Below, piece after piece: positions 1-64,000 of a stretch of DNA of 64,000 nt. The notes beneath the pieces were generated by a model. The model saw nothing but the letters and a program-made list of their open reading frames with translations. It did no database searches and was not told the DNA's origin. The position numbers and the translations under genes were made by a program. Where the stretch lies: positions 20,460,001 to 20,524,000 of the forward strand of contig OU452201.1 in NCBI GenBank assembly GCA_911728435.2, written 5' to 3'. Numbering within the stretch: the first letter of the stretch is position 1; each line of letters begins with the position of its first letter. The stretch is from Apoderus coryli (Eukaryota > Arthropoda > Insecta > Coleoptera > Attelabidae).

Positions 1-1600
1 ACAAATCTTTAAGCAAAAATACGGATCTTAATATTAATTTTATGGTTAATTAACTTACGTTTGTTTGTTTAAGAAATATGATTGTTTTAGGTTTTCAACC
101 CTTTAAAAAAATTTGAAAACCTTTTTGTTCTTTATCCAAATAGGTTAAGGTAAGGTTGTTTGTTGTTGGATGTTGGATCTTACGAAAAAGCTTTAATATT
201 TTTGTTCCTCCTTTATTACATTTCTGTTAACCGGTACCATTATTTTTAATCAAGAAATTGTTTATCTGGGACCACAGGGTTCAATTACCCTGATGTGATG
301 GTCCCAGTTACACAAAACGGCTTTTTTGGGGGGCAACTGGGACTATAGCAAAGTAAATAGAAAATATTAAAAATAATTTTACATAATCAATTATTGTTAT
401 ATTAGCTTATGTGATGTGTACTTAAAAACTACTTTTAAATGTGTATGTAAAGCTTTTATGAAAATATAACGTAGGATATCTTATAATATGTTAACCTTGA
501 AACCAAGTTTTCACCGGACGGCCATAACAGGTTTAAAAGGTACGTTGTGCAGATCTTAAGCACTTGCTGTGGGTGGAGAGGTGTTACAAGATATATTCTA
601 ATGCGTTGTAGCCGCCTTTACCCATTTACATTTTTTATTTTGGAAGCATGGTCCAATTACCCCATGGGCACTGCTACCCCACCTTACGCGCTTAGTGAGA
701 CACACTGACGCATACACACAAATCCAAAAACATTATATTCATATCAGGGGAAAACAAAACGGGTATTTCCATTGCATTCCATATCGAATTTTTGAACTGA
801 TCCTAATAACTCCCTTTAATACTATCCTACTATAGTGTGCTGCAGGTAAAAAGTATAGCGTAGGAGACTTAAGATGCTTTTTAATGCGACACCTTATATC
901 AGAAGCTATATTTCTCTGACAAACTACCATTACCATAATTATTTCAATATTTGGCATATTACAACAATAGTTGAAAGATAACCAACTTGACTTTGAATGT
1001 AAATAAAACGAAAATTCTACAATTTTCAAAGGGCGGTCATAAAATAACAAGCTGGTAAATGTCTATACTAGGAGTTCCATTTCTGTGCTGTGCTTTGTTT
1101 AGAAAAGCGACTACAGCTGCTGTTTCTAAAGGTAAGCTAAGGTTCATTGTTGCCGATAACAGCTAAATTTGGAACTAACTATTGAGAATCTAAGATGCAA
1201 CTGGTTGATTTTATAGTTGTAAATTGTGTACTCTATTGTTTAGCCGCTTATTGAGTGCACAAAAGTCGGTTTCAAAAACGATGGTTATACTTTTGCCAAA
1301 AAACACCTCGGATTAATTTGTGCGGTTGGAAACAGCCAGGTAAGGTTAAGTTTGCAAGTATTTAAGGCGAGGATGTTTGCTTAATCTGCTAAAAATAGTT
1401 GAAACAGGATATCCGAGGATTGTTATTGAAAGATGTTTGGAAACAAACCAGACTGAATTTTTAATTGAACTGCTCAAATTCCCTCATTCATTGCAAACCT
1501 GGTTGAAATCGAACTATGGTGTGCCAGGAGCTACTTTGCAATTTAAACCAATTTAATTTTTCTTGGTAAATCTGAGAATCAGCTGTTTAGTGAGGATATG
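1..1600. other. Non-coding AT-rich DNA, no gene seen
   Basis: No convincing coding region. Around 267-306 there is a compact hairpin: CTGGGACCA pairs with TGGTCCCAG and an inner AGGGT pairs with ACCCT. A related sequence (ggtccaattacccc) recurs at about 650, so this is probably decayed repeat DNA. The remainder holds nothing I recognise. Confidence 0.5.
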
Positions 1601-1619
1601 AATTTTCTAACAAATTCCA

Positions 1620-1990
1620 ACTATGTTATTCTCTTCTCTCTTGCCAGAGGGTCGGTTATTTCCAGACGAGAGTCACATTATTGTTTCTTCCGATATTAAA
1701 GAGTCTGTGTTAACAATTCCAGACTGTTCTTCATGTAGATCATGATAAGCTTGGCTATCAGGGAAGATTTTTATTGACCTTTGCGCACAGTGCCCCTGCT
1801 GGACCTCCTGAGCACGCAGATTAATGGCCATAGCTTATGCTTCGAACATTGAAATTGTGAAATTTTTGCCTTGTATCTGCTTCCATAAACTCCGGCACTT
1901 GTACCTGAGTACATATGTCTTTGAGCCATCCGTGACCCAGCAATAGTCCGCGATTTGTATCACCGCCCATGTAGTATCCATTGATCTCTG
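1620..1990 (-). pseudogene. Decayed LINE RNase H-like fragment
   Basis: Read on the minus strand in shifting frames, this stretch resembles the RNase H domain that follows the reverse transcriptase in Jockey/R1-type non-LTR retrotransposons. One frame gives a GAGVYG-like strand; another gives FPDSQAY, matching the F-SDSQAA strand that carries a catalytic aspartate; further on there is an LARE segment like the A-D-LAR helix. At least two frameshifts and several stops break it. No RT domain is attached on either side, so it is an isolated relic. The assignment rests on short motifs and could be wrong. Confidence 0.3.
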
Positions 1991-1999
1991 CTGAGAAAC

Positions 2000-4450
2000 A
2001 GAATTTTATAAGACAGATGATAGTTTATTGCTGGATACATTACAATCATTCTCAAAATACTCTGACTTTCAATGTCGACCAGCAGTTTGCTGTTGTCCAT
2101 ATATGAACTATATGAAGGTAAGTTAAATCCAGAAGTACTTCCATAGCTGCTGACGGTGTGGTGGATTATGCACCAGTAATAGCCAAACAAGCTTGTCTCT
2201 GCAAAGCAGATAATGTTGCTTGGGTCAATCGCTGTAAAGCTTACTACCACCATGTATGTGTAGTATCTAAAAGTTGTCCGTATAGTATGTTACTAATGTG
2301 TAAGAAATTGAATTAATATTAATCAAGTGTGTATTAAGTGTTAATCGTATTTCTTCCTATAAGATTTTGTAATTCTTTTAAGATAATAGATATTATTATT
2401 ATATTAGAGAAGTAATCCATTCTATTATTATTAATCGAATATTTCTCAAAAAATCAATCAACTTTTCTGCTTTAACCCCTATTTTTAATTGGCTTTTGAG
2501 AAATTAATTATTTTTCAAATAATTGGCAGTTCTTTTCAACAAATATGATAGGTTGTTAGTCAATTTATTGTGCAACCAGATGAAGACAATTAGCTGATAG
2601 TAATAACTAAGATTCTGTCCTTATCATATAATGGAACCCTATGCCTTTTATAATATAATATTAATTTTCTTGTTATTGATAATTTACCTAAGTTGTATAT
2701 TTTTTGGTCTAGATTACAACAGGAAAATCAAATAAAATTTAGTGAGCTGCTATTATTTTTACAAATAAGTTGTTACACATTTACAATAAAATTATCGTAC
2801 AATTGATTAGGTGACGAGCTCATCATCTAATAAATTTGACTATTTTTGAACATGAAACAGTAGTTGCCCCTACAGGAAAGAATCAACAAGAATGCTGATA
2901 TCAGAGAAAGCTTTGAAACTCTATAAAAATGCTTTACATTAAAGATATTTGGGATAAAATAAAAATGATAAGCAATATATTTACCTAACATTCGCAAAGT
3001 TTTCAAAATTGAAAATACTATAATATGTGTTAATATTTAATAACTAGGTATACCTCTTAATGAAAATCAAAAAATTAAAAATGTGATACAACCAGAAATA
3101 CGCATGGAACTCAAATCGACCGAATTTGCTTTTATAACTACACCTTCCAAATAAAGTTGGAAAATCTTTTAAAACAAGGACTGCTCTTGTATCCAAAGAT
3201 AGGACAAACTTATTAACAAACTGATATATTGAAATTTTATTTGACATTAGATAGGTACACTCATTATTTTCAATTTTTTCATACCTACTAGCATATTTTT
3301 ATGATTAACTTCTAATGTTTTATGATCGTTGTTATATAATATATTTTCTTTAAAATCTATAAAGTTTATTAATTATTTATCATATTATACTTTCCAATAT
3401 AATATGATTCCCTATTTAAATATTATTACTTGTACATCAGACTTTTTTGTTACACACTGTTACTAGGTATTATTTTAAAATGTATCCGTAATTGAACCAC
3501 ATAAACTGCGGGGATGCAGTTAATTTTAAAATACACAGGAAATTGCGAAAAAATACTGAACTGAAAAACCTAACTAAAAAGTTTATTGATTTAATTCGGA
3601 CCATTCCCACCGATACTAGTACGTGAAATATAAAAATGCCACAAATTGATAAAGTAGAAAACAACAACACTTTTTTTTAATACTTTTTGGACACTTTAAA
3701 ATGACCATGCATTATAACCTATTTAAATGCTTATTATTTACAAGCTTACAACTTTATAATAGGCAATACTGCCATATATTTGTAGTTTACTGCAAGGAGA
3801 AATTTATTACTAATGGAATCGCTCCAGCATGCAGGCTTTAGCGAACAATTTGTAATTAATGTGCCATAATTATTAATTAAATTTGCTGTAATTCGAAAAT
3901 AATTATAATAGCCTGCCCTGCTAACAGTGCGAGTCATAACAAAAATTTATTTAATGACCAACGATAATCCGTACCCTAATTTCACAATGGAGACAGTGTT
4001 ACCTATCTAGCAATTTAAATCAAGTCTAGCATTTAAATTATTACATATAGGCATTCTGGCCTAAAATGTGTTACTGATTATACTATTAGTAGTAACACAT
4101 TTCGTAGCAATTTACATCTAGTTATTATTTTAGTACAGCATTTATTTTATTTCTACACATAATGGCAATTAAAAACTAAATGAATATTAGTTATTTCTGA
4201 ATAAAACAAAAAATGTGTGGAGTAGACGTGTTTTATTCAGACATATCACTCACGATATATGGATTACTTCAGAAAAAATTAATTATTACAAGCCGTCAAT
4301 ACACTAAGATGCAGATCTTGAGTGCCATTATTTTATCTCAAACAATTATTTACAAAATGACATTTCTTGTCATAGTTGCCATATTTAGTCAGATTCAGTT
4401 TAAGCTAGTATAAAATATGAAATATATTTAACTGCGTAAAAATAAAATGA
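2000..4450. other. AT-rich spacer without recognisable genes
   Basis: Only short open frames with no domain signature occur here. Base composition is strongly AT with many TTATTATTA-type simple runs. I see no RNA gene or clear terminal repeats. Confidence 0.5.
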
Positions 4451-4454
4451 AAAT

Positions 4455-4895
4455 AAAGCTTGGCTAATTTAAGTTTGTGGTTAATTAGGCATTTGCACTT
4501 GTGTTGGTTGTGTAAATAGATTTTGGATTAATCAATTGATATTGGTATTACGCAAATAATGAATACGTGATGGATGATGGTGAAATTTTTCAAATAAAGT
4601 GGCATCCACGATTCTTTAATTTTTCTTGATTGTTTATTTTAAATGAATTGAATGAAATATATATAAAACGCAATTTTTTCAACAACCAAAATATTTTAGC
4701 AAAAATAAAACAAACTTGGTGAAGTTAAGTGTATGTTTAATTAAGCATCTGCACATTTCACAATAAGCCCATGTGGCTGCAGTGAAACCGGGGACTAATG
4801 TCGCACGAAGCCTTAAAAAACATCTGCACATGTGTTGGGTGTAAATATATTTCGGATTAATTAGGCTATTCCGTGAATAATGAATACGTATGCAA
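4455..4895. repeat. Imperfect direct duplication with a nested insertion
   Basis: Two diverged copies lie in direct orientation, about 4455-4570 and 4715-4895. Both run from a CTTGGT/CTTGGC start through TTAATTA-GCAT-TGCAC and TGTGTTGG to AATAATGAATACGT. The second copy contains 75 extra bases bounded by the 11-bp direct repeat CATCTGCACAT (4746-4756 and 4821-4831). The insert is richer in GC than its surroundings. This looks like an old segmental duplication later hit by a short element. Confidence 0.6.
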
Positions 4896-5748
4896 ATATT
4901 TTTTTTTAACATTACTTTTTTGAAAATATTTGTTTTCTCCAAAACTATTCAAAAAAGGTACCTATAGAGAATATTAATACAAAGCTTATTTATAATTTAA
5001 TTGCTATTGAAATGTGCTTTCAAATATAGGGTGTCCTATTAAAACAAAAACATAAATAGGCAGTAATCGCACAATGTACAGTCGCGTTGAAAAATACAGT
5101 GGAAATGTGACAAAACAATAAATTCTGTGAATAATTGTTATTATTTTAATAATAGTCTGTATATGTCTGGGAGTTATGTAGACTTAATTAAAGAATAATA
5201 TACATAATAATGGGGTATTAGTTATGCCAAAAGCAGATTAAGTTCAATTCAGAATGAAAGAACCAACTTGGATTTTCATAGCTATGGTACGTGTTTGTTT
5301 ATACTGTTTTTCATTGTGAAACAGAATTATTGAGAGACAAAAGGCTGCCAGACTGCATAAAACTGACATATTGAACATATGAAGCTTTCAGAAAAATATA
5401 GCGGCGAAAATGCTTTTAGCTGAACAAGAGAAAAGGAGTTATCACAATATTCAATTACCAGTTCGGAATAGGAATAAACTTTGAAAACTGTCGAAACATA
5501 ATTATTAATTAACATGATTTTCAGTAAAACAAATTTTCCTGTCTTTGACAAATCAATTAAGTATGATGTATTTGTTATAAAATTATTTCTTTCAAATTTA
5601 TAAAAATGTTCATAATTAAGTATTATTGTATTCTATGGTTCTAAAGCTATGAATAAACTACGTTTTTAATCAGCATTTTTTGATATAATTTAAACTTCAA
5701 AAAAATAATTTTTTCAGTTGCTGCACGTGGGCTAACCCATTCAAAAAA

Positions 5749-6310
5749 TTAAACTGCACTTTTCGGCATCGTGTCGGGCTTGGTTTTAAAATAATCTGGA
5801 GCATTGATAATTATTTGCAATAACTCAACTTCCTTAGCGATGGGAGAAGCATAGACTCTTGATTTAAGAGCGCCCCACAGGAAAAAGTCCAGTCGGTTGA
5901 TCTTGCTGACCAAGTTGCCTCTTTTGATCCATCTATTAGGATATGTTCCATTTAGAAATGTGCGAACGTTGATACGAAAGTATGGAGGCCCTCCGTCGTG
6001 CACAAATCACATTTCAGCACGAAATTGTAAGGAAACGTAAACTGTTTTGCAAGAAGAGATACGTTAACTGATTTGGCATTGTGAATCATACCTGCCCAAA
6101 CATGAATTCTTATTTCATGCTGGAAATGTTTCTCCCCGAAGGCATGAGAATTATCATCGCGATACACATGTTTGTAATGTAAATTTCTAATTCACTCGTG
6201 AACGCAGCTTCGTGCGTATATAAAATTTTCTTATGAAAGCTTGCATTTAGTATTCTCATTGTCTCCCAAAATATCAGCCGAACTTCAAGGTCTATTGGCA
6301 AAATATTTTG
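5749..6310 (-). pseudogene. Tc1/mariner-superfamily transposase remnant
   Basis: Three overlapping minus-strand frames together read as the catalytic half of a Tc1/mariner (IS630-like) transposase. In order they show an LYTHEAAFT segment (first catalytic Asp region, normally F-DEA-FT), a FQHEIRIHVWAG segment, then HDGGPPYF-NVRTFLN-T-PNRWI (second Asp region, normally QDGAPPH) and LDFFLWGALKSRVYA, the PLDFFLWG motif that ends the DDE/D core. The reading frame is broken at least twice, and the helix-turn-helix N terminus is not recognisable upstream. It cannot make a working enzyme. The tract about 5020-5060 beginning ATAGGGTGTCC may be part of the same dead element. Confidence 0.75.
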
Positions 6311-7380
6311 AACATGCTACCGATGGAGTAACTGCTCTCGTAGAATGTTATTAATTGTTAGGAATTCTGTGATCATCGATAGAGGCGTTTGAAAATTATT
6401 CCGGAAATTGATATTAATTGGAGAACTTAGGATTGGATATACTAGGTATATTTACCTAGATCGGCGTATTTTTAGTTGAGGAATTTGTGGTTAAGCATTG
6501 TACACACATTTCATGGATAACCTGTATTATAGAAGGCAGCTGAATAAATCGCAGTGGAGTGTAGGTGCACTTTTTGCCATTTTACAAAGTTCTTTTGATG
6601 TATTTTTTTAGTGGTTTAGTAAAAAAAAATATGCTTTGATTCTGTTTTTAAACTTTATGCGGGAGGTAATATATATGCAAAACATCAAATAATGGTTTGA
6701 TATTAGTTAGAAATTTTTTGTACTAATTGTGAATATTAATGTACTGATTTTCGCCGCATGAAATATCAATAAATAGACCAATAATCACCAAAGACGATTC
6801 ATGGAGTCGTAAAATGTTGGTTTGAAAAAATATGAACATCCAACATATACACAAGCTAAATATATTATAATATAACAATTTGTTTTGCTCGATGAGAACT
6901 ATTCTAAAATGAAACTAGCGGATTCTCTTGCACAACGAGAATGTAAAGAATTCGAAAACCATAAGAGTAGTTGGCAAATGGTTTTTATTAAATATTATAA
7001 AAATATAGCTCCGATAATAATTTTTTGTAGTATGATATAATTTCAAGATATATATGAAAATCATTTTCCACAAGCAACTGAGAAAGTTAGCAATATCGAT
7101 AACTATCTCAAGCAGGTTTTTTTATATAATAATAATAATATTATTGCATCAGTAGTAAACAATTACAATAATTATAATATAATGAGATTCAGTACGGCGC
7201 TATGTACAGTACATATAACCGTCGGTTCAGCTAACCCATTGCCAGTAAAATAATATTCAGGAATAACATTTATAAATATAATAATACATGGAAAAGATTA
7301 AATATAGAACAATAATAACAATAATTTACATAAACACAAAAACAGTAACAAATAGCAATAGGCAAGTCTGCCTATCCTCA
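6311..7380. other. AT-rich spacer
   Basis: No coding potential above background and no RNA gene seen. It contains ATT/AAT simple runs (about 7110-7180) and otherwise unremarkable sequence. Confidence 0.5.
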
Positions 7381-7399
7381 CATCGCTGAACGATCTATC

Positions 7400-8300
7400 A
7401 CTATTGTTCATCCCAAGTCAGCTATTGGAGTTTATGCATTTATCCACTGTATATGAGAAGGACCGTTTGTGCAATTCCGTGGAACGGATTAAGTGAATTA
7501 GGGAAGCGTATATTTATATTGTGAATATCTGTCCTAAACTGGATTTTATTGTACACATAGGGTGGTGTTTTATTTTTTAAAATAAAAAATATCTAACTGA
7601 GGTATGCAGTTATCGTATGTCGTGCATATTAATCCAGTTGGCTTTACACAAAGTGTGGCTGACTCTCTGGAACCTGCGAACCCCAAATATCAGTCTCAAA
7701 CATGAATTCTGAAGCTGGCATTATAAATGGTATCGCAGTAGTTCAGCTGTGATAATACGAGCGTGTCACACAGCGATATTTTCAGGTTTCTGGTTCGAAC
7801 TTCTGTATTATGAAATATTGTTTTATTTAGATAGGCTTTCTGGGAAGACTTTGTAATGTGAAAATCTTAATTCCTCGTAAAGCAAGATTTTTAAGCGTAT
7901 TGCCAAACGTATTTAAGAATATCTATCTGTCTTTCAGCTTTTCGACCGAAGACAATTGCCACAGTTTTCTCCGCATTCAGTCTTAGACAATGGCTCTCCG
8001 CAAAAACTCTAAATGAATGTGTGCGGTGCATTCTTTAAGGGAAACGACAAGTAGTAGTGCTGTTGGCAATGAGAAATTACACTGGGTGCGTTGGACGTAT
8101 ATATGCTGAATAGTAACAGTCCAAGTATTGATCCCTGAGGAACCCCCCTTTAGAACAAGAAAACGAGAAAGTGCCCCCTATTTTTCGTGCATAATCCCAC
8201 AAAGGCCGTGCAAAAATTATTCAAGCAAGATCGTAAGTAACATATTGTGAGATTGAGGTAACCTTAGGCATTAGGTCCACAAGCAATTACTTTCATTTAC
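7400..8300 (-). pseudogene. Decayed Jockey-like LINE reverse transcriptase (C-terminal half)
   Basis: On the minus strand, shifted frames read GVPQGSIL (RT motif 4) near 8100-8140. Further along come a LNAEKTVAIVFGR segment like the LN-KT motif that follows the catalytic aspartates (about 7900-7970), LRLKLCDTLVLSQLNYCD near 7740-7780, and FRTDIHN-NIRFPNSLNPFHG near 7470-7540. This order is typical of the end of RT and the region after it in Jockey/CR1-type non-LTR retrotransposons. Several frameshifts and stops are present and the FADD-type active-site motif is not readable. It is a dead 5'-truncated copy, and no poly(A) tail or target duplication was identified. Confidence 0.65.
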
Positions 8301-9200
8301 GACAATTTTCCTCTAAAATATTTTTTTTAGAAACTATAAAAACTACATTTACTAGAGAAAATTATTCTATTCATTTGTTTTTATATTTAAAAACATAACT
8401 TTGCTATGTCATTCTTTTTTGAAGCACACTATATAATATTTAAAAATATTTTTAATATATGTGCCCTTAATGAATGTACATAATGTACCGGGCAAAGAAA
8501 TCAAAAACTCAGTCCAGTTTCACCATAGAACTTTATTTGCCAAAATAATAATAATTAATAAAAAAAAACTCATTTCAGACAAAATGTTATGTTAATTAAC
8601 TATTTTTGTATCATAAATTAAAGTGAAAAGAAGAAAATATATTATCGTAGAGAACTGGTGTTTCAGCTTAGATACTTACTCGTATTCATTACCTAATTCT
8701 CTTAAAAGCTGCCATTAAATGCTCATTGCATAGTATACTACTGTAAATTGGGTATTATTCAAGCTATTTCTAACAATATACCAGCATTTTTATGAAAGGT
8801 AGGCTTTAGAATCTGTACACTTATAAGTATATATAGGAGGTTAGATGGCTTGAGAAATTTTACAAACATATCTTTTTTAAACAACGGTGCTGAACACGTT
8901 GCTTTATGGAGAAACAAAAGACTCGTTATATGTTATCTGGCAAAGAGCTAAAGAGAAAAAATGAGGTGTTGGCAGGTTGAAATAAATTATTTAAGAAACT
9001 GTGACATTACAAACAGATGTGGAAAAACGTGCTTTAATACATTAAGATATCTTAAGAACAGTTCTCGTTGTGAATTAACCTTCTTCTAGTTGGGTAGACC
9101 GGGGACAAATTAAACATTTTTAACTTTTGTGGATTTTGCTGTTATGGGTAATTTCTGTATTCTAATGCAATTGGAATAATGAATCGTAAAGTGATAACAG
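8300..9200. other. AT-rich spacer
   Basis: Nothing recognisable: AT-rich sequence with short A and T runs and no domain-bearing open frame. Confidence 0.45.
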
Positions 9201-9206
9201 TGTATA

Positions 9207-10430
9207 CAGTGTGCGCCAAAATTATGGAATAAATTCATTATATTGAGAATGGTCTAGTTTTAAGAAAAATCCTGTGACAAGTCGATTTTTATTTTTGAAT
9301 GTTATAATTTTTGAGATGACGTGTGACAGAATCTCTTCAGGGATGGTGTTCGGGCCTTTGAATAATGTTTTAGCGAGCAAAACTTCTTTATGTTGATTAT
9401 AATTATTTTAACTCATACAAACACTGAAATCAATTTGTTTACATTAAGTTATACAACAATAACAAAATACCTCCATTAATATCTTACCTGCCGCTAAGCT
9501 GTGACAGTGTGCATGGACTAAAGAATACAACAAATTATATTCAATTGTTAAAATATAGGATCTTAGAAATGTAGGTAGATAAAATATTTAAACAAAAAAT
9601 ATCTTTCTCATTTAACACTCTGTGAGCCATCTATTGGAGATTTATAAAAATATAATATTTTAGTATTATAGATAATCAACAATTTATCGAGGGGTATTTA
9701 AATAAATCACAAGACAGGAGTAGTGTATTTGTTACAGACGTCATCGATTACTTTTTTAGAAAGGAATAAGGGTCATGGGAGGTATCCTTAATTAAATTTG
9801 AAAGTTATAATTATTAATTCAATGATATTACCCTATATAATTATTTATACAGGGTTTAAAAACAATATTTTGCATTACATTCATTTACACAACAATACAA
9901 AGTATGTCAGAATTTATTACAAAATCAGAAATAAATTATTTTATTTAACAAAAAAAATAATTAAAAATTACGTTTCACTCAAATATGATGTTCAAATTAC
10001 CACCCGTTCGCCTCTTGGCAACAATTGAAGCGACGACTACTTTCTTCTAGAACATTTTGGATCATTTGTCGACTTCTTAAGCGTTATTGATTGATGCGTT
10101 ATTGATTAATTTACTTCCATTGCTGTTTACTAGACTGAAGTGTGAATGCATTGTAAATACCCTCAATTTAAATATATATATTTTTTGAGTTAAATTTTAT
10201 ATCACTGAATAGAAAATTGAATACCGCTTCAAATGAGGTATCACATCACCCTTATTATCGTTTAAAAAAATAATCGTTCAGGTTGATGACGTAAATGATA
10301 TAGCACACAACTTAAAAAATTAAATTAAAATATTAAAATCGACCTAGTTGTCTTTTAAGAAAAATGATGTGTTTTCTTAAAAGTCAACCATTCTCAAAAT
10401 TAAGAATTTATTCCATAATTTTGGCGCGTA
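9207..10430. mobile_element. Non-autonomous DNA transposon with ~60-bp terminal inverted repeats
   Basis: The left end reads GCGCCAAAATTATGGAATAAATTC, continuing through TTGAGAATGGT and TTTTAAGAAAA; the same sequence in inverted orientation occupies about 10365-10428. A TA dinucleotide flanks each end, as expected for the Tc1/mariner superfamily. The 1.2-kb interior has no transposase; its one 76-codon frame (9798-10028) is AT-biased and has no known motif. It is probably an internally deleted, non-autonomous copy. Confidence 0.7.
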
Positions 10431-10802
10431 AAAGATTTTTACTTGTAAACTAAAGTTATGTTTTCTAATAATATACGTGGGATACACCTAACAACACCCA
10501 GTGAATTAATTACATTGTAATATTTGTTTACTTTCAATACCTACATAAGTCTCAACATTTTTATGTCAATTTTCAATAAATTTTTTTCCTGTGATATTTT
10601 TAAATTAAATATCTTAATTTTTAAGTGTTGTAAAAGCAAAAATATCGAGGGGTGTGGCTGCCTGAAGAGTATAAATTAGATTGAAATATACGCATACAGT
10701 AGTATCTAGTTGATATTTTGAAGAAATAAACTTCAGGACAAGAGTAAGTAAATTCTATTTTATGTTTTTCTGTTAAATTTAAATATGATAATAACTTTAG
10801 AC

Positions 10803-11082
10803 CAGTAATTCCCAAAGTTGTCCAGGTGTACCCCCAAGGGTCCACGGGAGACTCGACGGGGGTCTACGTTGGGCGTGACAATATGTGTCCATATTCGTAA
10901 TGTCAAAGAAGTAAAGTTGGATGGAGTCAGTCACTTTCTCAATTGGCAAAACTGCTTTTTTACATCCACTCACAGCACAATCAATTAAAATTTGCAATCC
11001 ATTGTAACTTTTTGCAGGGGTCCACCGGATAAAGTAAAATTTTGAAAGTGGTCTATGAAACAAAAGAGTTGGGGAACCTCTG
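10803..11082. mobile_element. hAT-type MITE (280 bp) with 8-bp target duplication
   Basis: The ends are CAGTAATTCCCAAAG on the left and, inverted, CAGAGGTTCCCCAAC on the right, matching the CAG-GGTTCCCAAAC ends of many animal hAT elements. The flanks are CTTTAGAC (10795-10802) and ATTTAGAC (11083-11090), an 8-bp target duplication with one mismatch, the size hAT transposases make. Inside, the right half carries the GGGGTCCACCGG-type segment common in this group. There is no coding capacity. The element sits only ~370 bp from the right end of the preceding TIR element. Confidence 0.8.
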
Positions 11083-11090
11083 ATTTAGAC

Positions 11091-13000
11091 AATCATCCCC
11101 TGTACAGTAGATGCCGAAGTAGTTCGCCTACGTCACACCAGACAATCAGGTTTTTCTCTAGAAAGGACAGTCTAACGCGTTATAAAAGCATATGAAGATA
11201 ACAAGAATATAATACATGACAGACGTTAGTAAGGGCTGTTAGAAATACATAAATGATTTTGGGTGTGGTTTTAGACTTTTATTTAATAATTGAAAATAGA
11301 ATACTTTTTACATATATAATATAACAATAGAATAAAAGTCAAATCTCCATGAAATAATCTTTACTATAATGATCGGCAATTCTTTAGCCATACATGTTTG
11401 GGAACCTGACTGGTCCTATCTTCAGTGGCTGATATTTAATTATAAGGGCCTTTATTTTTAATTGAATTCAGCCATAGCTTAATCGCTGTAGCCGTCTGCT
11501 CAGCTAAATTAGGAAACTTTCGCGAGATAGGTATACTTAATTACAATAACGAAGGATCCATTATTATTTAAAAAAGATAATCTGCAATAAGAAAAATTTG
11601 TCAATAACATAAATATAATGATTTTTTAGTTTTTAAAAAATTGTTTAACCTTTTTTCCACGAAGTGACTCGAAAGTAAATTAAAAGGCATTTTTATCTAT
11701 CGACTAGTTGCGTCTGGAATTTACATGAAATATGTAAATCTGGTCTGTGCTACGTAAAAAAGTTGAATAAAGGAAATTGTATTTCATACATTATACGATG
11801 GGTGTTTTAAATTCAAATTTTATCGTGGGGATTTCAGAAACTATCTTAGATATGGTTGGTGTGTATTTTGATGCTCATAAAATGCTGTTTTGAAGCCGCA
11901 AAAATTGACAGTTTTGTCAAAAATTTTTGGAAAAACAGAACAAATTTTTGCAAAATTGTTCTGATTTATTCATACTATTGCAATAAAATTATTAAGACTT
12001 TATTCCACTTTTTGCCGTAGATAGAAAATGGCTAATAATTACTCACATTCATTCAATCAATTCGCTAATGTAAAATTTAATTGACCAAATATCGAAAAGC
12101 GTATTCTAGCTAGAGCTGGTCAGAACTATCAGTGTTCTGCATCTCATCATCCTCGAGATATAATTATTCAATCGGCAACACCAGACTAAAGGCTCATCTA
12201 GGCGCCTCAGATGAGATCTATACTCAGGTTCAACACTTGCTTGGGTCTTGATTTTTATTGATTTTCTAACTCCTTCCATTATGCCAAACCTTAAGATTTA
12301 TCATCATCAAGTAGTATATTGGTGGTGCTGAACGCTACGTCCATTGCCGGTTCTGGTTCGACCAATTCCCATTCAGCCCCATCTTTTGCCGATTCATTCC
12401 ATAATAAACCTGAGTTAAATTTTTGTTTTCCCAAGATTTGAGTGTCTCGTTCCATACTCTTATTAATGTAGTTACTTCGTTTCGCGTACATTATTTATTT
12501 GCTACATATATGTTTGCGAAAAGAAACAATAGAAAAAAATCCCGATGGCAGCCAGTCGGAAAAGTAGATTTTTGATTTATGTATTTTTTATTTATACTTA
12601 GTCTACCACTGACACCCACTATTAATAAACAAATAATGGAATATTCTGACAGTCGCCAAATATAACAAAGTGTCATATTGACAGTTATTTTAACTGAAAT
12701 ACCCATTATACTATAATACATACGTAAGTACGGTCTAATTGTTACTTCACAGGTGTTTATTTGTCAAAATAATTACAGGTATAGCGGGTGATGATATTTT
12801 TTTTATTTTTTGTTACTTTATATTGACTTACATTTACTTAAATATGCCAGCGATGAAAAAACTCTCCAAATAAACATTGTAGAGATTTAAGTGCTCTATC
12901 ATTTGATATGTAACATCGGTATTTTCTATTAACAATGAAAAAAATATGATTTTTTTAAAACTTTGACAGGCCGCCATTCTGAAATTAGCTCTCCGATTTC
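11091..13000. other. AT-rich spacer
   Basis: No gene recognised. Two minus-strand frames (12291-12491 and 12491-12721) abut but carry no motif and no splice-site pattern that convinced me. Confidence 0.4.
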
Positions 13001-13121
13001 AATCGCCAACGAACTCACGCGATTCCATGACCTAGCCGAGTTTCTAACCAAATTTTGTTTCGATTGGTCAAAAAATGCGGCCTAGACCGTGACGCAAAGT
13101 TTCTATATCCCATATATATAT

Positions 13122-13245
13122 ATATATATAGATATATAAACTTTTGAACTGAGGTCATTTTTAGGATCCAGGGGTCATAAAATGAAGTACTGCATAAAAA
13201 TTTTTCAAAATTTCGGTTGTGTCGATCTCCTGAATAGTTAGATTT
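13122..13245 (-). repeat. Inverted partner of the repeat at 14718
   Basis: This ~120-bp block, containing ATAGATATATAAACTT, a TTTTAGGATCC stretch and CTGCATAAAAA, reappears in opposite orientation at 14718-14836. The (TA)n run at about 13112-13132 lies at its edge. The pair brackets ~1.5 kb containing a hammerhead-like motif and more repeat sequence, so it may form the outer arms of a composite foldback element. Confidence 0.6.
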
Positions 13246-13910
13246 TTTTTTAAAATCTACTAAAAAGACTAACAAATAAAAGTATTTATCAACTTGTACA
13301 ATATACATATCACTTACAGAGCATAAGGAAAATCTATGTATCCACATCTAAACAACTAAACTTAGCAGTTCAAGAAACCACACACCTAATAAAGACCATT
13401 CTCCACAAGTAAATGATTCACTTTAACTTTAAAACACCTTGAGTCCAACTTGTTCAGTGAAGATGGAAGTTTATTATGTAGATTCAGGTTCAATGAGTTT
13501 CTAAACGATTTTGCAAGCCTGAAATATGGCACTCTGAGCTACCTAGCGCTTCTAGTTTGACAGTCGTTAACGTCACCCATCGTCCCTAAATAAATAAATA
13601 AATAAACCCGCTCCCGAAAGAACTCTCACAGCTCTCACATCAACTTTGGGTCAGATCTCAGAAACGATGGCCAAAAAAATTTCTTGAGTACGCCACTGAA
13701 ATCTACGTAAAAATGTCTATCAAATGCAATGTTCACCTTTTTTCTATCTTATACAGGGCGTGATATATTATAACACCCTAAAAGGATATTTTAATAATGT
13801 ATTTTTCTTGAACCTTGTTACAGTTTTTTTATTCTTTTCCTTTCTTGGGATTAAGGTTCTTATAAGCAATTTTTTTTTCCTTTTGAAATATGTTTATTTC
13901 ATGTCAAAGT

Positions 13911-13950
13911 ACGTACAACGTTTCGGCTTATTCGCCTTCCTCAGGTACAT
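13911..13950 (-). ncRNA. Hammerhead ribozyme-like motif (type I, minimal stem III)
   Basis: On the minus strand the conserved core is complete: CTGAGGA (13944-13938), a stem II of GGC and GCC around a 6-nt loop, then GAAAC (13924-13920) followed by GTT, so the predicted cut is after 13917. Stem I is six pairs between 13945-13950 and 13911-13916. Stem III would be only two pairs with no loop (ACGT), the reduced form described for hammerheads of Penelope-like elements, thought to work as dimers. The cleavage nucleotide here is U rather than the usual C. The downstream sequence shares blocks with the motif at 28.4 kb. The structure was found by eye and no activity is known. Confidence 0.6.
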
Positions 13951-14039
13951 CTCGTTTCTTACCAAGATCGCATGATTCTGTGGGATTTTTGGTAGTATAC
14001 CACTTTTAGTGGGTATTTTTGATTAAAAAGATTTCGCCC

Positions 14040-14165
14040 TGTGTCTCAGAAACAAAAGCACATACCTAAATAATTTCGGTTTACGCCATTCAAAGTTTCA
14101 CAAAAAAGTAGCACAGGGTCGCGAAAACCGCAAGGTTCTAGCTTTCCTAATAGCTGAGATAACCT
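14040..14165 (+). repeat. Partial copy of the 32.97-34.62 kb foldback arm
   Basis: A block running from a GTGTCTCAGAAA-like start through GTTTCACAAAAAAGTAGCA and GGTCGCGAAAACC matches the right arm of the foldback at about 34440-34600. It is a truncated, diverged copy with no opposite arm nearby. Confidence 0.55.
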
Positions 14166-14717
14166 GCAGTCTCAACCAAATTACGACACAGTGTACTTAA
14201 TTTTTGCAGTTTTTAACAGTCCTTTATGTGCCATAATAGATTTAATTATATTTTTAATTCTATCATATGGAAAATCATCCATATTGCTTAACGCATATTT
14301 AACGACGTAAACAGACACACAACATACACACATCGACGACATACACTTTTCGAAAAACATTATTTTCGTAATCAGGGGACCTACCATCAAAATCGCCATA
14401 TCGAATTTATGCGTGATAAAACTGATCTCAATAATTGGAATGACAATATTGTTTTTAACGATAATATAATAGAAAATTATGAATATAGAATAAGAAAGGA
14501 CGTGAATCCATGCAAAGTATTATGCAGTTACGACGAAAAGCCATAAAAAAGACGTTAAAAGGAAAGTAGATACGAGTATAATAATAAAATCGATAACAAA
14601 AAATTAGTGCTATATGATATATTTATTATCTATCTGAACGGGGCTTTTTTGTTTATATACTTATGAGTCAAAAATACGAGGCATTTTAAAAATAAAAACT
14701 GCATACTTTTAGTAGAC

Positions 14718-14836
14718 TCAAAAAAATCATTCAGGAGATCGACACGATCGAAATTTTTTTATGCAGTCTTTCATTTCATGAACCATGATCCCTAAAAATA
14801 ACCTTAGTTCATAAGTTTATATATCTATATGCCGGG
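14718..14836 (+). repeat. Inverted partner of the repeat at 13122
   Basis: It is the reverse complement of the block at 13122-13245 with scattered substitutions (shared features: CAGGAGATCGACAC, TTTTTATGCAGT, TAAGTTTATATATCTATAT). It runs directly into a sequence homologous to the terminal arm of the foldback at 36.35 kb. Confidence 0.6.
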
Positions 14837-15160
14837 TGCCCACTGGGAAGGGTTTCGATTGATTATGAAAAAACTACACTGTAGAACAGTCTGAAAATAT
14901 GGTGTAGTACAAAGTTCGACGGAGCCAATTCGGATAAAATGTTTTCAAGAATCTAGTAGGTACTTCCGTTTGGGTGTCAATTTTCTTATTATAGATACGA
15001 CCTATGAAAATTATATATTTTTTGGATTCTACTTGAAATTCTAATGATAGTTCATGTATAATATGTTTTACCTACGTCAAAATTTTAAAGCTGTCAGAAT
15101 ATTCTATGATTTGTATACTAATAGTTTTTGTCAGTAGTCTATAAACTGTACCTATAGGTA
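14830..15160 (+). repeat. Single arm of the 36.35-kb foldback family
   Basis: From GCCGGGTGCCCACTGGGAAG onward this block follows the left arm of the element at 36345 through AACTACACTGT, GGTGTAGTAC and the ATATATTTTTTGGATTCTA stretch, with perhaps a quarter of positions changed. No inverted second arm follows, so it is a partial copy. Confidence 0.6.
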
Positions 15161-15449
15161 TACTAAAAATAATAGAAATCGAAAATCTTTCCCGACTGTC
15201 TGCGGTTGGGATTATTTTATATGGAATTAATTATTTATGATATGTATAAAACGGTAAAATAATGATTTACTTGCGAATGGAAAATGTTGATTCAATTCAA
15301 AGATTTAATAAGAAAAAATCTTTTATTCAATTCTAGGAGCAGGTAAAGCTTTTTGCTGTCACGTGTAATAGTACTCTATTTTATCCTAGAGCGGAAATAT
15401 TTATTATATAATTATATGTAATTAATAAAATCGGAGCAGTTTCGATATA

Positions 15450-15660
15450 TTAATTAAAAGACAATTTGACTGATTTTCACCCTGTATTTTACGGTTGCTA
15501 TGGATTTGATTTACTGCAACGCGACGCATTTTCAATTTTATCGAATTGTGTGTTGGCAGTGTCACTTGAGGGGGTTAAAGCGACAGTAAAAGAAACTTTT
15601 GAGTGGGTAAAATATTCTCGATTTTACTATTCTAAATAAACTGTCATTATGACAACCGAT
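15450..15660 (+). repeat. Repeat shared with 34680-34930
   Basis: A direct-orientation match to about 34680-34930: GATTTTCACCCTGTATTTTA, GGTTGCTATG, CAACGC, TTTTATCGAAT, TTGGCAGTGTC and GAGTGGGTAAAAT appear in the same order in both. Together with the flanking shared blocks it shows that 13-15.7 kb and 32.9-35 kb derive from the same composite repeat. Confidence 0.6.
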
Positions 15661-16239
15661 TATTTTGCTGGGTCACCTTTCAAAAGAAAGGTAGAAGAGA
15701 CCTTTATCCGCAATCAAGACATCGATTGCCTTGATTTGCATTTTTATTCCCAGTTGCTAGATAAATCTATTTTGTTTGGAATATTTTTAGTTCTACATGC
15801 TGTATTTCTGTTTTGGTTTATATAATAATAATAATTGTTGAATCCGCGCTGTTTTGGTATTATTTGTTTCTTTCCAAATATGCTTCTTCCCCATAGGATG
15901 TACGTGGATTATTCATGTTTCTGGCTACGTTTTCTTCAATGTTCTTTATGTTCATGAACTGTGGTGTGTGTAATTCATCTGGGGATCCTATGACTATGCT
16001 GCAATACTTAAATAATGGAGGCCGAGAGATTATCATCACAATGCTCAATAGATCATCATTTATTTTAATTTCCATTTCCGCAACTCAACTCCAATTCCAG
16101 AAATTTTATTTAGACGTTCTCATATATTATCAACTTCATTTTGAGTAAAATAAAGCTATTTAATAATGTATCCTCAAGATTAAGTCCTTTGCTTTAGTGT
16201 ATTTTATTTAGAGCGTTCCAAATGTTTTTTAAAGGGTAT

Positions 16240-16760
16240 TCCAAAATTAACGCAATATTTGAACTAGCCGCCATTTATGCAATAAAGTGTTGGCAACCCT
16301 AAAAACAATACAAATCGACAGCTGACAGTTTAGGGTTAGTAAAAATTGAGCGTTACACGATAGAACAATTTTCAAAAATAATGAAAGCTTGGCGGCCGCA
16401 GTTCGAAAATATCATACAAAATATGGTCGGAATAGTGTTTTAACTTCGTCAACTGTGAAGAGCTTCAGGATCCGTTGCAGACGCCAAACACAATGGTTGT
16501 CCAAAAACAAGTCATTCAAATGTCAATATCGACAATTCAGGAACCTCAATTCGGCGTCGTGGACAAGAATTGCCACTTGCAAGAAGCTCTTTACAGCGTA
16601 TACTAACTAAAGATCTGTGTCTCCATGCTTACGAAATTCAATTAACACAACAACGGAAGCCTAATGACCCAGCCCAGCGAAGAGAGTTTGCAGAATGGAT
16701 TATACAACATCAACAAATGGTGTTATGTACTGCAGCGCCTGAAAGAGTTAAATTCTAAAA
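16240..16760 (+). pseudogene. Transposase N-terminal fragment (Tc1/mariner superfamily)
   Basis: The tract opens with GGGTATTCCAAAATTAACGC, which looks like a terminal repeat plus leader. Shifted plus-strand frames then read AAVRKYHTKYGRNSVL-SSTVKSF (the helix-turn-helix that binds the ends) and, from about 16560, LPLARSSLQRILTKDLCLHAYEIQLTQ followed by PNDPAQRREFAEWI. This is the usual second helix-turn-helix and linker of insect IS630/mariner-like transposases. The catalytic half is missing after about 16760. At least two frameshifts separate the pieces, so it is a 3'-truncated relic. It resembles the protein decayed at 45-46.1 kb in order of motifs. Confidence 0.7.
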
Positions 16761-17183
16761 GACTTTAGATAATTTGACCACAAAACTATAATATGTTCGA
16801 AGGGCATTGCTCACTTTCGACCGAATATGGTCACCAAAAAAAAAAATTTCTCAATATATATCATTAGGTAGTTGTATTATTCACGAGTGATGTTTGGAGA
16901 TTTGTATTTATTTTGATATGGTTATGCAGGGTATCGTCGTCTGATGGCTGCTGATAAGTCATTGTACTTATTGGTGGCAGATGATATATATCTTTTAGTA
17001 TGTAGAACTTTAATCATTATTATATATACTTTGTCGTAAGGTTGTTTGTTTCTAAGTTTTGTAATTAAGATTACTCTCGGAAAAAAAAGAAAAAAACCAC
17101 TTTAAGATCATTGGCAAAAAAGAAAGCAGAACAACGTAGATCCAGAGCCTGATCATGGATGAAAAGCAAAAACAAAAGTGGAC

Positions 17184-17776
17184 CTAAATTAGACACTCAT
17201 ACAGCTTCATAGCAACGTGAGCCGAAACCGTACAAATAAACATACTGCGATATCTCTCAGATAAGTCACTTAACTTGGCCGGAAGCCAAAGGCTTCTAGC
17301 TTTTTCAACAACAAAAAATGACTTATTCTGTCGCAAGCCTAGGAAAAGTAACTCGTCACAAACAAACTGCGAAAATACAGCCATATTAGTGACTATGGAC
17401 CGCTGCGGCATAAAACCATGTTGCATACTCTAAATCTGATTTCTCACCTGAGGAAAAATGCAACCATAAATAACGATCTCAAAGAGCTTTGCAAAATTTG
17501 ATAATATTGGAATTGGTCTATAAATCGATACAGAATCTCGGTCACAACACTTGAAGATAAGACACACCTTGGACCTCTTTGACTTGGTAGGAAATATGTG
17601 AGATATAAGAATATGATGAAAAAGTGAACATAGGCACAATCTTTTATCAAAAAAGACGGGATAGCATCGGGTTCAGCTGTGCATTTACCTTTGAGCTTTC
17701 TTGTTGCTAAAATAAAGACAATAAATAAGAATATTCGGGAGTTGAAGGGCTGGATGAATCTGGCAAAGATAAACAC
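17184..17776 (-). pseudogene. LINE reverse transcriptase fragment
   Basis: Three minus-strand frames line up as the front of a non-LTR reverse transcriptase: KGKCTAEPDAIPSFLIKDCA (normally K-AGPDGIP), then SKRSKVCLIFKCCDRDSVS-YRPI-ILSNFAKLFEI (the K-P-NYRPISLL region), then QHGFMPQRSIVTNMAVFSQFV (QHGF-GRSTVTNL). The YTDFKAFD motif after it is not readable. Several frameshifts break it and both ends are missing. The order and spacing fit a Jockey/R1-like clade element. It is a dead fragment. Confidence 0.75.
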
Positions 17777-17799
17777 TCAAATTACTAAATAACCTTAGA

Positions 17800-20700
17800 A
17801 ATGTTTTACATTACGTCCTATTTTTGGAACTGTCCTGAACATATAACGTAAATTCGATGCACTATTAGGTAGGTATATGGGAAAATCCTATACTCTGTAT
17901 AGTAGTAATCACTCAGGCTAATACTTTTTTTTTAAACCATGTGACGTGGCTTTTGTTTTAACTTTAATACGAAAACACGCAAATCAAATGGGAAACTAAA
18001 AGCCAAAAGCTTCATTTATTGAAAATTCTGAATATTTTACTCTCTAGTCCTGTGTGTGAGCGAGGTATTTGGACAGTTGATCACATGGTAAAATGCGTCA
18101 AAACTGAATTTTTAATAATCTGTTTGGACGCTACATAATGTGTTGGTTAATACAATTACTAGGTACTTAAAATAATAGGGCTTATAATAATTGACCGTAT
18201 TTATAAAATTATGCAATTACCTAACTGTATTGGCACATATAAAATCAAATGTTCGCTGTGTGTTCATAAATAAAATATGGGATTATGGATCTGGCACAGT
18301 ATTGTTCGCAAGCGGAAGAGGCAGCTATTTTTTTCGAAAATTGAAGATGCCTGTTGCTTATGGGATTATGGGTGGAAGAATATTCCTCTGATATAAATAT
18401 ATTTTCCAGTTTTCCGTTTATCACTAGTAGGGCCACAACCACCATCTAACTTTATATCATTGTATATGTTGCAGTAATACGATTCTATTGGATCCGTCAT
18501 GGTCGCCAATTCTCTCAACTCCTATTCTACAAGGTGTTTCTACAAAACCTGGCCAAAATTTGTGAGCGAATTGGGGACATCTAATCATGAAAAAAACCTA
18601 AATTTTAATTTTTCAAAAAGTCCTTATTTACAAAGAAACAGGGTGTTAAAGATGACTGCCTGAGGACGATTTTTTTGAAATATTTTCGAAACAAGTAAAG
18701 ATGAATTAAACAAATGTAGCATATTTATTTACCTAGTTAAATGTCGTAAACTGACATGAAATTGAATAAAAAAGGATGGCGGGTAAACGGGGGGACCCTT
18801 GCCTTAATTATAACCTAACTTTTTTTTTCCTTGTGATTTTATTCATTTTGTGTCAAAAATGTGATAAAATAACGTTTTCTACATAAAAAAGCATAATTCT
18901 TTTTTCTCGAAAAACTTAAAGGTTTAATGATTTTCTTTTAGAGTTTCATTCTCTTTTAATTGTTTTATTCTTTTTATTTATACATATTTATTTCTTTGTT
19001 TGTTATTAATTTTTATTATTAACCATAATTATTAAATTTAGTTGTTTTAAAGCCCAAATCTTGTGTTTTTATTTCAAATAAAGCTTTCGATATCTTGGTG
19101 AACAGAAGCGTCATTTAATTAATGATTTTCTTTTAAATAAATTGTGTGTGAGAAGCAGAGATCCAGAACCATACAAGGTTAGTTAATTTTATATATTATT
19201 TTAATACAGATTTATAAAGTTGATATTCGTTGGTTGTTCTTCCTTTAATTAAAACTTGAAGTACACGCCGCTCGTAAAGCTTAAATCGAACTAGTAGCAA
19301 TTTGAATAGCATATAGGGGTTCACCTGGGCTGAGCTATAAAATTAGTATTCTTTCTGGGTGTAAACAATACCCGCCAATTCACGATTGTTACAGTGATCG
19401 GGATGTTTAGCTGAAATTGTGCAGCATCGCGTGTGTGCTATTCCTAATTTATTCGCAATGCCAAGCCTATACTGGCACCTGGCTTGCATTCTTACATAAT
19501 TCAAAGCAAGGTGAATGAGTGTCTCACAGCGGTTAATGCGAAGATAAAAATAGAAGATGTGTTCAAATATAGGCCAGAACATAAATTATATTTTTTTAAA
19601 TCTAGTGTGGGTCTTAATAACTATTCAACACGAGCTTTTGGTGGTTCTTTATGAGGTAGGTAGATGGTAGGTTCAAAATGCGTATTGCGACTACACGAGG
19701 ATCTGTTCATACCTATTAATATTTCACCCAGCACCTGAATCTTCTGAACGAAGTCGATTATTTTTCTGCCTGAGCTTTCTTGTGGAATCGCCGGTACAAG
19801 GACTACCTCACCGAATGTTGCGAATGTAGTTTCTTTATAATGCCTACCTTATAAAGAAATTATTTTTACATGTATGGAGAAACGCTCTAAATATTGTCCT
19901 CAATTTTAAGAGTTGAAAAAAAAATCTGTTCTCAGAATGGAGTACAGTAATTCTATACCTATGAAGTAATAACATGAATGAGTTTAGTAAATAATACTTA
20001 TCGTAAAACAGCCACAAACAAATTAACAAAGACATGTATACGTTATAAATTCTTACGTATTGGATACAATATTATTGCTCTTATCTAAGTCATCTGCAGC
20101 TGCATAATTTCCTTTCTCTATAGTATAGAGTGTTAATTTGAAGTGCTTTTCCAATACGTCTAATATGTACGTAATAATAGCGATGGTCTCATATCATTAT
20201 TTGAAGTGTTAATATACTTCATAAAGAAGAAGTAGCAAACTACAACTGATTTAGTTGAGAATGGTTTATTATTTATTCCATTTTATCGAACAAGCTTCAT
20301 TGTGTACCGTAATAATATACATGCAGCGTAAAAAAGAAAATCAAATTCCATCTAACCAAACCTAATTCAAATTCCTTAACGTAGGTACATAGAAAACAAG
20401 TTCAGCGTAACCCAATATTCTAGTCGGGTAGAGATTAATGGCTGTTGACGAGGTTTTTGCAGCGTAAGTAAACAGTTTCCTTTGGGGAACATTTTTGGTA
20501 ACGTTCCAGAAAAATACTTGTTTTTCACACACCACACGTGCATGCTAAATGAAACAGAATAATTATATTTTCATCAAGAAAATTTGCTCTATACCATAAA
20601 GATTTACTTTACAACTCAAATTTAATGGCGAGATCCTTTATTCATGCATATACATGAGAATGACCTTTTATAATTTTACAAACGACTACCTACTAGTGTT

Positions 20701-22140
20701 TTAGACATGTGTCATAATTATATCCATAAATTTTGATGCTGACAGAGTGAAAGATTATTTGAATAATGCATTCTCTGACCAATGGATAGCGAAATGAGTT
20801 ACAAAAAAAGAGAAAAAAAAACAGATCTCAATATAAATATTCGTATACGTGGTTGGTTATATTAATAATTTAGTTTATTACTGATGATTTCAAAATGATT
20901 ATGTCAGCGTTCTGGAATTACGCAGATAAAATCTTAGGCGTTATAACAATGAACACAATGATCAACATTTTTGGGGCTGTTTTGAACACATATAAAGAAA
21001 GTTTCCTACATTATATTTGAGTCATCAGAAATTAGATTGAAATCTTGAGCGCACCATACTCCAAATTCTGTGCTATAACGAACCGTAAGCAAATAACAAT
21101 TGAAAACAATATTTTTGTGAATTGTAAGTTTAGGACTATACATACTAGTACCCCAAATTTTGTATCCGACTTTAAATCTAACAGGCGCCGTCGTATGTCG
21201 CAAGTGTGTTTACTTTCTTCTTGTGGATTTAGCATTCGATTGATTGGATACTTTGTTACAAAGCTTATAAAAACCCTCTTGGCGGAGCGTTACCGTACGC
21301 GGATACGTCAGTTTGTATATAGGCTTGAAGCCCGTGCAAGCTAGTTAAAACCGGAGCGTTAACGAAAATATGTTTAATACCCAAGTCACTTTTTTTAAGC
21401 ACCCAATACCGTTTCTATGATTATCTACCAAGTAACAGGGTTTGTAATCAAACCAAAAGTATCTCAGGAATAGAATCGTGGATACAGAGCTCCTCCCTGA
21501 GGTACATAATAAAATACAATTGTTTAATACCCTAGGTTTTTACCCATATCAATCTACTAACAATATTTCAGTACTGTAGTAGATAACCCACCAATGTGTT
21601 TGACAAAGATGTACATATGAACATTTTATTTTACCTCCAATACCATGTAGCGTTTAGAGGAACCATGTGCACCACAATAAAAACTGAGACCTAGAAATGT
21701 AAATTTTACATAGTTGTTATGTTTGTATACCCAATGCTTCCTATCAATTCGACTCCAAAAATAGAACAAGATTGTATATCTACAAAATTACACAGAATAA
21801 TGTAATTTTTGTGTCCCAAAGCTACATACGAGATTTTTTGTTCTGTAGTGACATATATATACATATATAAAATTCGTGCGTCAAAAACATAGTGGCAAGT
21901 AAAGCTCGGATCTATACGATTGGATGCTACGCATTCTGAATACCCTAAAAAATGTGTGAAACTCAGTAATTAATGCAATAGGTGTGTATTTGAATTTTAG
22001 TAGTTATAGTTTAAAATGAAATCAAAAGTTAAGGAATGATTTATTTATTTAAGAATACACTTCTCGTACAGATTAATACTCCACTAACTGAGCAGGATTA
22101 TGGATTTACATAAAAATCAATAAAACATGCTACAAATTAT
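17800..22140. other. AT-rich spacer with scattered repeats
   Basis: No gene recognised. At about 18525 a GGTGTTTCTACAAAACCTGG start looks like the end of an unidentified DNA transposon. A perfect hairpin (TTTCTTTATAA, 9-nt loop) lies near 19829. The minus-strand frame 19343-19582 (79 codons, Cys/His-rich, higher GC than its neighbours) and a GC-richer block at about 21180-21360 stand out, but I can name neither. Confidence 0.4.
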
Positions 22141-22149
22141 TAGTTACTT

Positions 22150-22930
22150 ACATGATAAGTCAATTGATTAATTAATTGACTTATTAAATTTCGATCATTA
22201 TCATTTCACAATTTAAAAAAAAGTTTTTAATGTGATTAGAATTGCAATGGAAGATCTCAATCAGAAGCGCAAACCGAACACATGACATACATTGGTGAGG
22301 ACAATAGAAAATAAGTTCGAGCTGTGGGCACATACAACAGATCATATTCCACACGCGTTGATAAGTTTGGAATATATCACGTATATATGATGTAAAAAAT
22401 TGGACAAAGGAATCTGCTAAACCAAAATGTGACAATTTCCATAATAAAATACTGTGATCAAAGTGGACAAAAGGCCTTGAAAAGTCTGTATAAACGACAT
22501 CAACCTAACTGCCTCTGTCCGTATGTTGGCTGCGTTATCTGAACGAGATTGGTTGTGGTGGATCCACCAGGAAGAAAACCATGCTGTTTATCAGTAATTT
22601 GTCGTGTCACATGCAAAAGGATTTTTTTCATACTCACGGCACTTTCCAAAGTTTGAAGTTAAAGAAATAGGACAGAGTCTCAAAGTTTTCAATATTTCAG
22701 GAAAAATTAAAGATTTGAGACTTAAATTAAACAAAATTGATAATAGCTTCCCCAGGATAAAAGCACAATATTTGATATATAGTATCGGGCTTACAACTAT
22801 TTTTAGGTTTCATTCTCTTAAGTGCTTTGATAACGGCGATCTCTGTTACGTGAAAAACACCCAATCTGAAAATTGTGTCCGAAAAAAGGTCTCAATCTAA
22901 GTGCAGAAGCAATACTATTGAGGTTGAATT
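22150..22930 (-). pseudogene. LINE reverse transcriptase fragment
   Basis: Minus-strand frames show, in order, LLSILFNLSLKS-IFPEILKTL-LCPI near 22660-22770, ITDKQHGFLPGGSTTTNLVQ-TQ near 22530-22600, VDVVYTDFS (first catalytic Asp region of RT) near 22470-22500, and a HFGLADSFVQFFTSYIRD segment near 22380-22440. This is the order of a Jockey/CR1-type RT. The GVPQG and FADD motifs beyond are too decayed to read, and the frame is broken several times. It belongs to a different copy from those at 7.4 and 17.2 kb. Confidence 0.7.
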
Positions 22931-25900
22931 AGGTCAATATTTTTCTTAAATGCAATATAGGACACAGAAACAAGACAATTCATAATTTGTGGTATTTTTT
23001 TTTCTTACATAATAATTTGTTTTAAATTTTTGATATTTTGTATTAAACTTATCTAGTTGATTATTGAACAGACATGTTAAAAAATTAAAACTCAAATTAA
23101 AAATGAGTCGCGTCCCAAATTTAAGAAAACTATATACAAACTGAACTACTATGACATTATTGTCATTTTGTATTCGTTAACTGGTTTTAATGCATCGATT
23201 TCTATATATGGGGGCATATAAAATCACTTTATTCTGTCCTATTCAATAGTAGGATACAGCTTATCCATGAATATCACAGGCCTAAGATGAAATTACAAAC
23301 AAATTAAATTCATTGTTTTTAAATTCTGTAAGGTTATTATTGAAAACAACAACAAAAAGTTGAGTGTGTCTTTTAAGTTGATATGAGCGTTGAGCGTTTT
23401 TAGTGGGGGCTTGAAAGACCGTACATGCACATTCACGAATGAATGGGTTAAGAGGCATAAAGGATATCTTGGATTACCACCTTGGTCCTATGATCCTAGA
23501 TATACATTTGAACAATTTTTAAAAAGCCTGCTAATGCAAAAATATTCATATTCATTTTACATTATGTTTACGTCAATTGTTTCTCCGTCCTTGTTGTATA
23601 ATATGTGTTATGTGACCTATATACATATATAGAGTTTTTCTTAATAATTCTACAATGGTTGGTTCAAAATTAAATGTTAGTTTTGGCAATAATTTCAAAC
23701 GAACCTAAATCTCAAAAATAAAACAACCAAAAATTGGTGGATATGGATGGCATTCTTACGAAATTTTTGTTTAAAATCTCAACTAGTCCATTACAGAGCA
23801 GATACGAAATGAAAATCAAATTTACAAAAAAAATACGTAAATTGATTTCACATCCATTCCATTTGTTTTATTGTGGATCTTCGTTATATATTCTTGTTTT
23901 GAATTTCAATACTAAATTAAATTTCATTTTACTAAAATGAATGAAGTTCATATACCGTCCAGAATTAGCTAATTGGTTTAATATATATTACTGTAATTTT
24001 GTTACAAAATTTTTACTAATTATAATTAATTAGCCATTCCTAAACAAAATATCCTAGAAATAGTTGCAATATAATATAACTTGCTACTCCCGATATAAGT
24101 GCCTAAACTAATTAAAATACTTGTTTGTAATATATGCACGAAGTACTTAATAATCAGAATAATTATGTCAAAATCAAATTTAATCTAACCATACATTGCC
24201 CTTCTATTAAAACAGGAAACTTATGTTATTCGGTTCATATGACTAGTAGTATAATATTATTAATATTTGCGCAACGAGATAAAAGTCTCCACAGTGAAAA
24301 TCTTTCAACGATGTCGTGTTCTGAAAAAGAGAGCTGCTCACAATAAACGATAGTTATGTTACCCACCATGATTCATTCAGAGAAGCACTATCAGCGAGAA
24401 ATTTTGTTACAACACCGGAAAGTAAAAAGGTTGGTGAGTTAAATATAATTTTCGGCGAGCTAAGCAGGACGTGCAATTCAACGAGTTATCAGTTTATGAA
24501 CATTTTGTGCAATAAATCTTTTGCGAAATGATGTCGTTGTAAAGATTTCTTGTGTCTTAGTTTTTATAGGATACTGCCGACCCAGTAGCGCAGAAGCTTT
24601 TAAGCGCTCAAAAAGTAGGTACTTACTTGACAACATGATTGTTACTAATTATTACAATTCAAAGAAAAATTGATTAAGGAATATTAAACTTCGCCCAGTT
24701 CTTCTTTTAAAAAATTTAGTTAACTTTAGAATATCGTTTCTACGAGTAGAAGCTTTATAATAACAAACGTTACTAAGACATTGGATAATAATCAAGTTCA
24801 AATGCCAAAGGCTTTTTAATGAGCTAAGGAATTTGTGCTCATAGGGCGGATTGTACCAGGGTTCATATTTAGTTCTTTTAAATTGTAGTTCAAAGTTAAA
24901 CGCAGTACAGTGTCTCAAATGTTGTACCAGTAGAACCCCGTTTGACTAGACTACAAAATAAAACAAAAATAAAAAACAATTCTAACCTCTAAATGTTATT
25001 GTTATTTAATTTTAATTTGCCTTATTTGGCTATTTCTGTTTGGTAATTTGCAATTGATATGATATTAATATGGAGATTAATAAAAAGAATGGCAGAGCAA
25101 TTAATTTATCTGCTAGAGAAAAACATTTTTTAATTCTGCCTGTAAAAACACAAAAATGAGATGAGTGTAAACAAAAATCTGTAAGAATAAAAAAAAATTA
25201 AGATAATATAAAACTGCCCATAAGAAACATTTATTCTGCATTTTATTCGGTTCAAGAGTTTCAGAGTTCGGCCAATGATGTTTTTATTATTATTATTAGT
25301 TTTTTAATGCAATTCGTGCTGACATTTGATGTTATATTTTATTTAATTTTTATTTGTGCAATAAAAAAAAAACAAAATCACTAGTAATCATTGGCGTATT
25401 TATGGGGGTCTATAGAGTCTGGACCGCCCCCTAGAGATCCGATTAAATGGACTTACAATTTTGTAGATACACAACAGGGGATGTCTCTCTCAAACTCCGA
25501 GGATATTGACGAGTTGGCTCTTCTTTCGTTTGTGTTACTTCTTAAAAATAGATTTTTTGTTCTTTATTTTAAGCATATTTATATGTATTTTGCACGGTTA
25601 TCATTCGTTTTGATAATTTTAGAGTTTAGAAAGATATTTATTTTTATTATTTAAATAATATATTTTATTTATTTAAAGAATTTTAAACATTTTCGTTCTG
25701 TATACAGTATGTTCACAGGAACAGTTTTCAAGAAGTAAAACATTAATATTTTTTATTTTTTCGAAAAAAGTTATTCTAGATAAAAAGTTGTGCTGGTATT
25801 GACTTAAAATAAGATTGGGATAGAAAAATTTAACATTACCGACAATTCCTGTTTTGAGAAATTTAATAATAATAATAAAATGTTTATTGCAAAGAAAACA

Positions 25901-26090
25901 AAAATATAGAATAATAATAATATCTTTATTGGCCATTATTAACAAAAATAAAATTTTAAAATACAAAAAGAAAAAAATATACAATACTAAATAAATTAAA
26001 TTTACAAATTATAAAAATAAATATCTTTAAACTACAATTGCAAAAATTCTGCGTCCAACCATAATATCTACTTCATATTTTACATATTGA
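22931..26090. other. AT-rich spacer
   Basis: I see no domain-bearing frame and no RNA gene. The plus-strand frames at 23390 and 25391 have no recognised similarity. Poly-A/T and ATT runs are frequent, notably around 25280-25400 and 25860-26030. Confidence 0.4.
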
Positions 26091-26096
26091 CAACAA

Positions 26097-26102
26097 TTTA
26101 TT
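26097..26102 (-). terminator. Poly(A) signal AATAAA for the 26-kb candidate gene
   Basis: On the minus strand an AATAAA hexamer lies about 28 bases after the stop codon of the 119-codon frame. That spacing is what a short insect 3' UTR would need, which modestly supports the frame being a real transcription unit. AATAAA occurs often by chance in DNA this AT-rich. Confidence 0.35.
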
Positions 26103-26129
26103 ACAAATAGCTACCTAATATTTACTTAC

Positions 26130-26489
26130 TTATCGCACCAAATAGACCTCCATCTGAGGTTGCGTTATTTCAATTTCTAAAATTCGCCGCATAGCGAATC
26201 GTATATTCTTTGACAGTCTTTTTAACCAGGTAAAGAAGAGCCGACGCTTATCTCTACATGGGACGACATTGCCGGATATTATTTGGATAACTTGGAGATT
26301 ACGTTCGCTTCGGTAATTGAAGATTTCATCTCCACTCAGATATCGTTTGAACAATAAATCTCGCTCAAACTCTATGAAGTCCTCGTCGTTTTCGTGTAGA
26401 TACCGCGTTGATTCTTCTTCGAACGGCAACGGACTGCTCGTCCGCATTGGAACTTCTAATAATCTACTCAATTCTAATTTTTCAGCCAT
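26130..26489 (-). CDS. Uncharacterised 119-aa protein candidate
   Basis: This uninterrupted frame starts at a true ATG and encodes 119 residues. The first half is acidic (an E/D-rich stretch around residues 23-45). The second half is strongly basic (CRDKRRLFFTWLKRLSKNIRFAMRR around residues 78-102). Codon use is more balanced and the GC content higher than in surrounding DNA. The basic part could form an amphipathic helix. I see no signal peptide, membrane segment or known domain. A poly(A) signal follows closely; no TATA box is evident upstream, and GTAAGT directly follows the stop codon, so an alternative spliced end is possible. I do not recognise the family. It may be a small host gene, a retrocopy or a chance frame. 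Confidence 0.4.
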   Translation of the reverse strand: MAEKLELSRLLEVPMRTSSPLPFEEESTRYLHENDEDFIEFERDLLFKRYLSGDEIFNYRSERNLQVIQIISGNVVPCRDKRRLFFTWLKRLSKNIRFAMRRILEIEITQPQMEVYLVR

Positions 26490-26499
26490 TGCAAGTAAG

Positions 26500-28390
26500 T
26501 TTTTTTAGCACACACACAATTCAAACCACAATTTAATATTGCTGTATAAACTTCAACATACAAGTTCAGAATGAATATTCTTTCAGAAATTGCTTCCTTA
26601 AATACTAATATGTACCTAACCATGTACCTGTAGTAAGTATGTTTTTAAATAGGTAGTAATTAAATAAAATTAATCCCTTTACCTGTATTTCAAAAGAGAC
26701 AATGATCATAACAGTTATAATCGCTTTCACAATAATTGGTCGAGTTCTTAACCCAATAAAGTCTACTGTACGATTTATTATACATATATATAAAATCAAC
26801 TCATTTTACTTCATTCTTTTGTTGAGAAATATCTATTGCTCTAAGTCCTACTACTACTACTCACTATAGGTAGTTATATCCATCCAAAAATACCCTTATT
26901 AAATTATTGATCAAAATCTTTGACTTAGGCCTTCTAGAAAGAATGTAACTAACTTAGACTGAGGATAGTTCTGTTGTGGAGCCGAAACATGAAGGTATAT
27001 TTATGAGAGTTGTACTTTGATATTTTGAAATAATTGAATTTGAGTGGATTTCACAGTATCATTCAGCTCATTAAATTGAACAGCTGCAAGCAAGAAAGGA
27101 AACGAATTCTAAATTACAAATTCCACCTGCGGACTCGATTATTTAAGCGACAAAAGGCTACACTGAAACGTTAATATTTTGTAGCCAGGACGAAATGTAA
27201 AAGTACTAAAAACTGAAACGGTGTTTTCTTTATTAAGAGGATAACATGCTCCTCAGATTTTATGGTCAAGGCGAGAATAAAAAATACTCAACACGATTTT
27301 GAACTCCATCTATATGGGTACCTACGTCCTTGATCAAAAAATATTTAATGTTCGAAATGATTTGTATAGAATTGTGATAATTTATTAAAAACGTCAAATA
27401 TCTTATTGTAACTTCTAAAAATACTGTTCGAATTATTTATCAGGATTTAGCATCCTGCTCCTCTCGTTTGATATCCTCCTACAATAACATCAGTAATTTT
27501 TGGTATCACAATAATGTTATTTCTATAATTCTACAGGTGTTTCCAACGCTAACAAAATTATTATTAATTTTTCCTTTACTATTTTGTGTCTTGGCATTAT
27601 GCATTAAAATTCAAATATGTTTCGGACTTGATGGGGTTGTGAAATTTAGGCCGGTCAATGATATTATGAAGGGCTATCTGCATGTCAAACGGCAACGTTA
27701 AGGATAGTTTCTTAGGCAGATACAAGAGTAAAGTGCAATTAAGAAAAGTTGCTCAAAAGTAATACCTATTTTCGAAAACATTATTTATTAAGAATAATAC
27801 AATTTTTACACAAAAATGGACATAATATAGAGTTTTACAATAATAATACTCAGCATACATTCTCTCATTAGAGCTTCTACGAAATTCTATGTAAAGATAG
27901 ATCAATTTATCAATGACACCCTCAATTCTCTCATGCTTTTATCTCCAAGCGTTTCAGAGAATTGTCTTTACACAACAGCACATCTTCGAGCAAAAATGCC
28001 ATTTCGTTTTAATGGAATGCATTATACGGTAAATTTGGATCAATAAAACTGGACATGCTTTTAATGTTATCAACCAAGTAAGATTATTACATTTCTCGTT
28101 TTTCTTAATATTAATATTAACACAACTAGGTATTTTTATTTAATATTATGTTAAATTTAATATTGTTTATTAATATTCTAGTAAAGTATAAACATTCGAA
28201 ATTGATCTTAAACTTTGGAAAGTTTGCAACTTTTTACTGTAAGCAAAATAGTTATCACGTTAGTGTAACATGTTTGATTTACTTTTTTCAGTTTTCTTTT
28301 TTCTTGGAGTGTTCGGTTCTTATAAAAATTCCTCTTTACACAACTTCTCTACATAAAAGTATTCATATTTATTTTCGTCACTATCAAACA
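26500..28390. other. AT-rich spacer with one decayed hammerhead-like motif
   Basis: No coding region recognised. At 26959-26988 a CTGAGGA is followed by a weak stem (GTTC with GAGC) and GAAAC, but the nucleotide at the cleavage position is G, which hammerheads do not cut, so it is at best a decayed member of the family at 13.9, 28.4 and 57.1 kb. Confidence 0.4.
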
Positions 28391-28395
28391 AAAAT

Positions 28396-28447
28396 CATAA
28401 TAAACGACGTTTCGTTACTAATTAGTAACTTCCTCAGGTTGAATAAC
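28396..28447 (-). ncRNA. Hammerhead ribozyme-like motif (type I, minimal stem III)
   Basis: On the minus strand: CTGAGGA (28437-28431), a stem II of GTTACT/AGTAAC closing an AATT loop, GAAAC (28413-28409) and GTC, with the predicted cut between 28406 and 28405. Stem II shares no sequence with those of the copies at 13.9 and 57.1 kb yet pairs fully, which is covariation support for structure. Stem I starts with three pairs (AAC/GTT) and continues with internal mismatches. Stem III is the two-pair, loop-less ACGT form. About 80-90 bases past the cut, TTATAAGAACC and a CCAAGAAA block match the 13.9-kb copy, so the two belong to one repeat family. Confidence 0.6.
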
Positions 28448-28545
28448 ATTTTTTTTCCCTTTCCTTTCTAACACAAATTCCAATACGTCAATATCAATAA
28501 ATTAACAAACAATTTTCATTATATTTACAAACACATTTAAAACAT

Positions 28546-29540
28546 TCAAATATAATAAAATACATTTTCATTTAAAAAGATGGAACTATTGCCTGATATG
28601 TGTTTCTTTACTGAACTCGATTTCTTTTGGTTCACAATTTCGTTATTTTCTCGTATTTCTTCAAAATTGATTTTCGTCATATTTGTGATTTCGCAAATAC
28701 GTGGTGAATTTTCCATATTTCCTTTTGGCAAAATCGGTGGTTTTCCTTGACGTACTTGTACATTATTTCTGAATATTTCATTATTGATTTCGATAGAGCA
28801 CATTTCGGGTATTTTTAATAAAACTGGGCTACTGATGTCCAGGTATTAATTAATTTTACAATTTGAAAATAATCCTTGCACTTTGTTGTTTTTTGTTTTC
28901 CCATTGATTAGATGGTTTCTTTGATAGGCTTTGGTTTAGGTTTAAAAACATTAACATTTTTAGGGAGGCCGAAGACCTCTTGATTTGTAGGAAATCTTCT
29001 TAGAGGGAGATCTTGCCTGGGGTGTATATGAATGGCTTGAATGGAAAATATTGGTTTATTAGAAATACCAGGATTTTAAAGGTCATCTTGCGGAAAGGTT
29101 GGAAAATTTAGACAAGTTTGGATTTTGTGTATAGGATTGAAAGGGAAAATGGTTATTTCTATTTATTGGTTAAGAACAATGTAAATATTTGTTTTTGTTA
29201 ATGTTTCCATACAATGTTTAAACATTTTCGAATTCTATTACCTCAGCTATGGCATCTTCAAGAAAGCCTGGTTTTTTAAATGCATATTGTTTCTAAGTAC
29301 GTATACCGCTACAACCTCCTATAAAAAAGGTATTAAGGGCAGTTTTGTCAAACTGACTTCTTTGTCAAAGTTTTTGCCCGTTTCTTAAAGTCATAACTAA
29401 TTTTTTGCACTATACTACTTCTTATTAATTGTAATCTACTACCAAAATTTATCAAGTTTTCGCCTTTATGAGGGCGTCAGTTCTTGAATTAAACAGTCTA
29501 AATGACGTATATCAGGGAAACATTGTAGTTATGCGCTTCC
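28546..29540 (-). pseudogene. Decayed Ty3/gypsy-type Gag remnant
   Basis: Minus-strand frames echo the intact errantiviral Gag at 52.3-53.6 kb. ALNTFFIGG near 29310-29340 corresponds to its LALKTFIAGL segment. KPGFLEDAIAEVIEFENV near 29221-29275 corresponds to KPGTLTEALQYVTEEDN. FPTNQEVFGLPKNVNVFKPK near 28930-28995 is a proline-rich linker typical of such Gags. An 85-codon frame (28546-28803) may be the tail. Several stops and shifts break it, and no LTRs or pol were seen nearby. It is from a different, much older family than the intact element. Confidence 0.6.
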
Positions 29541-29599
29541 TATTTCTTCTTCTTCTACTCTATTACCAACCATAGCTTCTGATTTACCTACTAATTTTT

Positions 29600-30270
29600 C
29601 TTGGATGCATTCTACGATATGCGTAGTAAGAGCAAAATCATTGAAACTTACATAATCTGTTATCATGCTTCCGCATGTATTATGAAACTTATTTATGGTG
29701 TTGCTGTTACCATCATATTTATGGTTTGGTATTATTCAACTTGGATTGAAATAAATTCCAATTCATTACTGGATTATTTCGAGATGCTCGTTGATCTGGA
29801 TTAGGTCTTGTAATTAAGATTTTAGTAGAAATATATTTTTTTTATTTTTCGCTTACTATAAATTCCTCAAATTTATCTAAATTGTATCCTAACAATATTT
29901 ATTTTATATTTCTATTCTAATTTTTGATTGTTCCTATACTAATTCTCAAAATCCTTAAGCAGAGGGTTTTAACAATCCTAACCTCTCTCTACTAAAGGCC
30001 TTGAACAGAGAATTTAAAAAAGGCAATGGAAACGGCACTTACTTTGCTCTCTAGATCTTGTTTGCCAGCTTACACTAGGATAATTTTTTGCATTAACAAT
30101 AATTATTAGTTATCCTCAGAGTCCCGGAAACTACGACTTTCTGACAAAATGCAATACTTTCGAGTTTTCAGCGACTGCGCCATTTACGTAGGTTAGAAAT
30201 GAAACTTCGTTATTAAAACTTATTTATTATTCTAATAAAAGTGCAATGGGGAGTTTACAAAGTAAAAAAT
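29600..30270. other. AT-rich spacer
   Basis: Nothing recognisable apart from simple A/T runs. Confidence 0.4.
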
Positions 30271-30275
30271 ATATA

Positions 30276-30610
30276 TAACCATTGTGAAGTCCCTTGAGAC
30301 GATTAAGACCATTTTCAGAAAGAAGTCTGTCTGACTGTCTTCCACGATAGCGCCTAAACGCCTCAACCAATTGCGACAAATTTTGGTATATGAGTTTGGA
30401 GCAGTACTAGAATGAACCCGTTAGTTTTTGGTTGAAATCGCTTTAGCCCGGTGATAGGGTGGACACAACCGCCAAATTTTCAACTAGCAGTAGGGGTGAT
30501 ACATCATTTTAAAGCATTTTTTATGTGTTTTACATCGACAGATTACTTTTGATATTTAGCTCCAAAATTCTCGAGAGAATTGCGTTTAAAATTTCACCAG
30601 TTAGGTAGTT
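30276..30610 (+). repeat. ~330-bp interspersed repeat, copy 1
   Basis: The block runs from CCCTTGAGACGATTAAGACC through CGATAGCGCCTAAAC, AAATTTTGGTATATGAGTTTGG, GAACCCGTTAGTTTTTGGTTGAAAT, GGGTGGACACAACCGCCAAA and AAAGCATTTTTT to an AATTGCGTTTAAAA end. The same order is found at 31930-32270 and, inverted, at 63318-63690. No coding capacity and no clear terminal repeats; probably a SINE or the 3' end of a larger retroelement. Confidence 0.75.
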
Positions 30611-30858
30611 AGAACTTACATTTATTTTATAAATCTAGACTTCCAGCTGAATTTCAGATCGATAACGTTTTCAAACTGTAACATTTATTTAATCCAACTT
30701 TATTTGAAACAATAATGTTTGTAAATATTTTAAATTTAACTACTTACTAAATTCTAATTATCTAATTTTAAAAATTTCAGTTTTTTTTTTTTGCGTTAAT
30801 GTTTTTTTCCTCACTTTCCTTGCAGAAAATATAGGTAAATTCATTGGATAATTAGTTA

Positions 30859-31143
30859 TTAGCGAAGGGTATACAGGATATCAGTAGGTTTCTGACTTTT
30901 GGACCGCTCTGTTAAGTCAGTGGCGCTCTGAGATATCTGCTGAGAGCCAATTGGATATACTTTTTTTTGCTGAGCATTTTGAGAACCTTCGCCCTCAGAA
31001 TGAGTCTCGGCTGATATTTTTTTTTTGCTTTTATGAGCTAGCAGGCACATTTTGCTACGCACTGCGCTACCCTTGGCTAATACTAACGTTATTATTCTTG
31101 ATTTTTTTTTTTTAGTAATTCTAACCTCAGACGGGTAGCACAT
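30859..31143 (-). other. Possible tRNA-derived SINE piece
   Basis: On the minus strand GGGTAGCGCAGTGCGTAGC looks like an A box (TRGCNNAGYGG), and GGTTCTCAAAATGC about 90 bases on is a poor B box. A-runs interrupt the block. A 94-codon frame spans it but is dominated by Lys and Ser from A-rich runs, so I do not call it a gene. Confidence 0.25.
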
Positions 31144-31636
31144 GTTGTTAGGTATGTAACATCAATTTGAAGCTTTTACAAATTCGTATATACCTGGTTT
31201 TGTTAGCTAAATTACACCCTTATTGCAGAAAGGCTACTACACAACAAAACCTAAGCAAAAAATCAGTTCAAACCAAATATAATATGCACAAAGATAAACT
31301 ACATTTATTTTGTTTTTTAATTCTAAAATCATACACCTCTTAGTTATTCTCTACTAAGATCATTTCAAACAGTTTAAATAAAATGTATCAAAATTTTGTA
31401 TTCATGAAAAAATACCGCCATTCACTTATATGCCACGCTTTAGTGGAAGTTAACAGCAAGTTTTCCAAATTGATGATAAGCCAGAGAAAAGTTTTCCGGC
31501 TAGAAATGGTATTGGAATTCATTTTTCAACCTAACCTAACATTATAAACTTCTTGTTTCTTGTATGCATGGAAATAAAATATGACAGTATTATTTTCTTG
31601 CCCGTAAGTTTACAGATACGCATTTGTATTATTTAG

Positions 31637-31664
31637 AGCACAAGCTTCGAAGCACAAGCTTCGA
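31637..31664. repeat. Two-unit tandem repeat of 14 bp
   Basis: AGCACAAGCTTCGA occurs twice head to tail. Probably replication slippage. Confidence 0.8.
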
Positions 31665-31929
31665 TGTTATTTTGTGCAGTTTAGTAAAAGGTATTCATAT
31701 TTCATTGCTGAAGAATATAATTTATCAAATGTAATATATGACTGAGTTTTTGAGTTTTACAGACTTGAGTAAACAAAAGCACATATACGTAAGAATGGGC
31801 GTTATGTCGTATATATATTATAGTCTATAAAAATATAAGCTTATTATACATAGGCCATAAAGTATGAAGTATCTAATATCTTCTAATTTCCCGCACAGTG
31901 AAGTGTTGCGACGCGCTAAAAAAACTGAG

Positions 31930-32270
31930 ATAAAGACGTTCCTCAAGTTCCTTGAGGCGATTAAGACCATTGCCAGATGGAAATCTGTCTGTCTGTGTGT
32001 GTCTGTATGTATTCTTCCTCGATAGCGCCTAAACCCTTTAACCAGTTGAGGTAAATTTTGGTGTATGAGTTTGGGGGAGCCTCGGATGAACCCATTAATT
32101 TTTGGTTGAAATTGCTTTAGCTTTGCCTGTAGTGGGGTGGACACAACCGCCAAATTTTCAAATAGCAGTAAGGGTCGAGTGACAGGTACATCATTTCAAA
32201 GCATTTTTTTTTTTGCTGCTTTACAGCGCTATGTTACTTTTCCTATTTGCCCCAATAATTCTCGAGAAAA
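31930..32270 (+). repeat. ~330-bp interspersed repeat, copy 2
   Basis: Same family as 30276-30610, with a longer TCTGTCTGTCTG-type run near its start. Its end differs from the other two copies: where they read AATTGCGTTTAAAA, this copy passes into the tRNA-like sequence at 32274. Confidence 0.75.
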
Positions 32271-32273
32271 TTT

Positions 32274-32341
32274 TTGGCGTCACTGATAGAGCGTGTGCTT
32301 CGCATGCGGTAGGTTCTGGGTTCGACTCCCAACTCGGGCAC
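32274..32341 (+). tRNA. tRNA-Ala(CGC)-like pseudogene or SINE head
   Basis: GATAGAGC (end of the D arm), an anticodon arm with loop CTTCGCA (anticodon CGC), and a T arm with TGGGTTCGACTCCCA are in tRNA order and spacing. GGTTCGACTCC is a good pol III B box. The 5' acceptor strand and 5' half of the D arm do not pair with the 3' end, so it cannot fold as a functional tRNA. A T-run directly follows. It is fused to the end of the interspersed repeat copy before it. Confidence 0.5.
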
Positions 32342-32349
32342 TATTTTTT

Positions 32350-32960
32350 TTTTAATTTTTGAATAGACAAACTACTTTTGTACGTTAGATAATTGGAAAT
32401 AATGAAAATAATACAATTATAATAATTATTGCAATTCTGTTTTGTTACGCATGTCCTATATTTTTGATTAAATTATATCTTGTCGGGAATGTTTTTTTTT
32501 CATTTCACATGTTGCTGAAGTGGCCTATAATGTGTGATACTGACCATCCACGGTACGCATCACGCATTTTGATGTTGCCCCTGTTATAGAAATGTCAAAT
32601 TTTAGTTTGACCACAGTAGCTACTTTCGTTATAAACATAGTATTCTGTCAAACGTATTAAATATGACAAAAAATATGTGATGTCAATATATTTTTTAACA
32701 TTTTGATAAAAAAAAAAGTAAAAAATCACATGTCTTAATTAAAGACAAATTAAAATATAGAAGAATTGTTTAACTGGTTGCCAGGTTTGGACTATTACAA
32801 ATCTGTTCTTACTCAAAAAACTTTATTATTTTTCAACGGAAACCCGAATAACCAAAAACACGGTAAATTTCATAATCAGAAAATAGTTATTTATTTTTTT
32901 TTATGAGGCGGTAAAATAGTGCTTTACCTGCGAGTGGAAAATGTTGATTATTTCAACGAG
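32350..32960. other. AT-rich spacer
   Basis: No feature recognised, apart from a short match around 32900-32955 (GGTAAAATA-TG-TTTAC-TGCGA-TGGAAAATGTTGATT) to 15250-15300, another shared piece of the composite foldback repeat. Confidence 0.4.
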
Positions 32961-32968
32961 CATGCTGT

Positions 32969-34622
32969 ACAGGGTGTCCAGATTCCGTTGTAAATGCTCC
33001 GTTATTGGGAAAGTTAGCGGGATTCGATTTTGCGTTGCTATTTTTGTTTGTGAAACTCAGGCTGCCCTAATCATATTTTGGGTAACACATGTAGTTTTCG
33101 AGATACATAGCCAAATTGAAAATAAATTTTCGGACCGGTCTCGTATCTCTGAAACAAGAACTGATATTGGAAATATATAAACGATGTTTGATAGATGTTT
33201 AATCAGGAGTCCATGGACGTAACCTTTGATTTTTTTGTTTGGTCTCAGTTTCAATATATAGAGCGTTATAGAAGAATTTCTTGTAATGAGGTTTTTTGAC
33301 TGCCCTGTAATTTTGGTATAGTGTTAAATTCTGTTATTAATTTTTAAAATAATATAAATCTATAAAGGCTCAAAAAAAATTACTTTTTTTGTTCTTGTAG
33401 AAATATAAGTTTACACATTGTTTGTTTGTTGTTTATTAAGGCATGAAAGCGGCAATTGTTAATGACTCTACTTATAATTTTGGTATTTTAATAGTATATT
33501 AAGTATCAAGGGCGGTAAAGCATTCGTTGCAGCCCGCGACTGTATAGACGCACGAATGAGCGAAGCGAGCGAGGGCAGCTATACAGGGAAGGGCTGCAGC
33601 GGCTTTACCGCCAGTGGTGCTTACAACTGTTTTTCGCCTGCCTCTTCATAAATTGGAACAACAATATTAAACCAAAATAACTTTATTTTAATAATTAATT
33701 ATTACTGTTATGAACTGACAGTTTTTGACAGTAATTAATGGGAGTATTCTCTGACGGAGATGATAATAGGCTTTATCCTTTGACAAACTCAGATCAGATA
33801 AACTTATGTGACAGCGCGTACGCTATAGAAATTTGATTTTAGAATTTTAGGTATATTTCGGTACTACAATAATAATTAAAAAGTGATTACTAATTAATAA
33901 TAATGGACAATTTTAAATAATTAAATGAGTTTAGCGGAATGGCAGACGACTACGTAAACTTTCTCAATTAATTGTCACTTTTCCTCTAGATGGAATGCAC
34001 ATTAAGTTAATAAGTGAGTGAAAACTACTGATGTTAAAGTTATTATTGGAAATCTAACAGTAGTGCCATCTATGAAAAAAAAAATTAAAAAGAGCGGGCG
34101 CTAAATGGTTTAGGTGCAGGCAGGCTAAAAAGATTAATAACATATCAACAAACAAAACATAATCGCGACAAATTAATTTTTCACTACCTACCGCTCTCAA
34201 TTTTTGATATTTCTAAGAACAAAACTATTAAGTGTCATATGAGTATATCATTTGAAAGGAAAACAATTATGCAATTTTAATGGCTAAAAAATCATTTAAA
34301 AAAAAAACATAAGTTTGGTTCATATTTTGACTGAGACTAAATAAAAAATTAGTTGTACGTCTATGGACTCCACATAAAAACATCTATCGAAGTGTGTTTA
34401 TATATTTCGAATATGTGTTATATTTCCCGAGATACGAGAGGGGTCCGACAAGTGTATTTTTTTATTTTGCCTGTATCTCGAAAACTACATCTGTATTACC
34501 CAAAATATGAATAATGCATAGTGAGTTTCACAAAAAAGTAGCAACGTGTCGCGAAAACCACATCCGCTAACTTTCACAATAACGGAGCTACCCTGCAATT
34601 ACAACGAAACCTGGACACCCTA
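32969..34622. mobile_element. 1.65-kb foldback DNA element with ~330-bp inverted arms
   Basis: The left end ACAGGGTGTCCAG is matched by CTGGACACCCT at the right end. The arms then run through GCTCCGTTATTG-GAAAGTTAGCGG, TTTGTGAAACTCA, CATATTTTGGGTAA, TAGTTTTCGAGATACA and GGAGTCCAT-GACGTA. They match inverted over about 330 bp at perhaps 75-80 percent, so the element is old. The interior contains the separate GC-rich palindrome at 33511-33612 and no transposase. Two open frames inside the left arm are not genes. Confidence 0.7.
33511..33612. repeat. GC-rich imperfect palindrome (nested MITE or structured RNA)
   Basis: Three collinear stems nest with small bulges: GGCGGTAAAGC (33511-33521) with GCTTTACCGCC (33602-33612), TGCAGCCC (33528-33535) with GGGCTGCA (33591-33598), and CTGTATAG (33540-33547) with CTATACAG (33579-33586). 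The loop contains the purine-rich GAGCGAAGCGAGCGAG. Composition contrasts sharply with the AT-rich host sequence. Weak similarity continues outward (TAAGTATCA against TAAGCACCA), suggesting terminal inverted repeats of about 22 bp. Confidence 0.7.
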
Positions 34623-34679
34623 TACATGCTTATCGTGTGTAATATTCTATGAGCTAAAATATTTACTAAAAACTGGTAG

Positions 34680-34930
34680 TTTAAATTATTAATAGGAAAG
34701 CAAATTGACTGGTTTTCACCCTGTGTTATATGGTTGTTATGAATTTCACTGAAACAATTACAGCAACGCATTTTTACTTTTATCGAATATTTTATTGGCA
34801 GTGTCTTTCGAGTGGGTAAAATTGATATTTCAGTAGAGAAAATTGACTTCTGAGTGGGTAAACATTGTTCAATTTGACTATTGTAAAGAAAGTGTCAGAG
34901 TTTCAACTCCAAAAAATGATAGTTTACCAT
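34680..34930 (+). repeat. Repeat shared with 15450-15660
   Basis: Direct-orientation counterpart of the block at 15.45 kb, lying just outside the right arm of the foldback element. It includes GAGTGGGTAAA twice. Confidence 0.6.
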
Positions 34931-34949
34931 CCACGATAAAATAATACAA

Positions 34950-36340
34950 GTTTATCTATTTGTATTGCTTTTAGCCTGTGTAATAAACAAAATGTTTAAT
35001 TCAAACATCAAAAATGAAAAAAATAATCAAAATATTTTAGTAGTCTTTAAGTCATAAGTACAATAAATTTTTGTACATAGACTCGTCATCTTAACATATC
35101 GAACTACAATCGAATATAAAATATATAAAAATACGATAAAAAACGTAATATAAACAACAAAGAACAAACTTTTGACATAAAATAAACATAACTTAAGCAG
35201 AAAATTCTTGCATGCTGTAGAACGCGCTATCAGTTAAAAAAATTTGAACGATTTTTTGAAAGTCCTCTGGGTTGGGCAATTCTTTATATTTGAGAGAAGA
35301 AGGTTCAACTACGAGTAATCAGAGTACATTGGCGATTTCTTATAGAACTCGTGTTTAGTTCGAGGCAAGTAGAAATGATCTCTTCTTCGGGTAGGATAAT
35401 GGTGATTATCTCCGCTTTTCTCTCTCTCTCTCTATATTATTGGCCTCTACAACTAGGTAATTTAGCCATTTCTTTAGTTATATATATTTGTGAGAATTCT
35501 TGGACCTACAGTTTAGCGTGGAATCCGAACCACGGTCATCGACTGCCAGATGCCAGCACCTACGACTATGTAGTCCATAAGTACATGACATTGGCAAGTC
35601 TACCGACTCGACCGGGAGCGCCGTCCACCCATCCAACCACCATTCACGCGACCAGATACTGCGGTATCATAATCACGTCGATGCGCGCTTGCACATGCGG
35701 GCATCTCCCGGCCCATGCTTACTTTTAAAAACAAAACAAATCAACTTATACTTACTACTTATATATTAATTATTTAACTAATTCTGTCTAGTAAAAGTCA
35801 TTAAAATTAAATCAATTAGAGACTTTGTCAGAAATAAAATTATGACAAAACTTCTTAATAGTAATTCAGTTCACCAGAGATTTACGAGAATATTATTAGG
35901 TCTCTAATTTTTCATATCATTTTGTGATTACAACCTTAACTTACTTCTTGCACTCTAGAATAAACTCCACATCTGTCGACAACCTAAACTTTTCACCTCG
36001 GGCTAGTCGTAAATTGCAGTTGAATCAGTTTACCTTAAAATTATGTTTACCTTCTTATCTAGCTGGATATTAATGTAATAAAATCATTCGTTAACACTAC
36101 GCTATACCTATAATAGTGTGGTTTAGAAGTTTTCGCAATATTAAGAGATAACGTTAAAATTACTAAATACTCACATAAGTAGGTATGTTAATTATTACGG
36201 TAACAATATTTTCTGTGACAAACTGCAGCATATAATTTTTATTTTAACATCGGCGATAATTCAATTATATAAACAGAATATAGTCGTACCTACGTCTAAG
36301 TGGACAATAATAAAAAAAAACATTCTAATCGAAATTAGGA
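34950..36340. other. Spacer with a GC-rich island at 35500-35725
   Basis: Most of the stretch is AT-rich and featureless. The island at 35500-35725 is markedly GC-richer, lies inside a 125-codon plus-strand frame (35351-35728) and, on the minus strand, contains GGTTCGGATTCC, a good match to a pol III B box. I favour a degraded tRNA-derived SINE over a gene, since the translated product has no recognisable domain. A CT-repeat lies at 35419-35433. Confidence 0.35.
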
Positions 36341-36344
36341 CCGC

Positions 36345-37454
36345 TATACCGGGTGGGCCACTTGGAAGGATTTCGATCGATTACGGCGAAACTACACTGT
36401 GGAAGAATCTGAAAAACTGGTGTAGTACTTAGGGCGACAGGGCCAATTCGGCTAAAAAATACCGTCAGCGGGTGTCAACTTCCTTATTTGAAAGACGACC
36501 CTATATAAAATATATATTTTTTGGATTCTAATTGTAATTCTAAAGGTAGTTCAAGAATAATCTGTTATACCTATGTCCAGCCGTTTTCGAAATATTTGAT
36601 ATTTTATGGCAAAAATGAAGTTGGCACATTAAAGAATAATTAATCATTTGTATTACTTATATGGAAACTTCAATACTTTAATTTGTTCGGATTGATTATT
36701 TTTGACGAAATGTCATATCTATTTGCTTTCTAAAGCCATCATGATCAACTGAAATCAATTAAATTTCAAAGTTCCTTCGCTATTGTAATAGAAAATGTAA
36801 AATTGTCAGTATTTGAAAACTATAAATTTTTGGAATAGGTATCAAAAAATATATAAAAATGCCATTTAAAAATTTTCAAATTTGACAATTTTTTCAATTT
36901 GAATTTATACCTTTCTTTCAAATAGGTACCCTGTATTAATATTTATTAAAAAAATATACATTGGGGCCTAAAGTAGGTGTATAACTACTAGCATATCCCA
37001 ACAAATTAAATTATTGAAGCTTCCATGTAATAAAAATTGTAGTTATTTTTTAATCTGCCAACGTCATTTTTGACATTAAATTTCAAATATTTCGAAAACG
37101 GGTTGACATAAATAGGTATAACATATATCATACAGAAAATACCCTTAGGTCTCTTGCACACGGACGACACTTTGCCTTTTCACACGATGCCGGCGCGGCG
37201 CTCGGCTGGCAAACGTATTTCAAAACCCAGTATCGTCTTAAGATTAGCCCGTAGGTCTAGAATCTACAAAATCTAAAATTTATATGGGGTCGTATTTAAA
37301 ATAAGGAAGTTGACACCCGCTTCCAGTACTAGTTTCTTGAAACCATTTTACCCGAGTTAGCCGTCGCGTCGACCTAAACCAGATATTCAGATTGTTCCAC
37401 AGTGTAGTTTCTCCATAATTGAGTGAAACCGTTCCTGGTGAGACACATGGTATA
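36345..37454. mobile_element. 1.1-kb foldback DNA element with long inverted arms
   Basis: The left arm starts TACCGGGTGGGCCACTTGG and the inverted right arm TACCATGTGTCTCACCAGG. Both continue through GAAACTACACTGTGGAA-AATCTGA, the GGGTGTCAACTTCCTTATTT stretch, ACCC-ATATAAA and the CGTTTTCGAAATATTTGA stretch, for about 250 bp on the left and, with an insertion, 360 bp on the right. A TA flanks each end. A third, single arm is at 14830. No coding capacity. The right arm is interrupted by a GC-rich insert at 37153-37251. Confidence 0.7.
37153..37251. mobile_element. GC-rich ~100-bp insertion inside a foldback arm
   Basis: The insert is bounded by the direct repeat TAGGTCT (37146-37152 and 37252-37258) and splits the right arm of the foldback, whose left arm lacks it. 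The interior is far richer in GC than its surroundings (for example GATGCCGGCGCGGCGCTCGG). The class is unknown; the 7-bp duplication does not single out one superfamily. Confidence 0.5.
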
Positions 37455-37459
37455 AAATG

Positions 37460-38970
37460 TATTTTTTATTACTATAGACAGTGTATAAGTATTTACGTAC
37501 AAGAGCTACATAAATAAATACTTCTTAATACTTAATAATTCAGCCTAGTTTTACAATATAGGTTCATCAAAAGCTGCTGCAAGTTGCTACAAAAACAACA
37601 TAGAAGCTTGCTTCATCTGAGAGAATTTAATCTGAATTTGCTTGTTACAAAACACAATAAAGAACAAATTTAAGTTCATGTTTTAAAATTGAAATTAGAT
37701 TTTATTTGTTAGTTCCTTTTATGCAAGAGAAGAATTTTCATTAGTTTGTAATGAATGTATATTATGTAATCTGAAAATAAATTAAAGAATTTTGAAAGAG
37801 GGTTTATGCAAATTTTTATTATACTGTATTTCAGCTACTGCTTGGGGTTGCCTAACTGAGACACAATTTAAAAGAAAATTAAAACTGTATTTGATTCATA
37901 ACGTGTTCTACAGCTTTCAGGAGTTTATTGATACTAATGAACGGTAGTTTTCTAGCAATTGTAATTGTTCATTTGTTTGTTTATTTGTTGTTTATTTATT
38001 TATTTATTTTTTTTTTCTCTGAATGTTATTATGAGTGTTTTTATTTTAAACATTATTGTTTACATATTGACATGTCTATTAATACATGATCTGAAAGAAG
38101 TAAGGAAAGATGGAAACAAATCAGAAACTTAGGTATTTTACTTTGTTACGCCCTTTTGCTGAATAGCTCGTTTAAGTATGATCTACTTTAACGAGCTCTT
38201 CATCAAACCATTACAATATCAAAACACGTCTGCATTAAATTTCATTGTAAATAATTCATTTAAATAAGCTGACTAATTATAAGACAATTAAGTATAAGTA
38301 ACGCCGATAACATTTTTATGTATTTTTTATATTTTATTTTAATGTAATAAACTTGATAGTGTCTTTTGGCACTTATTAAAAATCATGGTGTCTTAATAAA
38401 ATAAAGTGACATGATCAAACAAATTTGACTTATTTAGGTACTTATTGTCCCTAAAAAGGGAATCTTATCGTTTTACACTTTTGTGATAAAATTAGAATCA
38501 GTTTTTTATTAATATTATAAAACACAAAAAAGTTTTTTTTTTGCGAAAAATCGTAGTTTAGGCTAATTTTAAAAGTTTCTATTCTTTCTATATAAGCGAT
38601 GTAGTGCCTATAACACTTTTCAAAAAACAAAATTTAACTCTTTATATTAGGTTATAACTATGTGTGTCATAACAAAACCCCTGTTGCAACCTCATTAGAG
38701 CACACTGCTGCTCGCACTCGCACTAATGCGAGTATAATGCAGAAACAATGAATGTTTGGCTGTTTTATTGATTTTCCGATATATACGACTTTCAATATTT
38801 TCCTATATGCTCAGCAGATATATTGGAGACCTGCAACAGCTGCTTGACTCTTGATTCACATGGAACTCATTGGTGAATTTATTGTCAGGGAGCAAGTATT
38901 TATTTACTGTTTTTGCAAAAATTATTTATTGGGATTTTTTTGGCCCAAAACAGCTTTTTCGAAAAATATC
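37460..38970. other. AT-rich spacer
   Basis: Nothing recognised beyond TTTATTTATTTATT-type runs near 37985-38010. Confidence 0.4.
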
Positions 38971-38979
38971 GTGAGCCTC

Positions 38980-39005
38980 CATCATCATCATCATCATCAT
39001 CATCA
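38980..39005 (-). repeat. (ATG)n microsatellite tail of the RTE element
   Basis: An uninterrupted run of about eight triplets at the 3' end of the LINE. Tails of this kind are made during target-primed reverse transcription by RTE-type enzymes. Confidence 0.85.
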
Positions 39006-39006
39006 C

Positions 39007-39690
39007 TCAGCTATTATTTTGCCACTCTTCTCTATCTTGAGCCATTTGTATCCAATTACTACAGATTCTTTTGATGTCATCGGTCCATCGTGTGGGGGGG
39101 CGCCCTCTACTACGATAAGCTTCGTGCCTCGGGCGCCACTCCAATAGTTTTTTAGACCATCTTCCGTCAGTTCTTCTAGCTACGTGGCCGGCCCAGTTCC
39201 ACTTTAAAGTTGTTATTTTTTCGATTACATCTATAACACCTGTTCTTTGGCGAATAATCTCGTTTGGTATTCGGTCTCTGAGGGAAACACCCAGAATAGC
39301 CCTCTCCATCGCCCGTTGGGTGACACGCAGTTTCTTTGCTGACTTTTTTGTAAGCGTCAATGTTTCGGCTCCGTATGTCATCACTGGTAATACGCACTGA
39401 TTGTATACTTTTCGTTTTAGACTGATGGGAATATCCGACTTGAAAACATACTTTAATCTTCCAAAAGATGTCCACCCCAAGCCTACTCTCCGGAGAAGTT
39501 CGCACGTCTGGTTGTCCCGTCCTATTCGGATCTCATGACCCAAATATTTGTAGGCGGTGACCTGTTCAATAGATTTGCTTCCAACAGTTATGTTTTCACT
39601 GGGGACTAGGTTTGTCATGACTTGCGTCTTTGCAAAGTTAATTCTTAGGCCAACTTCCCTTGAATCATTGTATAATTTTTCCAACATCAT
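39007..39690 (-). pseudogene. RTE reverse transcriptase, C-terminal part
   Basis: This 227-residue frame continues the RT after a frameshift: the first residues correspond to the region just past the catalytic aspartates. It then runs through RINFAKTQVMTN (the helix after the active site), YKYLGHEI (the Y-YLG motif of RTs), RRVGLGWTSFGRL, YNQCVLPVMTYGAETLTLTK, RAILGVSLRDRIPNE, TTLKWNWAGHVARR and WRPRHE-RSRGRPPTRWTDDIKR, the conserved tail of this LINE family. It ends at a TGA that merges into the microsatellite tail. It lacks the catalytic core, which lies in the preceding frame. Confidence 0.9.
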
Positions 39691-39701
39691 GGACGCTTGA
39701 T

Positions 39702-40841
39702 CTATACGGTGATAACGACGATATCGTCTGCAAATCTTAAGTTATTTAATCTTTCACCGTCTATATTTAGGCCCATTTCCCCCCATTCGATTTTCTTACA
39801 GGCATATTCGAGCAGTGTGGTGAACAGCTTTGGAGAGAGGGTATCTCCTTGACGTACACCTTGTTCTATTCGGAATGTTCTTGTGTTTTTATGTAATCTT
39901 ACACACGCCGTTGCTTTCTCATATATACCCTTAATCAGTGCAATGTACCTGTAATCAATTCTGCAGTCTGTTAATGATTTGAGCATATGTTGTTGGCTGA
40001 TTGAGTCAAAAGCTTTTTCATAGTCTACGAAAACAAGGATGAGAGGTTTATTATATTCTGTTGATTTTTCTATAAGGGTCTTGATTGTATCTAAATGGTC
40101 ATTTGTACCGTACCCTGCTCGAAATCCTGCCTGTTCTTTCGGCTGGTAAAAATCTAATTTTGGAGTTAGGCGTTTAGCAATGATCTTCATAAATAGTTTA
40201 TACAAGTGAGATAGGAGACTAATGGGTCTGTAATTTGCTAGATTACCAATGTTCCCCTTCTTGTGCATTATTACTATAGTGGCGTTGTTCCACTTTGAAG
40301 GTGTCACTCCTTGATGTAGACATTCATTAAATAATTTACATAGGGCTTTAATAACTATGTGTCCACCTTCCTTTACTGCCTCTATAACAATTTCGTCTTC
40401 TCCTGGTGACTTATTATTCTTCAACTCAGACACCGCCTTTCTTACTTCACAGTAGGTTATGTCTGGTACATCTTCAGAGCCCTGGTTCAGTATTCTTGGG
40501 ATAGGTACCTCTTCTTCATCTGGTTTTCTATAAAGTTCTTCATAGAAGTCTTCGACAATTTTTACAATTTCATCCTTGTTGGTAGTCACTTGCCCTGCCT
40601 TATTTTCTAGTTTGCAGATGTTGTGTTTTCCCACTTTTAAATTTCTACGTAAAACTTTAAGACTCTTGTTGTTTTCAATCACTGTATTTATTTTCTCTGT
40701 ATTAAATTTTCTGGTACCTTTTCTCATAGCCTTTGATATTTCTTTATTTAGTTGTCTTAGTTCCTCGTTGTTTGTGGTGTATTTGTTCTTTAGTTCTCTT
40801 CTTTTCGTTAGTAGCTGTTTTGTGCCTCTAGACAGTTTTTC
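39702..40841 (-). pseudogene. RTE reverse transcriptase, central part
   Basis: The frame encodes the RT core: KNNKSPGEDEIVIEA (K-PG-D), the WNNATIVIMHKKGN and NYRPISLLSHLYKLFMKI segment, KEQAGFRAGYGTNDHL, LILVFVDYEKAFDS (first catalytic Asp), GVRQGDTLSPKLFT and finally RFADDIVVIT, whose DD pair is the active site. It stops just after FADD, where a frameshift moves the rest into the frame starting at 39690. On its N-terminal side the frame is closed by a stop at about 40842, about 30 bases from the end of the endonuclease frame. All catalytic residues are visible, so only the frameshifts make it dead. Confidence 0.9.
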
Positions 40842-40872
40842 TTATTTTTCTCTTCTCTTTGGTTCATATCTT

Positions 40873-41475
40873 TTACGTGTCTCTTGCAACGTCGGTTCCC
40901 AGATTTTCAATACCGTCTAAGTCATGTTTTAGAGCCTCTCTGTATTCATCGGAGTTATCTATGGGATTCCATCCTAGGTTTCGTACTTTCGATAACAGCT
41001 TAGATCTTTCTCTCTTTATATTGATTTCTATTATTGCTCTTACCATTCTGTGATCACTACCAATTGAGATACTATTAAGAACCTGGACGTCATGCACTAT
41101 ATGCTTGTTATCCGAGACGATGTAATCTATCTCGTTCTTGGTAGTACCGTCTGGGCTTGCCCAAGTCCATTTTCTATTTGGCTTTTTCTTGAAAAAGGAG
41201 TTCATCGCAAATAGGTTGTGCTGCAATAAGTAGTCTAAAAGCATAGTTCCTCTATCGTTTCTGTTACCGAATCCAAACGACCCCATCGCTGTTTCGTTGT
41301 CGTCTGCCTTATGTCCTAATTTGGCATTGAAATCACCGATAATAAAAGTAAAGTGCGTGCGAACCTTTTCTATTGCTTTGGTGATGTCTTCATAAAAGTT
41401 CTCTATTTCGTCTTCACTATGCGTGGATGTTGGAGCAAAGACTTGTATTATTTTAAGACTGTATCGATCGTTCAA
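40873..41475 (-). pseudogene. RTE apurinic-like endonuclease, N-terminally truncated
   Basis: The frame gives about 200 residues of the exonuclease-endonuclease-phosphatase fold that nicks target DNA. Visible are FIIGDFNAKLG (the GDFN catalytic motif), NEIDYIVSDN (the IDY motif) and SIGSDHRMVRAII (the SDH catalytic end). The N-terminal third with its N and E catalytic motifs is missing, because the insertion was truncated at 41478, three bases before the frame. The frame has no ATG at its start; the first codon is TTG. It ends about 30 bases before the RT frame opens. Confidence 0.9.
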
Positions 41476-41489
41476 CGATGAGCCTCCAT

Positions 41490-42050
41490 AGTATCTTACA
41501 ATTTTGAAGGTATTATAAGAACGGCATAGGAAAGTTAGTTACGTTTTGAGGATATATCCACGCAGAACCTAGATTGTCAATTAAAGCAGCTGAAAAAGCA
41601 ATAATTGGAGTCTCATATTAATCTTGTCAAAGAATATTAAAATCTACCAAAATGCACAACTTCGAATTTCAAAAAATTCACCAACTCGAAGACGGTGATG
41701 TTATATTAATAATTTAAACGACGAGTTGGCATTTTCTGAAAAAACTAATTCCTAAACAAGTGTGTGGGTGGTTTTCCAAACCGTTACGGACATTAGCAAA
41801 AATTATTAAAATATGCGTAATATTATTTACGTGAACTCTTCTTGAAATCCAGGTAACGTTTTGTGAGAAAATAGCCATCAAAAATATTAACAATCTTATG
41901 AAATTAATGAAAAAGCAAAATAATATGACACAGAAATAGCAAAAAACTTTGCCTGTCATTCTTTCTGTCTTTCTCAATATTCCACACATTATCACAATTA
42001 AAAGAAAACTAGTTCATTTTCTCCTATTTAAAAAATATATTAGTCAAAAC
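41490..42050. other. Spacer, possible intron
   Basis: No feature recognised. If the exon at 42060 is real this is the start of its downstream intron, into which the RTE element is inserted in the same orientation. Confidence 0.35.
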
Positions 42051-42059
42051 TCAACTTAC

Positions 42060-42279
42060 GGATGGAGCGGTGAGCATCAAAATAGCCGCATTTAAATGCT
42101 TCAGATTCAACGTATTTGTATCTTCTTCCTCATCCTCGTTAAGTATCTGAATGGAACTCTGCCGTGACGCAAAACTTCTTTTCGAATTAATACTAGTAGC
42201 ACCATTTGGAAGGTTTGGCCTTCTGAATGGACATGCCATTGCAACTAGGATGAGTACATATTAACAATTTAGTTTGCGT
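42060..42279 (-). CDS. Probable first coding exon of an unidentified host gene
   Basis: On the minus strand the block is bounded by CTACTTTCAG just before 42279 (acceptor) and GTAAGTTG right after 42060 (donor). It contains a short 5' untranslated part, then an ATG at 42239 followed by 60 codons in phase 0. The peptide has a basic N terminus (ACPFRRPNLPN), a Ser-rich stretch (SINSKRSFASRQSSIQ), an acidic run (EDEEED) and a hydrophobic end (NAAILMLTAPS) that could start a membrane segment in the next exon. GC content is above the local background. I do not recognise the family, and no later exon is found in this window. Downstream DNA is filled by a LINE and foldbacks, as in long insect introns. 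Confidence 0.5.
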
Positions 42280-42289
42280 CTGAAAGTAG

Positions 42290-45000
42290 AGAATAAGGAA
42301 TAATCTAGTATATTTTACTTTATATCATAAGAATGTTTTTCATACAAATTAGCCTGTAACTATAAATTAAAAGCAATGTAAGACCTAATACCCTTTCCCA
42401 CCGACTTCTAGTTGAGAATAATTTGTATCGTCTAAATTTTTGTAGGTAACTAAGTGAAAATATCAGAGTCTAAAATTTTAGTTGACTAGAATATTGTATG
42501 TTTTAGCGTTAAGTTTATTCGATTGCTGACTTGCCACTGATGATGGGACTGGCCTAGTCCCGAATGGCGGATAAATTCTAAATTCTATTTAATTTATTTT
42601 GTGGAGATTTGGCTTTCATTGAAAACACTTAAATTGCAACTCCACTTAAGAATGGACTACTTTTTCAAATTAAATATAGTTTTGAGTCTAACAAGTCAAA
42701 AAAGTACTTTTCAATATGCGGTGATGCAAACAGGTGAAGGTATGTAAAGATATAATAACGGTTCTAAATTCCCCAACTTCAATGTTGCAATATCCTGCAT
42801 AAACATGATCCAAATCTTATATTATACACTGAGGGTCACTATGATTTCTGGAAATCATATATATATCTATCATTCTGTTTGCCGTGTTGGACAATGTTAG
42901 GGTATCTACTAAGTTTTCTTACTTCTTACTTGTACCTACTGTTTCTGTCCAATATTTAAACATTTTTAATTTCAAATCACAATTTGTGTAACGCCAGTTT
43001 AAAGAAATTGTCTGAGACTAGCCTGGTAAAAGCAGCCATGTTCTTGGTGACCATGTTTTCATTATTTTAATTAAGTGTAATCAGAATTTAGCCACATTAT
43101 TAAAACAATTTATTTCTTTGGTTTGGTTTTTATACCCTAAAAGTTGTATATTTTCTATGTCTTACGTTCAAACACATGTTTACCAAAGAGAATCAAGAGT
43201 TTCCCCCAACCGTTTAAATCCTAGGAGAGTAGAAACAATTGTTAATTAGCTGAGTAATTAGTTATGTACGTAATAAGACGCATTGCGATATTCCACAAAT
43301 AATTAATTCTGAGGATCAAAGGTAGGAAGGTATACAGTAAGCGAAGCATTCTTTGCAAAATTAAACGGCTTGTATAATTAATGATATAGAGGCGTAAATA
43401 TATAATTTTCTGGGATACTCTAAAAATTGGACAATAACTAATTATTCACTACGGACTTCATTAAACTTTCTGTGTATTTTTAAAAGATTTAACAAAACAA
43501 TTTTTTTCTGGTCGTGTAGAAAAATGTCACTGGAAACATGGTTTCGCGTAGGAAGAGTATAACACAAAATGTTTTGTACTTTATAGAATAATGAACGTTG
43601 ATGTGTAGCTAAAAAACATCGATGTGTTGCTAAAAAAAGGTGAGTGACAATTTCATATTCACAGTTAGGAAACATGTTGCGTACAAATTATCTGGCGGTG
43701 ATTGATATTTTGAATATAGGTAGGTACGTACAGGTCTTAACATGTAAAATCAAATAAGCAATTTTTACCAGCAATATATCAGCGATAAAATTTGAATTAT
43801 TCATGATGGCAGATTACATTAATAAAGTTATTTCTTAAAGTTGGGTTATATGATCATAAAGAACATTTTTTAAAGTAATTGAAATTATTGCAATTAATTG
43901 TAATCTAGTCCCATTTTTGTATGAAAAAAAATGTGACGAGCAGATTTTTTTCTATCCATTCTGCTTCTTTTTGTATTTTCATCTCAAGGGGCCTCAGGAT
44001 TTAAATATATTTCACAAAACCCAAAAAGAAAAAGGTAGTATATTTATTTTTTATGATCCCATATCCCAAATTAAAAGATTTTTAGAAATAATTAAAATCA
44101 AGAACTAATGAAACAGATTGTAATTGAAATTCAATCACTGGTCGCGTCAGAAAAATCCCGGTGTGATACAGAGCAACCTTAAAACGGTGGCGCGAGCTTG
44201 TGTTGTGATTAGTAATAATAATTAGAGAAATGTCTCAAATCTACCAAGAAGAAAATGTTCACATAACCGCTAATTAAACCCCTTCTGAGGGACTATTTCA
44301 ACTAAAAACAATAAGAACTGTCCTTTGCGCGAATTGAACACATACATACACAACTTCAAGTCGATGTATCAATGCGTTAGAAATATATTACTGGAATACA
44401 TACAGACACAAAAATTTTTTTCGCTCAAATTTTGGTTTTCGACGGTTTTTGACATTTTGAATTGATTAAATAACTAAACATTCTTTGAATTTTAGGGCCT
44501 TTTGATTGTTTTTGTGTCACTTTTTACGGAATATAAATTCTCAAGTTTTTTAAAATGGAATATAGGCAGTTTTCTATTGCTGTCATAATTAGTTTTAATG
44601 TGACAATAGTAATTTACGTAATAAGTCCGGAAAATAGGTTTTCTTGGACGAATAGATAAAATTCTGGAAGTAGAATAATAAATCAATGAGGCGACACATT
44701 TCTTTATTTCAATATTATACATTTTAATTCTTATTTCAATTAAACAGAACAGAAAATACTACATATTAACAGAAACATTTTAATTCTTATTTAAATTAAT
44801 ATTTATATTAAAATCCGAGCAATTGCTAACAATGAAGGGATTCCATTTGTTTGAAATGACAACAACAACGTGATTCTTCCGGTCCTAGTCCGGGAAGTAC
44901 GGACTATGCCGGGAAATGCTACGTTGTCAAAGAAAAAGCGTCCGGGAAATGGGTACATCCCGGACGGTTGCCGAAAAACATATATGTTCGAAAATTTACG
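42290..45000. other. AT-rich spacer, possible upstream intron
   Basis: No gene recognised. The stretch 44870-44970 is GC-richer (CCGGTCCTAGTCCGGGAAG and CCGGGAAATG repeats of a CCGGGA motif) and may be the edge of the transposon that follows. Confidence 0.4.
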
Positions 45001-45016
45001 ATTTGTTGAGTAAACT

Positions 45017-46110
45017 GTGCACAAAAGAAGAAAGAATTCAATTATTGGTAACATGGGATCAAACTTGAATAAGTTTATGCAATACAACAGCAATTCTTGG
45101 CGTCTAGTACCTACGTGCAGTATTGCAAGAGGAGCTGAAAAGTTCAAAAGTGGAGGTTGTATTAGAAGTTCGTATGAAAAAAGGAAAAGGGACGCCACAG
45201 TCCTAACAAATAACATTGAAAACATACTATTACACGTACAAGAAAATAAAATTATTTCTACAAATAAAATAGCCTAAATGAGTCATGTAAATTAAGACTT
45301 TTGTAATAAGGTCTTTAAAAAGGGAAAAATACGATTTGTAAAAATATCAAAATCCTCAGGAGCTGCATGAACGTAATACAGAAAGCAGAATGAAATGTTG
45401 CTTCACATGATTTGAAAACATTAACCACAATCCAGAAATACTACAAGAAATTATTTTTGAAGACGAATCTACGTTTAAACTTCACGGAGAAGTTCTCATA
45501 CAAAATTGTCCTTGGAGCCGCCAAGAATTACACGTTTACCATAGTCCAAGAACACAAAGACAACAATCTATAAATGTCTGGGTGGGTATAATCGGAACAA
45601 ATATGTATGTTTTCTGAAGTAATCCATATTAGAGAGGAGTTGAATGTGTAAGACACAAATAAAACAACGTCTACTCCACCAAACTATGTATTTATGTACA
45701 TGTTGATCATTGAAGGAAGTTTAACAGATGCGAGACACGAGATGCGAGACACCTCAAATTGCTTCAAGAGAAAATAATGCCAGCATTACAAGAAATAAAT
45801 GTGAATAATGTGATTTATCAACACGCGACGGCGCCCTAGCCCATTATTCAAGGGAAGTTCGAAATTTTTTACATCAAAATTTTCCAAATCAGTCGATTAG
45901 CAGCGGAGGACCAATTAACAGGCCATCACGGTCTGCTTATTTATCTCCTAATAATTTTATTGGGAACTAAAAACTTTAGATTAGTTTTTAAGGGAGATAT
46001 TATAAGAACTCAACAGCGAATTGTTCAAGCGTCCTCGGACGTTAGTGAAGTGAAGTTACAGCAAGTTATAAATAACTTTTATAATCGCCTGATTTAAGCA
46101 ATTTATGCAA
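45017..46110 (+). pseudogene. Tc1/mariner-superfamily transposase pseudogene, nearly full length
   Basis: Plus-strand frames cover almost the whole protein. ARGAEKFKSGGCIRSSYEKRKRDATVLT-NIENILLHVQENKIISTNKIA (45130-45277) is the helix-turn-helix and linker. ENINHNPEILQEIIFEDESTFKLHGEV (45415-45500) contains the first catalytic Asp (FEDEST). INVWVGIIGTNM follows. After a gap, VNNVIYQHATAP and HYSREVRNFLHQNFPNQSISSGGPINRPSRS-YLSPNNF (45800-45960) cover the second Asp region, where the usual QDGAP is changed to QHATAP. IIRTQQRIVQASSDVSEVKLQQVINNFYNRL ends it. Stops and shifts occur in several places, and the changed second Asp would kill it anyway. Confidence 0.8.
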
Positions 46111-46634
46111 GTCAATGGAGGAATTTCTCAAAATCTATCATTAAGTTAATGTTTATTAATATTTGCTTTTTATTTGTTTTGTTCAATACAAATGTAGGTC
46201 TTGCTTTTAGAATTATCGTTTCTTTTAATTTTAACTTATTTAGTGCACAAACAAAAAATATACCTAAGTAATTAATATAAAATCAACGGAAATGATCTAT
46301 ATCTCTCAATACATACTGGAAAACTCTGTCAAATGTGGTAATGATTATTGCACTCGAAGATAGGCATGCCAAATTTCAAAAACGCAAAAATGGAAGAAAT
46401 TATTCTCACTTATAATAGCGATGTAAAACTGTCTATGCTGTCTATGTACCATTTTAAAATAACTTGCAAACTTATATTGCTCTCAAAAGTGACAAACAAA
46501 TCATCCACGATAGCGCATCAAAATTAGTGGGGTGTTTTATTATTAACCAATGTTCCTGTGTTCCGCGATAAGAAAACTATCACGGTATATCATATCTCAG
46601 CAAACATTATTAGATATCTACTATACAAATCTCC

Positions 46635-46638
46635 CGTG
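46635..46638. repeat. Target site duplication of the errantivirus (left)
   Basis: CGTG directly precedes the left LTR and the same four bases follow the right LTR at 54142-54145. Four-base duplications are usual for gypsy-type integrases. Confidence 0.85.
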
Positions 46639-46885
46639 AATTATCTCACAACGCCGAGGATCTTTGTTTTTAAAAACTTTATTTTATTTAAAAATTACAA
46701 TTTAAGTTTCAAAATTATATCTTATACATTCAAAAGCTTCTTTCTGACTGACTGTCCTAAGTGAAAAATAGTATTAAGCAAAGTAATGAAAAAATGACTA
46801 CATAAACAATTATTAACTTATGCGAGATAAACAATATTTATCATATACATTTCATATACTTCATATGAAGATTAATTATATAATT
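46639..46885 (-). repeat. 3' LTR of the errantivirus
   Basis: The 247-bp repeat begins AATTAT and ends ATAATT, a perfect 6-bp terminal inverted repeat. I could find no difference from the LTR at 53895-54141. On the minus strand it contains a TCAGTCAG block that fits the arthropod initiator and an AATAAA poly(A) signal near its end. The env stop codon lies 8-10 bases inside it. Confidence 0.95.
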
Positions 46886-48562
46886 CCTCCCCTCGAAGAT
46901 TCAGCGAAGGAGGGTAACTGAGGTAGCTGAACATCTAACTCCTGGGGTGGTTGCGACTTGATTCGTTTGGGTCGAAGTTTCTTGTAGCACATATATAAAA
47001 CTCCGATGGTGGCGGATATGTAGATTAGAATTGTCCATACACTTGGATATTTGATGACCTTTTGAAACGTTAAATCGGCTTCATTGTTCAGAAATTGGGT
47101 TTTGATATCTTGAAGTTCATCGAGTTTAACTTCTTTTAGAGTTAAGCTCAGGTTAGGTTGAGGTGTGAACTTTACATCAACGTCTAACTCGGGAAACATA
47201 ATTGCTTGATTTTTCGTTGTTTGTTGTTTGTTTGTAATTGTCCATTCATTGACTGATAATTGACAATCAATAGGAACATCGAACAGATGAGTTCCAATCA
47301 TTTTAACAATTTCTTCTTGTTCATTACATTTTAATTTGATTGATTGAGTTGATGGAATTAACGTGATCCATAAATTGGCTTCTAGTTGCTTAAGGGTAGG
47401 CTTAGTGATAACAATTGATGTTTGTTGGCATGTGGAGGTGTTCTTTGAATTTAACAACTGGATTTCGCAAGGGTTGGCTTCGCTGGAAATCTCGCTCAAA
47501 TTTATATTGTCGCAAATGAAGAGTTTGGGTTGCATCTTCTTACAGGGGGTACCCATAAATGCGTAGTACAACTGATTTATTATTAAATATTTGTTTTGAG
47601 GTATAATAGCCTTAAACTGACCCTTCGAAAATATTGGAATTGAAAACAAATGATACATTTCGAAATTAGATGGAAACATTAAAGGAATATGTAAAATATA
47701 AGTTATTCTGTTATTAAATATATAGCTGTCGATTTTAATTATTTGTTCAATTACAGGGGTATTTTGTAAAGTTAATTCGACTGGAAATTGTTCTTCTTTA
47801 AAATGTTTTTGTAAAATAAGTAATTCTTGATAAAGATCCGAAGTTTTGATTATACTAGGATGCATAATTTGAAGTCTTGCAAATAGAATGGAATTTTCGA
47901 TATCCTGCAGAATTGAATTGATTATTTCATACATATTTATTATTTGATTTAGAACTTCTTTCATATACATAGAATTTTCTTTATAATGTTGCCTTTGTAC
48001 ATAACTTGCAAATTCTTTCACTTTCTTTTCCAATAGCTCTTCGTTATGATTTATTTGGTGAATAGTATTATTGAATTTTTCTATGAGAGTAATTGCTAAA
48101 GATCCTTGCTTATTTAATTTTGAAGATAATTCTTTTTGATTTTCTTGTAACTGTTTTATTAAACTTTCGTATCGTTCTGCATCATAGGCATCTAAGTTTC
48201 CTGTGATGGCTTTAAAGATTGAACCTATTCCATTAATAAGACCTCTTTTTGTTCGAGTTCTTTCTTGAGGAATAATTTCATTAATTTTTGTCTCCACTTT
48301 TTCTTCTATAAATCTTAAAACTTTATAATAATTTGAAACATCAGAATAATAGTCACCATGTGTATTAATTATTTTAATTATTGAATGAGTTTGAGATTTG
48401 AGTTTTTCAACTTGTTCGACTATCGGTGATAAATCGTAATAATGTATTAAAGTGTGCGAATATTCTTCTACTTTTGTCGTTCCTAATTTCAGTGGTATAA
48501 GTCCAGTATTTTTATCCAAGTTTCGTACAGTTATTTTTGTCTGTCCCAAAATCAGGGGCAAT
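46876..48562 (-). CDS. Errantiviral envelope fusion protein (Env)
   Basis: This 561-codon frame encodes an F-like (baculovirus F protein type) insect retroviral envelope. Residues 103-106 are RTKR, a furin site, followed by a Gly/Ile/Phe-rich segment like a fusion peptide. Long heptad-like helices occupy about residues 125-260. Cys residues cluster around 340-440, and one membrane span lies at about 505-525 with a ~35-residue basic/Pro-rich tail. It starts just after the pol stop, in the same frame, with no ATG near its beginning (first in-frame ATG about 200 codons in). A splice acceptor TTTTCAG ends at 48563, so translation must begin on a spliced leader (see 53578-53606). The stop codon falls inside the 3' LTR. 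No break seen. Confidence 0.92.
46886..46894 (-). promoter_or_regulatory. Polypurine tract
   Basis: GAGGGGAGG directly abuts the 3' LTR on the coding strand, the usual primer for plus-strand synthesis. It also encodes the last residues of Env. Confidence 0.85.
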
Positions 48563-48564
48563 CT
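48563..48564 (-). promoter_or_regulatory. Predicted env splice acceptor
   Basis: The AG of TTTTCAG lies a few codons after the pol stop, so the env exon begins at 48562. A pyrimidine-rich stretch precedes it. Its phase matches the donor at 53577. Confidence 0.7.
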
Positions 48565-48585
48565 GAAAAGTTCAAATTGTTTACT

Positions 48586-51500
48586 TTAATTTTTATTAGG
48601 AAATTTATATGTATGCTTTAAAGGGCGTTTTAAATTATCCATGTGGATTTTTTCTCTATTTTCAGTAGACACAGTTTTATTTTGTTCATTTGCATCAGTT
48701 AAGGTAGTAGATTTACTAAATTTATTCGCATTCTTTTGTCTTATATGTTTTTTAATATGAACTGTTTGTTGAGGTTGAAAGATACCGGGGTGGTCTCTAT
48801 CTTTGTTTAGATTTTCAATAAGTTTTTCTTTATTGTGCATAAGATCGGAATTTAGTTTAGAATAAATGAGTTTAGACTTTTCTTTGTGTTCATTGATATA
48901 GTCATTAATTAGTATCTGATCGATTTCCATATCAAATGGATCATTACTAGTGATATGTCCATTGATGACATCTATTGGTTTTAATTTTGTTGTAGAATGA
49001 ATCGAATGATTATAGGCAAGAATTGCATATATCATTTTCATTTTTATATTTGTTTTTGAAAATCCCTTTGTATTTAACAAACGTATATGTTCTATAATAG
49101 TGGAATGGAATCGTTCGATAATTCCATTAGATTGAGGATGGTTAGGTGAACAAAAATGTACATTGACTTTGTGTAATTTGAAAAGTTCTTGTACTACAGT
49201 ATTCTTAAATTCAGTACCATTATCTACTGTAATATGTTTAGGAATACCGTGGTGGGTGAAAAAGGTTAATAAATTATTAACTATTTCTGTACCTGCTAAT
49301 GTGGGAATGCTATATGCTTGAGCATATTTCGAAAAACTATCTATAATTGTTAAAAACTTCGTTTGTTCTAAAGTAAATGTATCTAAATGGATTATTTGGA
49401 AAGGTTGTGTAGGAGTAGGTGTAAGGTTCATCTGGATATTTACAGGGTGTCTCTCATACTTAGATTGTTGACACACTTCACAATCATTAATAAATGTCTG
49501 TATAGATTGCTTTATGAAAGGCCAATAGTATTTGGTTTTTATTCTACTTGTTGTTTCGTCAATACCTCGGTGATTAGTCTTAACTTCATGATAATTTTTA
49601 ATAATGTCATGGATGTTGTCCTTATTTGTGACATCTATTAATTTTGAATTACATTTTTTTAATTTTATAGACGACCATTTGAAATGTTTTTGTAACGCTG
49701 CTGAAAACTTTTCATATATACCAGGTTTTTCATTTTCAAAATAAATGTAATATTGAAAGTTTGGAGATATATAATCTTTTACAAAGTTAACAACATCTTG
49801 TTCAAAATTATTTTCGGATATTTGTACATTAATTCTTTTCTTTTTCTCAAATAATATAGTAATCTTTGGTTTACTAGGTGAATGTAATACGGAAGTAATA
49901 ATTATTTGATTTTGTCCAAAATTTAAAGGATTTTCCGTAATTGGTATGTCCACTACAGGGTTTTGTTCTGCGTTTGAATGTATAGTATTGTCGTTATTAT
50001 GTATGTCATGTTCATCCTGTATATCGTTCTCTGTTTCGTCTAAGTTAACTTGTAAAGATACATTGTCGAGTTGTGGTATTTTATCAGGTAAAATTACATT
50101 TGCAACTTCGTTTATAAATTCATCTAAATTAAAACTTTCTGGGGTATTATCTGCGTTTTGAACGTTATCAGTTTCTTTAGTGTGGATTTCGACGCGCGAT
50201 AATGCATCTGCATTTGTGTTGAGTTTGCCTTTTTTATATGTAATTGTGTAATCATACTCTTCTAGTTTAATACGCCAACGCATTAACTTTGAATTTGGAT
50301 CTTTTAATGAGAATAGCCATTGTAGGGGCTTATGGTCAGTAATTATATTAAATTTCCTGCCATAAAGATATGGTCGGAAATACTTGGTGGACCAAACAAT
50401 TGCTAATAATTCCTTTTCAATTGTGGAATACTTTTTCTCAGATTCATTTAGGGTTCTGGAGGCATACGCAACGGGAAGGTCACTGCCTATAGGGCCTTGG
50501 GACAAGATGGCACCTATCGAAACATTACTAGCATCTGTTGTAAGGTTGAATGATTTGGAAAAATCTGGATATTGAAGTATCGGTTCATTAATAAGAAGAT
50601 TTTTACAGGTTTCGAAACAAGAAATATATTCATCGTTTAAATCTATTTTTGCACCTTTTTTCAAACACTTTGTTAACGGTTTTGTTATCTTTGCAAAGTT
50701 ATCGATGAATCTTCGATAATAACCTAAAAGTCCTAGGAATCCTTTTATTTGTTTTGTTGATCTAGGTATGGGGAAATTTTTTATAGCTTTAATTTTTTGA
50801 GGATCGGGTTTAACACCTTCGGGGGTTACTATATGTCCTAGATAACCTACTTCTTTTTGTAAGAATTTTGACTTGTCTATTTGAATTTTGAAATTTGAAT
50901 CGCGTAGTCTCTGAAATACTGATCTTAAGTTTTCGATATGTTCTTGTAAGGAAGTCGAGAAAATTATTATGTCGTCAAGATATACCAGACATTTTTCATT
51001 CTGAATACCACGTAGTATATTGTCCATTGCTCTTTGGAAGGTTGCGGGGGCATTTTTCAGTCCAAAGGGCATTCGCAGAAATTCATAGTGTCCATGTTCT
51101 GTATTAAAAGCTGTTTTTTCAATGTCCTTGTCATTCATCTCGATCTGGTGAAATCCGCTGGCTAGGTCCAAAATGGTAAAATATTGACATTTTCCGAGTT
51201 TATCCAGTAAGTCAGTTATGTTTGGTAGAGGATAACGGTCATCTATAGTTTTAGCGTTGAGTTTCCTATAGTCAACGACAACTCGCCACTTTTGCTTGCC
51301 ACTGGCATCGATCTTCTTTGGGACTACCCAAATGGGAGAGCTCCAGGGTGAAACACTAGGTTTAATAATTTTTTGATCTAGCATTTTTTTAATTTGATTT
51401 TGTACCTCTTTCTTATGAACAAAAGGATACCTATACGATTTTGTGTAAGCTGGTATTTCATCCGTTGTTTTTATATTATGTTTTATTTTACTTGTAAAAG

Positions 51501-52326
51501 TTAAGGGTTCATTTTCGTTATAAAATATATCAGCAAATTCTCTGCAAATATTAATTATTTTTGCTTTTTCCTCTTCGTTTAAATTATCGATACAAATTTT
51601 AGAAATGTCTAATTTATGTTTTTTACTATCATCAAAATTGTTAAAATTAAATTTTTCAATATTTTTCCTATCAAAATTTTCTACTTCAAAAGTATTTGAT
51701 AGATCTAAGGTTATATCATCAGAGTTACTGTTTAAAATACTTGTTAGAGCATAGCCATTTGAAGATATTGTTAAACTTTCTGGAATTTCGCAATTTTGAA
51801 TTTTTTGATAAGGTACTATAATTTCTCCATTATTAATTGATGTTTTAATTTTTATAATTTGTTCGTGTCTTCCAGGTATAGTAATCACATTATTATTGTC
51901 AACCTCATTTTTTGTTTTATGAAATAAAAGTTTTATTTTGGTATAAGGTGTGATCAAAAATCCTTTCTCGAAATTAAGAGTTGATTGTAATATTTTCAGA
52001 TTGTCTAATCCTATCAATCCGTTAAAAGTATCATGAAATTTAAAAACATAAAATTTCAAATTTGTCAATCTAGGTAGTTTAAAAATTTTCGAAGATGGCA
52101 TTAAAATACTATATTTATGTGTAGATTGTTGAAAAACAGTTGATACACTAAATGGATCATTTTGTATTAATTTTGGAAAAATTTTAAATGCTATATCAGG
52201 ATCAATAAAAGATTTTGTTGACCCAGAATCGATTAATAATTTTAAGTTATGCTCAGGTAAAATTATATAAGGCAATTCGTTTGAATTTGTTGTATTAAGA
52301 GATATAATTTCGGTGTCTATGTCGGG
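48586..52326 (-). CDS. Errantiviral Pol polyprotein
   Basis: Pol is read after a -1 slip from gag. Numbered from the TTG codon at 52275 (1229 residues to the stop), domains are: aspartic protease with LLIDSGSTKS (active-site DSG, about 16-18); reverse transcriptase (about 280-480) with FTILDLASGFHQI and the YLDD active site near 433; RNase H (about 575-695) with LTTDASN, EKELLAIV and TDHKPL; and a spacer of about 220 residues. The integrase has an HHCC zinc site (H-x4-H ... CEVCQ, about 920-965) and a D,D,E core (LDTF, DNGTEF, NGIIERFHS). All catalytic residues are present and there is no stop, so it looks functional. It ends 24 bases before the env exon, in the same frame. Confidence 0.95.
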   Translation of the reverse strand, partial: PDIDTEIISLNTTNSNELPYIILPEHNLKLLIDSGSTKSFIDPDIAFKIFPKLIQNDPFSVSTVFQQSTHKYSILMPSSKIFKLPRLTNLKFYVFKFHDTFNGLIGLDNLKILQSTLNFEKGFLITPYTKIKLLFHKTKNEVDNNNVITIPGRHEQIIKIKTSINNGEIIVPYQKIQNCEIPESLTISSNGYALTSILNSNSDDITLDLSNTFEVENFDRKNIEKFNFNNFDDSKKHKLDISKICIDNLNEEEKAKIINICREFADIFYNENEPLTFTSKIKHNIKTTDEIPAYTKSYRYPFVHKKEVQNQIKKMLDQKIIKPSVSPWSSPIWVVPKKIDASGKQKWRVVVDYRKLNAKTIDDRYPLPNITDLLDKLGKCQYFTILDLASGFHQIEMNDKDIEKTAFNTEHGHYEFLRMPFGLKNAPATFQRAMDNILRGIQNEKCLVYLDDIIIFSTSLQEHIENLRSVFQRLRDSNFKIQIDKSKFLQKEVGYLGHIVTPEGVKPDPQKIKAIKNFPIPRSTKQIKGFLGLLGYYRRFIDNFAKITKPLTKCLKKGAKIDLNDEYISCFETCKNLLINEPILQYPDFSKSFNLTTDASNVSIGAILSQGPIGSDLPVAYASRTLNESEKKYSTIEKELLAIVWSTKYFRPYLYGRKFNIITDHKPLQWLFSLKDPNSKLMRWRIKLEEYDYTITYKKGKLNTNADALSRVEIHTKETDNVQNADNTPESFNLDEFINEVANVILPDKIPQLDNVSLQVNLDETENDIQDEHDIHNNDNTIHSNAEQNPVVDIPITENPLNFGQNQIIITSVLHSPSKPKITILFEKKKRINVQISENNFEQDVVNFVKDYISPNFQYYIYFENEKPGIYEKFSAALQKHFKWSSIKLKKCNSKLIDVTNKDNIHDIIKNYHEVKTNHRGIDETTSRIKTKYYWPFIKQSIQTFINDCEVCQQSKYERHPVNIQMNLTPTPTQPFQIIHLDTFTLEQTKFLTIIDSFSKYAQAYSIPTLAGTEIVNNLLTFFTHHGIPKHITVDNGTEFKNTVVQELFKLHKVNVHFCSPNHPQSNGIIERFHSTIIEHIRLLNTKGFSKTNIKMKMIYAILAYNHSIHSTTKLKPIDVINGHITSNDPFDMEIDQILINDYINEHKEKSKLIYSKLNSDLMHNKEKLIENLNKDRDHPGIFQPQQTVHIKKHIRQKNANKFSKSTTLTDANEQNKTVSTENREKIHMDNLKRPLKHTYKFPNKN

Positions 52327-53564
52327 TTTAAATTCAGAGGCGTTTCCTGAAAATTTTCATTTTCAGTTTCAGATGGATTTTCCTCATCAGTAATAATACA
52401 TGTATTTTCGGTTGGTTGCTGTTGATAATCATATTGACAGTCACCATAATTATTTTCATAGGTAGAATTATCGTAATTTTCAGTTTCATTTTCAATACAG
52501 TTTTCATCTGATATGAAATGGAAGTTATTGTGATGTTGGCCAGAAGTTGAAGGTCCAAATCTGTTTGAAACGCTCATGGGTGTGGGTCCTGCTGAATGTC
52601 TTGTTTGAACACTCATTGGTGTAGGTTTTGGTAAATTAATATTTGGATTGGGTTTAAAAACGTTTTGATTATGTTGCTGGTTTGGTTTTTGAAGATTTTG
52701 ATTATTGTTTACAAATCTATTTGGTTGATTAAACTGATTGTATCTTTGTTGGGGATGTGAAAATTGTCTAAAATGATTATTAAATCCGTTAGATTGGGGT
52801 TGGAAATTATTTGGTATGGGTTTAGGAAGTGCATTCTGGAATTTTTGTGGTGGATTTGGTTTGAGAAAAGTTTTATTTTGAAAATTTTGAAAATATTGTA
52901 TATTATCTTCTTCCGTAACATATTGTAAAGCTTCAGTTAAAGTTCCAGGCTTCATGCAACGAATAGTGGTACCTAGAGGTTCCCTAAGTCCTGCTATAAA
53001 AGTTTTTAATGCTAAGCTATTATATAGTCCTCGTTTAAGAGTTCTAGCTTCTTGGGTTTCTTCATGTATATCTACATAACTACAGAGTAAATTTAATATG
53101 TTTAAACATCTATCGTAAAATGTTTGTGGTTTTTCATTAGGCATTTGCCTAAGCATTACGAGGTCCCTATTAAGACAAGCTTCGTCACGTTGGTCGGCAA
53201 AGTTCCTATATAAAACATTTTTTAATTCCAACCAGGTTTTTACATCCTGTATATTAACAACTAGTTTAGCATTACCTTGTAATTTTGAAATTAAAGAATT
53301 CAACAAATAAATATTTAAAAAGCTATTTGGATTTGCTCTATCCGCAAAAGCATTTATTAGTGATTCACAAATATTTAAAAATCTATTCAATTCATTCGGA
53401 TTTCCATCGAATGTAGGTATACAGTTAAGGTATTCTGGTTTAAATGTTTGTGCCATTTCTGTTTCTTGGATATTGGCTGTATTATTATTTAAATTATTTT
53501 GAGAATTTTCTGAGTCAGTTTGAGAGCTTATATTTTCAGTTTTTACGTTATATGTATTAAGCAT
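52317..53564 (-). CDS. Errantiviral Gag
   Basis: This 415-residue frame starts with a true ATG 13 bases after the env splice donor. Residues about 35-240 form the capsid-like region typical of gypsy Gags (FKPEYLNCIPTFDGNPNEL-RFL, then LALKTFIAGLREPLGTTIRCMKPGTL). The second half is Asn/Gln/Pro-rich with two PTPMSV repeats and an acidic tail. There is no CCHC zinc knuckle, which is common in errantiviral Gags. The last codons overlap the TTTAAAC slip site, with a TAG stop two codons after it. It should form the particle shell and package RNA. No break seen. Confidence 0.93.
   Translation of the reverse strand: MLNTYNVKTENISSQTDSENSQNNLNNNTANIQETEMAQTFKPEYLNCIPTFDGNPNELNRFLNICESLINAFADRANPNSFLNIYLLNSLISKLQGNAKLVVNIQDVKTWLELKNVLYRNFADQRDEACLNRDLVMLRQMPNEKPQTFYDRCLNILNLLCSYVDIHEETQEARTLKRGLYNSLALKTFIAGLREPLGTTIRCMKPGTLTEALQYVTEEDNIQYFQNFQNKTFLKPNPPQKFQNALPKPIPNNFQPQSNGFNNHFRQFSHPQQRYNQFNQPNRFVNNNQNLQKPNQQHNQNVFKPNPNINLPKPTPMSVQTRHSAGPTPMSVSNRFGPSTSGQHHNNFHFISDENCIENETENYDNSTYENNYGDCQYDYQQQPTENTCIITDEENPSETENENFQETPLNLNPT
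52326..52332 (-). promoter_or_regulatory. -1 ribosomal frameshift site TTTAAAC
   Basis: On the coding strand TTTAAAC stands in the gag frame as T-TTA-AAC, the classical X-XXY-YYZ heptamer, three codons before the gag TAG stop. Slipping back one base enters the pol frame exactly. No strong downstream hairpin or pseudoknot was obvious by eye. Confidence 0.85.
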
Positions 53565-53577
53565 CAGTTGTACTTAC

Positions 53578-53606
53578 ATTAATAACGCTTGGGCGACCCG
53601 TAGCAT
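53578..53606 (-). CDS. Predicted 5' leader exon of env (9 codons plus 2 bases)
   Basis: An ATG at 53606-53604 opens a short frame that reaches the donor GTAAGT (GT at 53577-53576) in phase 2. Joined to the acceptor at 48562 it would be in frame with env and give it a start codon and a short hydrophobic beginning fit for a signal peptide. In unspliced RNA the same ATG makes a 10-codon upstream frame that stops at the donor, just before the gag ATG. Gypsy-type elements make env from a spliced RNA, so this is expected, but the splice is predicted, not shown. Confidence 0.7.
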
Positions 53607-53878
53607 TGTTCGATCTTCTTAACTATAAGGTGGATGGCTGGATCTGCGATTTTTGTCTTCACCAGTTATCTGCCTTGCGAAAGTGGACAAGTTTGTTCCA
53701 ATTTCCCAGTGATTCACAGTGGAAAGTTCAATTAGGTCAACGATTGACTGGGCGTCTTGATTTTCAAAGAACCACTCTATTTATCACCTCCACAGCGATT
53801 ATCACTTTGTTCGGATTTTCCGGTTAAACGTTAAAACGAAAAATTGTTCCGTCGATTCGAAAACAATCCCGAAATATA

Positions 53879-53895
53879 TCCTACCGACTGCGCCA
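53879..53895 (-). promoter_or_regulatory. Primer binding site for tRNA-Ser
   Basis: On the coding strand TGGCGCAGTCGGTAGGA is the complement of the last bases of an insect tRNA-Ser, as I recall it, including the added CCA. It shares its first base with the end of the 5' LTR. tRNA-Ser priming is known for the 17.6/297 group of errantiviruses. Confidence 0.85.
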
Positions 53896-54141
53896 ATTAT
53901 CTCACAACGCCGAGGATCTTTGTTTTTAAAAACTTTATTTTATTTAAAAATTACAATTTAAGTTTCAAAATTATATCTTATACATTCAAAAGCTTCTTTC
54001 TGACTGACTGTCCTAAGTGAAAAATAGTATTAAGCAAAGTAATGAAAAAATGACTACATAAACAATTATTAACTTATGCGAGATAAACAATATTTATCAT
54101 ATACATTTCATATACTTCATATGAAGATTAATTATATAATT
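53895..54141 (-). repeat. 5' LTR of the errantivirus
   Basis: It shows no difference from the LTR at 46639-46885 in a base-by-base reading. As the 5' copy it should carry the promoter: a TCAGTCAG initiator-like block lies near 54000-54010 on the minus strand, with no strong TATA box at the usual distance. Confidence 0.95.
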
Positions 54142-54145
54142 CGTG
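54142..54145. repeat. Target site duplication of the errantivirus (right)
   Basis: CGTG, identical to 46635-46638. Confidence 0.85.
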
Positions 54146-55780
54146 AGAAGGAAAAATCTAGTAAGTGAATTTTAACGAATTTTCTGGAAATAAAACATAA
54201 GATAAAATGCTGCCGTTTTGCAAACGCATTATATTTTTTGTTGAGTAATAGTATAAGTTTTACTACTGTGTTTTTTTTAACCAAATCTTGTGTTTTGTGA
54301 GTTTTACGTACCATGCTATTTTTATTGCACTATAACTATTCGTTTTGCTGGGGAAAAACCTAACAAAATAAATTACTGAACGAAAACTCGCATTTTTGCG
54401 AACCAAAAAGTTAGTACTTGCTATTTTTTAATATTTAGTTTTACCTAAGAAATATTTGGAAAACCTACCAATTCACAGTTTTTTTTTTTGAAACTTACAG
54501 ATGATTGGTTTATTTTTTACATTGTAGTCAAAAGTTCAACTACATATACATAATATTATATGATATTAAAATATAATAAAATAACTGAACAAATCAACAT
54601 CACAAAAAATCTGAAACTATTTCAATAGAGATCACCAAGTTGGAAATATCTAGTAAAGCACTTTACTCTCGGATATAAAAATAGTGAAGTAGGATACAAG
54701 AAAATTCCAATTTAAAGTAGACCACATAAAACATATCAACATTAAAAAACATTAACACAGTATGAATCATTGATGTGCTTTACCTCTATAAAATGAACAA
54801 AAAATTACATAGAAAAGAAATTGTGCTAGATCTTTCCATCGGAATAAATGTGGCTAGGTTTTTCTCACAAAGTATATTAAAATTTGCATTTTACTAGGAT
54901 CTTCCATCTCTAATAAATACACCGATTTTAGTATTAAAATATTGAAAAAATAAAGGACGTACAGCTCTTTCATACAACTGATGCTAAGCAAAAACATAGT
55001 ACAATAATTCTTTACTAGGTTTTCTCTCTTCAGGGTAGAAATCTACTCCTTACAATGGAGTGACAAATTCATGTGCTCTGTATCACACTAGAATTTGTCT
55101 CATGCGACGCCAGCAGCGCGGCCACCTCATGCTCTGTACGGTACAGGCTTTTGTGTTTACGCTTCTGTGACTTCGTAAATCAGTTCACATTGAATTGTTG
55201 AACAGCGAGTCTTCTCCACGTAAATTTTAAGGCAAAAAACAGCAGCTCTTACTGACTTCATTTAATTTGTTATAATGGATAAATACATGGCTTATCTTGG
55301 TTGCTTTGTTGCCAATTTGTGTGTCATTTGCGGTATGCATTAGTTGGAAGTAAATGCGTACAACGAAAGCTACTTGCGTCAAGTAATAACTTTACACAAA
55401 GGTAATATAATGGAATTTCGAACAAATTTCCTGCGTTTACCTTAATAGCGTATTTCGTTTGAAGTAACCTAGCTTCAAAAAATTGAGTTACTACGAGAAT
55501 ATAAGGATGAAATTATTTGACTGAGGGAATGAACTTCTCAATGAACCACACCGAGAGTCCCAAAAAAATATTGCCATTATGGCAGTTCAATAGCGCAGCC
55601 AAACAATACATCTAGCTTTCTGATAAAACCCTGCTAGGTATTATCAGAAAACTAGATGTATTTTTTCTATATTTATTACAGTGCCTTTATGTAGGTCCAT
55701 AAGGGCTACATGGTATACATGGTACTTCAAAAGAGTGTGAGATATCAAAGTTATGTTTATATGTTATCATATTGTTGAAT
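54146..55780. other. AT-rich spacer
   Basis: No gene recognised. A GC-richer patch at about 55080-55160 has no assigned identity. Around 55600-55660 a short inverted pair (CATCTAGTTTTCTGATAA against TTATCAGAAAACTAGATG) forms a small foldback. Confidence 0.4.
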
Positions 55781-55781
55781 T

Positions 55782-56020
55782 AATTATGAACAATAATTTT
55801 TTGGATATCTCTTGGGTTTTTGGTTCGCATTAACAAACAATGGTGAGATAATTTTTTTTTATTTCATGTCAATTTTTTTTTTCCTTTTATTTGACATGAA
55901 ATAAAAAAAATTTATCTCACCATTGTTTGTTAATGCGAACCAAAAACCCAAGAGATATCCAAAAAATTATAAATATATGGTTCAAGAGAATTAAGAGGAA
56001 AAAAAAATTATGAACAATAA
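55782..56020. mobile_element. Near-perfect 178-bp hairpin flanked by 15-bp direct repeats
   Basis: The arms 55793-55872 and 55891-55970 are reverse complements with a single mismatch in an A/T run, separated by an 18-base T-rich loop. AATTATGAACAATAA occurs on both sides (55782-55796 and 56006-56020), and an A-rich tail precedes the right copy, as in target-primed retrotransposition. The right arm shares TTTGACATGAAATAAA and a GAACC-6-CCCAAGA block with the sequence next to the hammerhead-like motif at 13.9 kb. So it looks like two head-to-head copies of that family's post-cleavage segment. Confidence 0.75.
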
Positions 56021-56091
56021 GAAAGCATTTTGTTAGGGTTCCCTACACCTAAATACCTACTGAGCGTTTAAATTAATTACTAATATTATTA

Positions 56092-56618
56092 AATGAAAAA
56101 TAATTTAATGGCAAAGCGGACTAAAATGCTGGTTTTACCTACACAAGGAATTTTGTTTAATTTAGCAGGGCCGCAGTCTAATTCAATAGAACCAGACCGA
56201 GGCATGGGTCGACAGATACTGACGAATTCGTTTCGCTATTGTTATGAGCTCGTCAGAGTACCAAAGTCGTTGTCCATCTACAAATATCACGGTTTTACTA
56301 TACATTGAGTTTGTTCGGCCTCTGCATGGTATAGGATATGCATTACTATGTACATGTAGATGACACGTGTTTACATGTGTCTACTCTTGTGTATCCTATT
56401 GTGCTTAAATGCAGGCTGATATTTGAAGATGGGCAACGACTATGGTACTCTGACGAGCTCATAACAAGAGCGAAACGAATTCGTCAGTATCTGTCGACCC
56501 ATGCCTCGGTCTGGTTCTATTGAATTAGACTGGGGCCCTGCTAAATTAAACAAAATTCCTTGTGTAGGTAAAACCAGCATTTTAGTCCGCTTTGCCGTTA
56601 AATTATTTTTCATTTATT
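56092..56618. mobile_element. 530-bp foldback element with ~185-bp arms
   Basis: The left arm (about 56092-56292) and right arm (about 56418-56618) are reverse complements at high identity. They share GGCAAAGCGGACTAAAATGC, CTGGTTTTACCTACACAAGG, CATGGGTCGACAGATACTGA and GAGCTCGTCAGAGTACC-AAGTCGTTG. The centre continues the pairing with bulges (TGCAT, TAGGATA) to a CACGTG-containing loop, so nearly the whole element can form one hairpin. Frames inside are not genes. A diverged single arm is at 63790. Target duplication not settled. Confidence 0.8.
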
Positions 56619-56890
56619 ATATTTACGGACATGAAATCCTTTTCACTAATATTATTATTAAATTGCAAGATTTTGGAGAAAGTATTTTTTACCAAACGAA
56701 ACTAATTTTGTGAAAACTACTTCTAGATCTCGGGAATAGACTGTTTATTTGAAATTATTAAAAAGTGTTGCCTTTATGGGTTGAGTGAGAATGGCCTTAG
56801 GCTAGACTTCCCCATTTAAAAATAAATGCTATTATTATTATTTATGGGCCTACACAATATCCCCCAACAAAAATTAATAAAATATATCTA

Positions 56891-57244
56891 ATAATGGTGG
56901 ATTCTTAGGGTATAAGGACTTGAAAAATGCTAACAGCTTTTATTCATTTAAGCTGGTGGTTGTTAGCAGCTCCGTTTTTTACTGTTACTTCCATAATAGT
57001 TTTTAATTTCTTGTTTTTGTCTTGTGTTTGTATATTTTTTTTTTTTAATGATTGTTGCTATAGTATGAGTAGTTCACGTCACAATCAAATGTCTAGCTTT
57101 AACCTTATTCAGAGAGCCTGAAGAAGCCAGTAAATATATGGCGAAACGTCGCTTAAATGAATAAAAGCTGTTCGCATTTTTCAAGTCCTTATACCCTAAG
57201 AATCCACCATTATTCAATATTGTTTGGACTAGAAGTTATACAAT
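56891..57244. mobile_element. 354-bp inverted-copy retroelement carrying a hammerhead motif
   Basis: The left arm (about 56891-56953) is the reverse complement of 57151 to about 57214, with one clear mismatch. The left arm ends exactly at the base matching the first nucleotide after the predicted hammerhead cut (57150/57151). Near-identical 19-20 bp sequences flank the whole (56872-56890 and 57245-57264), likely a target duplication. The 64-codon frame inside has no known motif. I interpret it as head-to-head copies of a small Penelope-like or retrozyme-like element. Confidence 0.65.
57105..57164 (+). ncRNA. Hammerhead ribozyme-like motif (type I, minimal stem III)
   Basis: The core is complete: CTGAAGA (57118-57124), stem II GCCA/TGGC (57126-57129 with 57139-57142) around a 9-base loop, GAAAC (57143-57147) and GTC, with the predicted cut after C57150. 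Stem I has four pairs next to the core (57114-57117 with 57151-57154), a small internal loop, then seven perfect pairs TTATTCA/TGAATAA (57105-57111 with 57158-57164). Stem III is a two-pair, loop-less ACGT, a reduced form known from Penelope-like elements. This is the best of the copies. Found by eye; no activity known. Confidence 0.75.
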
Positions 57245-57269
57245 AATTAATAGAAATATATCTAGTTTT

Positions 57270-60200
57270 CTCATGAAGTTCCGCGTGCCGTTCGTCCTGA
57301 CCCTGTATATTTATGTGATATCAAATTAATGTGTATATTCGATTCAAATTGGTCATGTATAAAACGTTTATTTTTTAAGTAATTACTTTGAATTCGTTAC
57401 TAGTTATTATTATTTTAATGCCCTCTAATTGGATTTTTATCTTTGTGGGCAGTAGTATCTTAAATAAATAAATAATAAATAAAATTATATAGAATTTTAA
57501 TAAATGCTTAAAAAATGCAATACTATGTTTCGATGATCGACACGCAACAATAATAGTAAGAAAATCTTGCAATCATATATCAAGGTTTGACACATTATTT
57601 TATGCACTTTTAAACCCTAGGGATTAAAAATAAAATGCTACATAATATTATGTGTTACAAGATACAAGAATACACATGATTGTGAACGGATTTTGATATA
57701 TCACCAATATAAAAATTAGACAATATCCTGCATGAAATTTTATAAATAAAGCAAGAATTCATCTTGATACATGGGTATGTCCATAATGTTGTACTTCCTT
57801 TAAATAGTTTTCCAAAGTGCATAAAATATCGTATAAACCGCGTGACTAGTGGGTTTTTATCCCTCGGCGTATTATACAACTTTTTCGCCTTGGGATAAAA
57901 CGAATGGGCCATACCTATATACTTTTAAGACGCTAGATGTTTATCAGTTCTAAAATATAAAAACACACATACAAGTCAGTACACGTGATGATATTTTTGT
58001 TTAATGAATTAGATATTTTAGTTTTATAGGAATAAATAAATAAAGAAACTGATTTTTTCGATATCAGACAAATCTGTCCCCACTATCGAAAATGCTATGC
58101 ACAAAATCAGCAAGAACAATTTTGTCAAATAAATTACTAAATGCAAAATTTTAGTTGGCAGTGAGTGTATTTTTAAAGGTATTCTAAAAGATGAAATAAC
58201 GAAATTTGCAATACTAAGCTATAATAACTCTGAACATCAACTTAGTTTTGATAACGTACGTTCAAGATCACAAAGATATCTACATAACTTGATCAAGCTT
58301 TACTATAACCACCAGACAAAAGCTCATTGACCCCAATACGTCCGTACAAGGACACCGATGTACATAAGTTATCTATCTATTCGAGATTGTAAACAAGTCT
58401 TTTAAACTCGAAAGTTATTCTACCAACTGCCTGTTTTGTCGATTCACGTCTCATTAGAGATGAAGCGACCATTTAGTGAAAGCACAGAGTTCGATAGACA
58501 AACTTTCGAGTTTTTTTCGCTATAGACAAGTCTCAAAATCAAATGAGTATTAATAATCCAAAATCTAAACGAAAATACACTATTACAGGAGTAACTAACA
58601 TACGACGCGTTTTACTATTAAAGCTCAGTAAGATATTAGATATCTACCTCTATACAAAACTAGTTTTTACGTCATATAAAATTAAAACCACAAAATCAAG
58701 GTTTAAGATTTAACTTTTAAATAATTCGACAAAGCATGTAGATATCTAAAGAAAGTTTTACCTCATATTGTAGGTGAAATAGATAAATGACATTTGACTC
58801 TGTTGATAAAGGATATAATAGAGCCATTTTTTAATTACAAAAGAAATCAAAATAAGTGATTCAATAAATTCCGTTATTTAAAAACCTTATTGAATAATTG
58901 CAGTAAAACTATAAGCATTCTTTGAATGTAGCACAAATAACTGTATTACCACTCAACATCAATCAACTTCATTTTAAAGATACTTTTGCACTTTAAATTA
59001 TAAAGAAAATTCATCAAAAGACTTTGATACTCGCGTCCCCAGTTGAAAGAAGAAGAAACTGTATTTGGCACGATCAATCAATCAGTCAAAAATACTTCCA
59101 TAATTTTTCCATCGTAAAGAAGGGTGGAGCCATATCTATAGATTCCCAGAGTATAACATGTGCATAAACACTGCTGAATAAGCGAAATTTAATTAAACTT
59201 CGTATAAATGTAATTATATTATCTTTATTTAAAATAATTATAAATAAAGTGGAAATCAGAATTAGTTAAGCTTTGTTTGTATCAGTTTGGCATGAAGTTG
59301 AGTTTATGACTTTAAAAATAAATTATTTTTTTATACTGGTTTCAATATACAGAACTTGTAATACCCTTATAAAATACTACGTACGAATATATCAAGGTTA
59401 GTGACCAATAGCAGTACTATACTTTAGTTTTATCAATAAAAAAGGAAATATCTGTTTAAGAATTGAGTAGTCGATATGTTAGAACGACTGGTCCTTATCA
59501 ACCTCATCATATGTGTTAATGCAATAAGAACGACAGGTCGTCAAGTAGTAGTAGGTCCCTTGGGCTACATTCAGTTCGTCGGTAGTTATTATTGCAATTG
59601 GCAAATAGACATAAGCAGATAGGTCTGCAATGATGCCAAAAATAGATTCTTTGGGACTTAAAATGGAATAGCGTCGCTTCTAGAGAGTTCCGTTATTATT
59701 TAGAGGTTCGTAGTGAGTACATAAGTAACGTGGAGAAAGAGAACAACTTCAATATTGGATTGATTACAAGACTGCGGTTTCTATAAGCGTTATGCTGCAG
59801 GGTGCTAGAGCTATTGATAGAGAACGTCCTATTGCTCAAAGTCATAAGGTTGCTGGCACTTAGAGACTTCGTTTGAGAATGTAACATAAAACTTGTTATA
59901 CGTCCGTGATGATTGACAAGGTGTTCTAAGTAGCGTGAGCCACTATTGCTATCCCAGAGAACGTAATAACCACGAAGTGGGTTAAATTAGGGGAAAGTTG
60001 CCGTATTAGTGGCCATTTCTGAGATACAGGTTTTATTGTAAAAAACGCTTAGGTATATCAATATTGTTAATTAATTTAAAAACCAATGATTTGAGGTTTA
60101 AACTTTTACATTTCTTACGCTCTGCAAAATGGTATCTTTAAATTTCACTTATAACGTCTCGTGCTCTAGAAACCATCAAATTAATTTTTTGAAATATGTA

Positions 60201-60320
60201 TTTTTGATGCACAATTTCAATTTTTTTACACAACCATGGGGGATACGTTTCTATACATAAAATCCAGCAATTTAGTCTAAACAGAACTTGTGGTCAAAAT
60301 GGCCGCCATGGTTTCGCTGT
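57270..60320. other. AT-rich spacer
   Basis: No gene recognised. A small foldback occurs at 58400-58530 (AAACTCGAAAGT against ACTTTCGAGTTT). Around 59500-59960 the DNA is less AT-rich, but no domain could be read in any frame. Confidence 0.4.
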
Positions 60321-60332
60321 TTGCGTGAGAAT

Positions 60333-60600
60333 TTAATGTAAACGTTTTTTGAATTCTTTCCCACATTCATTCATTTCATTACAGGCTTGTCGAACTCTTA
60401 TAATCAGGTCATCTAGATTCTGTGGCGTACTTCGATAGAGTATATTTTTAGTGAAACTCCAATTGGGGTGACTTCCAAAGCAACTATTGGGTTTAAAGTT
60501 ACTTAAAAACGTTATACGTCGACGAACTTGATCGGCCGGCATACCATCATGTTGGAGGTACTTAAAATTTTGCAGTAGGTACATCCAAAGGAGGTCATCT
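60333..60600 (-). pseudogene. Transposase C-terminal fragment (Tc1/mariner superfamily)
   Basis: The minus-strand frame reads YLQHDGMPA (second catalytic Asp region, normally F-QDGAPAH), QVRRRITFLSNFKPNSCFGSHPNWSF, then the closing ILYRSTPQNLDDLIIRVRQACNEM, which matches the (V)YRTPVQNLDDLK-RI helix at the end of these enzymes. The LSPLDFFLWG motif that should lie between is lost. The upstream half is not recognisable. It is a dead fragment of a different copy from those at 5.7 and 45 kb. Confidence 0.6.
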
Positions 60601-63310
60601 AAACGATTTTGTACCGAAGTAGATAAAAATCCAAGGTAAGTTCAAGCTCTAAAATTTCCTTGATAGAAGAACGGAACACTCTTCGGTCATATGCCCAGAA
60701 CCATACATGATTTCGAAGCTTGCCTAAAAAGCTGTTTAACGGGGGAAATGCTAATTGGTGTGAGTCAACCGGTACCGGGTTTCTTTTGACAGAGAAAGCT
60801 TTAGATCCATGTGAGTATGGATTAACTTTAAATTTAATGTTTTCATTCTGTTATGTTGCGCAGTTTCATCTTGTGTTTTGTGAATTCTTGAGTCAACATT
60901 ATTTGCTGTGTAGAGGATGACTTTAAAAAAGCGAAAATATCGACGACAGAGTAGATATTTGTGTTCTCTTTATGCGATCTAAAACCTTGTACTGATCATT
61001 TATTAAAGAACTATATAAATGATTCCAGAAGAAGACGAAACTTTTTTAGCCAAATCGACTGATTTTTCAATAAATAAAAACCCATTATATTCAACCTCAA
61101 TCCTAAGAGTGCGTGATAGAAAATATTTAATTATAGCTATTATATATCTAGAATTTTTTCAAAATTTCAAACAAAATTTGACGTAGTGTCAAGGATATGC
61201 TATAATAACTATTTGCTTGTTTGGGCTTTCAAAATATTAAAAAGTTATTAAATATTTGTAAAATGTTTGTCAATAAATATATATATTTTTTTCCAAATAG
61301 CAAATGCTAATTCTTGATGACAGGAAAAAGAGCAAATTTAAAATAAGGGTCGTGTTTTATGCTTAATTTACTTCCTAAATACATAACGCTGCGAGCGTAT
61401 CAACTAGCTCGTTTAGATAAGTTTTGCATGACAATCCACGAAATACACTTGAAACAAACACAATATTATTGTTAGGTAAATGTACGTATTTTGCTGCTTC
61501 CGTGTCTCTCATCTTTCTTGGGTTTAAAGATCAAATGAAAAATTAATAAACTAAATTACTTGCTTTTAAAATTATTAATTATAAAAATATTACTTTTGTT
61601 ATATTAGTGCTTTCAAAACCTAGCTGTACATTTGCCAGTTTATCACTAATCATTATTGTTGAATTTGATGAATCTACAATGTGTTTTTATTCGTACTTTA
61701 AAATAATAAAGGTTATTTATACATTTAATTTGATTTCATAATACTTTAGGCTGGCAAACTAACACTGAAAATATATGCAAAAACCTATCAATAACAGATG
61801 CTTACTACTACTACTTAGTAGTAATGTATATCTATTATAATATAGTATATATAGTTTTATGAAACCTGAAAAAAAGGCAATTCCCTCAATTTCGTCTCTC
61901 AAATTTTTACAAACTATGAACCGGTGAATGAATATCTTAAAAAAAAGGCTTGTTAAAGAAATAAGCAAAAAAAAGTCAATACCGATTTTTTTGTTTCCCT
62001 CGATAACGAATGCCAACACACGTTCTGCTATCACATATAGCGCCCGTTAATCTGATTATTTCCAAATATATCACGTGTTATAGTATTCAATACAGTCGGC
62101 ACCGACGCGTCTTTTCAGTGTATGATCAAGACACAACGTTTGCGTCACGACGCCAAGCGAAAGACTGAAAAGAGCACGTATAGACAATATTTTCATCACA
62201 GGATGCTGAGGGATGCGCGACGCTGGCGTCTATACCTACCTACCCTAAAGGGTAAAAATGATGAACTGACAGATGTAGATACACCATTTTTAGGGGATTT
62301 AAATTTTAAACAAAACTAATTATATAAGATTTACCCGGTAGAATTGTATATGGTAGAAGAAGTTGAAGTAATAGTCCGTATGAGATAGTAGTTTGGGCCT
62401 CCTTTGCACTATGATTGGAATAGCCATTTCCTAATGTTTAAGTTTTAATCCTCCCTTTCCAGTACACATACTGCATACGAGTGTGTTACTAAAAATAATT
62501 CATTAGACTTTCGATGTGTGTGGGGGCTCTGGAGATTTTGATGCAAAATGTGTCGAAACGTATTTGTTCGCAACACAAAAAATTTGATTGATTACATGCA
62601 CATAACCTCATAAAAATAAATTACCGAGAAAGAAAACTAAATTCATGACTTTTTTTAACTTTTAAAAAAATATTTCAGGTACGCCAATAGCGACCAATCA
62701 TTAAGTGATTTTCTGAATCTTAATTTCCAAAAAGAAATATTTCAAAAATATCAAAAAAACCTACCCGATTCGTCAATCAAACCGAAGCATCTCAACTCAA
62801 CCTATCCTAAACCCCCAATTAAAACAAACAATAAAATATCTCGAAAATGAAAGGAGATATCCCCCTGATCGTAATACCTTCACTCTATACTAGAATATGT
62901 TTTGACAAAACTAGTGTTTTATTAGGAATCAATGTAGCCGAAAATTCTTTATTTCAGACACCTGAAGAAGATGTTAATATTAACATCAAAACTTTTTTTT
63001 TTATTTCCGTTTCACAAAAAAATTAAAAATGTTTTATTTTTAATACATTTTTTTATCTTAATATATCAATATTCTCAAGAATAGAATAATCAACAAGTTT
63101 AAATAATTGGAAAGTTCAAGAATAGTACAAAAAAATCGGTTGCGTTACCCCAAAACTGTCTCGTAGGTTGACCTATCGATATCGCCTCAATAATAATTGA
63201 TAGTGAAGTTCATTGGGGATGCTGAACATTATAATTTAAAATATGAGATCACCTGGGTAACTAAATGTTTAAATTAAATTTAAATTAAAGTCTGCAGTCA
63301 CCCTACTACA
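60601..63310. other. Spacer with one GC-rich patch and a decayed hammerhead-like motif
   Basis: No gene recognised. At 62095-62240 a GC-richer stretch contains inverted GTCTTTTCAGT/ACTGAAAAGA; it lies partly in a 65-codon frame that I regard as chance. The hammerhead relic at 62962 is listed separately. Confidence 0.4.
62962..62992 (+). ncRNA. Decayed hammerhead ribozyme-like motif
   Basis: CTGAAGA is followed by a perfect stem II (GATGTTAAT/ATTAACATC), but the next box reads AAAAC, not GAAAC, so the essential G is lost. No clear stem I remains. An inactive member of the family at 13.9, 28.4 and 57.1 kb. Confidence 0.45.
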
Positions 63311-63317
63311 TATTTGT

Positions 63318-63690
63318 ATCTTTTAAACGCAATTTTATGAAGAATGATGGAGGCAAAAAATATCAAACGTGAAGCTGCTGTAAAGCAGATAAAAAATGCT
63401 TTCAAATGATGTATCACTCGACACCTACTGCTATTTACAAATTTGGGGGTTGGCTCCAACCCTATAACAGGGTTAAAGCGATTGCAACCGAAAACTAATG
63501 GGCTCATCCTAGGACTCCCCCCAAACTCATATACCCAAATTTAGCTCAATTGGTTGAAGAGTTTAGGCGCTATCGTGGAAGAATACCCATCAGGCACACA
63601 GACAGACTTCCATCTGGAAATGGTCTTAATCCTCTCAGGGGACTTCAAAATGGTTATAGCGGTTTTTATCTCCATTTTTTTTAACTCGTT
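63318..63690 (-). repeat. ~330-bp interspersed repeat, copy 3 (inverted)
   Basis: The reverse complement of the family at 30276 and 31930. On this strand it shows GATTAAGACC, CGATAGCGCCTAAAC, TATGAGTTTGG, AGTTTTCGGTTG, AAAGCATTTTTTATCTGCTT and AATTGCGTTTAAAA in the same order. The 66-codon plus-strand frame inside is not a gene. Confidence 0.75.
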
Positions 63691-63789
63691 CACAATACTT
63701 TCCCTGCGGGGCGGGAGAGGGAAAGTAAAAATGTACTACGAAATTATTTGGTAGGTAATCCAACAGAGGTATTTATTTATCGCTATTCT

Positions 63790-63935
63790 TACAAGCTCAG
63801 GAGAAGAGCGAAACGAATTTGTCAATATTTGTCGTCTGAAAATAATGCATTAGACTGGAGCTCTTCTACGCTTAATCAAATTTTTCTGGATAATTAAGTC
63901 CAGTAATTTAGTCCCCTTTGCTACAAAAGTATTTC
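63790..63935 (+). repeat. Diverged single arm of the 56.1-kb foldback family
   Basis: AAGAGCGAAACGAATTTGTC, the CATTAGACTGG box and TTTAGTCCCCTTTGCT follow the right arm at 56465-56600 in order, with many substitutions and small deletions. No inverted partner before the window ends. Confidence 0.6.
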
Positions 63936-64000
63936 TTATATTTAATTTACAGTGACTTAGAAGATCGACAACCAAACGTCCGAAGCGTTGCTGAGAACTC

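Follow-up and report, generated by a model that had tools for sequence, protein, structure and literature searches.

In the window, by which we mean the whole 64-kb stretch of DNA that was analysed, positions 57105–57164 are a type I hammerhead ribozyme motif. Comparison among its genomic relatives makes it very probable that this is the hammerhead of a Penelope-like element (PLE), preserved in a retrocopy of spliced RNA, and that in the parent RNA a spliceosomal intron divides stem I of the ribozyme. The order of the core elements, the presence of helices I and II and the open end at stem I are those of a type I hammerhead. The earlier note had read the core, stem II, GAAAC and GTC as following one another in hammerhead order, a reading borne out by both the sequence and the minimum-energy fold, in which the parts are as follows.

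57094–57117, plus strand: 5′ strand of stem I (57094–57099, 57105–57111 and 57114–57117; from folding)
57118–57124, plus strand: hammerhead core CTGAAGA (CUGAAGA in RNA), followed by A57125 (from sequence)
57126–57142, plus strand: stem II, GCCA 57126–57129 with TGGC 57139–57142, and its 9-nt loop (from sequence and fold)
57143–57150, plus strand: GAA 57143–57145, stem III ACGT 57146–57149 and C57150 (from sequence)
Between 57150 and 57151, plus strand: predicted cleavage site (from sequence)
57151–57170, plus strand: 3′ strand of stem I (57151–57154, 57158–57164 and 57165–57170; from folding)

The nucleotide before the predicted cleavage site, C57150, is C17 in hammerhead numbering. Stem I consists of GAGC 57114–57117 paired with GCTT 57151–57154 and TTATTCA 57105–57111 paired with TGAATAA 57158–57164, so that the enclosing stem of 4+7 bp had been described correctly, and it is lengthened by about 6 more pairs (57094–57099 with 57165–57170). 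Stem III is its own complement (ACGT, 2+2, palindromic and without a loop) and would be expected to form only when two molecules or two repeats pair; because the ACGU of stem III is loop-less, cleavage, as predicted, would need two ribozymes. The minimum-energy fold of 57090–57175 is the hammerhead at -19.0 kcal/mol, with a stem I of 4+6+7 pairs in a slightly shifted register, compared with -14.1 ± 2.7 kcal/mol for shuffled versions, 11 of 200 of which were as low.

Hammerhead cores are more frequent here than chance would give. In the window the pattern CTGANGA-N4..30-GAAAC has 9 occurrences where 0.49 would be expected, a number reached by 0 of 100 shuffles, and a descriptor requiring all stems finds 4 sites, compared with 0.05 per copy across 60 first-order Markov copies. 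Across the whole genome (428 Mb in 129 contigs), the core pattern was counted 40,756 times (20,098 + 20,658) compared with 5,217 for the reversed pattern, an excess of about 35,000. The check by covariance model that had been proposed for the motif came out differently by model: the Rfam hammerhead families gave no match at 57105–57164 at the gathering score and no hammerhead in a lax scan of 57050–57220, while a model built in this study, R2, scored 57108–57158 at 40.0 bits (E 5.8e-10). Rfam seems not to recognise this short hammerhead type, because 20 further loci of the genome, chosen by core pattern or kinship, also yielded 0 matches at gathering. R2 was trained on 17 hammerheads chosen by core pattern without requiring stems (the 23 listed hammerheads without five members of the window family and one further hammerhead), so the window family was left out. 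Among these 17, 79.4% of stem cells pair compared with 53.1% after shuffling (0/500) and the covariation score is 0.670 against 0.196 (0/500); pairs changed on both sides (7 versus 6.1 shuffled, 137/500) and further pair types (20 versus 17.4, 83/500) showed no excess. The model also finds hammerheads of other families at 28398–28447 (-), at 50.7 bits, and at 13909–13954 (-), at 42.9 bits, both strong and the latter with GUU, not GUC, at the cleavage site; these two sites have close kin in the training set, whereas the 57108 site has none.

The insertion that holds the motif measures about 340 bp and has divergent arms delimited by local alignment; the inner end of the left arm coincides exactly with the base that follows the predicted cleavage site.

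56890–56953, minus strand: left inverted arm, the reverse complement of 57151–57214 with one mismatch (local alignment)
56956–57214, plus strand: right arm, read as the spliced-RNA retrocopy, with part of exon 1 (56956–57116) and exon 2 from 57117
57116–57117, plus strand: exon–exon junction; a GT..AG intron is present here in 17 of 64 copies, and 32 of 64 are joined without it
57185–57214, plus strand: AC-rich stretch, where the arms have their 3′ end and reverse transcription putatively starts, likened to that in the available text of PMC11167929

A DNA search for the family returned at least 122 matching pieces (from the best 40 of 174 candidates), many of which end near query positions 375–386 or 405–418; the matches of other copies often end about 30–43 nt beyond the arm end at 57185–57214. 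Many matches to another family of the same genome, represented by locus L091, end at 382 or 418–422. The optional 30–40 nt 3′ tail of PLEs is thus found in the window family and in the L091 family. An inverted upstream arm accompanies 32 of the 64 distinct window-family copies described below, both members of a pair being counted, and outward arms with the same AC-rich ends fit two cDNAs made on two nicks.

The evidence supports the insertion being a short, ribozyme-bearing retrocopy of the spliced RNA of a PLE. That it belongs to a ribozyme-bearing retroelement had been proposed from the sequence alone, with PLEs and retrozymes as candidates, and is upheld. Of the two it is the PLE that is indicated, by a PLE-type GIY-YIG domain that five family loci (L072, L071, L082, L090 and L085; tblastn, two queries, E 0.01) carry upstream of their intron-bearing ribozyme region and on its strand, and by copies whose arms diverge and whose 3′ ends fall at two alternative places. 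In L085 the ribozyme is cut off within stem II, and L072 scores 22.1 bits against PF01541, just under the cut-off of 22.6. For the window family the coding sequence examined covered the GIY-YIG end. In the loci of the 32 spliced copies, over about 1.5 kb upstream, the GIY-YIG search returned only a weak match in L036 and, in L042, the second query itself, both on the strand opposite to the spliced copy. L091 carries an 829-amino acid PLE frame (RVT_1 at 40.1 bits) in which Pfam reported no GIY-YIG, while a protein search matched GIY-YIG at this locus with E 2.2e-14; 300 nt are tandemly repeated there at a spacing of 3395, the only tandem pseudo-LTR repeat seen, in addition to inverted arms, and its hammerhead (a GAAAG variant) lies before the reading frame. 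Genome-wide, the protein search gave at least 175 GIY-YIG matches (best 150 of 2088 candidates), with open frames of up to 848 codons; viral contigs yielded no PLE relative. Where an organism is named among the relatives of a PLE protein of this genome, of which at least 120 were listed, it is a beetle, which makes a beetle the probable host.

A non-autonomous retrozyme spreading via circular RNA would likewise be short and carry a type I hammerhead, and retrozyme-like repeats are reported in insects in the available part of PMC7229834. Direct repeats at 55500–58500 are, however, only 16–26 nt long, where a retrozyme would have tandem repeats of 170–400 bp; the arms of the window copy are inverted and divergent, and its relatives carry PLE coding sequence and an intron, which together make a retrozyme origin highly improbable. 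The metazoan retrozymes described in the same text resemble the window family as short elements with a type I hammerhead and differ from it in having tandem repeats and circular RNA, against inverted arms, an intron and PLE kinship here.

Many sister copies of the insertion contain 80–153 extra nucleotides exactly between the equivalents of 57116 and 57117, that is, inside stem I and one base 5′ of the catalytic core, which places the 5′ strand of stem I, except its last base, in exon 1. The extra stretch starts with GTATGT or nearly so and ends mostly in TTTTTAG. Among 64 distinct copies (those with a core start among L031–L090, the others having been dropped), 32, including the window copy, are joined without it and 17 have the end of exon 1 followed by a GT..AG intron; the rest comprise one intron with a changed 3′ site, 11 copies with the 3′ part of the intron and no exon 1, and three others. 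L071 and L078 retain hardly more of exon 1 than its end. Both GT and AG are present in 17 of the 18 copies that have the exon 1 end and the intron, and such ends together with exact removal are what would be expected of a spliceosomal intron. One copy, L043 (-), near C7:9042347, has exon 1 joined 10 nt further on with the core deleted, which may be due to alternative splicing or to DNA loss by deletion between AGCC repeats.

That the stretch is instead a later insertion into the ribozyme might be suggested by its differing length among copies. It lies at the same base in all 18 copies, starting with GT in 18 of 18 and ending with AG in 17 of 18, is present in copies carrying GIY-YIG sequence and has a similar counterpart (GTAAGT..TATAG) at the same place in the tandem PLE L091; we consider an insertion extremely improbable.

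The intron-less copies could also descend from one DNA deletion in a lineage that then multiplied, in which case the ribozyme would never have been spliced. In a tree of the exons of 50 copies (32 spliced and 18 with intron), spliced and intron-bearing copies are intermixed, with 14 state changes compared with a mean of 15.0 for shuffled labels (178 of 500 shuffles as low), and this therefore fits repeated splicing rather than one deletion. At least three state changes are forced by well-supported branches, a single origin appears in 0% of 200 bootstrap trees and the loss is found in both main branches: a supported split (100/98, 25 rows) divides a group of 14 spliced and 11 intron-bearing copies from a remainder that likewise contains both kinds. 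The window copy (L031) itself groups with the spliced L036 and the intron-bearing L068 at 100/92. With 31 of 47 inner branches open, the tree has little resolution, which leaves some room for a single deletion, as does the fact that any inserted copy could in principle act as a source; against it stand also the base-exact loss with GT..AG ends and a 5′ end common to the intron-less copies, which the intron copies mostly run past. A single deletion is, on this evidence, very unlikely, and repeated loss by splicing appears the simplest reading.

These 5′ ends suggest two kinds of RNA. Of the 32 spliced copies, 20 start within -15..+25 of GAATATCG, about 175 nt before the splice donor, 10 start later, one runs further (L036) and one is misplaced on the inverted arm; other spliced copies extend about 19–31 bases further 5′ than the window copy, to this common putative start site. 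Among the 17 copies with exon 1 and intron, 10 run further (L071 with a gap), one starts there, five start later and one is unplaced. The contrast between these two informative classes is significant (Fisher 1.8e-6); a pooled test (1.7e-8) was set aside because it counts inverted-arm matches among the intron-only copies. Because spliced copies start near one site and intron copies mostly run past it, we infer that RNA begun in the terminal repeat would be spliced, while RNA read in from upstream would mostly not be.

Splicing is predicted to matter for the fold. Spliced stem I reaches -18.0 kcal/mol, a value that just one in 500 upstream stretches drawn at random equalled (-4.3 ± 3.3 kcal/mol). 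When three intron ends are placed before the same 3′ strand, the energies are -10.5 to -15.3 kcal/mol, which still surpass the average of those stretches. Between the supposed spliced form and the intron form, stem I changes from -18.4 to -12.5 kcal/mol in L005 and from -16.1 to -11.4 in L091, while in L018 both forms are equal (-7.2 and -7.4). The minimum-energy folds of the intron-bearing L064, L070 and L061 are not hammerheads. By ensemble folding at three context lengths, the median hammerhead probability is 0.58/0.40/0.21 in 21 spliced copies, 0.012/0.0016/0.00006 in nine exon-plus-intron copies and 0.024/0.017/0.0024 in six intron-only copies, and the gap between spliced and intron-bearing copies widens with context (p from 0.0013 to 5.9e-5, values that are too small because the copies are related, hence not independent, and 25 of 61 were left out, their core or stems not being intact, so that 36 passed). 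Exceptions occur in both directions: the intron-bearing L068 (0.54) and L076 (0.58) fold well and the spliced L049 (0.00009) badly. The models thus predict a hammerhead fold that is far likelier after splicing.

Taken together, these observations would be accounted for as follows. The 5′ strand of stem I would come from exon 1, and the core, stems II and III and the cleavage site from exon 2. Transcripts starting in the element's own terminal repeat would be spliced, which would assemble the ribozyme, while longer transcripts read in from upstream would keep the intron, and in these the hammerhead is predicted to fold less often. Reverse transcription would start about 64 or 94–107 nt downstream of the cleavage site and, taking place at both nicked target strands, would yield the divergent arms. 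We tentatively suggest that splicing acts as a ribozyme switch, the spliced RNA becoming an active hammerhead that is cleaved and the intron-keeping RNA remaining whole as the template for full-length transposition, a suggestion that we ourselves regard as rather doubtful. If true, it would assign a function to PLE ribozymes and account for the retention of introns by PLEs, which sets them apart from other retroelements.

The left arm of the window copy, ending exactly at the cleavage site, was considered as a footprint of cleavage, being then the cDNA of a cleaved RNA, and such ends are not enriched among copies: 13 inner ends of inverted arms fall between -40 and +30 of the site, one of them exactly on it and two no more than 2 nt away. 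Because an even spread would place about 0.9 within 2 nt, no cleavage footprint is claimed.

The ribozyme fold might instead persist because the element's protein binds it or stops at it, with cleavage playing no part, and we think this quite possible, if short of an even chance. The absence of a pile-up of arm ends at the site agrees with it, and because the 32 spliced retrocopies run through an uncleaved site, cleavage is no precondition of reverse transcription. The available text of PMC11167929 adds, for a PLE of the anole, that ribozyme mutants left insertion in vitro unchanged and that no RNA reads ended at the site. The same text states, however, that the anole ribozyme cleaves when its own protein is added, and a role for the fold without cleavage has to contend with stems that co-vary among the 17 hammerheads outside the window family and with a loop-less palindromic stem III that has been kept and is useful only between two ribozymes.

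Hammerhead ribozymes of PLEs were reportedly described by Cervera and De la Pena (2014) and Lunse et al. (2017). The available part of PMC7761336 characterizes them as minimal type I motifs in the pseudo-LTR with a reduced stem III and proposed dimers, present in thousands of copies in many animal genomes, and calls their role in vivo a mystery. The window family has the same minimal type I form and differs in the spliceosomal intron that appears to split stem I between two exons. Spliceosomal introns in PLE pseudo-LTRs are themselves on record (Arkhipova 2003 and 2006, as cited in the accessible portion of PMC11722881), and the retention of introns is said, in what is available of PMC3846280, to be allowed by PLE transposition; here, by comparison, the intron interrupts a ribozyme and many short copies have lost it. 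The excerpts of PLE literature surveyed hold no statement of an intron dividing a hammerhead, and the novelty of the arrangement is not certain.

The anole element PAc is likewise similar. In the available text of PMC11167929, reverse transcription of its RNA is initiated internally, within an AC-rich stem loop that lies downstream of the ribozyme; both strands of the target are cut and extended, and a 3′ tail is optional. The window family has the optional tail and, putatively, the internal AC-rich start and the extension of both strands. That text, as far as it is available, mentions no intron in the ribozyme, unlike the window family, and has the PAc reading frame begin at stem II, whereas in L091 the predicted cleavage site is followed, about 113 nt on, by the first ATG of the frame. 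If the 5′ strand of a PLE ribozyme is contributed by a separate exon, this would tie the role of PLE hammerheads to the puzzle of intron retention by PLEs (available portions of PMC7761336 and PMC3846280). The proposal is testable in that splicing should turn self-cleavage on, and it would supply a natural example of the spliceosome assembling a self-cleaving RNA.

The coexistence of intron-bearing and intron-less copies is demonstrated in a single family, because a test across families was not significant and searches in L091 and L005 gave no spliced copy among the matches scored. By eye, an intron seems to end just before the core in L005, L018, L024, L022 and L091. TTTTNYAG lies 0–6 nt before the core 514 times compared with 3 for the reversed pattern, which is an unfair control for AG; a 4-bp stem II is retained in 14 of 23 sequence types picked by eye from the listed TTTTNYAG places. 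Tested crudely across families, 3′ splice sites stood before cores in 2 of 19 cases, compared with 4.8% of control windows (p 0.23). In the L091 family, the junction pattern had one match at 3 mismatches, as did its control, and no gapped (spliced) copy was found among 44 listed matches (best 40 of 282 candidates). In the L005 family all 40 long matches span the stretch (best 40 of 343 candidates, in a ranking that favours such copies).

Several hammerhead families in loci of this genome have, as judged by eye, a stem III that is palindromic, lacks a loop and measures 2 to 5 bp. A second and different hammerhead-bearing insertion lies 500 bp upstream of the first, at 56087–56619, with inverted arms of about 200 nt that each contain an outward-facing hammerhead core, at 56450 (+) and 56256 (-); its stem III is a 5-bp palindrome, ACGAATTCGT, without a loop, and it matches Rfam HH9 at 20.1 bits, below the cut-off. 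A decayed hammerhead at 62952–63003 (+), at 19.2 bits and with AAAAC for GAAAC, is directly preceded by TTTATTTCAG, which resembles a 3′ splice site. Elsewhere in the window, 46876–53564 (-) is an LTR element with gag, pol and Baculo_F envelope-like frames, and 39007–41475 (-) holds LINE-type endonuclease and reverse transcriptase frames.
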